DNA of 64,000 bases from assembly GCA_011319805.1 (NCBI GenBank), contig SJRY01000258.1:186001-250000 (forward strand), read 5' to 3'. Below, in pieces: positions 1 to 64,000 of this stretch. The DNA comes from Macrocybe gigantea. Lineage: Eukaryota > Basidiomycota > Agaricomycetes > Agaricales > Callistosporiaceae. Position 1 is the first letter of the stretch. Every line of letters starts with the position of its first letter. The notes beneath the pieces are model-generated. The model saw nothing but the letters and a program-made list of their open reading frames with translations, had not been told where the DNA came from and did not search any database. A program made the position numbers and the translations under genes.

Positions 1-830
1 CGAACAAGTCTTTCTGAACGTGGACGATCCCAGTGGAAGCGGGGGCTGGACGTGGCATTCGGCAAGTCAGCTGCTGCTTGGCATGGGGGAAGCGAGGAAC
101 GGCTGCTATCCAGTCGCAAGGTTTCTGCTGTCGTACCCGAATCTGCTTCACGCGGCGGGAGTGGAGAAGGTCAACAGGAATGTTCAAAGAACAGGGGATT
201 TGGAACCGGCACTGCAGAATGGCCGGGAAGTGGTCCAGAATAGGCTCGTGGATATGCGAAGAAATTGGCGATTGACGGACGTGGTTTTCGACACGAGAGA
301 CGGAAAAGTGCCTGCTCACCGAGTTTTGCTGCAGGCGAGCATCGGCCACTTCGCAGATTGGGCAGACTTTAATGAATCGACGACGTCCACCGCGACTCCC
401 GCGCGAGTGGAGATGGAGGATTATAGTCATGAAACGATTGGTCTAGCGCTAGGTCAGTCGAATCGCAGCTGAACGCTGAACTCCGATGGCGGCTGACGAT
501 TCCGCTAGACTTTGCATACACGGGAAACTGGGGAGTCGGCAAGAGGTCGATTACCACCTGCTCATCGAAATGTTGGAGCTGGCCGATTTCTGGGATTGGA
601 ATGCGCTGAGCTCAACCGCCCGGTCGATGCTGATTGAGAAGGTAGATTTGTTTACATTCCGAGAAAGTAAGTTCGCTTGCGATGAAGAACCACAACATGA
701 CATTGACTGGCACAATGTCGTTCAAACAGTCAGGGACGCGGCGGAGACTCACCACGCAACGGCATTGGAGCAAGCATGCATCGACTTTGAGTTGAATAAC
801 ATCAACCTGATTGAGAGATTTGGGCTATAA
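1..830 (+). CDS. BTB/POZ-domain protein, 3' part (gene starts left of the window)
   Basis: The reading frame is open from base 2, so the 5' end lies outside. The BTB fold is visible: an LTDVVF / PAHRVLLQA entry strand around 270-345, then an acidic stretch, LDFAYTG, and an LLIEMLELADFWDW helix near 560-600. A 56-nt intron at 453-508 (GTCAGT..CTAG) joins GLAL to DFAYTG, and a second intron at 667-729 (63 nt) is likely. The frame breaks just after DFAYTG: the BTB helices continue in another frame, and one extra G in the GGG at 522-524 would restore the expected YTGKL. BTB proteins bind partners and often act as Cullin-3 adaptors. The N-terminal partner domain cannot be seen, so the subfamily is unknown. 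The family call is firm; the intact state of the gene is not. Confidence 0.7.
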
Positions 831-994
831 TATCAAACGATTCAATCCGGCATACATAGACACAGTAGCTTGCAGTTGTTACGTCACCGATGTCATCGAG
901 GAGTTGATTGACGAGTGCTACGTCATTCAAACACCACTCAGTCGCGAATATAAAAAGCTTGATTCTGCATGCAACGCGCTCAACCAAAAAGAAA

Positions 995-3621
995 ATGGAC
1001 AAAGCATCCTCCGTTATAGCCGCCTTTGATGCAGGGAAGCTTCCCTCCACACAGCAGTTCATCGAGTTCATTGACTGGCTCGACAAACAGGGCATAATCG
1101 CCCTTGAGCCGTCGTCGTCCGCTGCAGAAGGTAACCTCACCACCCAAGGGCGTGTTCTCCTCACGCGTCTGCGCGAGATTCTGCATGCCTACAAGCAGCT
1201 CGCGAACAACAAGAACGGTGACAATGTCGTCCAAGAGGCCATCTGGCACCTTTCCCAGGGGGACGTCAGCGCCACCGCCAAGCGCACCGTCGAGACGTCT
1301 GCGATCGGCAAGCCTCAGACACATGAGCAGGCCAGATCCGACATCGAAGCCCTACGCAACGCCCTGCGCTCCATCCTGCTCGTCGTCTGGTCGTCCCTCA
1401 CTGCCGAGACCAACTCGCTTGTGACGGATTTTGCCTCCGTCGCGCGTCTCTCCCTTGCCGATGCCGCAGAGTTAATTGAGACCAGCGCTGCAAGCGCCAA
1501 GCAGAATCTCAGAGAAGTCGAACAGGGTGTTCAGCGGGGTGAAAGAATGGGAATCAGCGGAAGGAACAAAGAACGTGTTGAGCAGGAGAGAGCCGACGTA
1601 AAGGCTAAATGGGAACATGGCATGGACACAGTCAAAGGCGCGGGCGATACTGTCATTGACACTAGCCGCACGGTCTCGGAATCTGCCAAGGAAACAGCTG
1701 AGAAGTCCTCGGCACGTCTTAAGGACGCATATATCAAGGTTCGTCTTGGGAAGCGTGATGAAGAGTTGTGTCCCGCTAACCACATTGCAGATGTGCGACC
1801 GCGCGCAAGCCGATCCACAGTATCGCGACGCGATAACCACCCTGATTTCCATCCCTCAGATCAGGTTGCATCAGGCCATGGATAAGCTTACCGAAAAGAC
1901 GTCCAAGTCCACGCCCACGTTCTCCAGCTTCATTGATGATCCGACGTCAGAGAAACACGTCTCAAAGGCTCTTGATCTTTGGCAAACTTTTCTCGAGCGC
2001 CTCGCCTCCAATACATCATTGACACCGCTTCTGGAGAAGGTCCGCGAGTGTATGCTCGCCATCGGCAGAGATGATGACTTGCGTGAATGGTTCGATGACT
2101 TTTTCCAATTGGCCAAGAGAAACTTGATCGAGGAAGGCTTTGTCCGGTCCGACGAATCAAAAAAGCTACGAAAAGATCTCCGAGGCCGCTGGAAAGTGCT
2201 TCTTGAGAAGGACAGCGCCTGGAAAACTTGCGTGGACGAAGTCAAGTTGGAGTTCAACTATTATCAGGAGGCTCTTGATCACGACGCGGACTTGTTAAAG
2301 TTCCGAGAGGTAATGAAAAACTTCGGCCGAGATCTCGAGCGCGGACTCGTCGAAGCTGGCAGCGAAGGTGTGACGACCGGCTTGGAAGCTGTGGTAGAGA
2401 GAGCAACTTGGTTCTGGCAAGACTTGGCAAAGGTGTATATCCCGAGGTTCATTCGGCTTTTGGGCAACTTGCCAATTCCCAGGTTCGCCCTTAGATCGAT
2501 TACATGCGCAAATTTACTGACTTGTTTCCAGGACGGAATATAAAGATGCGGAGATTGAGTTTGTGCTGGAGAACCTGGATATCTCTACCTTGAATATACA
2601 TCCCGCTCATATCTTCATCCGCAACATCACCGATGTTGACGTCAGGTCGACGGGCTCTCCTGGAGCAGCACGCACGGCCGTCGGAACATTGACCCATATG
2701 AAGGCTGAGGCTGTTCAGCTTGCACTGGACGATGTTTCGTTTTACTATCGAGAATTAAACCCGTCGACGGTGTCACCAAAATCTTATAAAGGACTCCTCA
2801 CTCTCAAGCTTCCTGCCAAAGGCTTGTCCCTGGACGTCAAAGTGCGCCTCATTCCTCGTTCCATCACACTTCAAGACGTCAGGAATTCCGGCTCGCGAGA
2901 GTCGCTCAAACATTTCAACGTCATTGAGCACGTCCATGTCTCAATATCCGACGATGTCGAGATCACCATCAAAGAGAGTAATCACCCCGTCTTGACTGGC
3001 TTATTCAAGCCCATCGTCGTTATGCGGCTCCGTGAGGCACTCGAGAAGACTTTGGAGGCGCAAATACACGGTCTTATTGATTGGATTGATGGTATCGCGT
3101 ACGATGTGGCGGAACGGGAGGCAGTCTTTGAAGACCTCGGCTGGGGCATTGGTGGCCCAACAACAACGCAGAAGGGTGGAGCGTTTGTTGCGGCGCTCTG
3201 GAGCGAATTCGGAAAGATGAGGCGGGAAAGAGTCCAGAGTGGAGCGGGCGTTCAGGTCACGCCGACGGGGACAGGAATCGTACTTGAGACGATCCATGGG
3301 CAGGAGCCGACGGCACAATTTGCTGTTGGCGCCGAACCGCAGATCCTCAGCGGAGAGAAACGAGGACCACTTGGCACAGGCGCGGAGCCCTTGTCATTGC
3401 GAGTGAGCGGAGCTGTCAAGGACACGACAGGTTTCGATATGTCGCCAACAGACGTAGAGTCAACAAGGTCAAAAGCGGGCAAGGCCAAGGAGGAGGTTAA
3501 GGGTGTGGTTGAAGAGGGGAAAAGGACGGTGAAGAGCTTTGTGGAGAGTGTCCAGGAGAAGAAGAGGTTAGAGGAGCGCAAGAGTGGGTGGAAGAGCGCT
3601 GCGTTTGATATTGATGCTTGA
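995..3621 (+). CDS. HAM1-like protein (HAM1-like N- and C-terminal domains)
   Basis: Three exons, 995-1738, 1791-2482 and 2532-3621, join in frame to give 841 residues. The start at 995 (MDKASSVIAAFDAGKLPS) was chosen because it opens the conserved N-terminal helix; an in-frame ATG at 908 is less likely. The first 550 or so residues are helical and charged, followed by a beta-rich part with LDISTLNIHPAHIFIRNI and LPAKGLSLDVKVRLIPRS. The last 60 residues are Lys/Glu-rich coiled coil. This matches the large fungal family annotated as HAM1-like N-terminal plus HAM1-like C-terminal, with lipid-binding (BPI-like) character in the second half. The molecular role is not established, and membrane lipid binding is only inferred from the family. 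Confidence 0.85.
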
Positions 3622-3861
3622 ATAGCCCGCGTCGCTCAAAATTCTCTTTTTATCAGCGTTTCATGATTTACGGCTCTTATGGGAGTTAAAATTAATGTTC
3701 GTAATGATGATAGGATACTGTACTTGTGAATCGACTTTCGTTTCTTGAGAGCCTTTGAGGTAAGAGAATGCGGTGAATGCCGGCGATTGAACGACATGTA
3801 AATTCAATTGGTCTTGCCATGAATGAATATCTGTGTGCCAGCTTATATCCATTTATGATGC

Positions 3862-4600
3862 TCAAGCCTCACATTGGGTAGTCGCATCCTCAAGGGCGCG
3901 TTCAACATGACCACTGGGTTTGTTCTCATTTCCTCCCACGCCGTTCATGCTGTTCTCCGGTTCCTGCGTACGTCTAGCCAATGACCGGTATATGCCTTTG
4001 ACTGTTTCGATCAAAGGGAAGACGACCATGACCATCGCCAGCGTCTGGCCGAACGACCACTCAGACTCGCGGCTCTTCACCAAGCTGGCGCTTTTTGATA
4101 TCATCAGCTCCAAGGACCTCGCTCCGGAATTCGCGCCTCGGTAGCACAAGAAGATGCGCTCCACGCTGCCGAGGAAGCACCCACAAAGAGGTGCAGGATG
4201 GCAGAGGCGATTTGCATGAAGATGGCGATGGCGACTATGAGGAAATTGAATCCAGGAATTACCATCATGTATCTGTCGCTGCTGGACGCGAAATGGGCGA
4301 GGAAGTAAAGGTAGCCGCCCACGTTAGTTATCCGGCTGAGGTTGAGGACGACAAGCGCGTGGTAGACGCTGAACCGGACCGTCGCCGCTTGCACGAAAGA
4401 ACAGACCAGCAGCGCGCATCCGGTGATGAGCAGCGTCGTTGAGGCGCTGGCGAGCGCTTTGTTCTCGAACGGCGATATCGAGCCGTCGGATAGGAACGCG
4501 GTCGCGGATATAGTGAGGAGGATGGTCTGGATGTAGACCAGTGTTGTTCCAGTCGGCGACTTTCGGTTGAAGTCGGTCAGACGACTAAGCCGAATATACG
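3862..4600 (-). pseudogene. Broken multi-pass membrane protein of unknown family
   Basis: On the minus strand, about 4600-4104 encodes three or four hydrophobic helices (for example LVYIQTILLTISATAF and NFLIVAIAIFMQIASAIL) with the stretch YHALVVLNLSRITNVGGYLY between them. A further helix follows in a different frame near 4050-3950 (SEWSFGQTLAMVMVVFPLIE), with a polar tail ending at 3862. The order of motifs resembles hypothetical membrane proteins of Agaricomycetes, but I see no start codon or signal upstream of 4600, and the two halves are not joined by an obvious intron. I therefore read it as 5'-truncated and frame-broken. It may instead be a real gene with missed exons. Confidence 0.4.
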
Positions 4601-4778
4601 TCGACTTTGATGGGAGGTCGTAGACTATTGGAGACTATTGGTCGACTTTGCCTTTTTAGTTACGATTACATAACTCCACTGAAGCAAGTTGTGATTATAA
4701 TTCCGCATCGTCGTTCCCTCCGTCTCCCAAAATACGATCCGTTAGTGATGCCCGACGTAAGAGGCGCCTCATGTTGTA

Positions 4779-5267
4779 GTGAGCGGTCCAACGGGGTCGA
4801 ACCACGCTGATTGGGCGCCACTCATTGATCTGATGCACGACACAGCTCCAACAGCAACCACAGCGGCACCAGCGACGGCGACAGAACAGATTCCATCGAT
4901 TCAGGTCACCCGCGACCTATCGTCGACAGAACAGGCCGATGCTTCATCGGAAACCATTTATCCAGCACCCAACCTCATAACCCGATCTCTTCAGGACATT
5001 GTTCAAGAGATCGAAAGGTCGGCTGATGAGGATGACAGTGATTCCTCAATGTTCATCGATGATGCATCGTCGTCGACATTCTCATTTACGATTTTGGATC
5101 TTTTTGATTTCACTAATGAGCATTGGACAGAAGCACAGATGCGGAGTGCTGTCGGCAGCCTGGAGGATGAATTAGAAGTGTACGAAATGTTGGAATTGGA
5201 TACTAGTGGTGAGGCGGATCTCGAGCTAGATCTCGATGACACTACGGAAAACATTCTCAGAGTATAG
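4779..5267 (+). CDS. Small acidic hypothetical protein
   Basis: A single open frame of 162 residues. The protein is rich in Asp, Glu, Ser and Thr, especially from residue 85 on (ERSADEDDSDSSMFIDD), and ends in an acidic LELDLDDTTENILRV tail. There is no signal peptide, membrane segment or recognisable domain. It lies between a broken membrane-protein gene and PRP43. Low-complexity acidic frames can arise by chance, so existence of the gene is uncertain. Confidence 0.35.
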   Translation: MSGPTGSNHADWAPLIDLMHDTAPTATTAAPATATEQIPSIQVTRDLSSTEQADASSETIYPAPNLITRSLQDIVQEIERSADEDDSDSSMFIDDASSSTFSFTILDLFDFTNEHWTEAQMRSAVGSLEDELEVYEMLELDTSGEADLELDLDDTTENILRV

Positions 5268-5928
5268 AGGTAGATGAAATATATTTATGCAAGAGCGGAC
5301 GACGTGCTATAGCTGGCCGTGTGCTTTGCCTTCGACCTTTCGTAGCGGCGGCTTGTGCTGTTGCTCTGCCTTCGCCATTACATAATACACTACATGTGAC
5401 AAAAGTCGGATGGGGGGTCGCTATAGTCTACTTTGGCGCCTGATGTGCGGCTTAAGCCGGCTTTGCACGACTTTGGACGTTTATCCGCCGACTTGAACAA
5501 CACTGATGTAGACGGATATGCGGACGCCTATGCCCGTAATGTCGGGATTGGCGTCGATGCATGGTATGGTTATACCATCCATGTCGTAGACATGCGTAGC
5601 GATGATGAGAAGGGCGATGCACGGCTCAAGAAATTGAATTCCCGCCGTCCTTCAGGGACAACAGCACTCGAAATGGAGATACTGTGCCATGTAGTTGAAG
5701 AAAGAGATAGTCAACAAGAAGAATGAAACGAAGCTCGCCTTTGTGTTTGTGTCTGCGCAATTCTATCTGTTAGCGTCTTCATTCTAGTCCTACCAAGTTG
5801 CCAATCCAAAGTCCCCGAAGGCATCACTTGCTGACAAATCATTTCCTGTGTCACGTGTACTGTCTTTGTCAGCACAATTTTGTTTTGCGACTCCGAGATT
5901 TTGTCACCAAAAACTGTGCCTTGCAACA

Positions 5929-9014
<3,086 letters not shown>

Positions 9015-10384
9015 AGTCGTTTATTGGACACGTTTTTTGAACTCCGGATAGATGGTAGTTGCATACACTGCATAGTTTACATGCATCATTCGTTGGCTCA
9101 ACTGAATGTGTATACATACGTACATAGATCCTTGTGTAATGTGCTCTCCTGATGATGCTGTGTGCCCGAGACTTCGTGTTGAGATGGGAGCTCTAGTGAG
9201 TCTGGGGTAGGCCAGACTCCAGAGCCACCAGCACTGCCAAGCAGGACGAGAATTTTCCTACTTCCATATGTCTGGCTGTAGCTGCGCAAAATATCTTGTT
9301 TTGCTACGTGCCGATGTCCAGAAGGCTTTTACCACATGTGCCGCGCGATGGAAGGAAAATCAAGGAAGTGAAGGTCCATGATAATTTCGCTGACGTTTTC
9401 AAATTCTCGCGTGATTCCCCATGGGACACAGATCTTGTGGAGGGGTTTTGGATTTTTGATAAATCAGATACTGTACTCGGTGGTTGCAAAACACGACTGC
9501 ATATGATATGCCGATGGCTCATCGATTCCATAAACTCGCGTCCTTCGCGGAAGAGAAGAGGGTGCAGTAAGCCGGGAAAATGGGGTCCGACTGTGCTATC
9601 GGCACGCCTGCCATCTGTAACAACGACCAGGTGGACACGCTCCACGGTGGCACCACGCCCAGACTATTTCCTGCCCGATAGTATTTTGACCTGTTTTGAA
9701 CTGTGGAGTAGGGTGGCCGAAACGGTCGAAAAGCCTAACCGACGTTAAGTTGTGATGATGCGCCTTTTGATACAGAGGGAAAAAAAGAAAAGCCAAAACG
9801 CAGCTTCATCTTTCGGCTTTAGCGCTGCTGGGGAATCAGCGAGCTCACGGTGCATGATTTTGGCAAGAATCCTTCAGGCGGTGATGACAGAAAGAAGTCA
9901 AACCACTCAATTTATGAGCAACCACCTGACAAAATGTGTTGGTCCGGGGTTGCCGGGGTCGGCGATTGTTAAGAGTGAGTTCGCTGTGGCTATTGCAACT
10001 CCAAGTGGGCGCCAGACCAGAGCTAGTCGGGGCAGACGACGTTGTGCAATTTCCCAGTCATCGTTGTTATTTCACTATGAAATCAGAAAAACGGCCCCAA
10101 AAACTGGGGATGCAAAATATCTTTTGACCTGATCGGTTCTAGGACGGAAACCGAGATCCACTTAGCCGAGGAAAGCGTTTCAGTTGATGGTTGTTGTAAT
10201 TTTTTCCTTGCTTCTCCATTCCCCCAGTTGAGGTCGATCGGGGCTATAGTCCTTCCTTCATCACTAACAAATAAGGATTTCGCTATCAACATGCTTATAA
10301 GGCTGCATGTTCGCCACCATGTGCAACTCGACTCCCATCCTCTTCCCCACATCTGTCCTATCACTGGATTGTTCCCCAGCGACT
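9015..10384. other. Intergenic, no supported gene
   Basis: This holds the 3' flank of PRP43 and the 5' flank of the sugar transporter. A 150-codon open frame at 9296-9748 and shorter ones have no recognisable motif or splice-consistent extension, and I do not call them. Confidence 0.5.
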
Positions 10385-12943
10385 ATGGGCTCCACAGAGA
10401 AATCAGATCAGTTTGAGGAGGAAAGACGAGACCTGAATCTGGTCAACAATGTACAAGCCAGGTCCGAGCCCACATTTTCCAAAAATCGCCGCATCGTCCT
10501 CAGGAGACGCACATGATCTCTGTCTTCAGGATTCAGAACCCTCTTCATGGTATCCCACGGGACAAATTGACAGCACGCGCAGAGAATTTCGCACAGAACA
10601 ACGGTTTAGGCCATCTTTCATCGGTATTCAAGAAAGCTGCATTGCTCGCTCAGTCGCCAAAGGACTTTGAATCCATTCCCGAGCTTGACGAGGCGGACAA
10701 AGCCGTCATCAGGCGTGAAACGACGAGTGAGCAGTGACGAGCACATTCGCTTAAAAAAGCTTTCATTGACATCATCATCAATTTGTGATCAATCTGTAGA
10801 CAGGTGGTCACAACCGGGAGCTCTGTACCTGACCGTCATCGTGTGCTCGCTCGCTGCTGCCGTACAGTTGAGATTATATTTCGCCATTTGTTTATTTCGT
10901 CAATTCATCATTCTCCTAGGGGATGGGATCAAACTGGCTCCAATGGCGCGAACTTGTCTTTCCCGCAGGAGTTCCACATCGACAACAAGCCTGGTACTCC
11001 CAACGCGCAAACTAACGAATGGATCGTTGGAATGATCAACTCTGGGTATAGTTGTTTGCGTTATCATTATGGCCTCAGTTTTTCCCTTACTAGATCTCTC
11101 CAAAAACCAGGCCATATATCGCTTCATGTTTGCTCGGCTGCTGGCTCACGGATCCTCTCAATCACTACCTTGGCCGTCGCGGAACGTTGTTCTTCTGCGG
11201 AATTTTCTGCATCGTCAGTGTCATCGGTCAAGGATTGGCTCAAACATGGCCGCAGCTCTTCGTCTGTATCTCTTTTTGCGTCCCCGCCGTAATTGTCTTT
11301 GACATTCATCACCTGAAAAGGTCTGTCGTCTTCTATTGGGTCTCGGCATGGGTCCAAAAGCTACTACATCACCCGTCTTTGCGGCTGAGAATGTTCCTGC
11401 CAATATTCGTGGAGGTCTGGTCATGTCATGGCAGATGTGGGCAAGTACCAGTCGTTTTGACCTGCTAGGTTGTCACTGATCAGGATCACGCCTCTAGACT
11501 GCTTTCGGGATCTTCCTCGGGTTCACGGCGAACCTCATCCTGTTCCAAATAGGTCCCATAGCATGGCGCCTGCAACTTGGCTCGGCTTTCCTCCCCGCCG
11601 TGCCTCTCACAGCTTTAATCTACTTCTGCCCAGGTAAAGTTGATATCCCCTGCCTTTCATCTTCTATGCAATGGCTGATCTAAGGTCGTCAATCTCAGAA
11701 TCACCTCGTTGGCTGATGAAGAAAGGCCGCTATCCTGAAGCCTTCCGATCCTTCCAGCGCCTGCGGAACAGCGATCTCCAGGCCGCACGCGACATGTTCT
11801 ATGTACACTGCCAGCTGGAGGAGGAATTCGCTGTCCTCAAGGGATCCACCTACATCAGCCGCTTCTTCGAGCTCTTCACGATTCCCCGAGTCCGACGCGC
11901 GACGCTGGCCAGCTTCGTCGTTATGATCGCCCAGCAGATGTGTGGAATCAACATTATTGCATTCTATTCATCTACCATCTTTGTCGAAGCTGGATACAGC
12001 ACGAAGCAGGCCTTGTTGGCCTCATGGGGATTTGGTCTCGTCAACTGGGCTTTCGCTTTCCCTGCTGTTTGGGTATGCATACCACGTGTCCCGCTTTGAC
12101 GTCTCATGCCAACATTGTCTCTCCTGCCTTTGTAGACTATCGACACCTTCGGTCGCCGAAACCTACTCCTCTTCACGTTCCCAAACATGGCCTGGACCTT
12201 GCTGGCTGCTGGGTTCTGTTTCTTCATTAACGGCACAGTCCCGCCAAGGTGCCTCTTATTGCCTTGTTCATCTTCCTTTTCGCCGGTGAGCACAACGTCC
12301 TTCTCTACACTTCACGGCCATACCCATCACCATTTTTTGGTCCCAGCTTTCTACTCCCCGGGTGAAGGACCCGTGCCATTCACCTACTCCGCCGAAGTGT
12401 TCCCGCTGACCCACAGAGAGATGGGCATGTACGTTAGTTCAATATCTGTGCTGTTCGTACCTGCTCATGATGTTTCTAGGTCCTGGGCTGTGGCTACCTG
12501 CCTGTTCTGGGCCTCTGTACTTTCACTGACCTTCCCTCGTATGCTCTCCGCATTCAGCCCGCAAGGAGGTACGGTGCCCGACCTAGATCAATCTATCATG
12601 TGCTGACTTTGCTTAATATAGCTTTCGGCTTCTACGCTGGTTTGAACGTTGTGGCTTTGTTTATGATCTTCTTCCTGATGCCTGGTTTGTCGCTTAAACG
12701 AATGGGTCCGGGAACCTAGTACTGACTAGTTCGTTGACAGAAACCAAACAACGGACCCTGGAAGAACTTGACTATGTCTTCGCTGTCCCGACATCCAAGC
12801 ATATGTCTTACCAGCTCAAGACCTTCTTGCCGTATTGGGTCCGCAAATGGATATTCTTCCAAAGGGACGCCGTCCTAGAGCCCTTATACAACTTTGATGA
12901 AGTCGAGTCAATCACCGTGTTCGAGAAGGGCGTCGGCCATTAG
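10385..12943 (+). CDS. MFS sugar transporter (hexose/disaccharide permease type)
   Basis: A plasma-membrane proton/sugar symporter of the sugar porter family. Thirteen exons: 10385-10461, 10530-10726, 10800-10866, 10920-11045, 11111-11261, 11321-11440, 11498-11633, 11699-12072, 12136-12285, 12347-12428, 12480-12568, 12622-12684, 12741-12943. Family signatures are [15 protein letters not shown] after helix 1, [33 protein letters not shown] in the central loop, and [15 protein letters not shown] after helix 12. Exon lengths sum to 1835 nt, one short of a multiple of three. The frame changes near 12237, between FFINGT and [14 protein letters not shown], so one base is missing. Corrected length is about 611 residues. 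The intron at 11441-11497 has a GC donor (GCAAGT). The N terminus resembles lactose/maltose-type fungal permeases, but the substrate cannot be fixed from sequence. Confidence 0.9.
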
Positions 12944-13339
12944 AGTGGGAGGCTGTGAAAAATGCGTCTTTTGACGATTATTGAAAATACGAAAAGTTGA
13001 ACCATTGAGCGTCGATCACTCGGATGATGGTTCAGGTCTATGACCCGAACGCGTTTCCTTAACTTCTTTCGTGTAATTTATGACGCTGTACCAAGAATCT
13101 ACTCATTCAAACTTGAAATGACATTCTATTGCGTGTCCAATTCGGCTGAGACTTAATTGCGACATCAGCCGGTTGCAACAGAGTGGATGTTCAGGTGTAA
13201 AATAAGCATATCCTTTTAACCAATTTTCGGCGAAAAAAAAAGATCAGTCTTGGAGTATCATATAACAGTGACCATTCCTCAAAGTGTTCTTCGGCAAATG
13301 CGTATTTTATACAGGAAAATCTGAGCCAACGACATCCAG

Positions 13340-13800
13340 GCCCGAATGTACATCTACCTGTAGAAGTCAGCCTTCTTGGGTTCGACTCCCCAAGATGTAG
13401 TACTTTGCGTTCTTTCGGCCCTATCTTCGGAGACGACCGACTGAAGCAGTACCGCTTGGGGCTCTACGCCCTGCGCACAAATCTTGGTATGCAAAAGTCC
13501 TGCTTGCCAGGCCGTCGGTCGGTGTCGGGCTTACACGCTCACATCCGATGTCTGTTGGGCACTGGGATAGGTGGCATCCCACCCAATAGAGACCGCCACC
13601 CACACTATACACCTATCTCCAGTGGTCAAGGACTCTGCAGCGGTCGGCAGTGGCCCGAGTCCGGACTCCATTGGATACATCCAAAAGTAGGTAGTACCCT
13701 AAAGATTCGCACCGACGGTTAGGGCAGCGGTTAAGCCCTCTGATGAGCCCCTTCGCACGGGCGAAACCGTCATAGTCCGGCCGACTTGCCGAGTGGAATA
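13340..13800 (+). other. GC-rich, highly structured non-coding segment containing a hammerhead ribozyme
   Basis: This block is visibly richer in G+C than the AT-rich flanks and is dense in inverted repeats. They include CTTGGG..CCCAAG around 13375-13395 enclosing GTTCGACTC, an exact match to a pol III box B. An 8-bp pair, GATAGGTG (13566-13573) with CACCTATC (13610-13617), and a 12-bp palindrome, GAGTCCGGACTC (13657-13668), follow. The hammerhead ribozyme lies at 13714-13771. No splice-consistent protein is seen. The block sits between the sugar transporter and TYS1, and the ribozyme ends 285 nt before the TYS1 start codon. It may be a solo copy of a small ribozyme-bearing mobile element, or part of a long TYS1 leader. 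Boundaries are estimates. Confidence 0.55.
13714..13771 (+). ncRNA. Type III hammerhead self-cleaving ribozyme
   Basis: All core elements are present in order. Stem III 5' strand GACGGU is 13714-13719, with the cleavage site after U13720 (GUU, an allowed NUH triplet). Stem I AGGGC/GCCCU (13721-13725 with 13735-13739) has a 9-nt loop. The core CUGAUGA is 13740-13746. Stem II GCCC/GGGC (13747-13750 with 13759-13762) has an 8-nt loop, then GAAA at 13763-13766 and the stem III 3' strand CCGUC at 13767-13771. A1.1-U2.1, G10.1-C11.1 and A15.1-U16.1 pair as required. Stems I and II are closed, which makes it type III. Natural H17 is usually C or A, so U may mean slower cleavage. Type III hammerheads are known from viroid-like RNAs and plant retrozymes; in this fungal context its host RNA is unknown. 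Confidence 0.9.
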
Positions 13801-14055
13801 CGTTGTGGTTCCTCAGTGGTTGTCAGATGACAGAGACTACGTCATTTACAGGACTACCTTACGTAATTCAACCCGGACCAGATAAGATCCAGTATTTGCA
13901 TCTAAAGGATTTGCAAAATATCACCACGATCTCGATCGCCAATTTTTATCTGTGACTCACCTTTTGCTGTCCTTTTCCATTTCCTGGGCTCGTCAGCATT
14001 TCGCTGGTCTTATAGAACTTGGCCGCTCTTTTTATCTCGAAATACCCCTCGCACC

Positions 14056-15713
14056 ATGACCACTCTCGAAGAGAAGTATGATCTTATCACGCGGAGGTTG
14101 CAGGAGGTCCTGGGCAGCGACTCAATTAAGGCCATCTTAACAGAGGGCAGGACGTTAAAAGGCTATTGGGGTATTGTCCTCCTTTCATCCTTTGCATGTA
14201 TTGTTTCGTACTTGTCTCAACGCCAAACGGACAGGAACTGCACCCACCGGCCGACGTATGTTTTCTTAACCGATCCCGACCTGGAAGCCCCTGATTTGAC
14301 AAACTTTGTTATCCAGCCCACATAGGGTACTATGTCCCTTTGACGAAGATTGCAGATTTTTTGAGAGCAGGCGTGGAAGTAAGTTATTCCATTTTCTATC
14401 TGGTTGAATGGTGCAGCCAACTCAATTCTCAATTTCCAGATGAAAATTCTGCTAGCAGGTTGTGTTCATGCCACGATAAAATATAACTAGACTAACCAGC
14501 GCTTTTAAAGATCTTCATGCATTTTTAGATAACCTTAAAGCACCTCTGGAGCTTGTGACACACCGAACAAATTACTACAAGCACGTCCTTTTGGCCGTAT
14601 TCAGATCTCTTGGCATCCCAACATCAAAACTCATCTTCGTCGAAGGCTCATCTTACCAGCTATCAAAAGAATACAATCTAGACAATTACAAGCTTTGCAC
14701 CACAGTCACTGAGCACGATGCCAAGAAGGCAGGCGCGGAAGTCGTGAAACAAGTGGAAAGCCCGCTTCTGAGCGGCCTGTTATACCCTGGACTTCAAGCT
14801 CTTGATGAGCAATACTTGGGGGTGGATTTCCAATTTGGCGGTGTAGATCAGGTGAGTGGTCGTGGTGTCATCTGTGCTTGCGTTGAACTCATGACGACTT
14901 TCAGCGGAAAATTTTCACCATGGCAGAGCTCTACCTGCCACGCATAGGCTATGCTAAGCGCGCCCACCTTATGAACGCGATGGTTCCTGGTCTTTCAGGC
15001 GGCAAAATGTCGTCCTCGGACCCCAACTCCAAAATCGACTTTTTGGACTCGCCCGAACAAGTGCGCAAGAAGATCAAGGCCGCGTTTTGCGAGGAAGGGA
15101 ATGTGGAGGATAACGGGGCTTTTATTCGTCCAGTCTGTGCTCATTCCGATCAGCCAGCTGCGAATCAGTAGACTCAAGGGCGATGCGGCGCTTGAACCTT
15201 TTGCTGAGGGCGAGGAAGAGAGCCACAAGCCGTTTGTGGCGGAGGGCGCACCTGAAGGCACCCTTTTTTCGATTGAGCGGGACGCCAAGTTTGGCGGATC
15301 GCTACATTACGCTTCGTTCGAGGAGCTGAAGAACGATTTCGCGTCAAAGACGCTACACCCGAAGGATCTGAAGACGGCGGTCGCTAATGCTATTGTTAGC
15401 CTCCTCGAGCCTGTGCAGAAGGCATTCAAGGAGAACGAGGAGTGGCAGAAGGTCGAGAAACTGGCCTATCCGGATCCCAATGCAAAACCAGAAAAGAAAA
15501 AGAAGAAGGTCCGTGATATCATGTTTCGCTTGTGGACTTTCACCTAGAATGTATATCTTTGCACAGGAGAAGGTCTACCACCCACCACCCCCGGGAAAGG
15601 GTAGAAATGCGAGAGTTGCAGCTGATCAAGTGGACGGTACAGTGACTGCTGCTACCCCAGCGGCTCCACCCATTGCGAACGAGTCCGTAAAACCACCACA
15701 AGAATCGGCGTAG
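14056..15713 (+). CDS. TYS1: Cytosolic tyrosyl-tRNA synthetase
   Basis: Class I aminoacyl-tRNA synthetase that charges tRNA-Tyr. Seven exons: 14056-14170, 14235-14255, 14317-14378, 14440-14458, 14511-14851, 14905-15508, 15567-15713; exons 2 and 4 are only 21 and 19 nt. The HIGH-class motif is split by introns (GRPHIGYYVP), and the KMSKS-class loop reads [13 protein letters not shown], as in eukaryotic TyrRS. Exons sum to 1309 nt, one too many: GGGG at 15115-15118 should be GGG, which turns EDNG-A-FIRP into [16 protein letters not shown]. Corrected length is 435 residues. The C terminus carries a Lys-rich stretch and a [11 protein letters not shown] tail with no EMAP-type domain. The start at 14056 ([10 protein letters not shown]) follows a CACC context. 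Confidence 0.96.
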
Positions 15714-17118
15714 GCCTGTAGCCATATATCCTGTGATTGTTTGCTGTCCATCTGGTGTATTTTTGTTTTCATTACTTGCATTCTAGTCCTTATTTCCGAC
15801 CAGCACTTGGTAACAGATGACGCTTAGTTTGGAACAGTGGAGGGAGGGCTGAGAGGCATTTAGGCTATATTCAAGTCTTACTGTTATGGATTTGCTGAAA
15901 GAACGTCATGAATGACGTCCCGGGTGGGCGAATAGGTCTTCAGTACAAATGTGACTTTCACACGTACGCTTTCGCCGACTGGGCTGGCCACCCGTTGATA
16001 GCTCTCTGGGCTTCGTCAGCGAAGATGCCAGGAGGCATACCGACGATCGGCATTCACATCTTCAAGTCTTTCTAGCCACAAGCAGCTTGATATCCGATCC
16101 CATTTCTGAATGACTATTCGTGCTCTCATTTGTCAACAACTGTAGACGTCCATTGAAAATGGTGATGGAGTCTGGACCCATTTTTTCCCAAAAGAGGACA
16201 GGTTCTGGATTTTATCACGTGCCTAGATGCCTTCTAAGATGGTCGCCTTCGCGCACCCTGGCTGGCACTCAGTTGTCGACGTCGTGTATAAAGTAGGTCA
16301 TTGATTGATATATATATGTATTTAATACAAAGTTAATCGTGAACTCAAGAACACCATGCAAAACTGGATAACATCCGACTTGACTCTGGTAAAGTCACAA
16401 AGCAAATACATTCTCGGCTGATGCCTCGGTGATGAGCGATGCAAGGACGACCTTGGTAAGAGTCGACACGACGCCTTGGTAATTAAATGGCAAAATCCGT
16501 CATAATCGTAATGACTGGTAGATCCGGCTAGACCGACCTCGATATTACAACTGTTCAAAATCTTTATATTTGTGCAACTCTAGGTTACGACTCATGCTTG
16601 CCCAGATTATATAATACACTGCCAGAGAATAAGAGAACCAAAGCCAAAGAAAAATACACCCAAGACGTAATAGTGTATGAGACATGCCAGACAATGAATT
16701 ACATTACTTCGGATCAGTTCCCGTAGTCGCACAGCTTTGAATGTAGCTGTGCAATGCCGCTTGGTCGTGAGAAGTCTAACCATTGCCCCGTGTGCTGGAT
16801 GGTGATACTCCCTGGGGATGAGGGTAGAGGGGTGGGTGCGTCTGTACATGGTTGGGGATTGGGAAGGAGACGGAGATCGAGTAAGATTGCGCCCTACAAG
16901 GCCGTTATGGCGTTGACGTCTTCCGTCGCATTGTTCAGGTTCGAGGCCGATGCCGGCAGAGCGGGTACGCGCTACGGTGATGGCGACGCGTCGGACCAGC
17001 CCGCGAGATAAATAATGCCATAGGACGGACCCACGCTTGATTCTCTCACTTTCCTCGCTATCTTTACCACCGTTCGTTCATGCGAAATTCCACTTCTATC
17101 TTGTTTCGGTGGTGATGG
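15714..17118. other. Intergenic, nothing supported
   Basis: AT-rich sequence with only short unsupported frames. The 3' side (about 16,600-16,850, minus strand) has a frame ending in a hydrophobic stretch, but with no recognisable domain and no link to a gene. Confidence 0.45.
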
Positions 17119-17784
17119 CTAGGGGCGGGAGGCTCTGGTGCTCTTCACGGATCGAGGCCGCGCTGGAGACGACTGTCGACGACGACCAGGAGAATGATCC
17201 AAAAGAGGATCGGGATTGTATGGAGTGCGTCGAGGGCGCTTGCGACGTGCAGCGCGTGGCGGTCGATGAGGGCCGGAAGACCCAGAGGACGGACGGCGGG
17301 AGGAAGAACTCGACACAGCATCAGATGCAGGAACCTGCCGTGCGGGGCGACGGGATCGGGAAGTGGCGAACGCGGCGTCTTGACGTTGGAAGGAGGTCCT
17401 CGTAGAAAGCGTTGGCATGGGAAGTGCAGAAAAGAGAGTGACAGACGCGTCGAGAGTGCCACTGCGCTCTCTCGGGTAGGCAGACGGAAGGGCCGCGAAA
17501 GGGGAGGTCGCCGTGCGATCTAAGTCGCTGAGTGGGGATCTGAGCCGACCACGATAATTCGTCCACCCATTTGTTGGGACACTTAAGAGGGCAGAGGTGA
17601 AGATGGACGAGCTCAGCGGCGATGGGCGAATCAAGAGTGGCGAACTGGACTCTGGGACGGGAGTGGAACTGTGGACTGTGTGATCCTCGACGTAGTGAAC
17701 GACATTGCTCGTTTTCACGGCAGCGGACTGCGGCGGGGACTCGATGACAACATCCGGCAGGGGGCTCTGAGGAGGGCGGCTCAT
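17119..17784 (-). CDS. Ser/Pro/Arg-rich hypothetical protein, frame uncertain
   Basis: A 221-codon frame on the minus strand starts MSRPPQSPLPDVVIESPPQS. Its second half is low-complexity Ser/Arg and looks non-natural. An overlapping frame at 17462-17145 reads more like protein and ends with a membrane-like stretch, HTIPILFWIILLVVVDSRL. The true product may therefore join the first half of one frame to the second half of the other, by a missed intron or a one-base error. No family was recognised. Confidence 0.3.
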   Translation of the reverse strand: MSRPPQSPLPDVVIESPPQSAAVKTSNVVHYVEDHTVHSSTPVPESSSPLLIRPSPLSSSIFTSALLSVPTNGWTNYRGRLRSPLSDLDRTATSPFAALPSAYPRERSGTLDASVTLFSALPMPTLSTRTSFQRQDAAFATSRSRRPARQVPASDAVSSSSSRRPSSGSSGPHRPPRAARRKRPRRTPYNPDPLLDHSPGRRRQSSPARPRSVKSTRASRP

Positions 17785-19913
17785 CGAGAGCAGGCAAGAG
17801 TAAAACGGGCCGCTTCATGTCAGATTGCACTAAGATTACAGGAAATCATCGGTCAAATGTTTCAGGAAGCTCGGGGGAAAAAAATCCGGGCTGGAAAAAA
17901 TGAAAGGACGGCTGTGCTCACACTGGGTGTCAGATACGAGTATGGATGCCATTGTTATCGCACAAGTGGCCGTCTTTGTGTCGTGATAGAAGCAAAAAGA
18001 ACCATTGCATAGGCTGAACGACCTTAAGTATCAGTGCAGACGGGCGGGAGAGCGACCTAGATCGCCGTCAGGGGTTGCGCGTGGAGACCCAGATCCTGTC
18101 CCGAACGCGTCCTTGTGTTCGAGATGATCACGCTTCCAGGCAGCGGCTGTCCGAGGCATACATGCAGAGGATTACTGGCTACATATGGCCGAGGGTACTT
18201 GCCGCCGGAGCCAGACTTACGATGGCTAAGCAGATGGTACAGCATGGTGCAAAGCCTTGCTGCGGTGTATGGTTCCGTTTGGATTCCAAGTTCAGGACCG
18301 ATAGCGTGCCGGAAAGGAAGGACGGGTATCGAATGCTGGAAATAGGACCTTCTGGACCATCCCCTGCGAGCAAATTTACAGAGCACACGTCCCATGTCTA
18401 GGAGACAGCTGCATTGACGCGACGGAACGCGGGGAGGCTGGCCCCCTTGAATGCGCTCACGGGTTCCTGGTCATTAGTGATGGCATATACCTAGTCATAT
18501 AGCACTAGGGCAGTGCATAAAGAGTGACCCGAGAATGTGTATGGCCCTACAGACAGCTTGCAAATGATGAGAGCGATCGTCTGCTCATCGCATACACGTC
18601 CTTTCTCTGTTACGCCCAGTCGCGCCCAGACGCGTTTTGGAGCAATACAGTTTCAGCCTGCGATCAAAGGCTCTGAATCACCTATTCTAGAATCTCGATC
18701 GCCATTTAAGGGGTTTGCTCGTCTGCTATGAGGGTGAGTGGGAACTGGACCTGTAATAAGAACGACCAGACCTGAAGCACGTCAACGGTCTGCCAGTCAC
18801 TGTGGCGAAATGCTTGCTGGACTAGATCACCGTTGGTCGTATTTGCGACTATGAACATTAATCATTCTCCGCCTAGACCGCGGAAATTCAAAAAAAAACA
18901 AAAAAAAAAAAAAACAATGACATCAAATACACCACATCAACCTGGGTATCCAGGTGTTCATCGATGCATCAGTAAAAGATAATGCAATAGCTTTTGCTGA
19001 AATGTATTCCAGCCTTGCATTATATCTCAATCATCTTCGGCGGATGATTATATATCGATTATACCTAGGGACTCTGACTCTTTCAAAACGGGTGCATGTC
19101 GTCCAATTTAGAAGCATATGACGTTTATGATTAATATTACTTTTCAAGAAGTTTAGGCGTGGGATGGAAGATAAATCGATAAAGTCGGAGGCATTCCGCG
19201 CCGATGACAGCGTGAAGTAGGAACTATGACCATGAGATCATGTAGTGTCATATAAGCTCAACTTCGGTATTGGTGAAGTTATTACCTATCGAATATTAGG
19301 GCTGGAGGCCCTTCGCGATTGGGTCTCAAGTGGACGTGGCCGAAAACGTGGAGGTGATCTGGAAAGCAGACTGTCAATGGCCGAGCCACATTCTCCGTGT
19401 TCTTTTGCTGTGGCGTTTGGCATGGCAAGTCAGCGTAAGCTTAAGAGATTACATCTGGGAACTGGGGCACCACTCCATACATTCGTATCCTTATTTCTGG
19501 TGGTGATGGCGATATTCTGAAATCCCCGATAGCTCGGCACCATTTATAGTGTGAAGGGTCGGTGCGCCAAAGGACATGACAATTCTCTTGTCATGTCCAT
19601 TATCGGCGAGCGTCTATGGATACTTTCGCCTTTTCGAGCCATAGGAACAGGGACTGTCTCTATATTACAATGTGTCTGCAACATCATGAATGATGCGGTG
19701 TAAGCTAAGCATATCAGAAGCATGCCAGAAGGGGAGGTTGATGGTGCGTTAGAATGCAAACATATGAGGGCATTAAGCAGGTTATAACAGCGGTGCGACC
19801 ATCCTACAGTCCAAATGTGGAATCTCCAGACAACTGAAAGGGGAAGGGAAATAATGCAGCAACATGGGAAAAGTGAGGGGTTCGGGGATACGTGGATCCG
19901 AACGAATAGAGAC
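17785..19913. other. Gene-poor interval
   Basis: About 2.1 kb with no supported gene. It includes an A-rich simple tract at about 18,890-18,916. Several short frames lack motifs. The last part is the 3' flank of the DnaJ-X gene on the minus strand. Confidence 0.45.
18890..18916. repeat. Poly(A)-rich simple repeat
   Basis: Nearly pure A tract interrupted by two C residues. No retroposon body with target-site duplication could be tied to it by eye, so it is simple low-complexity DNA. Confidence 0.7.
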
Positions 19914-21692
19914 TCATCGTCCATCCCGGGCACGGCTGGCCTTTGTCTCGACCCGAACGTACTCGCTCTCGTCCGGATGAGGAAAATCGTCTTTCTTCGC
20001 ACCCATATAGGCCTCACCAAGGATCTGGAGGGCTATAGCTCTGAGTTGGGCCTTGTCGCGGCTGATGTTTGGATCCCCGAGCACGGTATCGCAAACTTCA
20101 CGAAGGACGGATTCAATCTCAAGCTTCGTTCCCTATAGGACGATACTCACGAGTGAGTTGCGGAGAAAATGCAAATTAGAGGAAAGGAATACCCACCTTG
20201 AACAATGCCTGGAGACCTTTTTCCGCAGCTTGCTCCTCCAATTTTTTCTTCTCCTCTGGGCTGAGGTTTCCGGCCTTTTCAGCGGCTTGGATCTGATCGA
20301 AGACAGATTTGAGTTCGATCGCCGAACGCAACGTCGAGACCCTGGTAGAACAAGTCAATTAATCAGTCGTTCCGGCGGCGGGAGATGATGAGGAAGGAAG
20401 AGACGAACGTTTCGCTGAAAACGTGGTATTTGCCCTGTACGTTATGCAGCCAGCCCCCGACACCGAAAAGCGTCTGATTTGTAGCAAGGTGGTGTTTGGC
20501 TTTGGCAATATACACGAAACCAATCGCATGTAGTAATTCAACGCCATAGGATTCGCGCTTCAGTTCTCTGAGCAAAGAGCAAAGTCAGGAGTTTCATCTG
20601 GCCGAGACCAGTTACACTTACTCCGCTTCCAATTCGGATATCGTTCTCCAACTCTTCGTCACGTCTGGATCGTTGGGCCCGGTCGCGGACTCAGTGAAGA
20701 TACCGAGCTTTCGCTCAAGGTTTTCGACAAGCTTTTGAACACGCTCTTTTCGCGCCGCTGCTTTCTGTCGAAAATAATCAAAATATATTCATCAATGGAA
20801 TGCATGCGCTTTTGTCCCATGCTTACTTCGGCTGCCTTTTTCCGCTCTCGTTCTTCCTTCTGCGCCTTTTCTTCGTCGGTCAAAATCTCGCGTCCCTTCG
20901 AATCCCGTAACCGTTTACCGTCCCCTTCGCCTTCCGCCTCGTCAGCTTCCTGCAAGGCCGCTTTCATATCGTGAGCCAGACTAATATTGCCAATAATCGG
21001 CGTAAACCGCTCTCCTCCAAATATGGCACCGAAAACTTCTTCTGGATCGACAAAGCCTCCTTCTGGCGCGCTCTCCTTAGGACCAAACTCATTATACTTC
21101 TTCCGCAGTGTTTCGTCTGAAAGGGTTTGATAAGCGATGGCGATCTCCTTGAACCGTTCTTCGGCGCGTGGATCATCTGGGTTCTTGTCTGGGTGGTGTT
21201 TGATAGCCAGCCGGCCTTGATTGAGCAAAGGGCTACGATGAGCATGAGTAGGAAGGATACAATAAGACATACGATAAGCTTTCTTGATGTCCTCCGTCGT
21301 AGCATTAACGGGAACTCCCAAAATGTCATAATATCCAGTCTCCAAAGGACGCTCTTGCGTGCCAATCTTTCTCGTTCTCTGCGGCTTGGTGCCCCCGCAC
21401 TGCCCTGACTCGAAGACGATGGCTGATGTCCCGCACCGCCGAATCCGTTCGGTATGCTCTTTGCACTCCCGGCGAGATGTATAGTCGAAGATGACGGTAC
21501 TTGCCCGGGATAGAAGGCATGCGAAAAGACGGTCTGGCAGGAGAAACACCGGACTTGGAGCAGCGTCCCAGGTCGAGGCTGCGGTGTCGGTGCAGGAAAC
21601 TCGAGAGGCGTGCTACATGTTAGATTGCTGCATGTCGTCGCTATATGAGGCTGTAGTGGCCTCGACTGGATAATTGGATACGACGAGCTCAT
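19914..21692 (-). CDS. J-domain protein with DnaJ-X domain (CAJ1/DjpA type)
   Basis: Hsp40 co-chaperone that stimulates Hsp70 ATPase. Minus-strand exons: 21692-21273, 21215-20827, 20764-20622, 20567-20409, 20341-20197, 20132-19914. In order it has a Ser-rich N terminus with a Cys-rich segment (TCSNLTC..QVRCFSC, perhaps a zinc ribbon), the J domain ([11 protein letters not shown], then HHPDKN with the essential HPD), an acidic linker, and the DnaJ-X domain ([16 protein letters not shown], then [17 protein letters not shown]). Exons sum to 1475 nt, one short. A T3 run at 21368-21370 (AAA on the coding strand) needs one more base to join the N-terminal part to [17 protein letters not shown]. Corrected length is 491 residues. 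The start could also be the ATG at 21722. Confidence 0.9.
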
Positions 21693-22267
21693 CGTTTTAC
21701 TAGGCAGTTGCGCCGCTTCCAAACCTCAGATTTGAGTTTGCGTCTAAGGTCACGTGCCAACCTGTTGCAGACCACCAAGCGGTGGCAATTCCATGCTTTC
21801 TGCGTCTGGACCTGCAACCGCTCACGACCTTTTGACGCAACTTGGCTCGAATCGGAAGGTTTAACTCGTTTTTGGGACAAAGTAAAGATGCCGTGTATGG
21901 CTTCTTACTTAGGGACTGGCTTGTCTGCACGCGAAGAACGGACCTAGTCTATGCCCCAGGTTGCCATGAATTGCATTGCATTGATTCTAAAAGGACACCA
22001 GTTTCCTTCTGTTCTTTATCGAATCCACGCTTTTTGGCTTGATTATTGGTCTCAGTGATGCGATTCGCGAGGTATAACCGAGATCTACGCGGCTACTCCA
22101 AGTTCTCAATCACGACCCTCCTTTTCTGCTTTGCCAAACGGACCGCATATTACCGTTTCTCGACAGTGTCCCAATTCCCGGCCCGCCAGGACATCGTCCT
22201 ACGATAGATCATTGCATATAAGGACGTCAGTGAAGCGCTGTTGTTCCAGCTCAAGACGACCTGCAAT

Positions 22268-23271
22268 ATGTTCAAACCTGTTGTTATTTTCTTGGGCGTC
22301 CTGACTGCCCTAGCTGCCGGACATGGCATTGTAACTACCCCGGTTCCCAGAGCTGTAAGCAATGCTTTGAGGATATCGTCTCCGTTCTGACTTTCGACCG
22401 AAGCTCGGGCCTGCCGCCTTGGCTGCCTGTGGTACTGCTGCCTATAACGTCTTGAAGTCCGGTTCGTCCTCTCATATATATCCTATTGGGTTCTTTTTAA
22501 ACCTGGAATTTAACAGACAAGTATGGCCCTGTAAGTTTGAGAGCCGTTCTTCTCCGAGAATGTCAAAGATTGCTCATAATGGATAATGATGTGTGTTTCA
22601 GATCGAAAACGCCGCCAACAAAGTCGACTCTGGTTATAATGCCGTGGCTTGTCATCTTTACTTCTGTCGCGGTATGCAGGTATGTTAATTGGACTCGGTG
22701 GTTTCGTTGCCCCATGTTGCTTAATGTGTGACAGATCGAAGATAACCTCTCTAATACCAGAGTCTACACGCCTGGGACCGTCGTTCCGTTCCATATTGAC
22801 ATCGAAGCTCGCCACACCGGCAGAGCCGTAAGACTTCATTGTTTTGGTCCGAGTCCGCGCTCACAACTGCTCTCTGTATGTCTCGGCCATTTAGAACGTA
22901 TCTATCGTAGGTTTTTCAAAGCTGCAGATAACGTCCCGTCGTCCCGCCGACATTGAAATCCTCACAGGTCAATCTGGCAATACAAAGGACCATAGGCTCT
23001 CCTCTCTTCAATTGGCCTGTGTATACAAACAACTCTCTAGGCCCTCCTGATTGGCCAAAGAATGAAAGTGCGTCACATATGGCAATACACGCATTGTTTA
23101 TCTCTTATTGGCCTTTTATGCTGTTCCATGCCTCTAGCTGACTTCAGTATCACTATACCCGACCTCGGCACTCAGTGCGCCAAAGCTGGAGCTTGCGCAA
23201 TTCAGTGGTGGTGGTACGCATATAGTAACAATCAGACGTACGAGAGCTGTGTAGACTTCACTACTTCTTGA
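22268..23271 (+). CDS. Secreted LPMO-like copper-binding protein (chitin-binding type-4 / PF03067 type)
   Basis: Eight exons: 22268-22354, 22404-22461, 22517-22530, 22602-22679, 22735-22827, 22895-22906, 22968-23067, 23138-23271; the total of 576 nt is in frame and gives 191 residues. Exons 3 and 6 are micro-exons of 14 and 12 nt. A signal peptide of 18 residues (MFKPVVIFLGVLTALAAG) ends exactly before HGIVTTPVPR, so the mature protein begins with His, the copper-brace hallmark of lytic polysaccharide monooxygenases. Later conserved pieces are GPAALAACG, HLYFCRGMQ, PGTVVPFHIDIEARHTG, and CAIQWWWYAYSNNQTYESCVDF. The family fits basidiomycete chitin-binding type-4 proteins. Oxidative activity and substrate are inferred from the fold only. 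Confidence 0.85.
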
Positions 23272-25218
23272 GTTCTTCCTCGTCCCTGTTTCTGTCCTAT
23301 CATGATGTTCTTTTGTTATCAATTTTTGCGAAAAGGTTTTACCCTCATATCGCTTCACGATTGCCATGACTTCCCCTTCCAAGGAGAAATGATTGATTGC
23401 AGCAATATCGGACGCCTAAAGAAGCCGTCTGATAGGCTAATTCGTCGCCAACAATCCGAGGTTTTGTATTCGTAAGAAAGCTATCTGCTCTACTTTATTT
23501 CTTTTGTGTCTTGAAACCGGAGTCGCCAAGCATTCTGCAATGAACATCTTCACCGGATAGCCAGATTATAGAACACTGAGTGATGAAATACAAAGCCTCC
23601 ATAGTCAGTATTTCCATGCGACACGCGAGACGTTCAGCATACGTTCCGGTCCGTTCGTGAGAATGCAAATGAAGGCTCGCGTTTTGCCCTTTGATAAGAC
23701 GTCCCACTCGAGTTTCATGGAGAATGCAGTCGGAGATAATCGTCGTGACAACTTCGACATCCGACCTGGTATTACCACGGTGTACAGAGCTTTAAGCCAA
23801 GGGATCTTGACAAGGTTCCTAAGCGCGCATATTGTCGTACCCTATAGCTAAGCTGATTTTCGAACCTATTATGCGCTGCTGACTGGGTAATGCGACGATG
23901 AGTGAAAGAAAACTTCGCCTCTTGCGAGAGTCGCAACTTGTTCCGGTTGTGACCCAGAGGACATGGTCTGTGTTGGGATCACCTAGCCTCCGAACTATGA
24001 TGGGTCAAGGTATATACGGAGTTCGACCCGCATCACGGAGAGATCACAAGCGAATCCACCAAGGCACAACGAGAATTAACGCAAGAGGAGGCAAGATATT
24101 CCCATTGACACCTTGGCTTTTGAATTCCGTGATCGTGGACACAAAGATATCACCCCTTGCTGGAATGATACCTGGGTCCCGTCTATCCGAACTCTGACCT
24201 GCGCTGCCGGAGAATAGAAAAACATTCACCAGAAGGAAAAGTGACTAACCTTTCAAATCGATGCAAGACCGTCCCGCCCAGGCCAGGGCTTAATCTCTAG
24301 GATAAGACTAAAGGAGATCTTTGACATTTTCATGAATCGTCTGTCTTGCAAAATGACGTGAAATGACATCCAGCGTCGACTGTGAGAAGTCCTGAACATT
24401 CGGCCCTCTAGGCGTATCGAAGAATCGACATTCGCTGATCCGGGAGGTTCGCGAGTTTGATTGTCGGAACAAATGCGATGTCGCGAATCCAGTTGCGATG
24501 ACGGTGATACGTCGACCACAGGTAACCTTTGAATGGACATTCGACGTGAAGAGCCTTTGGGGTTAAGAGAATCGCATCCCAAGGCCAAGAAGTTATTTTA
24601 TCCCAGGAGAAAACCGGTGCCGTTATAAGTGTGCAACGGACAAGCGTTAATCCTTGGCATCAAGCCACCTGAAGTAACAATTATCGAGGGGAGTTTGACA
24701 GGTCGAAACACGGATTTGGTCTCGTCCGCGGGAACAAGGTGACCCCTGCATGATTGTTGAGAAATTCAATCATATGGGTTGAAAGAGAGCGAATTCCGTT
24801 GGCAATCCTTGCTGAATTAAATAGCATAGATATGTTTTCAGCTATTCAGGAGATTAATCGATTAATGGCCAACTGCACCGTACAGACCAGGGAGAAAATT
24901 TGTTTTATCGTGTTTGCATTCGTTCATCTTCTCCGATCATCGTCAGCCTGAGGCAACACATTCATGTTCAACCAATTTGCCCCGAAACTACACATGGTAG
25001 CTCAGCATATGTATGGGAATCGATCTAGGAACGACTTGACCCATTTTCGCTGTACTGGTGAACTCCACATAGCAATCGTGCCTCAAACTAGGCGCTCAAA
25101 ATACACATCATTGGGTGAATGCATTTTTCGCGTAGCCTGGGTCCATCAACAAATATAAGCCAATTTCCGGTCTGTTTCTGCCCAGGGAACCTTTCCTACT
25201 CTCCCACCTCGGCGAAAG
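23272..25218. other. Gene-poor interval
   Basis: Almost 2 kb with only short frames. No splice-consistent gene, repeat or RNA was recognised. The right end is the promoter region of the MFS permease. Confidence 0.45.
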
Positions 25219-27348
25219 ATGTCTACGGAAAAGGTTTCCGGGTCAAGCTCTAGCGACATCGAGAAGCGTCAGGCCGGGTCGCTTATAGACACTTCCAGCG
25301 ACATAGAAAGCAGCGAGTCTAGGAAACAGTTGGAAAGACGCCTCCTCCGAAAACTCGATTTTCGAATCAGTATTTTGGTGGTGATCTACATCCTCAACTA
25401 TGTAAGTGGCCATTAGCCAGCATTCTTTTCAGATGAAACTCAACGCACGCAATGTCCAAAAGATTGACCGAAGTAATGCAGCGTGGGCATCCGTTCACGT
25501 CGACCAGATTGTTCGTGTATTCACTTGTCCTCTTTATAGGTCCGCACGACTGCGGGGTTTCGAAGAGGACCTAGGTCTGCACGAAAACCAATTTGCAACG
25601 ATTTTGGCAATTTATTTTGTCGGCTACATTCTAATGCAAATACCATCGTAAGCTACGATTGCGCCTATTTCGACTCTCAACCTTACATTGAACTTCAAGG
25701 AATATGTTTTTGAACTATATCAAACGACCCTCAATTTATCTCCCTGGATCGATGATGGCGTGGGGCTTAATATCGGCATTAACTGGTATGACAAGATTAT
25801 GCCTTGATTTTGCGATACCTTTATGACGCCCCCGCAGGAATCACAACAAAGTATAGTATTGACTCGTTTAATTATTGACCGTCTAATCATAGATGAGCAG
25901 TTTTACTGGCGTGCTGTTATGCCGATTTTTCCTGGGATTCGTGGAAGCGGCGTTTTTCCCAGGCGCTTTACTTTTGCTCTCTAGGTCAGTCATCCGTGAC
26001 CTTCGTGTCTTTTCCTGATAACTTAACGTTAGCCTATAGATGGTACAAGCGCGGTGCGGCCATCAAATCATTTTCGCTCCGGCCATAATTCTAATATTCT
26101 CGCTTGCAGAGGAAATGGGGTTGAGGGCCTGTATTCTATTCTGCGGCTTGCTTATCAGCATTGCTTTCGGTTCCCTCATTGCTTCGGGTATCTTAGACAC
26201 CATGGAGGGAAAAATGGGGTATGCAGCTTGGAGGTCAGACACGGTGCCAATTTCTTCACTCCTCTCGCTGATAGCCTCATCCCCGAGCAGATGGCTTTAT
26301 TTCATCGAGGGTGCAATAACCTGCTCCATTGCGATATCGGCGATCTTCATCCTTCCCGACTTCCCAGAAAACGCTTCCAATTGGCTCAGCCCTGAAGAGC
26401 AGGCGCTCGCCATACAGCGTATGAGAGAAGACTCTGTAAATGGCAAGTACGACGAGCAGCAGGCGACTGGACAGAGCGCTGGATTCTGGATGGCGATCAA
26501 GGACTGGAAAGTCTGGTGGCTCGCCGTCACGTACGCCGCGATTCTGCTATCTGTGGCGTTCAATGCCTATTTCCCCACCCTAACGGCCACACTCGGGTAC
26601 AATCGCACAATATCTCTACTGTTGTGCGCACCCCCCTCCATCCTCGTATCCGTGGTCTCCTTTTTCCATTCGCGGTTAGTGCTTCTCGTCGATCCAAATT
26701 AGACCATTTCATTCTTTGACATCGGTCCTCAGGCATTCTGATCGTGCTAAAGAAAGATTTTGGCACATTGCTATTCCATTTGCCATTGCCATCGTGGGCT
26801 ATATTATTGGAATGTGCACAATGAATGTTGCCGCGCGCTACGTAGGCCTGTAAGCCGAACGTCACCCGTTTTACTTTATGCCGAATCTCAGTAGTTCTGC
26901 GTTTTGAAGGTTCTTGGTTGGACAAGCCCCAGCAGGTTACATCATCTTCCTGGCATGGATAAGGTATGTAATGCAGGTGATTTTATCCATCATCTGCCGA
27001 CACTCAACCAATGCTGCCAGCAACTCTGTACCTGAGCCCCCAGCGAAGCGCTCCGTGGCTCTGGCCCTAACTAGTGCCTTTGCTCAGTTCGGCGCCGTAG
27101 GAGGATCGTAAGTGCTTTTAATAGATAACGTCTATCAGGGCTCAATCCGTATCACACCTAGTTATATTTTCCCAAAGAATTGGGGCCCATCGTACAGAAC
27201 CTCTTTCGGCATATCACTGGGCGCATCAGCCCTGGTCATCGTGATGTGTTTCATTTTCAGACTCCATCTCGCTTCCTTGAATCGTAAGTTTGAGGAAGAG
27301 GAAGAAGCGCGGGGCCAAAAGGAACCTGGATTCCGCTACATACTATGA
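25219..27348 (+). CDS. MFS transporter, anion:cation symporter (Dal5/allantoate permease) type
   Basis: Thirteen exons: 25219-25401, 25463-25482, 25540-25647, 25700-25785, 25838-25850, 25898-25984, 26040-26053, 26110-26233, 26291-26674, 26733-26849, 26910-26963, 27021-27107, 27162-27348; the total of 1464 nt is in frame and gives 487 residues. Exons 5 and 7 are micro-exons of 13 and 14 nt. Family marks are LRRKLDFRI-like RLLRKLDFRIS before helix 1, NYIDRSNAA, GLHENQFATILAIYFVGYI, CRFFLGFVEAAFFPGALLLL followed by SRWYKRE, and LPDFPENASNWLSPEEQ between the two halves. Such permeases import organic anions such as allantoate, nicotinate or pantothenate; the substrate is not predictable. The acceptor of intron 5 (GATGAG) is unusual. 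Confidence 0.9.
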
Positions 27349-27554
27349 GTCCGCTTTTTAGTCTCGGTGATTACGAGTTCATTCCTCACGAAAAGCTTAC
27401 ATGTATAATGTGATAGCGAAGAACGAATATAGAATTCCGCGATCCTCCAAATACCCAGTGAATAGTATGCAGACCGAGACTAGGGATGGATTCACAGGAG
27501 ATCATCATGTTTTTACATCAGAACGGCACTGGGAGCTTGATTATTCCTGGGCCT

Positions 27555-28835
27555 TCATTTCCTGGTTCCCGTGGCAAGTTGTCTGCCGACCCAATGTTCA
27601 AGGGCATCCAACAAATGGAGCAGATACTGCCAAGGAACCAAGCCCGAGCCGCGAGTTCCACCCGCGCGTGCCGAACTATCATGAACTTCGTTGCTCCTAG
27701 ATCGACTTGAACGTCGTGCATGGTTTCGGTGATCGAACGGCCCCGATTGCAGAGCCTCACCGCCAGCACGAGTCGAGGGTCCGTACCCCACCGTGTTGCC
27801 CGTTGCCTCTCGTTGCTCGAGCTCGTAATATTTTCTAATCTGACTTGCTATATTCCCCACCCAAGTCGCGTCATCGGCGACCCATGGTTCACCACCGCAA
27901 TGCTTTTTGATGAGAGCCCGAGCAGCCCTCTGCGACTCCTCGTACTCCTCTTCGAACATGTAGATTGGCCGTCTCCGGTCACCTTGATCGGACGAGAACG
28001 AGCGCGACGCGGATAGCTTTTTGCCTTTCGTCGTCGTCACACATGCATGCCCGGCGAACGATATTCCCCTCGCAGCAAAGTCGTGGCTATTCTCTATCCA
28101 CCAGGATTCCATAGCCGGCGACTCGTTCTCGAGCCCAGTGATAACGGCAACTATGGGGACCTTGGATTTGCATATAATGCGATAAAAGAGGTCGTAGTTG
28201 ATTTTCACGATATCTCTGAATCGCGTACCGCGCATGCAGTATACCAGAAGGCTGATTCCTCTCGCCTTGTGACCGTCTTCTCTGCCTTCGACATTGGAAG
28301 AGTTGCCTGGAAACGTAATCTTCTGGACGAGTTCGAGAAGGTTCTCCATAGCACGGCCTGCTGGAACGCTTCCATGTTCCCCTTCGTTCAATCCAGCGGT
28401 GTCCCAGAGAGTCATCTCCTTCCCATCGATGCAGACACGGTAGGGAATGCTTTTGAATGTGCAGCCAAGTGCATCGCTCGACACTTGCGCTACAGGTGGC
28501 GTGTGCTGTTGGTCTAGCTGAGTATGCATATTTGACTGGGATGACATCTGAGGACCAGTTTCGTTCATGCCTGTGGACTCAGCAAGCATGTTTATGAGGG
28601 AGCTCTTCCCAGTTCCCGTCTCCCCAAAGATGAGGACATTCGGTATGGAGGAGGATGAGCTTTCCGTGGCTGCCGTGCATGTGAAAGTCTGTGAAGCAGC
28701 ATCACTTTCGGTAGCTTCGGAAATTGGAAGTTGACGAGAAACTACGGAGCTGGGGATTTGATTGACTAAGATCTTGTTTCCATCGCCGGCGGGCGAAGTG
28801 AGAGCGATATCGGTCGGAAGTGAACGGGACTCCAT
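27555..28835 (-). CDS. AIG1-like P-loop GTPase (fungal family)
   Basis: A minus-strand frame of 426 codons with no intron needed. After a 65-residue Ser/Thr-rich N terminus come G1 FGETGTGKSSLINMLAES, a G2-like GCTFKS, G3 WDTAGLNEGE, and SLLVYCMRGTRFRD. In the G4 position the strand reads VAVITGLENE, so the canonical NKxD is absent. The last 90 codons (from about 27,825 down) are low-complexity. An overlapping frame (27769-27518) reads more naturally there, so the true C terminus may need a frame correction. A related GTPase lies 1.2 kb away on the other strand (30018-30812). This family is expanded in Agaricomycetes; its role is unknown, and a signalling or defence role like plant AIG1/GIMAP is only analogy. 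Confidence 0.8.
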   Translation of the reverse strand: MESRSLPTDIALTSPAGDGNKILVNQIPSSVVSRQLPISEATESDAASQTFTCTAATESSSSSIPNVLIFGETGTGKSSLINMLAESTGMNETGPQMSSQSNMHTQLDQQHTPPVAQVSSDALGCTFKSIPYRVCIDGKEMTLWDTAGLNEGEHGSVPAGRAMENLLELVQKITFPGNSSNVEGREDGHKARGISLLVYCMRGTRFRDIVKINYDLFYRIICKSKVPIVAVITGLENESPAMESWWIENSHDFAARGISFAGHACVTTTKGKKLSASRSFSSDQGDRRRPIYMFEEEYEESQRAARALIKKHCGGEPWVADDATWVGNIASQIRKYYELEQREATGNTVGYGPSTRAGGEALQSGPFDHRNHARRSSRSRSNEVHDSSARAGGTRGSGLVPWQYLLHLLDALEHWVGRQLATGTRK

Positions 28836-30017
28836 GCTTTGAGTCTGGGAAGCAGCACGCAGCGAATGTCGAGAACTGTGGTGCTGGGGGATCTGGTTAT
28901 TATCACGGATATTGGTATTGACGTCTATATCACGCCGCGTTCCAAGAGTAGATGGGCGGGGGGCGTAGATATGAAAAGTGTGTCGAGTGGTGGCCTGTGT
29001 TTGCCTGCAACGACAACCTTACGGATTGGACAGAGGAGGGTCCAAATTGGGTACTGCAGGACTGCGCTATTGGGATGATGCCGCGAGGCAGCATTATCCT
29101 GTGGGCAACGGCGACGACGTATATGAAAATGAGTATATGAAGCGTGGTTCTGAGCCGCCATAGTACTGGAAAATAATTGCCTTTGCGAAGTGTATAGAGG
29201 CCTGTCGGTGTGTTTGTGCACAATGCTGATTGGTGGAGATTCTGGTGCCAGGTGCTATAAAAAGAGGAAATGAACACGTTTTGGGGTTGCATTCCCAGAT
29301 CACAGGCGGCGACATGGATGCTGGACGTACGGACCCGGCTGAAGCCGACCTATATGTGCTTCATTGAATTAGATTTAATGACGGAAACCAAACTGGTAGA
29401 GAAAAGCTGTAAATCGAGATAGATACGGTCTGGTGGCTCGAAGTGATCGGTGCTGCACCGACAGATAGAAGGGTCTGGTATTGCAACGATCTTGGTAAGA
29501 AAGGAAAGTCATGGATCGATAAAGATTGTTGCTGCGGCACGCCCACAGAAGGGCCGATTCGTTAAGTCACCTGCTTTTAATCAGGCGCCTTTCGACAAAC
29601 GAGGCAAGGGCATGGCCAATCGACAGCTTTTCTGCTCCAATCATAGTTGGACAATCGGAGGTCTTCAGAATCGTAGATGTGAGTTGGCAGAATCGACAGC
29701 TTTTTGACTTTCTTCGTTCGCCGGTCCGTCAGATGGTAAACGGTGCGATCATTTGTGCGTACTGGGTGTGGGGAATGCCGGGATTACTGCGAGTTCGAGT
29801 ACCGCCGTCATAAGAGTCTGGGCGGTTGATCAAGGAAGGCTTGAAGTAAATCCTGGCTGCCCTTCATCTCAGCTCCAAAACCAGGTCAAGATCTTCGCCT
29901 TTTCTGCACTCGACCTATTCGAGCAGACGCAGAAACAATAGAACCTCGTAAAATTTCCTTTCCTCTTGGAACCATCAAGATGCTGATATTTTCGTTCGTG
30001 CAAAGAGCGTATAAAGC
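28836..30017. other. Shared upstream region of two divergent GTPase genes
   Basis: About 1.2 kb between the start codons of the two divergent AIG1-like genes. Only short frames occur, and no repeat or RNA was recognised. Both promoters must lie here. Confidence 0.5.
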
Positions 30018-30812
30018 ATGCAATCAGCGCCTCCGAACATCATCCTTTTCGGCGAGTCAGGGTCGGGCAAGAGTTCAATCATCAACATGCTCGCCGAGCG
30101 CGAAGTGGCACATGTTTCCAGCAGCGTCCGCGGGTGCACTTTCGAGAGCGCTCGGTACGAAGTCTCCATCTTCGGAAAGACTTACCACCTCCACGACACG
30201 GCCGGGTTGGACGAGGGCGAGGCCGGCACGGTCCCGAACCAGCAAGCGATCGTCCAGCTCTTTCGATTGCTCAAAAGCCTTGAAACGGGAGTGAGCCTGC
30301 TCGTTTTCTGTATGCGAGGCCCGAGAATCAAGGAATCCGCGCACAAGAACTGGAGGCTGTTCCAGGAGATCATATGCCGCCAACAGGTGCCCATCGTCTT
30401 GGCCATTACGTGCCTGGAGCAGGAGGAAGACATGGACGCGTGGTGGGTGCGGAACCGTGGCGCGTTCCAAATGTACCAGATGTTCCCGCAGGGCGTCGCG
30501 TGCATCACCGCCACAAGGGGCAAGCCAAACAAGTACGGCGGCCACAGATTCGACGACGAGTACGAAGAATCGAAGCTGAAGATGTGGAAGAGCCTAGCAT
30601 CGCATCATCTCGTCGTCCCTTGTAAGGTGCAGACGGTGGAATGGTTCAGGATGGTCGTGACCGTGACGTACGAGAGCAGATGGTGTCGGGAGCCGATTGA
30701 GCACAGACATGTCGAGCAAGTCATCGGAATGGGTGTCCAACAGCTGATGGAAAGGTGCGAGATGACGAGAGAAGAAGCCGGGTTGTTGGGAAATTTGCTA
30801 GCATCAGCATAG
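30018..30812 (+). CDS. AIG1-like P-loop GTPase, short form
   Basis: Intronless, 264 residues. It consists almost only of the G domain: LFGESGSGKSSIINMLAE (G1), RGCTFES (G2-like), LHDTAGLDEGEAGTVP (G3), SLLVFCMRGPRIKES, then PIVLAITCLEQEEDMDAWW where the G4 motif should be. It is clearly a paralogue of the gene at 27555-28835: the same motifs appear in the same order, both lack NKxD, and both have a DxWW/ESWW patch after G4. The C terminus is helical (GVQQLMERCEMTREEAGLL). Intact frame; function not established. Confidence 0.85.
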   Translation: MQSAPPNIILFGESGSGKSSIINMLAEREVAHVSSSVRGCTFESARYEVSIFGKTYHLHDTAGLDEGEAGTVPNQQAIVQLFRLLKSLETGVSLLVFCMRGPRIKESAHKNWRLFQEIICRQQVPIVLAITCLEQEEDMDAWWVRNRGAFQMYQMFPQGVACITATRGKPNKYGGHRFDDEYEESKLKMWKSLASHHLVVPCKVQTVEWFRMVVTVTYESRWCREPIEHRHVEQVIGMGVQQLMERCEMTREEAGLLGNLLASA

Positions 30813-31230
30813 AAAAAGATGCACAATTCTGAGAAGATTTGAATTTTTGCGCTGCCCGGCACGTGATGTCAAAACCTATGGTGCGATAAAAGTATTTCAT
30901 AGTCTACAACAACTCGAGGATATCGGAGCACGTAAAGGCGGGTCTACATTATACAGAAGAAATAAGAAAAGAAAAAAAAGTCCGTCCCAGTGTGTAGCAT
31001 CGAAAAATACGGCTGTGTCTCGGCGCCGGCCGGCGGGGATCATCACCCAACCGGCTTAGAAATATAGTAAGAATAACACGGCAGACATTAATCGCACTTG
31101 AATATGGTTTGGGAATCCCTCCTCTTCCTTGCTATGCCCCAATAACAAAGAGAGGAAGCGAAGATATGATAAAGCAAACGCCGGACAAGGAAAATGAAAG
31201 GACCTTGCCGTGCACCTCCTCCATACGCCT

Positions 31231-33214
31231 TTACCCATGCGTGAACTGGAACTGGAAGCCTCCACCGGGAAATCCTCCGCCACTTTGCTGGAAGCGTTGG
31301 CCACCGCCGCCACCGGCTCCGCCAAACGAGCCGCCAGGGAACCCACCCTGGAAGAATTGAGCAAAGGGGTGCTGGCCGCTGGGGAATGGATAGCCGTATG
31401 TAAACGGACCGTTCTGACTGGACATCGGGTCGTTTGGATCCTCGCCGTTGTCGAAGCGCTGTCTCAGCTCTGTAGGGAAATTGTCAGTTCTGAGCGGATG
31501 TGTGAAACTGTTCTTCAACTTACCCGGGTTGATGAGTACTTCATATGCTTCATTGATAGCAGCCATCTTGGCTTCGGAGCCACCCTTGTCAGGGTGTGCT
31601 GTTTTCGCTGCTCTCCGGCTATGCAGTCATGTTGAATATCAATCCGAAGTGAAGTGAAAAAAGTAAACATACAAGGCTTTCTTGATGGTTCTGTCGTCTG
31701 CATCTCTGGCCACGCCCAATATCTTGTAGTAATCCTTTTGGCGAGACTGCTTGAGTAGCTTCTGCGCCTTTTGTAGGCGTTGATGGATCTAAGACGGAAG
31801 ATATTCAATCCTCCATGTAGAACGGATGAACGAGCAAGGCAAACGCACCTCTCTATTTGACCTCCCACTCTTCTCAAACGCCTTCTCGAGGAATCTCACG
31901 CCCTCCTCCCATTCCTCTTTCGCAACCAGGCTCTCACCCTTTCCAACCAGGCCATCCACGTCTTCTTCACAGCCTTCCAGCGTCAACAGCTCGCTGCACC
32001 ACTTCTCCATCTCCTTGATTCGCCTGCTGGTGCCCACACCACCAGACGAAGTGGCAATCTTGGTGGACGCTTTGCATATCGCGCGAACGAGTGTCTGGCG
32101 TTGGTGGGATTTCTTCATTGGATCTGGAAGAGGAATTTCGGGTGCATCGGAGCGTTGCGAGAGCTGCGGCGGAAGTAGGTTCTCTCGCGTCGTGTGCTCC
32201 TTCATAGTTTCCTCGAACTTGTGCAAGAAATCGCTCTTTGGAACGCCCCTAGATGACGACGACCCGGACGGCGTGCCGAGAAGAAGGTTGATGACTCCAG
32301 CCCAATTTTCTTCTGATTCGAGCTTGGCTAGATTTTCAAAGGCCTTGTCGAAGGATTTGTGGAGTCTGTGGAGAGCAAGGCAAGGCTTGGAGTCTGGGTC
32401 ATAGTGAAGACACTGTTTGAGGGCAGAAAGTGATGATGGCGAAGGCGGGAGGAGGAAGTAAGAGAGTCGGAAGACGGTGGTCAGTAGCGTCGTTGACGGA
32501 GGCAAGAGGTTCGACAGTCGACTTGCACACCGATTAACACAAATTTCACCCACAGCACGGAAGCCGAACTCACGTCAAGTCACCAACTGCGCTTTCAACA
32601 TCCCCAGCAGCCAACGCGCACTCCGCCCGGACGGACCTGATGTCAACAGAGTGACTCGCCACCCTCAACGCGCCGCTCGCGCTTTCAACACACGCGGTCC
32701 AGAGCTGCGCCCTCCTCTCCCGCTCCATCTTCTCTTCCAACCTCTCTCCCTGCTCCAAATCCTTCTCCAACTCCACAACATCCTCCACGCTTGTGCCCTT
32801 GCTTTTCACCGCCTTCTTATACGTCCCCAACTCCTTCCGCGCGCTCCCAAAGTTCCCGTCCTTCGTCCATATCCGCGCCTTCATGAGGTGCGCATGGTCG
32901 AACGTGCCACCCGTGAGCTGCAGCACCTGCTCAAAGTCGTCGAGCGCCTGCGCGTGGCGCGACAGCGAAAAGTAGGCGGTTGCGCGCTTGTAATAGAGGA
33001 GGTAGTCCGAAGGTGACTGTTCGATCGCCTCCGAGTAGAGCCGGACGGCCTCATTGAATTGGCCCGATGAAAGCAGGACGTTGGCGCGGTTGATCAGGGG
33101 CATCAAGCCAGGTGGATAGAGTCCCCCGCTGCCTCCGCTGGCCGAGGTGTCCGCAGTGATGGGTAGAGGGCTTGTCAGACATAAAATGAGGGAAGAGAGC
33201 GCTATCCAGCGCAT
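31231..33214 (-). CDS. ER-lumenal TPR and J-domain co-chaperone (DnaJC3/p58IPK-like)
   Basis: Minus-strand exons 33214-32574, 32521-31849, 31788-31673, 31618-31524 and 31469-31231 total 1764 nt and give 587 residues in frame. A cleavable signal peptide (MRWIALSSLILCLTSPLPITA) starts at 33214; it was chosen over the ATG at 33310 because it directly begins a hydrophobic core. TPR repeats follow (INRANVLLSSGQFNEAVRLY, YYKRATAYFSLSRHAQALDD). The C-terminal J domain has DYYKILGVARDAD and AHPDKGG, with the HPD triad intact, then a Gly/Phe-rich tail ending QFQFTHG. The layout matches DnaJC3/p58IPK, which binds unfolded clients and BiP in the ER. No KDEL-type signal is seen at the C terminus. Confidence 0.9.
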
Positions 33215-33952
33215 GGTTAGAGCAGGCGGGATGCTAGAGGAAGACTGAGTTGGAGAATGAACTGAAAAAGGACTACACGTTATACGACACGTCGGACTTC
33301 TCACGGTCACAAAAGTAGATTACATAGGTAATGTACAACAACAAGTATACACCCGCTCTTGTTGAAAGAATGGGAAGTGCTGTATCGAGAAGGGAACATA
33401 TGGGAAAAAAAAAGAAAGGAAAAAAAGATTGCATAGCTGGAGAGGTGGGAGAAGGAAACGTACACAACCCACCATCCTCTCCAAAGAGTTCCAGATCCGT
33501 CAATACCCCTTCCGGATCCAACAATAACCCAGAAACGTTCCTCTCTCAAAGCAAGAGGAATGGTGTCCCACCTTAACCCTTCTTCAGACAATACCAATGA
33601 GAACGGGGATTGGGTCCATCAGACAGGGAAGAGAGGAACGGTGGACGCGAGGGAGAACGGCGACGAAGGCGGGACAGTGAAGAGTCCTAGAGGAGAGTCA
33701 CGAGCAGAGAAACGAAAAGGAATCCAACAGAGGTGAAAAAAGCAGCAGAAATTGAGGAAAAAAAATATCCATCGAAACCTTTTTGTTTGTTAATTTGTTT
33801 TCTCTGTCAATGCGTTTCTCTCCTCCATCTTCCCCGCGATCGTCACATGAACTCCGAGCGACGGCTTCAGTCGGAGGACAGGAGGGTGTGCGGCGGACTG
33901 AACGGGAACAAAACAACCGGCGAGTTTGTTGTCCATTCCAAGTACTTGTCAA

Positions 33953-35506
33953 TCATGGGTCCGGATCCAGTTTCTCGCCCCTTGCCAGGACCCTGACGAC
34001 CTTGCTGGGCTGTGAAATCATCTCCATCATGGCCATCACGGCGGGCGGGCGCTCGACCAGAGGCGCACCGCCGCTCGGCGACCTGCCCGCGTCCGAGTGG
34101 ACGGAGCTCCGGCGGCCCCTTCCGCCGTGGTGGCGGTGGTGGCCATGATGGTGCGGATGAAGAAAATAACCTTTGCTATCAGCACCCTCTCCAGAAATGG
34201 GTGCAGCTGCACCGCCTGCCGGCGCAGCGTCATCATGCCTGATCCCAGGCATAGTCGGGTCGACATCCATGATTCGGATCCCGGCCTTGGTGGCCCAGTG
34301 TGCCACCAGCGTGCCGGAGACGCGCGGCTCAAACTTGGACACGTGCGGAAGGGTGGGGGCAGGAAGGGGCACGGGTGTCATGGGTGTCTCAGCCGACGCC
34401 TGGTCCGCAAGCTTAAGCGCCAACATGCGCGGGGAAAGCTCTGGCATCGAGCAGACAGCCAAGACAACCTTGGCTTGGGACTTGTCAGCATCCTCAGGCT
34501 TGGCTGTGTCATGGTCGGCGGTTTCGACGTCGCTGGCGCGGCGCCGATGTAGCTGATTGCCTGGCTTGGATGCCAGGGTCGCCGTCGCAGCGTTCTCAAT
34601 CTCCCAGCGAGCGCAGCAGATAGTTCGGCGGACCCACTCGGGGGAGGCCTTTGTGCTAGCACCCGTGCTAGCTTTGCTATCAGGACTGCTACCGACGTTG
34701 CCGAGATCCGTAGCGAAATCTTCGAATTTAATCTTGTCCCACAGCACGAATGCGTCGTCCTGTTGGACCCTGATGCGTGGGTTGCTGCCAACCTGAGCCT
34801 CGAGAATGCGAGAGGCGGCACGGGCACGTTGAGCAAGCGCGCTCGTTCCCTTCTTGAGCAGGTCCAAAGTGTTCAACGCTACGAATGTGCCTGATGAGAT
34901 TATCAGAGACTGATTGAGCGAAAAGATCGTACCTTCGAGCGGAACAATGACAATTTCTTCTCTGCCGTTCCTGCACCACCTTTTCAACTGATAGAGCGCA
35001 TTAACGAGCACGCTAGCATCGACCACGACAACGTCCCCATCCTTTCCGTCCCTATCTGCATCCGACGACCTTCTCCTGCCACCCGTTCCATTCACCGGTT
35101 GCTGTAAACCAACATCACCTCGGGCACCGTCCCTCGGCACAGCCTGATGTTTCGAAATAGGAGTTGCCACCGACGCCGTCACAGGCGGAAACTCGTCCGC
35201 AGCAGGATACTGCCTCGCCTTTGCAGGGCTAATTTCCCTGCCCCTTCCCCTGCCGGACCAAGCTCCGCCCTTGCTCGCGGGAGCGGCGTTCGCCACGGTG
35301 GGACCCACGACGATCCTCGGAGAGCCAGGATACCCGCCTTGGGGCCCGCCGAAGCGCTTGGATCGCCAGTTTCCAGACGCGGTACCGTCGCGGGCGGCGT
35401 GAGAGGACGAGACGGACTTTTCGAGCTGCTCAACTTGGTGGCTGAGGAATGCTGCGCCGAGTGCGCGAGACATCGCGACCTTGTTCGGGCTCACGTTCGG
35501 AGCCAT
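33953..35506 (-). CDS. PIN-like domain protein with His-rich C terminus
   Basis: Exon 35506-34933 and exon 34890-33953, joined across a 42-nt intron (34891-34932, GTACGA..CATCAG). The intron is a multiple of three, so the frame stays open if it is retained. The N-terminal 150 residues are basic and Gly-rich (SGRGRGREISPAKARQYP). A PIN-like fold follows, with VVVVDASVLVNALYQLKRW (first Asp of the acidic site), IVPLEGTFVALNTLDLLKKG, and then a RIRVQQDDAFVLWDKI strand. The C-terminal 110 residues include HPHHHGHHRHHGG. PIN domains are metal-dependent RNases, but the full acidic set cannot be confirmed by eye. Protein about 503 residues. The function in RNA decay is inference. Confidence 0.65.
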   Translation of the reverse strand: MAPNVSPNKVAMSRALGAAFLSHQVEQLEKSVSSSHAARDGTASGNWRSKRFGGPQGGYPGSPRIVVGPTVANAAPASKGGAWSGRGRGREISPAKARQYPAADEFPPVTASVATPISKHQAVPRDGARGDVGLQQPVNGTGGRRRSSDADRDGKDGDVVVVDASVLVNALYQLKRWCRNGREEIVIVPLEGTIFSLNQSLIISSGTFVALNTLDLLKKGTSALAQRARAASRILEAQVGSNPRIRVQQDDAFVLWDKIKFEDFATDLGNVGSSPDSKASTGASTKASPEWVRRTICCARWEIENAATATLASKPGNQLHRRRASDVETADHDTAKPEDADKSQAKVVLAVCSMPELSPRMLALKLADQASAETPMTPVPLPAPTLPHVSKFEPRVSGTLVAHWATKAGIRIMDVDPTMPGIRHDDAAPAGGAAAPISGEGADSKGYFLHPHHHGHHRHHGGRGRRSSVHSDAGRSPSGGAPLVERPPAVMAMMEMISQPSKVVRVLARGEKLDPDP

Positions 35507-36423
35507 CACCTTCTAAAGCCACGACCAGACATTCCGACCACGCAATTAGCAGGAGAGACAGGAAACGGAATGGGAAAGGAGAACGGTCGTGCCAAAATGA
35601 TTCGTCGGTTAGCTGTCCCAAGTGCGATTGAGAAACGGGAGAAGATACCTCACTTTCTTCTCAGCCATGACACTCATGCAGATCGAATAAGATTGAGAGC
35701 AGGCGTTGTGTGTGGAGATGAGTTGGAAGAGTTAAAAGGAAAGGCTGGCTGGCCACACTTTGGAGCTTTCAGAATCGGCGTTTACAATGTAGCTGTGTTT
35801 GCTGACTAAGCAGCCAAGTTTGTGACCCACCATTCTAGTTGTGGCATCCAGGACTCCAGCGTGCGTCTAGGAAACTTCAAAATCAAAATGGAAACAATGG
35901 CGACTGGCTCATACGGATCCAATTCAAACCTGTGCATGCGCAAGGGACGGCATTCGATGAGGCTGTCTACCTGTTGATATGAGCAAGGGCCACGCCGGGA
36001 ATTCAATGCGCGACTGAATGGAAGGCCATTGTGTGCACAAACTCATATACTTGGTATGGCGCCATTGTTCGGATTGGAGGAATGTAGCGACAGGCATACA
36101 GGAAGACATCGTTTCACAGCAGATTAGAGAGACCGAGACTGCTACAGCACATCCAATCTGGAACGGATCACAGCATTCTGATGGGCGCGGGCGATGCATG
36201 ATGGCTGACACCGTCACACGACGTGAGCATTTGAAAAAAAACGCACTACACAGCTAAACTCTTCCGGCACTGCATGCCAGTGTCCTAGCATATATACGGC
36301 TCTGGAACGTTGGGAACTCCGTAATTCATATTGTCGTGGCTATCATACGGCCAAGCATTCCCTGCAGTAGTCACGAACAATTCCCCGCTTGGTCCATCTG
36401 CAAATTTCCACACGGATTCTCCT
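35507..36423. other. Intergenic, no supported gene
   Basis: Short frames only. This is the upstream region of the PIN-like gene and the 3' flank of the F-box-like gene; a 3' exon of the latter could extend into it. Confidence 0.4.
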
Positions 36424-37552
36424 TCATTTCTGGTTTGAGAGCAACGATGTCAGAGTATCAGCCAAAGAAGGGTCGTAAGCATAGTACACAGGGACCAATT
36501 CCAGAGTCAGTGTGCGGAGACCAATGAAGTCAGGGATGAAGTCGTCTAAAGCAGAGAGCATGTTCCGCACGTTCCGGTGCGAGGCAATAGTCCCTTCTTC
36601 AGGAGTAGTGAGGTCCAAGTCCGCAGCCATTACAGTAAAATGTGCAAAGCGGGGAGGGTAGGGAAGAGCCCAGAGATTTTGGAGTAAAGCAGAATCATAG
36701 CTCTGGCCAGTGGCGATTGTCAGAGGTGACAGGCAGCTGAGGTCCAAACCTGTGTACAGCGTTCACATATCACCTTGCAGCTCAGGATCATGGACATACC
36801 TAGAGTCCATCGCAAGTCAACAGTCAACCTCACGTAGAATTCGCACAGAGAGCGCAAATCTGCCTAACCCTGCCTTCGCTCGGGTGTTGTGAATTTGCAG
36901 TTTCTTGAGATGGCCAATGTCATATACATGCTGGGTTGTTCATGTTGTTCCAATCCTGACAGCACACTTTGAGTGCCGATAGATGAGTTCGCTGGAACTC
37001 TGGGGTGTTGGGCTCATCCATGTCCTATGCCCCATAAGAGACATGAGGACTCAGTACTCAGGGTCAGGGTGGTAACGTTTGGCAACAGCGCCAAAAAGGA
37101 GAGAGGCGAATTATCCATTCCGATTTCCAAAAATATGACCTGCAAATATCCTTGACGGCTGCTTCGAACAAGGGAAAAGGGAGCACTCCCCAATTTCCAT
37201 TCTGCACCGACAGTCTCTCAATGTTTGGGAGCTTTTCAAGGACAATCACAGCAATTTCCATAAACTCGTGCGGGCTGAAGTCCTTTCCGGCCTTGGCAGA
37301 GTAGTAAAGCCTAAACTCTCGAACGTATTGGGCGATATCCGGATTTTCGGAGGTCATTTTGGAGGAGGCCCCATCAAGTCCGATGGATAAAAGTGAATTT
37401 AAAACAGATTGCACCTGACAGGACGAGCGAAATGCGCGACATGTCAGAGCACAAGAAGAGATGGTAGTCTTCTCATGGATGGACGCGAGTTTTTCGAATA
37501 TCAAGTGGAATGATTGGAGAGGGAATGTCGGAGAAAGGCCATCACCGCACAA
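36424..37552 (-). CDS. F-box-like protein of Agaricomycete type, structure incomplete
   Basis: The N terminus, starting near 37552, carries FPLQSFHLIFEKLASIHEK followed by SSCALTCRAFRSSCQ, the pattern of basidiomycete F-box-like proteins. Next come IAQYVREFRLYY and LEKLPNIERLSVQ. The frame stops at 37064, but one more A in the A5 run at 37093-37097 would extend it into SPFLALLPNVTTLTLS, a typical repeat strand of this family. Later exons lie at 36747-36424 (DLSCLSPLTIATG, FIGLRTLTLELVPV). The likely role is substrate selection in an SCF ubiquitin ligase. The start codon is only about 32 nt from that of OMA1 on the other strand. Exon borders between 36,750 and 37,060 are not resolved. Confidence 0.55.
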
Positions 37553-37584
37553 GTGAAAAGCCCAAATTGTGTGCCCACGTGATC

Positions 37585-39369
37585 ATGTCCTTCCCAGGCT
37601 TCCTATTGGCTTGTAGCACACTGTCGTCACTCTCGGCACGCGAGGCGGCAGAACGCCTGATGCTCCGTTCACCATCCTACCGAGCCTTTCTGTCGCTCAA
37701 ACCTCCTCTGACGCGCCAATTCTGGTGCAGAGACAGAAAATGTACGCAGCAATGGAATCTCAGCAAAACGAGGCTGTTTTCGTCCACCCAAACCTGCCGG
37801 AACCCGGTTTATGTCCGATTCGAAGATGACCAGTCACAGCGACAATCCAAACGTCCGCAAGGGAGGGATGCAGGTATTAGGCTTGCGATCGGGGTAGCTG
37901 CCCTTGGTACTATATACTATGTAGCTCAGTGAGTTAAGAGAACAGCTCCCCGATCGTTTCAGCTTTTGACGCTTTTCTAGTTTGGAACAAGTCCCAGAGA
38001 CGGGCAGATGGCGGTTCATGAACACGGGCCACAAATTCGAAGCCAAGGCAAGTTTTCTCGAATACGAAAAATGCAAGAAACCAAAGAGCATTTTCGTTTA
38101 TGCAACAACCCCAGATCGGCGAACTCGCACGGCAACAGGCTCGAGAAGAATACAAGGAGATGACGCTTCCGCCCAACCACCCGCTCTCCCGGCACGTCCG
38201 GCGCGTCGCATCACGCATCCTCGCTGCCTCCAACCTCGGCACCATCAGGGACGACTATTCCGACTCGTACACCTCGCCCCTTTCTCGTGCCAATGGCGGG
38301 CTCAGCCTCGAAACCATGGAGGACGCAGGCGCAGCAGGGCAGAGGGACATCTGGAACCCGGACGACGCATACGGTTCTCCATCGAAGCCCCCCAGTGGCC
38401 CTGGCGCTATTGAGGCTGGTATTAGCAGAGAATGGGACGTCATGGTCGTGCATGATCCCAAGATGGTCAATGCACAAGTCGTTCCGGGTGAGCCCCCTCT
38501 TGTTTCCTAGGTCATCGGTTCCGTTGATCTTGCTTGTTTCAAGGCCTAATCATCGTATACACTGGAATACTACCTATTTGCCAGGACGAGCAAGGGCTGG
38601 CCTCCGTTCTCTCACATGGTGCGTGTCTTCGCCAAATCCTTTCCATTCAGCCGACTTAAACTGGACTCGCGGATATAGAAATTGGGCACGCAGGTGTGCA
38701 TTCTCATCCAGCCTTCCTTGAAATTTACTGAACATTTCTTGCGATGCTCTCGCAGTCGCACGACATACTGCAGAACGGATATCATCCCAAACGATCGTCA
38801 TCGGACTCATGATCATTCTTCAGGCCCTTGGTCTGGACTTTGGCGTCTCGGACCTCATCCAACAGCTTTTGTTTCAACTTCCAAACTCGCGGACGCAAGA
38901 ACTCGAAGGTAATCCATTCGCGTCTGAAAGTCGACGCTTTTTTGAAGCCCGCTCACCCATTCAGCTGACAACATCGGCCTCAAATTGATGTCCCGAGCTT
39001 GTTTTGACCCCAAAGCTGCACCAGAGTAAGGGTTTGCTTTCCTCCCATCATCTTGGCCTCCTCACGAATCCGCTTCAAGGATGCTGTCTCGACTAGCTAA
39101 AATCGAAGCCAAAATCCCATCGCGGGTCAACTGGGACTTTTTCAGGACACATCCTTCGTCCATGAGCAGAGTGCAAGTAAGCGGATTTGACTGTATCTGT
39201 TATTCCTTGATTTCTGAAGAAAATACCCTAGAAACTCGAGCAACTCCTTCCAGAAGGCTACGCTATCATAGCCGCGAATCCCGAGTGCGCCGCCATGCAA
39301 GACCAGGTGCAGCTCTTTAAACAGGCGGCGGAGAGGATGTACGGAGGTGGGCCCACCTTCTGGCAATAG
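37585..39369 (+). CDS. OMA1: Mitochondrial inner-membrane metalloprotease OMA1 (M48 family)
   Basis: Zinc protease of mitochondrial quality control. Nine exons: 37585-37928, 37981-38047, 38115-38487, 38544-38618, 38679-38693, 38756-38908, 38965-39025, 39080-39176, 39232-39369; the total of 1323 nt is in frame and gives 440 residues. The N terminus is basic and import-like, then comes one membrane segment (IRLAIGVAALGTIYYV). The metal site HEIGHAVARH is assembled across introns, with the 15-nt exon 5 encoding EIGHA. The third ligand sits in TQELEADNIGLKLM. RTHPSSMSRVQKLEQLLPE and the C-terminal FWQ fit the family. The intron at 38048-38114 has a GC donor (GCAAGT). Neighbouring F-box-like gene is divergent and nearly abutting. 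Confidence 0.94.
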
Positions 39370-39478
39370 CCACACGATGAAGACAGTACTATGCATTCCT
39401 GGAGAGTCAATTTCTGATTGTTGATTATTCCTCTGTATGGACAGATGAGACATGAATATACTTACTAGACATGCATGC

Positions 39479-42400
39479 CTAATTCAGGTTGATCTTTTTC
39501 GTCGGCTTTCTCGCCTCGTGGCCCCGGTTCGTCTTGCGTTTGCGTGAAGACGTGACAGAGGCAGCACCGCTACCCTCCCTAGGTGCCTCGAGGCTCTTCA
39601 GAAAATCGACAGGCGAGAGCTCCCTCGTGATGCGCTTGACAAACTCCATGTTCAGGCACGCGATCGGATGGCCGTCCTCGTCTGGGTCCTCTTCGAGACA
39701 CCGCTTGATGCTGGCGTCTGCAGGGAAGGACGCAACGACGCGCAGGAGACTGTACCTTCCGCAGTCCGCGCGCCGGTTCGGCAGCGCGCTGAGGTGCTCG
39801 AGCGTCGTTTGGACGATGTGCGGGTCGTCCGCGGGTGAGTAGGCGTTCCCATCCTTAAAAAAATGATTACGGTTTTAGACCAGCGTAGAGCTCGACAAAG
39901 GAAAAAAAAAAAAAGAGACGGCACCTTGTCGAGAAAAAAATTGCTTGGCGTAACGCTTCTGAACGCACTCCTGAGCAGCTTCCTCGGGAGCTTGCCGCTT
40001 TTGCCTTTGCCGCGCGAGTACTTGGCCTGCAGGACGACCCAGACGAACGTGCCGTCCGCGAGGCGCAGCACGAAGACGAGGTCCGGGCCCATGCGCACGT
40101 TTGGGAAGCAGATCGGCGCGCGCGTCTCGTGCCGCAGCCAGCGCGTCGTTTGCGCCGTCGTCTTGGCGTTTACGCCGAGCGTCACGCAGGGACCGCCAAA
40201 CGCGGAGTGGAACACGCGCGATGGCTCGATCACTCCCTGGGATTCGCTCGTGGTGCTGGAGGCGGCCGAATCGGGAACCAGAGTTCTGAACAGCGAAACC
40301 AGCTCCGCCTCTTGCGTCGCCCACTCGGGCACACGCGGTCCGACGAATTTGAACACCTCATCCACTCTCCTTCCCTTGCCGCCTTCTGTGGCACCACCGG
40401 CACCTCTGCCAGACGGCCCAAACGCCAGATCCACACAAAACGCCACGAAATTCTCAAACCCGTTCGAGTTCGTCTCGTGCGCCTGGATCTGCTTCGCAAA
40501 GAACTTGTATGCGCTTCGGTAGTGCGTCTCGGTCCAGCGCATGGCGGCGAGGAGAACGAGGGGTTCGTCCGCCGCGACGGCATGCGTTTCTGCATCGAAG
40601 AACCGCGCAAAGCCGTGCTCGACGTACAAGGCCTCGTCCTTCCCCAGGCTCGGAGGCAGATTGGAGCGCATGAGGTAGTGCATCGTCAGTTGGTGGATCG
40701 TCGCTACCATGTCGCTGTCTGTCGAAAATTTAACGGCAGTCTGGGGCATTTGGTTAAAAAAGCGGTGCACGCACTTTTGGCTAACTTGGAGAAGTCTGGT
40801 TTGTACCGTGACGAGATGACCATGCTCCCAGCAGCCTCAGACTCGGCGTCGACGAACTTTTGCCCGTCTGTCGGTGTGAACTGCGTAAAGTGCTCGATAT
40901 ACCTGTTCAGCAGCGTGTGCGGGTTCCGGAACCCGTTGTGCACCAACTCTGCAACGTAACCTGCCGTGAAACGATGCCTGCAGCATTGAAGACGCTCATG
41001 AGTTCGATGTGCAGAAGAGTGAAATTCAGACCAAACCTCCCGCGTAGCCAGTACCCGACTCGCTCCTCCAGCCTTCTCGCGCTCTCCCACTCCCATGCAC
41101 CGGAACCGACACCCCACCAGGGCGGCAAGAACCGCCGGACGTACCGCCGGACGTCTTCCTCCCTTGCAAACGCGCCCGTGTCCGAGCACCACCTGTACTT
41201 GCCATCCTTCATCACGGCGCTCGCCACCGCACGATCGACGACGTCCTTCGACACGCCGGTGCCGGCGACGACCATAAACACGCCATGTGCGGCGCAATGC
41301 GCCTCCCATGCGCGCACGATCTCGCGCAAGATCGGACGCTGGGTCGGCGAGGCGCGCGATGACGCGGAGAGGAAGGCTTGCGAGTGTGAGGACGCGGCGT
41401 GCTGAGCCTCGTCGAGCACGCAGAAGAGCGGAAGCGAACTTGTTTGTGGTTGGGAGGTCTCCGCGCGACGTGCTCGAACAGGCCGTCTGACGCCGCAACG
41501 TTCCCTGACGCGTCCCAACAACGTCTTGATCCTCGCGTTGACGTATGCGTCCGTCGCCGGCGCCAATTTTCCGACCAAGTGGTCAAACGTGTCCCACACC
41601 TGCGGGTGAATGAGCGAAGGCTGCAACTGGAGGAGCAGCCAACGATGTCTGAGCTTCCCCGTTTCCTCTTCATTTTCCGTTCCTTCTCGTCTGTGGCCTT
41701 GTCCTAACCCAAGCTCGACCATGAGTTCTGTAAACAAGTCGAACACCTCCAACCTCGCCAGCAGAACGCGGCTGAAGGCTCTATACGCGACATCCCTGTT
41801 ATCGCGCACCATTCTCTCAAACTCCCTCTCCTGCACCTCCTGCACTTCCTCGTCGTGTTCGCTCCTACATTTCCGCTTTTTCTTGTTCCCGCCCGCCGCT
41901 TGTGACGACGCAGCGGCCGATGCGGGCAACGGAGGCAGCGTACGCGTGAACTTGGGGTCGTCGGGGACATACGACCGGATGCTGTTCTGTACATCGGTAG
42001 AGCCAAGCGAGCTCGAGTCGACGAGGGAAGTGAAGTAAAATCCCCAATTGGCACAGAGCCCCTCGAGGAGGATGCGCGTCTTGCCCGATCCAGAGGTATT
42101 CACCAAAAATCTACACGAACGTATAACCAAAAACGTGACAAAAAAAAAATAAACTATGAGGCGTACGTGTGGCTGTTGGGCATGAACACGTTTTTCAGGC
42201 GCGCAGCGAGGTCACTGTCGCGCACGAAACTGCCCAGGTCGTGGAGCAGCACGTTCGGTCTGCCTTTGAGAAGCGGGATACGGAGCGCGTCTACGTGTGC
42301 TGCGAGGCGCGCCGTCTCGGGCTCTGGTTCTCTCTGGACGAAACGGCGTCCATCAGGCCGCGTTTCTTGTGCAGACACAGAGTCGAGCCTCTGACGCTTC

Positions 42401-42651
42401 CTGGCGCGACCATCGCTGGATTCTGAATCGCTGTCCTCAGCGTCGTCGCGACATGGCGAGTATTTCCACACGGGGAGCGAGATTTCGCCTCTCACGAGAC
42501 ACGTCATGCCAGGACGGAGCTGCTCGATGAATTCGCGGACGTCGGCTTCGACCGAGGAGGAGGAGGAGGAGGGGAGAGGTGTGCTGCGGTGGATTTCTGC
42601 GTCTGGAAGCGCCGGCGGCGGCGTCGCTGGGGCAGACGGTGTCGAGGGCAT
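39479..42651 (-). CDS. Crinkler-type P-loop NTPase with PD-(D/E)XK nuclease-like domain
   Basis: Five minus-strand exons, 42651-42167, 42110-41037, 40977-40775, 40718-39925 and 39853-39479, total 2931 nt and give 976 residues in frame. A Pro/Ser-rich N terminus is followed by RPNVLLHDLGSFV and a Walker A-like FLVNTSGSGKTRILLEGLC. A Walker B-like PLFCVLDEAQHA, then GVFMVVAGTGVSKDVV (sensor-like), complete the NTPase. Near the C terminus MGPDLVFVLRLADGTFVWV followed by LQAKYS has the spacing of a PD..QxK nuclease core. The tail is basic (SSRKRKTNRGHEARKPTKK), a possible nuclear signal. This architecture matches NTPase-nuclease proteins related to fungal Crinklers, thought to derive from conflict systems. 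Activity and biological role here are inference. Confidence 0.75.
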
Positions 42652-43449
42652 GAGGTCCCAATGTCCTTCTGAGTATGAAAGGACGTGTTTTTTTTTTTTT
42701 GTTGCAAGAGAGTGAGAGTTTTGTCGCACAGATGAGGTTCAGACTTTCTTCGTGTTAAACAATCACGCTGCGTAGTGCAAGGCGCGACTGGCAACGCGTA
42801 AAGATTTTTTTGTCCTGCTCGAAGGCGGTTCAGGGTCAACGCGTCCGGTTTCCAGGCACAATGATTTTGTTCGGGACCTCGAAAAGGAAATCCATCATTG
42901 CGGTTGAGTCTTGACGGTCACGTGTCGTCATCTGCAACAGGAGATGATCCAGGTGAAACAGTAGAGGAAAAAATTTCATTTCTATCTGGATAGAAGGCAT
43001 GCAGAAAGGACGGTGTGCTTCGAATTGATGGCGGATGATGAAAATACCAGCAGAGGTCTGGATCTTAAAAGGCCAAGTAATCGTCTTTTTTCTTTCCCCT
43101 TCCCGTGGAATGGAAGAAGAATCGTCCAGTGAATGTCATCTGGAACGAAATGGTGGTCGAGCCAAGCGATACAAGCAGCATGTTCAAGGACGCGTTCCTT
43201 GGCACGGCGGATATGACAACCCGTCCGACGTCGACGTTTACGCGGGGCACGATGTATTGATGGCTAAAATGCCAGTCAAAAAAGACACAGGACTTGCAGA
43301 CGGTCATCCGTGACATCCTGAATTGTCTGCTTCCGTGATGTATATTTAGATGACACACGTGCTGTCATGTATCTTCATCACCGCAGCGACTGTTTTAAAA
43401 TAAAAATAAAGGAATAAAAAACAAAAGCGAATCCAGACCACCACTTTCA

Positions 43450-45044
43450 ATGTGGACCGCGTCGTTGTTGCTCGTCGCCGCCCTCGTCAACGCACAAAAC
43501 TGTCGGACGACACGATCAACGTCCTCGTCAGCGCCCGTCTCGCAGATGGAGCAAAAGCAAGCTGGGAGCTCGGCACACGCACTCAAGCCATCCTCTCCCT
43601 CAACGCGACCTCCTTTTCCGTCCTGACACCGTCCACCCGACTGCCCCCGTCCGACAGCGTCCCAGACAACCTCACCGCCGCGCTCTCCCCGCTCTTCGAC
43701 ATCGCACGAACCGTCGTCCAAGGGCGCGCAAAGTCCAACAACGACACCGTCGGCCCCAGCCGCTCATCCAGGACGGCAGCGCCGCGGACCCCGCGTCGAT
43801 CGGTATGGCCGTCCTTCTGGCCAACTGGACGGCTCGCGGCGCGCAGGACGGAGTGGATTATGCAGGCGCGGCGAGGGACCAGCTCGATTTTTTGTTTGAG
43901 AACGTGCCCAAGACCCCCGACGGCGCGATATCGCATCGCGTGAGCGAGGTACAGCTTTGGTCAGTCGTGACGTCGTTTCCCCCCCCTTGAACCCTGCATG
44001 ACCCCATCCCTTAAACACCCCCAGGTCCGATTTCGTGTACATGGTCCCACCCTTTCTCGCGTACTACGGCGTCCTCACGCACAACCGGACGCTGCTCACA
44101 CAGGCGTACACTCAAATCAAGCTGTACCGCGCCTACCTCCGCGACACAGACCGCGCCGCGCGAGGTCTCTGGAAGCACGTCCTTCTCGGCACCGCCACCA
44201 CCCCTGCCAACGACGAAGGCCACTGGTCCACCGGAAACGCCTGGGCCGCAGCGGGCATGCTCCGCGTCCTCGGCACCATCCTCAACTCGGAATTCGCCAA
44301 CGCGATGAAGAACGAGCGCAAGGACCTCGTGTCCTGGGTCCGCGAGATCCATGACGGCATGTACCCGTTTTTGGACCGCGACGTCTTGCTGTTTGCCAAT
44401 TACGCCAGCCAGCCCGCCTCTGCGTCGGGAAACTTTTATGACGCCGCTTCCACCGCCCTCATGGCCGCTACAGTCTACAGGCTGTCTCTCCTCGCCGGCG
44501 TGCACACCTGGTTGCCCGTCGCTGAAAAGAGCAGGATGGCCCTCAGCGCCCCGTCCAACAACGACACGTCTCCGACCCCTTCATCCACCTCTTCCTCATC
44601 TTCGCCTTCATCGTCCTATCCACCTCATCCTCGCCTTCATCGTCCTTATCCGCCTCCTCATCAAGCTCAGTGCCCACCTCATCAAGGTCATCCACCTCAT
44701 CCGCACCCTCCCCGACAGCCACATCGCCCTTTGCACACCTCACCTCGCAGGGCTGGCTCACGCCCGTCGTCAACCCACACTCGTACGGCCAGGAAGGCGC
44801 AAATAGCCCAGAGGCTCAGGCATTCGTCGTCGAGATGCACGCAGCCTGGAGAGATTGGATCGCTGACGGTGCCAAAGGCGCCAACGCTGCCACCGCAGTA
44901 CGACCGAGTCTTGAAATTATCTTCGTCGCTGTCCTATGCGCCGTTGTTGGACTGGTTGATCACGCAAAAATCTACGCTCTTTTATCTTTTTTTTTTTTTA
45001 ATTTTGGGACCGAGAGTCTTTGGATTTACATGTATTCAACATAA
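43450..45044 (+). CDS. Six-hairpin glycosidase (GH105-like), secreted, frame-disrupted
   Basis: The signal peptide MWTASLLLVAALVNAQ starts at 43450. The frame breaks at once: one base is missing near 43496-43501, after which LSDDTINVLVSARLADG continues. A second break is in the C4 run at 43754-43757, where C5 restores PLIQDGSAADPASIGMAVLL. An intron at 43960-44024 splits LW|SDFVYMVPPFLAYYG. The alpha/alpha-toroid core follows (GHWSTGNAWAAAGMLRVL, FYDAASTALMAATVYRL). Then come a Ser/Pro-rich linker of uncertain frame (44566-44720), LTSQGWLTPVVNPHSYGQEG, and a hydrophobic C-terminal segment, LEIIFVAVLCAVVGLV, which may be a membrane or GPI signal. Such enzymes hydrolyse unsaturated uronyl oligosaccharides from pectin; substrate specificity is not proven here. 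Confidence 0.7.
44566..44720 (+). repeat. Degenerate tandem TC-rich repeat inside the glycosidase linker
   Basis: Imperfect repeats of the type CCTCATCC and CTTCATCGTCC cover this stretch. They encode Ser-rich linker sequence, and the correct frame changes within or around them, as expected for a length-variable microsatellite or for assembly slippage. Confidence 0.6.
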
Positions 45045-45047
45045 TTG

Positions 45048-46579
45048 CTAACAGTTCTCGAGGTACTCGTCAAGGATGCTCGCGTACTTGTTCAGAGCCG
45101 CTTGTAGCGGAGCTACCGTCTTTCTTGCCAGCTCGACTCGAAGCTTGAATTCCTGCGAAAAACCGGCTGTCAATCAACCACACCAAGTGATCGTCAGTTC
45201 GCACCAGAGGAAACTCTACGTCTGGAAGCTTGCTCAGAATGCTGGAAAATTGGATCGCTTCGTTGTGAAACTTGACGTTTTTTCGCCTGTGTCAGCAGTG
45301 CTAACGATATCATCATCACGCGAGACGCACTTGGACCCACATGTCGCCAAACACGTTGAGCGAGCTGCACATGACCTCCAGCACGCCATTCAAGCCTTCC
45401 AGCCCGCTCTTCAGATGCGGAACGTCCGATTGGCTCTTGTTGACCTCGTCTAGGTCGGATCGTTGCTTGTAGAGCTCTTGCTCTTTTCCTGCGAAGGATC
45501 CCGCGGATGGGATCGGTTTGCTCTGCGAAGGGTTCGTAGGTGCTCACCGTCGCGATCATTGCACAGCGTTCCCAGGTCCGTGCCGGACACGACGGCGCCT
45601 GTCAACTGATACGTGCTCTGTCAGGTTTTGGTGCTCTTCCAGCTTTGTTTGAACCCACCAGCCACCATGAGCTGATGGTGTACTTGGACGTCGTCCCCGT
45701 GATCTAGAATGATAACAGTAAAGCGCGAGGTATTTCGACAAATTCAGAAACGCGAATCACTCGTGTGTTCAAGCTACGGCAATAAAGTCAGTCACACCGA
45801 TTAAGTTGAGGAAAAAAAACTCGCCCGTCGACTTGAGAAAGAATCTCGCGTATGATCTTTTGCAATCCTGCCGCAGCCGCCGAGACGACTATTCCTTTAC
45901 CTGCGAGGTAGCGGTCCAGGTTATCCCTAAACTCTTCCGTCGCCCTACGCAAGTCCAAGTACCACTGAGCAAACTCGGACGGGACCTGGACTTTTCGGTC
46001 TTTCTGCGACGCGTTTTCGTCTGAGAACGTGAGGCAAGGTATAGAGAGAGAAGACGTACGACGAGCTGCTGCAGACTCGTCGCTGCGCGTTGCACGTCTT
46101 CTTTCGTCTTGACGTCCTGCACGACTTGAAGTTTTTCGTCGTAATCTGCATCTCATGCGTGTCAGGAGAGGAGGACAGCTGGGTAGGGAATAAAAAACTT
46201 GCATCCATAGATCTTGCTCATCTGCGATGCAAAGTCCCTTGAAATGCTGAGCAAGCTGCTGTAGTTCTTGCAGCGCGACGTGAGCACAGGCAGAGAAGGG
46301 AAGGACCGCGCGCACCCTCTGATTGTACCCAAACTTGTCGCATTGGATCGAGAGCTCTGGAAGGTCTTGCTGGTGCTGGCCTACCACCGCCAGCATCTCC
46401 TTCTTGAGGCGCGCCAAGTCTTGGTCCGTTTTCACCGCGGTCTCTGCGAGCTTTGCCATGTCTGTTTCGAACGGCGTGCTGGAGCCCAGCGTAGGCGTAG
46501 GACGACTCAAGGCGTCGATTGCCGTCTGCAGGAAGCGGATCGTGTCTGTATCGTCAGCGACAGTGACAGTAGCAGCCAT
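45048..46579 (-). CDS. Coiled-coil protein, family not recognised
   Basis: The start at 46579 gives MAATVTVADDTDTIRFLQTA, followed by helical heptad-rich sequence (QDLARLKKEMLAVVGQHQQD, HVALQELQQLAQHFKG). Later exons in other frames read EKLQVVQDVKTKEDVQRAAT, PSEFAQWYLDLRRATEEFRD, GLEGLNGVLEVMCSSLNVFG, and end KYASILDEYLENC at 45048. Introns are visible, for example one ending CGTTCTCAG near 46024, but the join after the first exon near 46,210 does not keep frame, so another base error or an odd splice site is possible. Predicted soluble, all-helical, about 350-400 residues. It is divergent from EAF3. An autophagy- or kinetochore-type scaffold would fit, but I have no direct evidence for either. 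Confidence 0.55.
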
Positions 46580-46965
46580 TTTCGGGTTGAGAGAGTTGGG
46601 GGAGAAAGCAGCTGGTCGGAGCTGGTTTTTTATTCGCGCAGCTCTGACCTGACGTGAAGAATGGAAGGACAGGGTTCGCTTGTCGTGCTTGTTCGGCATA
46701 GATCATGGTCAACCAAGAACGTTGACTATACTTTGCGGCGCGGTGACTGGAGTCGCGAGCTTGCGATCGCCTCGTCGCATTCGTACTCATCTGGTTCGGT
46801 GGACGCCTATTTAGATTAATGTTCGCGTCCCAACGGCCTTCATCTAATACTCGATACGAATACTTGGCGCGTTTCGTGGACCCACCTTCTCGTCAACATC
46901 GGTTGTTTGGTCGAGTTTATGTATTCATCGGAATCCTGTTTGGTATATCGTGAGGTGCTCTTAGC

Positions 46966-48285
46966 ATGGCCACAACCGATGATCTACAAGTGTATTCGAT
47001 AAACGAACGCGTACTGTGCTATCACGGGCCTCTCATCTACGAAGCAAAAGTGCTCAAAACCCACAAATTCGACGAAGCCAGCACTGTGACCGGTCTCGTC
47101 GGCGATCACTATTTTGTGCACTACAAAGGGTGGAAGCAGACGTCAGTTTTTTTCTTTTTCAGAATCCTTCCTTTTGCCTGTGTACAAGGTTTTTGAAGAA
47201 ACTCATACGTTAGCTGTGCTTTAGATGGGACGAATGGGTGCATGTTGGGCGGATGCTCAAGTACGACGAGAAGGGCTTGGAGCTGCAAAAGACGCTGCAA
47301 AAGGCGAACGCGCCGGCTGCGACGGGCAGTGCGGCTCGTGGACACCCAAAGGCGTCAGGGACTAAGGAGGGAGGGACGGGTAGAACGGGGCGAAAAGACG
47401 GTGCGAGAGGCACAAAGAGAGGAAGGGAAGAGGTGAGGACGCGAAGGAAGCAACCTCAGCCTTGTCTGACAACTTGGGTGCGCAGGATGAAAGCAGCAAG
47501 AAACCAGACCTGAAGCTGGACGTCCCGGAGGTCCTCAAGGCGTTCTTGGTGGATGACTGGGAGGCAGTCACAAAGAATAACCAGGTGATGCCGCGCCCTA
47601 TGACCCAGTCTACGCCACCAACTGATGCACCCTACAGCTCGTCACATTGCCAAGGAGTCCTACAGTGATAGAATTGCTCAAGGAATTCGGAGATTATTGC
47701 ACACAGACGAAACCGTCTCAGTGCGTTCCCAAACGCCACTCGCCACCACCCTTTTTCTCACCTCATTCACTCTTCCTCAGTCTGCGACATCCAGAGCTTC
47801 TGATCCCCTCGATCATATCAGGTCTGCAAATATACTTTGATCGCTCGCTCGGAGCGAATCTTTTGTACAGATTCGAGCGGCCACAATATGCAGAAGTCAG
47901 AAAGAAGTACCAGACGGGACAAAAGGTCATCGTCGGGCAGGAAAAGGAAGTGAGCGAGGTGTATGGTGCTGAACACTTGCTGCGGATGATCGGTATGTCC
48001 CATTTGCTTGTGTTTTTTTTTTTTTTTTTTTTGCATCGCTCTTGACCCTTTCGCCAATGAACAGTTAGTCTGCCTGGCATGATCGCCAATTCGACGCTGG
48101 ACCCCGAATCGGTGGCCTCGTGCGGATGTATGTGAATGAACTGTTGCAGTGCGTCAATTGTCCACGTTCAACTTGGTCGCGTCCTGAGCTTCTTTCACAG
48201 GTGGATGGTCAAGGAGAGGCAGCGGATATTTCAAGCAGAATATGAAAGCGCCAGTCTACAGTACCAAAACATATCCAGATCATAA
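46966..48285 (+). CDS. EAF3: MRG-family chromatin protein Eaf3/MRG15
   Basis: A shared subunit of NuA4 acetyltransferase and Rpd3S deacetylase that reads H3K36 methylation. Seven exons: 46966-47141, 47225-47432, 47486-47584, 47638-47720, 47781-47992, 48065-48148, 48201-48285. The N-terminal chromo barrel is clear ([32 protein letters not shown]). A basic linker follows, then the MRG domain ([60 protein letters not shown]). Exons sum to 947 nt, one short. CC at 48116-48117 should be CCC, turning VASCGCM-stop into [20 protein letters not shown]. Corrected length is 315 residues. Confidence 0.93.
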
Positions 48286-48447
48286 TGCCCGCATGTTCGC
48301 TTCCTTTTTTCCGCTGTGTATTCGTGCTATGTATATTCACTCAACATTGACATATGTGTATTGCACTGCAACAAGCACGATGTACGAAACTTCAAGACCG
48401 AAACGAAGAAAAGAGACTGAGAACAATGTACAGTTGGCTAGGGCAGG

Positions 48448-48953
48448 TCATTTCAAAATCTCATCCTGAACTCGACACCAAAACTCGGCTGGGCCGACCC
48501 CCCTAAAGTCAGCCCCTCCATATCCTCCCAACCATCCCTCCTTTCCGACTGGTGCGCCGGCCCTGAGATACGCCCCGCCGGACGTGCTGCAGCCGAACCT
48601 GCTGCAGTCCCGGACGCCGTATGCATCGAGGCTCATGTTCTTCGACATAGGGATGCTGACATCCGCTTTGAGCCCCGCGTTCGGACTCACGCCTGTGTAT
48701 TGCGACGAAACGAGTCCCGCGTAAGCGGTCAATGAGGCGTTGTCGCCGAGCGGGACCGTCGTCGACACTCCGGCGCGGCCGTTCGGGCCTTGCCCAGAGG
48801 CGTACGGCTCTGCAGATCCGCAAAGGAGAGTGAGTGTCGACCCATCACGGTACGAGATTATTCCTCACTGAAAACGCTTTGTTCGTTGTCGGATGCTAGC
48901 CAGTTCGTAAACACAAGCGGTGAGTGCGTGAAGTGCAGATACCACGTACCCAT
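48448..48953 (-). CDS. Small Gly/Ser-rich protein with a 4-nt first exon
   Basis: The best model starts with ATGG at 48953-48950, a 140-nt intron (48810-48949, GTACGT..CTGCAG), and exon 2 at 48809-48448, giving 121 residues in frame. The sequence MEPYASGQGPNGRAGVSTT is followed by repeated Gly-rich beta-like segments (YAGLVSSQYTGVSPNAGLKA, CSTSGGAYLRAGAPVGKEGW). It has no signal peptide and no known domain. The tiny first exon is inferred from frame and splice consensus; a start inside exon 2 at 48768 is the alternative. Confidence 0.5.
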
Positions 48954-50665
48954 TGTGAGGAGCTAAGTGTCTTTCAATTGGTTCTGGGACCTGAGCCTCT
49001 CTCTCCAATGGACGACGGGTTTTTATCTCGCCAGTACGTACCCTAAATCGATTTAGGGTACTCTTGGAATGACGATTTCACTTCCACCTTTCACAGTGCT
49101 CCTTTGCATACCTTTCACATGCTGCGGTGCTCAATGTGATGTAGCTTCATCCTCTGAACCTCACGTAAAGGAAGCACGGACGCTTTCTGATTTCAGCGCT
49201 GAGCGTCGTATCTGTGATTCAGGCGGGGTAAAAACTACAGCATTGCGGTGCCTCTGCTCCCATTCATTCCGCCGTCAGATGCTTCGTATGGGTGTCTACA
49301 TGCTCTGCTGAAGGTCATTTCTATCAGACACCTCGCTGATTCCAGTCCGCTTTAATTTCCGGGCTTTCCTCGATCGGACTAAGCGCCTCTCCCTTTAATA
49401 CTTCGGGACATCACTGGAATCTTCTGTTCTCAGGGCGTCACGCAGACAGGTCGATTAGCGCGCCGTTTAGCACCTGTCCTGCCTTTGTACGATGACGGTC
49501 ACAATCATCCTTCGTTTTTCCTCCGTGCATTCATGGACAGCTGACGCGTTTTAGTCGCCGAGTCCTCAAGGGCATAGGCCACATGCCTTTATGCATCACA
49601 TTTTGAGTTCAGTCGTTCCAGATGGCCTCTTGTCTGCCGATGACTTTTGGCAAGAAACATGATCAGGTTCGTGCCTGAACAGCTCTAAAAATATCACTTA
49701 CACACAGTGGGAATCTATTCTTGTGTCGTCTCTGTGGGTGAGTCCATGACCACGAGATTCGCGGCTTTGTACAGCCGGCTGCGCAGGATGGAACGTCCTC
49801 AAAGATTCAACAGATGCTCCGACAACAGTTCGAAAATCTCACGTCTTGAAGACAATGCGGAAAATCAGCCTCATCATTGCCAGCGGAAACCTTATAGAAG
49901 TGGACCGCCCTTCCCGCTTTCCTGAGACTTTGCAAACTTTTTCGAGTAATGCGTTCGGGACTGTGGACGTTCCTCCGACGAATGACCGAGAAATTTGGGA
50001 TAGGCGGACCTCACCCTACTGGTTCTTCTATCTATAAGGTCGGCCTAGAGCATTACACTCACCATTTATAGGTCTCGTTCACCCATAACTCCAGGTCATG
50101 CGTTGGTAGAAAATACAACGTGAGCTATAACATGACCTCTCCAACAAAAGGTCCGGCCTTGGTTGTGGAGAACGAAGAAGAGCGGTTGGCAGCCTTCATA
50201 CCGCCAGGACTGAGCCCATCCAGCCAATACTGCTACATCGTCGCAATCCTCTTCTTACTAGAGACCATCAACCTTCTGCAAATCATAATTCTCTACGGTC
50301 TGTAACCTGTCTAATTTCTTGGATTACAAACAAGCTAAACAAAAATAGCAGAGCAGGTCGCTGATGCGCCAGCTGCGGGACCTTAAATTCTTCGACATGT
50401 GCTACCATGACTGAACGCTTGAATTTCCGTGCCTAATGTGACCACCTTCAGCTTCCGCTAGCAATGTACACTCGGACACTTCTCGGTGTTTAGCTGTTCA
50501 ATCCCAGCGCGACCTAGCACGGAGACGTAGGGATGCAAATTTAGACTTTCAATTTTCATTCAGTAATCATCGTTGACGACCAGGTGTTTCTCCGAACGAC
50601 CTCGTATAAAAGGTTGTTTGAGTATCACGGCCAGTCCAGCAACAGTTCCAACACTGGTTTCAGCC
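48954..50665. other. Intergenic with one doubtful short frame
   Basis: 1.7 kb with no supported gene. A 61-codon frame at 50120-50305 encodes a single hydrophobic helix (CYIVAILFLLETINLLQIII) and could be a small membrane protein or chance. The right end is the GH7 promoter. Confidence 0.4.
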
Positions 50666-52097
50666 ATGATCGCAGCCTCACTTCTTTCGCTTTCCCTGCT
50701 CTCTGTCGTACATGGCCAGCAGGTCGGTACACAACAAGCAGAGGTTCATCCCCAGCTCCCTATCCAGACGTGCACTTCCAGCGGAGCCTGCACGACTCAG
50801 TCTGGCTCCGTTGTGCTCGACTCCAACTGGCGTTGGACGCACACCACGACTGGCACGACCAATTGCTATACGGGCAACCTATGGGATACCTCCCTCTGCC
50901 CAGACCCTGTTACGTGCGCATCTAACTGCGCCATCGACGGAGCCGACTATCCCGGCACGTACGGTATCACCACCAGCGGCAATGCTCTTACCTTGAAATT
51001 CGTCACCCATGGTCCATTCTCCACGAACATCGGCTCTCGCGTGTACTTGTTGCAAAGCGACACCGCGTATCGCCTTTTCAAGCTCAAGAATATGGAATTC
51101 ACCTTTGACGTCGACGTGTCTCAGCTCCCCTGTGGCCTTAACGGGGCTCTCTATTTCTCAGAAATGGACGCTGACGGCGGCTTGTCGAAATTCCCGGGAA
51201 ACAAGGCTGGTGCTCGATACGGAACGGGTTACTGTGATTCGCAATGCCCACATGATATCAAATTCATTAACGGCGAGGCGAGTGCTCAAATTCTTTGACA
51301 GGATACTTATCCTTAAGCATATTATTCTTCCTGCACAGGCCAACGTTCTCAACTGGCAGCCATCATCCAACGATCCCAATGCAGGAACTGGCATGTACGG
51401 CACTTGCTGCAACGAGATGGACGTTTGGGAGGCTAACTCTGTGTCTGCCGCGTACACTCCCCATGTATGCACGGTCTCCGGACAGACCCGTTGCTCCGGC
51501 AACGACTGCGGCGATGGGGACAACCGATATGGCGGCGTCTGCGACAAGGACGGCTGCGACTTCAACTCGTTCCGAATGGGTGTGAACAACTTCTACGGCA
51601 GCGGCTTCACGGTCAACACCGGCCAGAAGTTTACGGTTGTCACCCAATTCCTGACTGCCGACAATACCACTACTGGACGCCTCAGCGAGATTCGCCGCGT
51701 CTACGTCCAAAACGGCCGTATCATCGCCAACTCCAAGACAACCATCTCCGGCTTGTCCGCCTTTGACTCTGTCACGGATACTTTCTGCAACGCGCAGAAA
51801 ACCGCTTTTGGCGACACCAACTCCTTCGAAGCGAGGGGCGGTCTCAACACTATGGGTCAAGCTTTCGATAGCGGCATGGTTCTCGTCATGAGCTTGTGGG
51901 ACGACCACGCGGCCAACATGTTATGGCTTGACAGCGACTATCCTCTCAACAAATCTGCGACCACGCCCGGTGTTCCTCGCGGAACATGCGCGACTTCTTC
52001 GGGTGTTCCGACACAAGTCGAGTCCCAAAGCCCGAATGCCCAGGTAGTCTTTTCCAACATCAAGTTTGGGCCCATCGGCTCCACATTCGGCCATTGA
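50666..52097 (+). CDS. GH7 cellobiohydrolase (reducing-end exocellulase), no CBM1
   Basis: Secreted enzyme that releases cellobiose from cellulose chain ends. Exons 50666-51277 and 51339-52097 give 456 residues in frame. The signal peptide [17 protein letters not shown] precedes [14 protein letters not shown], the usual mature start of GH7. The catalytic motif is intact in [14 protein letters not shown] (E-x-D-x-x-E), and the many Cys and the [19 protein letters not shown] and [14 protein letters not shown] segments are standard. The protein ends at [14 protein letters not shown] without linker or cellulose-binding module. The single intron is GC-AG (51278-51338, donor GCGAGT); the nearby GT at 51282 would give the wrong frame. 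The start was chosen at the signal peptide rather than at the upstream ATG at 50573. Confidence 0.97.
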
Positions 52098-52740
52098 TCA
52101 TGGATGACGGCATAGAGTTCGTGAATAATTCTCAGTTTGGCTCTAAATGTGTTCATAGGGTACCTGAGGTTTGTCAGGCTGGGCTTGTGAGAATGGGTAG
52201 GGGTTCTAGGCTGTAAAGATAGCGTAAACCATCGTCGCTGGTCATGATGTTATGTAAACTGAATGAAAATCGGGCATTCGACATTACTTACGAAAGCGTC
52301 AAGAGAGTTCTAGCTGTTGGTACATTCTGTGACGGTACGATTTGTGCTTGCAAAAGCATGGGAGGAGGGTCGCACGACAGGAGGAATGAAATTGATGTAC
52401 AGCGAAAGTACATATATTCGACGACACTAAAGCAAGGAAAACTGAAGAATAGGATCAGACGACATATCTCCAGATGGCATTTAATAAATTTAACTAACCT
52501 ATGTAATAACATGAATGCTTTCTTGACGACGGGACGCGCGAGACACCTAAAGCTGACATAATGGCAGAATGAGCTTCACACAAAGTGATGGGTCAAAGAA
52601 AAGAACTGACAAATGGAGACTTTTGATAATTCCGCAATCTCCATCCTCTACACTAACCTCCAGCATCCTCTTAAATTTTCAGCCATTTGATGTCAGCCTT
52701 CACGAAGCCAAGAAGAGCATGGGTAGTGATCGTTTTGAGA

Positions 52741-53538
52741 TTATATAGGCTTGATTTTGAAGTGAAGCGATATGAGGGAGAAGATGAGGCACTATGGCAC
52801 AAGTCACTATGAACAATTGGGCATAGGTCAAGCAGGCGCCGAACGTTACCTTAAGATCCTGAACGAGGTAATAGAAAACACGGAGGCCTTCCGGATCTTC
52901 ACTATCTTGGATGTCGACAAGTGAACCGATTTTGGCGGTCTTAAGGACGTCCAATATCAGCCGCTATGCGTCAATGACAGGGATATCATACGCACTTCAA
53001 ATGCAATATGGTCATTTCCGACGCGAATTTCGAGCTCCTGCTTTCCGACGATGTTCTTTTTAGGCCAATTTGTGTCATCTTCCCTGTAACCTCAAAGTCG
53101 GCAAGAACCTTCAGAGATTGTTTTGATGTGCTTACTTGGTGATTTCGCTCGATTCCACTATCCTCTTAAGCTCTTTAACCACGAGAGGTCCCACCCACAC
53201 TGAGCATCGTCTCGGTCAGCAATCATCCGAAGATGCCAGAATCAGAGAAAAACTCACTCTCTTTCCTAATCAGACTATCATTACGATAATTCGAGTTATT
53301 TGCATATCTCAACCGGCCATGTGAGTACTCGAATTCCAGGAATTCGTGTCCATGTTTGCCGGAGTGTCCGGTGCTGGAGACATCGCGTTAAAATCTCGAT
53401 GTTTTACCTCGCAAAAGTTGAGCTTCTTACTAATATCTAGAGCAATGCGATGGGAAGGCTAGAGTCAACAGCAAAAACATATAAATAGGTGGATAAAAGT
53501 TACCTCAGATAGAATGGATCGCTGTCTGTCGAGGACAT
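52741..53538 (-). CDS. MAGO: Mago nashi, exon junction complex core protein
   Basis: Core EJC subunit that pairs with Y14. Seven minus-strand exons, 53538-53504, 53436-53431, 53373-53258, 53199-53136, 53083-52996, 52939-52850 and 52791-52741, total 450 nt and give 149 residues in frame, the normal size. Exon 2 is only 6 nt (ATATTA) and supplies the end of FYLRYY. Conserved pieces are [58 protein letters not shown] and [16 protein letters not shown], ending LHFKIKPI. It is divergent from SUS1, with 249 nt between the start codons. Confidence 0.96.
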
Positions 53539-53787
53539 GTTGGTGGTCGAGAAACTTGTGCTGATGAACAAAGCGTTGATGGAGTAAGCGACCCACATTC
53601 ACACGATCAGGTGACTTGCTATTATGCGCTTCGAAGGACCGCGTTCTGCGCCCAAGCGCGTGTCTCGTCTTATTGGAACACTGGGAGGCATCCTGGGGCC
53701 ATCGATTGCCTCCGGTGTATCTCTGTGCCGCAGAGTGCAAGCAGATTTCACATATCGATGACTGTCAATTATAAGCGTCATTCGGGA
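53539..53787. promoter_or_regulatory. Bidirectional promoter of MAGO and SUS1
   Basis: The 249 nt between the two start codons must drive both genes, and also include any SUS1 leader. No clear TATA box or intron was noted. Assignment rests on gene arrangement only. Confidence 0.5.
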
Positions 53788-54238
53788 ATGCCGTCGACAG
53801 CATCGGACGTTGACGTACTGGCTGCCGAGGTGCAGCGTCGCTTCGTTGAGAGCGGTGAATGGGACAGGCAAGTACGTCCCATATTACTTTTTGAACGTTA
53901 TGACTGACTGCCGTCTAGAATTCAGACCATCCTCTCGTCCAAGCTTAACGAGAGCGGCTGGGTAGACGACATCAAGCACCAAACGAAAGGTATGCTCTCG
54001 AATCGTCTTCAGAGCTTCAGATATCATTTGAACCGGTCAGAGCATGCGCGGAACGCGGAACCATTGTCTTTCCAAGGTCTTCTCGATACATTTCTACCTA
54101 AAGCTCGCAGTATGTCAACGGGTCCTCTTCACTGCCCGTGCATGACGCCTTCATTGTCAATTAGCCTCCGTACCGCCAGCCATAAAACGGGAAGTCCTGG
54201 CTCTCATCCGACAATACGTGGAGAAGCAATTCGCTTAA
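53788..54238 (+). CDS. SUS1: Sus1/ENY2, SAGA DUB-module and TREX-2 subunit
   Basis: Couples transcription to mRNA export. Four exons, 53788-53867, 53919-53989, 54041-54109 and 54165-54238, total 294 nt and give 97 residues, the typical size. The protein reads LAAEVQRRFVESGEWDRIQT, LSSKLNESGWVDDIKHQTKE, SFQGLLDTFLPKAR and IKREVLALIRQYVEKQFA, an all-helical Sus1 pattern. The first intron is GC-AG (53868-53918, donor GCAAGT); the GT 4 nt downstream gives the wrong frame. An in-frame upstream ATG near 53759 is possible, but 53788 fits the family N terminus. It converges with the Rua1-C gene, 178 nt away. Confidence 0.93.
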
Positions 54239-54416
54239 CATACATACCGAGATTCGTTGTCGACGTACCCTCTTCCCATTCAAATCAGCACATTCGCTTG
54301 TTCAAGCCCCAGCCGAATCATTCTTCTCAATCTATCACGTCATCGCAGGCAACAATGTGTTCTATCATTCAATATACAGAGTTCATGTATTATTGCTACA
54401 ACAACAACAAGTTAAG

Positions 54417-56876
54417 CTAATCATCTTTCTGCGATGAATTAGTGATCCATTCGTAAACGTGATCCTTCTCAATCATGTCTTCTTCGTCGGCGAAAGAGGG
54501 GTTGTGGTGACACGAAGCAGCGTGCTTCCACCTACCGAGAGTATCAGACATAAAACGACGTCAGTCATGGACAACGCACCAGAAGATCTCTGGAACCTAA
54601 GACGGCAAATGAACATGACGCAAAAAGGTATACAATGGACTTGACTTACTTTGCTCTCCATGTCTTTGATGCCCTCAACAGGCACCCATCTTGAGCATTT
54701 GTGACATTTTCCTTCCTGAATCACCGGCTTCTCCTTCTTACCAGGATTGACCCGAGATGTCTTGCGGAAAGCGACGGGTGGAAAAAACGGGCGTCCGGTG
54801 GACGCGGATATACCTAGATGAAGGGCTCGTCACAATAACATGCATAAAGAAGAATGGGATGTGCTACCATGAGCATATTGCATATGATAGCTAGGCGAAC
54901 ATAAAGGGATCAGTGAAGAGTTCAAACGGGAGACCGACTCTGTGTATGGAATTAATTATTTGTCAGGAAGCCGTCCGGATTCAGATGACCACCAGAGACA
55001 TACCACTTGAAAGCGCTAAATTTCATGGCGAGCCAAATCCTTCTTCCTTCTCCGCCACGCTCAGGACTCTCAACACAAATCGGACAAAGCCCGACTTTCT
55101 CCGTTCCTCTGCCTCTCACAAATCTAGGCGTGTATAGATCCAGCAGACCCGTGGCGGGTTGAATATTCCTCCTGGGTGGGGCATGTTGAACAGCGAACAG
55201 GGAGATCTGGTACGGCCATCAGCACTCTTGATTAAGAGAAGAAATACTGAAAACGAAAGAACCGCGAAAAAGTATGAAATGCACCCTGTAGCCTTGTCCA
55301 TGATGTATGAACTTGCCGGAAATCGCCTATAGAAAAGGGGGAAATCGGTTGAAATTTCCAGACCATCGAAACTGCGGCTAGTGAAATTCGATTTAATGCC
55401 GTTCTCCTCAGTCGGAGGCGTCTGAGAGCCACGGTCATTTACAGGAGACGGGGACGATTCTGGTTCTGTATGTTTACGACCTCTGGGACGAAGCCGTACA
55501 TGAACAGGGATCCGAATTTTGAGCTTCTGTCGTTCTGCTTGATCACGTCGATGAGATTTTCGCAATCCACGCTTATCGGGCCTCCTCGGCAGCGGGGAGC
55601 TTGAATCTCCATAAGCTTCGTCATCATCGTCCGCGTACCTACGCGCTCTTTTCCGAGGCTTGTGGGGATTATCCAAATCAATGGGAGAACCCTTCGCTTT
55701 ATCGCTGCGTTCATCTTCTGTAAGTGGAGTGAGCGGCGAGGAGCGTATCGCTGAGGGTGTCAACACCGGGGATGACAGATTCAAGCGAATGGGGGCCGCG
55801 TCAATATTCTTTCTTTTGTCAAAAGGTTTTGCAACGGCGACGAGATTATCACCAGAATCCTCTTGCGGACTCAATCCCGATCCGTAAGACCAAAGATCCC
55901 GGAGCGGCCCGGCTCGACGAGATCTCAAGCGCGTTGACTTCGCCTGTTTGGGACTTTGGCCTGGATAGTTTTCTCCCGTTTTGCTGCGTCTGGAATTCGA
56001 AGCTTTAGGCAGCGTTTTCAGTGGAGACAAAAGTACCCTGGGCCTTCTTGCCGGGTTTGAATCCGCCTGTGCTCTGCCGCATTGGGAGAGATTTTCCTCA
56101 TTTTGCGAAGATGATTGAAGACGTTCCAAGAAAGATAGGCCTTTGTTCGATTTGGCGATTAAGTCTACCGGGTCTTGCCCCTTCTCTTGATCAACTGCAT
56201 CCTCTCTTGTACCAGAAGCATCGGACGCTCTGACGACAGGTGAGATGTACGATCCAGGGGATCCACGCTTGTACGATGTGGAGCTTGCCAGGTCCAAAAT
56301 ATCGCCTGTTAGAGTCAGGGATGTATCCGACAGCCACGTCTTCAGAGATTCGTCGGACCTAAAGTCGCCAGACAAATCTAAATCAGGGTACATGATATCA
56401 TCCGTGAAAGTTTGAGATGTCTGTGGTGAGTGACCGAGGGAGATGCCAGGGGAGAGTTGGGTTTCATCCGCAGCTGCACTAGTCAGTGTCCAGTGAGTGG
56501 CAACATGATCCTTCATGCCGTTGGTCTGTGTTTCATTGCTTGAATCCTGACCTGCCCCCTGCGATAGAACTTGTGCAATGTATGCTTCATCCACGAGGTC
56601 TTGAACAGATGGTATCGTAGCGTTGTTACCTGAGTGGGATTGTCCGCTCGTGGACTTCGCCCCGAGTGTCATCGGGTTTGCGCCAGGACCACACCATCCA
56701 GAGCAGAAGTCGCCTGTTCCAACTATCAGAGACGAAGGCGGAGACGTAGAAGGGGCATTCATCCAATCCGTAAGAGACGAATATAACAAAGATCCTTCTA
56801 ATCCTCCAAACGCTTGGTCGATTAGATATCGACCGTGGCTATTGGCCTGATCGAATATATGGTAAAGCGTCTCCAT
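54417..56876 (-). CDS. Rua1 C-terminal domain transcription regulator
   Basis: A long first exon (56876 to about 55,320) encodes a Ser/Pro-rich, acidic region. A basic stretch (NPHKPRKRARRYADDDDEAY, then KSHRRDQAERQKLKIRIP) is a likely nuclear signal. The conserved Rua1 C-terminal region follows in several exons: DFPLFYRRFPASSY, NMPHPGGIFNPPRVCWIYT (near 55,140), KVGLCPICVES, ISASTGRPFFPPVAFRKT and QEGKCHKCSRWVPVEGIKDM (near 54,690). It ends CHHNPSFADEEDMIEKDHVY and a stop at 54417. The paired Cys and His suggest zinc binding. The frame breaks near 55,130 after CWIYT, where one extra base is needed to reach RFVRGRGTEKVGLCPIC. The family includes Ustilago Rua1, a regulator of glycolipid synthesis; the target genes here are unknown. 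Confidence 0.8.
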
Positions 56877-57532
56877 ATCCCTGGCCAGAGGTACTTCGAG
56901 TACTCTTGTTTCAAGCAGAGAACTGATTCCGATCTGATAACGATATTTTCTGCGCAGTCTGGGGACGGAAAAATGTCAGCCGTTAGTAGAAAATAGACTC
57001 AGTCCCAGGGTCCACGAATGAAATAGGGAAAGAACTGAGACTTCTTCAGCACCGAAGGCAATGCAACACTAGGAGGTGCACGGACAACGAGATGCAGGGC
57101 GAACTTGGAGGACCACCTTCAACAGGTTATTTATTATTGTTTGTGCTTAGTGGCGCAGAATGTCCACGCTATGAGGGTCCTCCACTCATCTCTTCACTAG
57201 TGCGATTTGCGAATCCCAATAACTGAGAACCTTACAACAAGTCATGCAAGCATATATGAGATTGGTGATCACCGTGGTGCCATTCGCATTAGTAATACTT
57301 AGGGATACACGTTTCGAGGATGCTTCGGAAACATAAGAACGTGCCAACATGAACAGTTGTGTCAAGAGGTCGGCATTTAGAAAGATCGCAGAGCTCCCCG
57401 TCAAAAAAATCGTTAGGGATAGAACCATGATAGCAAACAGGATGCTGCTCGCCTCTAAGTTTGTTCGAAGGTAAGCTGAAGATGGGAGGAGCGCGAAGGA
57501 AAGGTGGTGACGGTCTGATGCCCGTATGATCC

Positions 57533-57993
57533 TCATCCTCGTCGCACTCCGAATCGCTGTTTGGTTGCATACTTACGCCATTTCTGTATGTCATCTCTCT
57601 CCAACAGAAGATCGACCGTGTAGAAGAAATGGGCCAATTCCTCATTCGTTGCAACGTGGTGTACTGTCGAATGACAAGGCCTGCAGTCACAATCAGATTA
57701 TACTGATCCTTTGCCGATAAACGAGGATAAACGCACCTGCATAGCCAAGCAACGGACCCGAGCATCTCTTCAGGATGCCATCCTTTCTTCAACACCTTCG
57801 CATGCACTGAGCGAGGTATCAAGTGGTGGTATGTGAGTGGGATCTCCCGTTCACAAATCTCACACTCTTTTGTTCTCGTCGCTGACCAGTTAGTCGGAGG
57901 CGCCACGCACGCCTCCTCGAGATAGTCTGTCAGACACTTGCGCAGGAAAGTAATGGCATCGTCGTCGTCGCTCGCATATTCATATGACACCAA
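57533..57993 (-). CDS. HNH-type nuclease-like protein
   Basis: Exon 57993-57737 and exon 57680-57533 give 134 residues in frame (intron 57681-57736, GTGCGT..TGCAG). The core reads KECEICEREIPLTYHHLIPR, then SVHAKVLKKGWHPEEML, VAWLCRPCHSTVHHVATNEE and LAHFFYTVDLLLERDDIQKW. Two CxxC pairs and the HH..H pattern match the fungal HNH family found widely in ascomycetes and basidiomycetes. DNA or RNA substrate is unknown. An alternative splice after QKW (57577) to 57475 would add an 80-residue hydrophobic tail and is in frame, but the read-through end looks more natural. Confidence 0.75.
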
Positions 57994-58929
57994 GCACTGT
58001 GAGACCCAAAGGGTGGATATTATCCACAGTTAGTTGAGGGAAGAGAGATTTACACCACTCAGTGGGGTTTTTTGAGAAGTAGGAAAAGGAGTGTTTTTTT
58101 GTCGAAGAAGTTTTCGACCTTTACCATAGTAATTTCTAATGAAAACATAAAAATGCAAAACAACCAAAACTGTAGAGAATTCCAATGACGAATTATCACT
58201 CTCAAAGGTAGTGTTTTCGTATGGTGCACCAGCATACCAGATAGCATAAGACACTGAGCAGAATGTTGAGCATCGTTCGCTGATGTTCACGATGAGTGAA
58301 CCCCGCGATTCGCCCGGTATCCGAATCGGTCGCGATGGCATGCTTCAGGCCTCCGGCCCGGCCATCCCTCCTGATCGTCGCCATGAACGGCTTCCTGAAT
58401 GTGGGCAAGATGGTGATCACAGCCCACCGCAGCCGTGAGCACCCTCCAACCAAACGTCACAGTGGACTCGCTAGAAGGCACTGCAGATGGGTGAGTATGA
58501 GCAACGGTGGCCATGCATAGAAGCTAGAACCACAGTTAATGGTGCCGGCGTCGGGCTAGCACATTAAATAGTGTAGGCAGCGCCGAGTGAGTGCAATTTC
58601 TCTTCCTCGTTGTCTTACCTGATGTTATCATCAGGCACCGTTGGCGGAGGGCTTGTAGAACTCGGTGGGCAAAGGGTGGAGTTCAGACGCATGCACCTTT
58701 GCGCCGCTGCAGCAGGATAGTCCGATTCAGCATGCAACAGAGGCAACGCGAGTTCGACGGGGCCACATCGTGATGACACTGGCGATTTGGATGTGGGATC
58801 GATGCTGTTCACTTTGATCAGAAGAGGGAGGGAAACCGTGGAATGGTGGATGGGACAGCTGAGGCAGAGTGGTAAATTTTCGCAAGATCTTGAGAGATTC
58901 TCGACCTCAAATCAAAACAAACTTCTTGC
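57994..58929. other. Intergenic, nothing supported
   Basis: Short frames only. It ends at the target site of the LTR element; the last 5 nt (58925-58929, CTTGC) are its left target-site duplication. Confidence 0.45.
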
Positions 58930-59149
58930 TGTCGGAATACGACCGTGACGCCAATGTCACTTGTCATGCCGATGCTGCGCCCGCCGCCATCCACTGGCTA
59001 AAATAAAAGGAAGAAATTTTTTATTTACTAATTTAGAGTACAAACTGTGTATTTAAGCGCCCGAAAATTATAGAGTACGGGCGTGCGTTTGCCCACCCGC
59101 CAATCGTCTCTCTTCGTTGCCGCGTCATCATCCTCGGCTAATTTTATCA
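58930..59149 (+). repeat. 5' LTR
   Basis: Begins TGTCGGAATACGACC and ends AATTTTATCA. It contains TATTTAAG-like AT-rich promoter sequence around 59,050. It pairs with the 3' LTR at 60264-60483. Confidence 0.95.
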
Positions 59150-59396
59150 CAAACGCGCAAAACCTTCGTCGAGTCCGTTGACCTGTCGTCCTGCCACAAG
59201 GGGCCGAAGCCTTGATTGATTGATTGCCGTCGTTTCCCGTTTCGTCGCCATTCGTCGTACCCTGATTGCCTATCGGAGGCCGAAGTCCGATTGATCTCGT
59301 CATGTCCCTGTCATCGTCGTCGCCGTCGTTGTCGTTGCCGCCGTTGCCGTTATTGTCATTACCATTTTTATCGCCGTCACCGTCGTCGCCGCCATT

Positions 59397-60209
59397 ATGC
59401 CATCACCAGATTCGAAGTTCGAAAAACTTACCGATGGAAATTATGTGGAGTGGAAAATCTATATGGAAGCCCTCTTAACGAGGAAGAACCTCTTCGAGGT
59501 TGTGGATGGAACCGAGAGACACCCAGGGGGGAATGAAGGGACGAAGAAGGTCAAGGACTTTTACCGAAAGCAGGCCGAGGCCCGTGCCGAGATCATCCTC
59601 AATGTCTCATCATCCCAATTAGTCCATTGCAGTCCCGCGGACCCTTACATCATCTGGACCAATCTGACAACCATTCATACAGCCCAAGGCCGTTCCACCG
59701 TGCTCGCTCTTCGCCGTCGTCTTCACTGTATCCATTTCGAGAAAAACGAGACCATGTCTGCTTATGTATCCCGCGTTCGTCACATCAGTTTCTTGCTTGA
59801 CCAGGCCGGAATTCCTGTTTCAGAAGAAGATATGATTCTCGCGATCACCGCCGGACTTCCCCATTCATACGACAATCTTATCGTGTCGCTTGATGTCCTC
59901 GCTGATGAAGATTACAAATTGTCGACTATTATCACATGTCTCAATAACGAGTACGAACGTCAACACATGTATTCGTTCTCATCTCGCGTCGTCGAATCCA
60001 AAAATGATGAAGCCCTGTCCGCCATTCACACACCGTCGTCGAAACCAGCCCCGAAGCTCGCCCACATCACGTGCTTCTCCTGTGGGGAGAAGGGCCATTA
60101 TCAGGCCAATTGCCCGAATCGCGCGCCCGGATCATCGTCTGCCAAACATGTCGAACATGCCGTCGCCGCTGCCGAAGTATCCGATTCCGATTCCAATGAA
60201 GGCCTCTAG
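59397..60209 (+). CDS. gag: Copia-type Gag with CCHC zinc knuckle
   Basis: Intronless, 270 residues, intact. The N terminus FEKLTDGNYVEWKIYMEALL is the Copia Gag (UBN2/DUF4219-like) entry. LRRRLHCIHFEKNETMSAYV and LITAGLPHSYDNLIVSL-like ILAITAGLPHSYDNLIVSLD follow. The zinc knuckle CFSCGEKGHYQANC (C-X2-C-X4-H-X4-C) is near residue 225. The tail is acidic. An unbroken frame suggests a fairly young copy, or selection on Gag. Confidence 0.93.
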   Translation: MPSPDSKFEKLTDGNYVEWKIYMEALLTRKNLFEVVDGTERHPGGNEGTKKVKDFYRKQAEARAEIILNVSSSQLVHCSPADPYIIWTNLTTIHTAQGRSTVLALRRRLHCIHFEKNETMSAYVSRVRHISFLLDQAGIPVSEEDMILAITAGLPHSYDNLIVSLDVLADEDYKLSTIITCLNNEYERQHMYSFSSRVVESKNDEALSAIHTPSSKPAPKLAHITCFSCGEKGHYQANCPNRAPGSSSAKHVEHAVAAAEVSDSDSNEGL

Positions 60210-60263
60210 GCTTGCGGGGGAGTACCGCAACCCATGAGAATTGGCGTCGCGCTCGCGGGGGAG

Positions 60264-60483
60264 TGTTGGAATATGACCGTGATGCCAATGTCACTTGTCA
60301 TGCCGATGCTGCGCCCGCCGCCATCCGCTGGCTAAAATAAAAGGAAGAAATTTTTTATTTACTAATTTAGAGTACAAACTGTGTATTTAAGCATCCGAAA
60401 ATTATAGAGTACGGGCGCGCGTTTGCCCACCCACCAATCGTCTCTCTTCATTGCCACATCGTCATCCTCGGCTAATTTTATCA
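60264..60483 (+). repeat. 3' LTR
   Basis: Same length as the 5' LTR, beginning TGTTGGAATATGACC and ending TATCA, followed by the CTTGC duplication. The 12 differences from the 5' LTR are all C/T or G/A. Confidence 0.95.
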
Positions 60484-61225
60484 CTTGCATCCACCACAAC
60501 CACCACTAATGAGGTTTCCCTTACCACTATTGCTCATGTTCCATGTTCTCCTTTCAAAGCACTTCCGGGGAGTTCGAAAGACTGAAATGCGAGAGATTTT
60601 GAGAGCGCTAACGGATACGGTGCGCGCAAAGTACCCCAAGGTCTGGTGAAAACTTCTCGGTCCTGCTGACTGGGTCATCATGTCAGTATTGTCTTCTTCC
60701 CTCGCTACGTCCTTGGACTTACTGTTTTGTTAGGGGACCAAAGCATTCTTCTCATTCAGATCGGACCCCGCACTGGGCTGTGCACACGTTTCACGACGGA
60801 CATGCATATTTGATGTTCCATTTGTATGGTAATGGATCTGTTCGAGTAGGGAGATGCTTCGGAAATGGCGGCAAGTGGTCTCGTCAGCAAAGATGGTTGG
60901 ATATACATTCAAGATGCCGAAATGTTAATGACGGGTTCGAATGCAAGAGGGGACCGAGAACTGTGAAGAAACAGAGAGATGCTGGTAAGAGAAATATTCA
61001 GAGGTGCCGGAGGTCAGGGATCCAAGGATGAAAAGAGGATTAGTAGGAGTATCAGGATTCTTAGATTAACGCCGTTCGTCTTTCATGTTTGCCAGTTGGT
61101 GATCTCTCTTTCAGCTGGTAATACACATGGGAAAGGAAACATGTTATTAACAAAATCATTTACGGAAAGTCCTGCAAGAACGTGAGACAGAGTAACGGAA
61201 TGAAAAGCTCACTTACTCTGCTTTA

Positions 61226-62825
61226 TCAGTCAATTTGGAGAGCCACCGTGTCACTTCGATCTACAATACCCCATCTGCCTCTGTCCCAAACCCTTCCTAC
61301 AACACATTGGATAGTAGTCAAGTCGACCACCTCGAGCAGGCCAAGGTCTTTGTAATAATAGATGCTATTTTCCAATGCTGCTTTGATGTTCTGGATTACC
61401 GCGAAGATTATTGTTGAAGGCGAGGTTAACTGGAGTTGTGGTATTGCTGGTAGTTCAAGTATGATAAGACGCTTCAGTTGACCAAAAAATGTCTTTGGCA
61501 CAAGGTGTGGGTCTCGGTTCCTTTGACATGCAAACTGGTCCTCCAATTGGATATACTGTACAGAGATATTTTAGAGGATTATCAGTGAAACTAAAGATAC
61601 AATGACCTTGACATAAGAAGCATCATGGGTATCATCGCTTTGCTGGACGATTTCCCGTGCAATGATGAGATCACCTCCCCCGAGACGAGTTACTCAGCCA
61701 TATTGTGTAACGGGTTCATTGAGTTTGAGGACAGACTGGACAATGGATTTGCGGACATCAAAACGCATCGCTAAGCTAGCATAAACCTTGTTGCACACGA
61801 CTGGAGTCAAGTGGCTTCGCTGTCAAGGACCGGAAAGCATATAACCTGGATCTTTGGGACATAACACATCAGGAAACAATCATCAAGCGGGGCAGTGAAA
61901 CGTGCAAGATTCATGAATTAGCTTATGTCTCAGCATCTTTTCGGGATCTAGAGAGAGTTGATCATGCAAATTATACAACAGCCGGATTTGATTGAGTTGC
62001 ACAGTTGCAGTGGTGTACGTGTTGATGGATGCATACAGATGCCGTCTGCTTTTAATGGTGGGCAGGAGATAATTGCATTTGTGCTCCATGGGAAATGCCC
62101 AATAAGCCCATACCAGACCAGCTACCCTGATGCCCCATGCAATGTGAAGGAGAGCATGGATTGTCAATGGGCAGGCAGAAAGCCGTGAAGGATCATTTTC
62201 ATAATACAGTCTATATCAATCCATTTAGCATCGTTCGCCAAACGTCACAAGTTGATGACACTCACTGTTCATATTCCTGGATCCATGACTTGAATCCATC
62301 ATCAATTTTATCCAGCATTTCAGCTTCGAACTCGAAGCCCAAACAGAGCTTGAGGAGTTCGACGAGTTTCATAAAGTGCTTGTAATATTTCTCTTGTGGA
62401 AATCTGCCACGTAGAACAATTGGTGCGATGTGAAGCGTCCAATTTGAACACATTTCGGTGGTCATCTGGGACTGCTGTGTAGCAACATTGGGCACAGGAG
62501 CACCAAATGCGGAAGGGATCGTGGCTCTGGAGGCCCCAGTAGCACTTCCAACATCTCTCCAGACACCACTCACGATAACATAGCCTTTGTCTTGATGGTC
62601 CAAGTCTTTGAATTCTCCAGTCCAGAATAAGATCAAATTAGGCATCAAATTTTCCCAGATGAGGTGCATGAAGTCGAATGGGAACGATTCGGAGAAGGAG
62701 ATGGCAGTTATAGTGCTCAAAATGGGAATACCCTTGATACCATACTGCTTGGCAAGTTTTTCGTATACTGCATTGCTAGGAGCTATTTGAACGGCAACTG
62801 CTTGTTCCATGAATGTCTTGTGCAT
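61226..62825 (-). pseudogene. Decayed Plavaka-family DNA transposase
   Basis: On the minus strand, 62825-62262 reads GIKGIPILSTITAISFSESF, PFDFMHLIWENLMPNLILFW, VWRDVGSATGASRATIPSAF and MTTEMCSNWTLHIAPIVLRG, the conserved centre of Plavaka (CACTA-related) transposases of basidiomycetes. Further pieces follow at 62167-61883 (CPLTIHALLHIAWGIRVAG) and 61546-61226, in shifted frames with stops. The N-terminal half is missing because a Gypsy LTR begins 17 nt upstream of the first recognisable codon. It is non-functional as seen. Confidence 0.8.
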
Positions 62826-62841
62826 CCATATAGGGAGGTCC

Positions 62842-63161
62842 TGTTAGGCTAGACGAATCTCAGAAGGACTCGGGCAGACTAAGTGCGAGAGTGGTCTTGA
62901 GATGATGGCAAAAGGAATATTAAGCCTAGCGTTACTGGTACATCTGGGAGTCCTTATATACACTACAGTACTCGAGCACGGACCATGGGCTGCGCAATGC
63001 TGTGGACTGCGGATGAGTAAGACTGGAAGGAGATGACTCAGGATGACTAGGGAAGTGAGATGACTCGATGGCTGCGCGCTGCGCAGCATGATGGGGGAGA
63101 TAAGGGATGTGGGAAAGATAAGATAAGAAAATGAATAGTCCTTTGGGCGGCGTCTGTAACA
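62842..63161 (-). repeat. Gypsy 3' LTR
   Basis: 320 bp with perfect TGTTA..TAACA termini, directly next to the polypurine tract on one side and Plavaka sequence on the other. The expected 5-bp target duplication would start as GGTCC (62837-62841); its partner lies outside the window. Confidence 0.8.
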
Positions 63162-63596
63162 TCACCCTCTCTTTAGATTCGCGTCCTCGCGAAAAACCTT
63201 AGTCCAGCTGTCCCCACCCAGTATTGGTTCCCAGGCGGTCGCGGCATGCGGGGCCCATGTATGAATGAGCTCTTCATTATAGGCGCGAATGTGGTGGAGT
63301 GTGGTGGCGAGGAGTTTAAGCCGCCGGTTTTCTGTGCGAAGCATTTCCATTGCTTCGCGAAGTGCGATACGTTCAGCTGCAGTGGGGCCGGTCCCATCAG
63401 GGGTTCTCCCGGTCCAGAGGTGCGTGCGGACGGTCATAACATAGCGCATATATGCGCCGAGTGTGATGGCGAGGGGGTCCATGTAGTCGCTAGCATTGAG
63501 AATCCTTGCCAGATTCTCGAGGTCGCTTGGGCGGTTGGGGGTAGGTGCGCGGCTGCCCTCGCTGCTGTCGATGCTGATGGGGGCGTTGGTGGTCAT
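63162..63596 (-). CDS. Accessory ORF between Gypsy pol and 3' LTR
   Basis: 144 residues, MTTNAPISIDSSEGSRAPTP at the start, then an acidic/helical centre (ERIALREAMEMLRTENRRLK) and a basic C terminus. It overlaps the end of pol by 107 nt in another frame and ends at the polypurine tract. No homology recognised. The intact frame in this position suggests a real element gene, perhaps a Gag-like or regulatory coiled-coil protein. Confidence 0.5.
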   Translation of the reverse strand: MTTNAPISIDSSEGSRAPTPNRPSDLENLARILNASDYMDPLAITLGAYMRYVMTVRTHLWTGRTPDGTGPTAAERIALREAMEMLRTENRRLKLLATTLHHIRAYNEELIHTWAPHAATAWEPILGGDSWTKVFREDANLKRG

Positions 63597-64000
63597 GAAG
63601 TGCGATTTTTGGTCTTCTTCCCTCTTGTCGTGATCCTTTTATCCTGGTTCGCAGTTTCTTTAGGAAGTGGTCTAGAGCTTGCTGCGCATTCCCCAGCTCC
63701 TTCTCTTTGATCCATGTGTTCTCTTCGTGTCCGTATCCTTTCCATTTGACCAGGAATAGTGTCCCCTTCCCTTGTTTCTTCCTTTTTAGGATCTCTTCTA
63801 TCTCGTACTCTTCTTCATCATTTATGATTTCAGGGGGTGGTGGTGATGGTCGCTCTTGTATCTTGAAACGGGGTCCTTTGTAAGGCGTGAGCAGTGTTTC
63901 ATTGAACACGGGGTGTATCAGCTGCCATGATGCTGGGAGTTCCAGGCGATATGCCGAGGCTCCTTTCTTTTCAACCACCTTGAACGGTCCGTATCGGAGT
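63490..64000 (-). CDS. pol: Gypsy Pol C terminus: integrase tail and chromodomain (partial)
   Basis: The frame is open to the window edge. LPASWQLIHPVFNETLLTPY is the conserved GPY/F-like integrase end. The chromodomain EYEIEEILKRKKQGKGTLFL, VKWKGYGHEENTWIKEKEL follows. Chromodomains of chromoviruses direct integration to histone-marked chromatin. The stop is at 63490. Catalytic parts lie outside the window. Confidence 0.9.
   Translation of the reverse strand, partial: LRYGPFKVVEKKGASAYRLELPASWQLIHPVFNETLLTPYKGPRFKIQERPSPPPPEIINDEEEYEIEEILKRKKQGKGTLFLVKWKGYGHEENTWIKEKELGNAQQALDHFLKKLRTRIKGSRQEGRRPKIALHDHQRPHQHRQQRGQPRTYPQPPKRPRESGKDSQC

Follow-up and report, generated by a model that had tools for sequence, protein, structure and literature searches.

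Retrozymes have been described from plants, as LTR elements with type III hammerheads (PMC4918200), and from animals, as tandem units with type I hammerheads (PMC7229834), to go by the accessible parts of both papers. In the plant elements, two LTRs of 300–400 bp each carry a hammerhead; there is also a PBS together with a PPT, and the target-site duplications measure 4 bp, as laid out in the available text of PMC4918200. The metazoan non-LTR retrozymes are presented, in the accessible sections of PMC7229834 and PMC7761336, as short noncoding one-hammerhead units that lack LTRs and presumably borrow their reverse transcriptase. Among fungi, Helenus TRIMs are short and bear A and B boxes like those of tRNAs. 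They are found in Agaricomycetes among others and possess two LTRs, a PBS, a PPT and 5-bp duplications, and in the accessible text of PMC10886601 the word hammerhead appears only within the reference list. Hammerheads also occur in telomeric Penelope-like Terminons, as far as the available text of PMC6431247 goes. In the open literature, with subscription papers and preprints lying outside it and fungal Penelope-like cases possible, no report was found of a hammerhead with a SINE in basidiomycetes or of type III hammerheads or retrozymes in fungal genomes; a search there for a hammerhead combined with a tRNA-derived SINE returned nothing related. In animals, the satellite-like Sm-alpha repeat of Schistosoma, which is short and has a Pol III promoter, carries a type I hammerhead. 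Yarrowia lipolytica is an ascomycete yeast. Its hammerheads, like the one examined here, are fungal and tied to an interspersed repeat family (PMC3088659), for which the accessible part of that paper sets out neither the anatomy of an element nor a tRNA module nor a circular permutation.

The window, that is, the whole 64,000-nucleotide stretch of DNA analysed here, contains a hammerhead motif with the following parts:

13714–13771, + strand: type III hammerhead ribozyme (motif), recognized by its core, three helices, RF00008 match, and the conservation and compensatory changes of its relatives
13714–13719, + strand: helix III, 5′ strand GACGGU, with U16.1 at 13719, from its position in the motif; pairs with ACCGUC at 13766–13771
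13720–13721, + strand: predicted cleavage site, after U17 at 13720, from its place within the motif
13721–13739, + strand: helix I hairpin AGGGC/GCCCU (13721–13725/13735–13739) with loop AGCGGUUAA; overlaps the A-box-like TAGGGCAGCGG
13740–13746, + strand: core CUGAUGA, from the motif and the RF00008 alignment
13747–13762, + strand: helix II hairpin GCCC/GGGC (13747–13750/13759–13762); two of four pairs show a compensatory change in L012
13763–13771, + strand: core GAAA at 13763–13766 (A15.1 at 13766) and helix III 3′ strand, from their position in the motif

All hammerhead core bases are present, the three stems are perfect and helix III is open; sequence and coordinates are exactly those given in the preliminary description, whose identification of a complete type III motif is borne out by the conservation and compensatory changes among relatives. 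Its view that chance is a very unlikely origin also held: a 28-base core pattern, allowing up to three mismatches, occurs at seven places genome-wide and its reversed control at none, which argues against chance. The Rfam model RF00008 aligned at 13714–13771 over positions 1–54 of 54, scoring 40 bits (E 2.1e-6 for a 4-kb stretch and 5.1e-6 for the 41-Mb genome). A type III covariance search had been named beforehand as the check, with a score under threshold to count against the motif, and taken to the letter the outcome went against it: the match is full length, but it and that of the L009 copy (42 bits) fall below the curated cut-off of 48.5 bits, and a scan of the whole window at gathering thresholds gave no Rfam match. 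Because this cut-off is a library setting that lies outside the definition of the ribozyme, and because the other evidence outweighs it, we do not regard the score as decisive. Across the seven loci of the repeat described below, cmscan (E up to 1) reported a hammerhead in L009 alone, although four others carry the 58 letters of the window unchanged, and a genome-wide RF00008 search, in which 67 of 9057 candidates were scored, matched two of the seven copies. Since R1, a model built from the hammerhead sites of the repeat family, scores all eight of them, these misses are taken as filter limits.

The minimum free energy structure of the isolated 58-mer comprises the three hammerhead helices and one extra U–A pair beside the cleavage site (−21.5 kcal/mol; strict hammerhead fold, −20.3 kcal/mol), and self-cleavage after 13720 is predicted. 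Within 86 nt of context another fold is predicted as the minimum, with a stability like that of shuffled sequences (z −0.73). A contact between loops I and II, GCG/CGC, is kept in L008 and lost in L009 and L012, and is not claimed. The minus strand of 12000–16000 yielded no second hammerhead and no other ribozyme at E up to 1. Type I hammerheads gave no match at E 0.1, which is no proof of absence since the type I family matched no control genome either. At 13296–13351 on the + strand, the C/D-box RNA model sR38 scored 18 bits where its cut-off is 50, a weak match most likely due to chance.

The preliminary description treated the 58 nt as an intergenic hammerhead; the motif is there, but it does not stand alone. 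It terminates a repeat some 400 bp long that is scattered through the genome in seven copies, L005–L011. The window copy is organized as follows:

13374–13782, + strand: dispersed noncoding repeat copy, 409 bp; seven copies in the genome with unrelated flanks, the next G (13783) being common to six of seven
13396–13713, + strand: variable noncoding body, about 75–76% identical between L005–L007 and L010–L011
13772–13783, + strand: repeat 3′ end ATAGTCCGGCC and the shared G, the place where a circle would open; 3′ end common to all seven copies, with run-on into the unit start

A search with 13200–14050 recovered the window copy, six more copies and a short eighth match in the genome, and a search with a copy from the other subfamily recovered the identical set of sites. 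Aligned with their flanks, which are unrelated, the copies share the 3′ end in seven of seven cases and the 5′ end in six, the first 23 bases being unmatched in L009. Units measure 397–421 bp at 50–60% GC, and the window copy is noncoding, its longest stop-free stretch reaching 115 codons. Two subfamilies were recognized, L010 and L011 against the other five (bodies 71–76% identical between them). The bodies of L010 and L011 agree in 254 of 255 columns, so copying was probably recent. L008 and L009 have lost CpG strongly, with a gain of TpG/CpA (observed/expected CpG 0.28 and 0.46, respectively, against 0.79–1.01 in the other five), as if they were old methylated copies. Neither the exact ribozyme string nor the T-arm hairpin described below had a match in prokaryote contigs.

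The window copy is flanked on one side by a gene for a sugar transporter and on the other by one for tyrosyl-tRNA synthetase. About 275 bp (13783–14057) separate it from the ATG at 14058, taken as the start of the synthetase gene, and read-through of the hammerhead could affect this leader. The earlier label "basidiomycete" fits, with light support: of the matches to a fragment of the synthetase, 120 of 202 being listed, the sole one named by organism was Favolaschia claudopus, at 60% identity. A longer element common to the copies was considered and rejected. When the 10-kb surroundings of eight loci were compared, L003, L036 and L038 shared segments besides the repeat and the other five shared none at the threshold used. 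These segments (L003:5785–6012, L036:8720–9899 and several in L038) are found no more than about 5 kb from a repeat copy, in three of the seven cases, and one in L038 adjoins a Copia-type reverse transcriptase frame (RVT_2, L038:789–2384). A tRNA-like gene of unclear anticodon (RF00005, 49.4 bits) at L006:2025–2105 on the − strand is situated about 110 bp upstream of that repeat copy in the same orientation; around the other copies, ARAGORN found no tRNA within the 10-kb regions examined.

The ribozyme is better conserved than the body. Between L005, L006 and L007 on the one side and L010 and L011 on the other, all 58 positions are identical while the bodies are 75–76% identical; both subfamilies thus contribute to the five copies, out of seven, that have the complete motif unchanged, with 52/58 positions kept in L008 and 55/58 in L009. 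The eighth site, L012, retains the ribozyme region alone, within other flanks and with compensatory change affecting two of its stems, and a search with its 700-bp surroundings matched only that region elsewhere. Over the eight sites, 98.3% of alignment cells pair and 5 of 15 pairs show double changes, a result reached by none of 500 shuffles; with the structure slid along the alignment, at most one pair did so. The double change in L009 may stem from two CpG decays. In L012, by contrast, two helix II pairs are altered by transversions, C to A and G to T, and CpG decay cannot explain such changes. In L008, helices III and I each contain a single broken pair. The solitary hammerhead of L012 (L012:1485–1573, + strand) differs in the letters of helices II and III; by our reading, A replaces the core G12, so this hammerhead is probably dead. 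The string TGGCGCAGCGG, located in L012 immediately 5′ of the cleavage site, matches the A-box consensus TRGCNNAGYGG in full.

Turning to the ends of the repeat, two stretches resemble tRNA:

13374–13395, + strand: T-arm hairpin at the 5′ end, TCTTGGGTTCGACTCCCCAAGA, in which GGTTCGACTCC at 13379–13389 is a perfect B box, from identity to tRNA L064 and the B-box pattern
13712–13736, + strand: stretch like the 5′ half (D-arm) of tRNA L064; 36 of 2000 shuffles score as high, so suggestive only

The first 19 bases of the repeat equal the T-arm of L064, a tRNA of this genome, but for one inserted base, a match seen in none of 300 letter shuffles; the comparison covered 50 sequences (35 distinct) out of 63 tRNA matches in the genome. 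From its anticodon loop we read L064 as tRNA-Ile(AAU). At up to three mismatches, six T-arm hairpins are listed genome-wide, all at 5′ ends of the repeat, and the B box, judged by the consensus, is perfect in five of seven copies. At the other end, the A-box-like TAGGGCAGCGG (13720–13730) spans the cleavage site and reaches into helix I; it occurs in five of the seven copies and agrees at 10 of 11 positions with the A-box consensus TRGCNNAGYGG. The D-arm likeness to L064 is no more than suggestive: its register varies among copies, L007 and L010 aligning in another one. The 69-nt ribozyme end is no closer to the tRNAs of the genome than shuffles are (103 of 300), and the joined module as a whole gains nothing in score over its T-arm, with 4 of 200 shuffles scoring as high. 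A tRNA cloverleaf was rejected, ARAGORN finding none in the joined module or the repeat loci save the separate tRNA near L006.

A tRNA-type Pol III promoter requires an A box before a B box. With the B box at its 5′ end and the A-like box at its 3′ end, a linear copy presents them in the reverse of this order; on a circle or in a tandem array they read A, then B. Compared as closed circles, L005 and L010 agree in 81% of 415 columns, and their longest identical run measures 91 nt, reached in none of 5000 column shuffles. This run begins with helix III, crosses the 3′ end and stops at the last base of the 5′ hairpin; in the linear copies it is split into 69 + 22 nt. Because the tRNA piece and the hammerhead meet only in a ring or a head-to-tail array, the repeat likely spreads via circular RNA, a cycle with precedents in plants and animals. 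Conservation of the two ends could instead reflect the needs of insertion. An exact head-to-tail junction pattern had no match in the assembly and no tandem copy was found, so the source locus is not seen.

Beyond the 3′ end GGCC, the copies L005–L011 continue into the unit start GTCTT by 1, 5, 3, 4, 0, 1 and 1 nt, respectively, a sum reached by 2 of 20,000 random-position sets (P = 0.002 with the first G assigned to the element) in a test devised after the flanks had been seen; on the 5′ side, six copies continue by 0, 1, 0, 1, 2 and 1 nt. These continuations suggest that insertion drew on a circular or tandem RNA exceeding one unit in length, with either run-on of the reverse transcriptase or pairing of target bases with the template. 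Among the flanks of the seven copies, no consistent target-site duplication was detected and none flush with both ends. Direct repeats of five bases do overlap the unit's own end bases in L006 (GTCTT) and L009 (GCCAT); the former is read as run-on, and both could be taken for short duplications. Some matches of 5–6 bases occur away from the repeat ends in L006, L007, L010 and L011. These two direct repeats, the common 3′ end of all seven copies and the 5′ end common to six would also suit solo remains of a two-unit, LTR-like hammerhead dimer collapsed by recombination in the manner of solo LTRs. In its favour, plant retrozymes are dimers with many solo LTRs in the accessible account of PMC4918200, and Helenus elements have tRNA-like LTRs in that of PMC10886601. 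We judge this history quite unlikely, as neither a two-unit copy nor an internal domain was found in the genome, a consistent duplication of 4–5 bp is absent at the ends and the 3′ ends continue variably into the next unit.

A viroid-like rod was considered and rejected: in the three of seven copies folded as circles, z values against 60 shuffles each were −1.9, −1.9 and −0.2. Conserved structure in the body was likewise too weak to retain, with double changes in 6 of 118 predicted pairs and a covariation term of −0.57. The copies might nevertheless be DNA fossils of a fungal viroid-like circular RNA that replicates on its own, captured repeatedly by a cellular reverse transcriptase and lacking a genomic source locus. 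Trichoderma is infected by a viroid-like hammerhead RNA, according to the accessible part of PMC13343976, and ring-opened monomers with no source copy seen in the assembly and no consistent duplications also speak for such fossils. This origin is nonetheless distinctly improbable: the T-arm matches a host tRNA gene, the minus strand between 12000 and 16000 holds no ribozyme at E up to 1, two exact ribozyme strings found no match in viral contigs and the circle is not clearly rod-like. That the hammerhead is a decayed or non-functional relic within an ordinary inactive short interspersed repeat accords with the sub-threshold RF00008 score, the two broken pairs of L008, the core change of L012 and the different fold in wider context, but is highly improbable given the identical complete motif in five of seven copies of both subfamilies and the compensatory changes.

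The window repeat is one of seven dispersed noncoding copies of about 400 bp, with a 3′ hammerhead motif and, in six, a tRNA-like T-arm at the 5′ end, and we consider it likely that the repeat spreads as hammerhead-cut circular RNA copied into DNA; the best reading of the family is a fungal tRNA-headed retrozyme. In such a cycle, RNA longer than one unit would be transcribed, probably by RNA polymerase III from the head-to-tail A-box/B-box module, and the multimeric RNA would cut itself at each hammerhead. The linear unit, bearing a 5′-OH and a 2′,3′-cyclic phosphate, would be closed into a circle of about 410 nt, probably by tRNA ligase, which the accessible text of PMC7229834 gives as the closing enzyme, covering the plant case too. 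The closed junction would read ...GTCCGGCC-G-TCTTGGG... (GGCC-GTCTTGG). A reverse transcriptase borrowed from another element—of a kind available in the genome, which has 150 RVT_1 matches—would start beside the T-arm and make about one turn round the circle, and the resulting ring-opened, unit-length DNA would be inserted at a break without a regular target-site duplication.

Possibly, the reproducing form itself is a fungal RNA ring of about 410 nt derived from a tRNA-Ile gene, with Pol III promoter and hammerhead fused within the 91 nt, and the genomic monomers are DNA imprints of a replicon between retrotransposon and viroid. We hold this to be unlikely; were it so, the copies, whose promoter is split in the ring-opened monomers, could not drive their own transcription and would have to descend from the circle.

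Set beside the known systems, the repeat agrees with the broad definition of a retrozyme in being a noncoding dispersed unit with a hammerhead. As a tRNA-headed retrozyme, the family would extend this class to a third kingdom, combining a type III hammerhead with a tRNA-derived promoter element in ring-opened monomers. Such a promoter–ribozyme fusion would be without counterpart in the compared literature, as far as the accessible texts extend, and would allow a direct test of how host genes give rise to self-cutting circular RNAs, which is also asked about viroids and their origin. In contrast to a viroid-like replicon existing only as RNA, it is present in seven DNA copies. Its T-arm is tRNA-derived, as in tRNA-derived SINEs, but its 5′ end lacks the A-then-B order of SINEs, and no consistent target-site duplication was found. 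Single units and no consistent duplication also separate it from the Helenus TRIMs, with their two LTRs and 5-bp duplications. Metazoan retrozymes resemble it in their short noncoding one-hammerhead units, in having no LTRs and in the presumed use of a borrowed reverse transcriptase, but they are of type I, tandem and below 50% GC in the accessible accounts (PMC7229834, PMC7761336), whereas the fungal repeat is of type III, occurs as dispersed monomers and has 50–60% GC. With the plant LTR retrozymes of PMC4918200 it shares, as far as the available text goes, a noncoding, non-autonomous unit of several hundred bases with a type III hammerhead, and a circular RNA intermediate that is demonstrated there and would be expected here. 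It differs from them in having single units where they have an internal region with a hammerhead-bearing direct repeat on either side, no internal part seen in which a PBS and a PPT could lie, no consistent duplication in place of the 4-bp target-site duplication, and a tRNA-derived T-arm that joins the ribozyme on the circle. We file the family as one that keeps the logic of retrozymes and differs from them in architecture.
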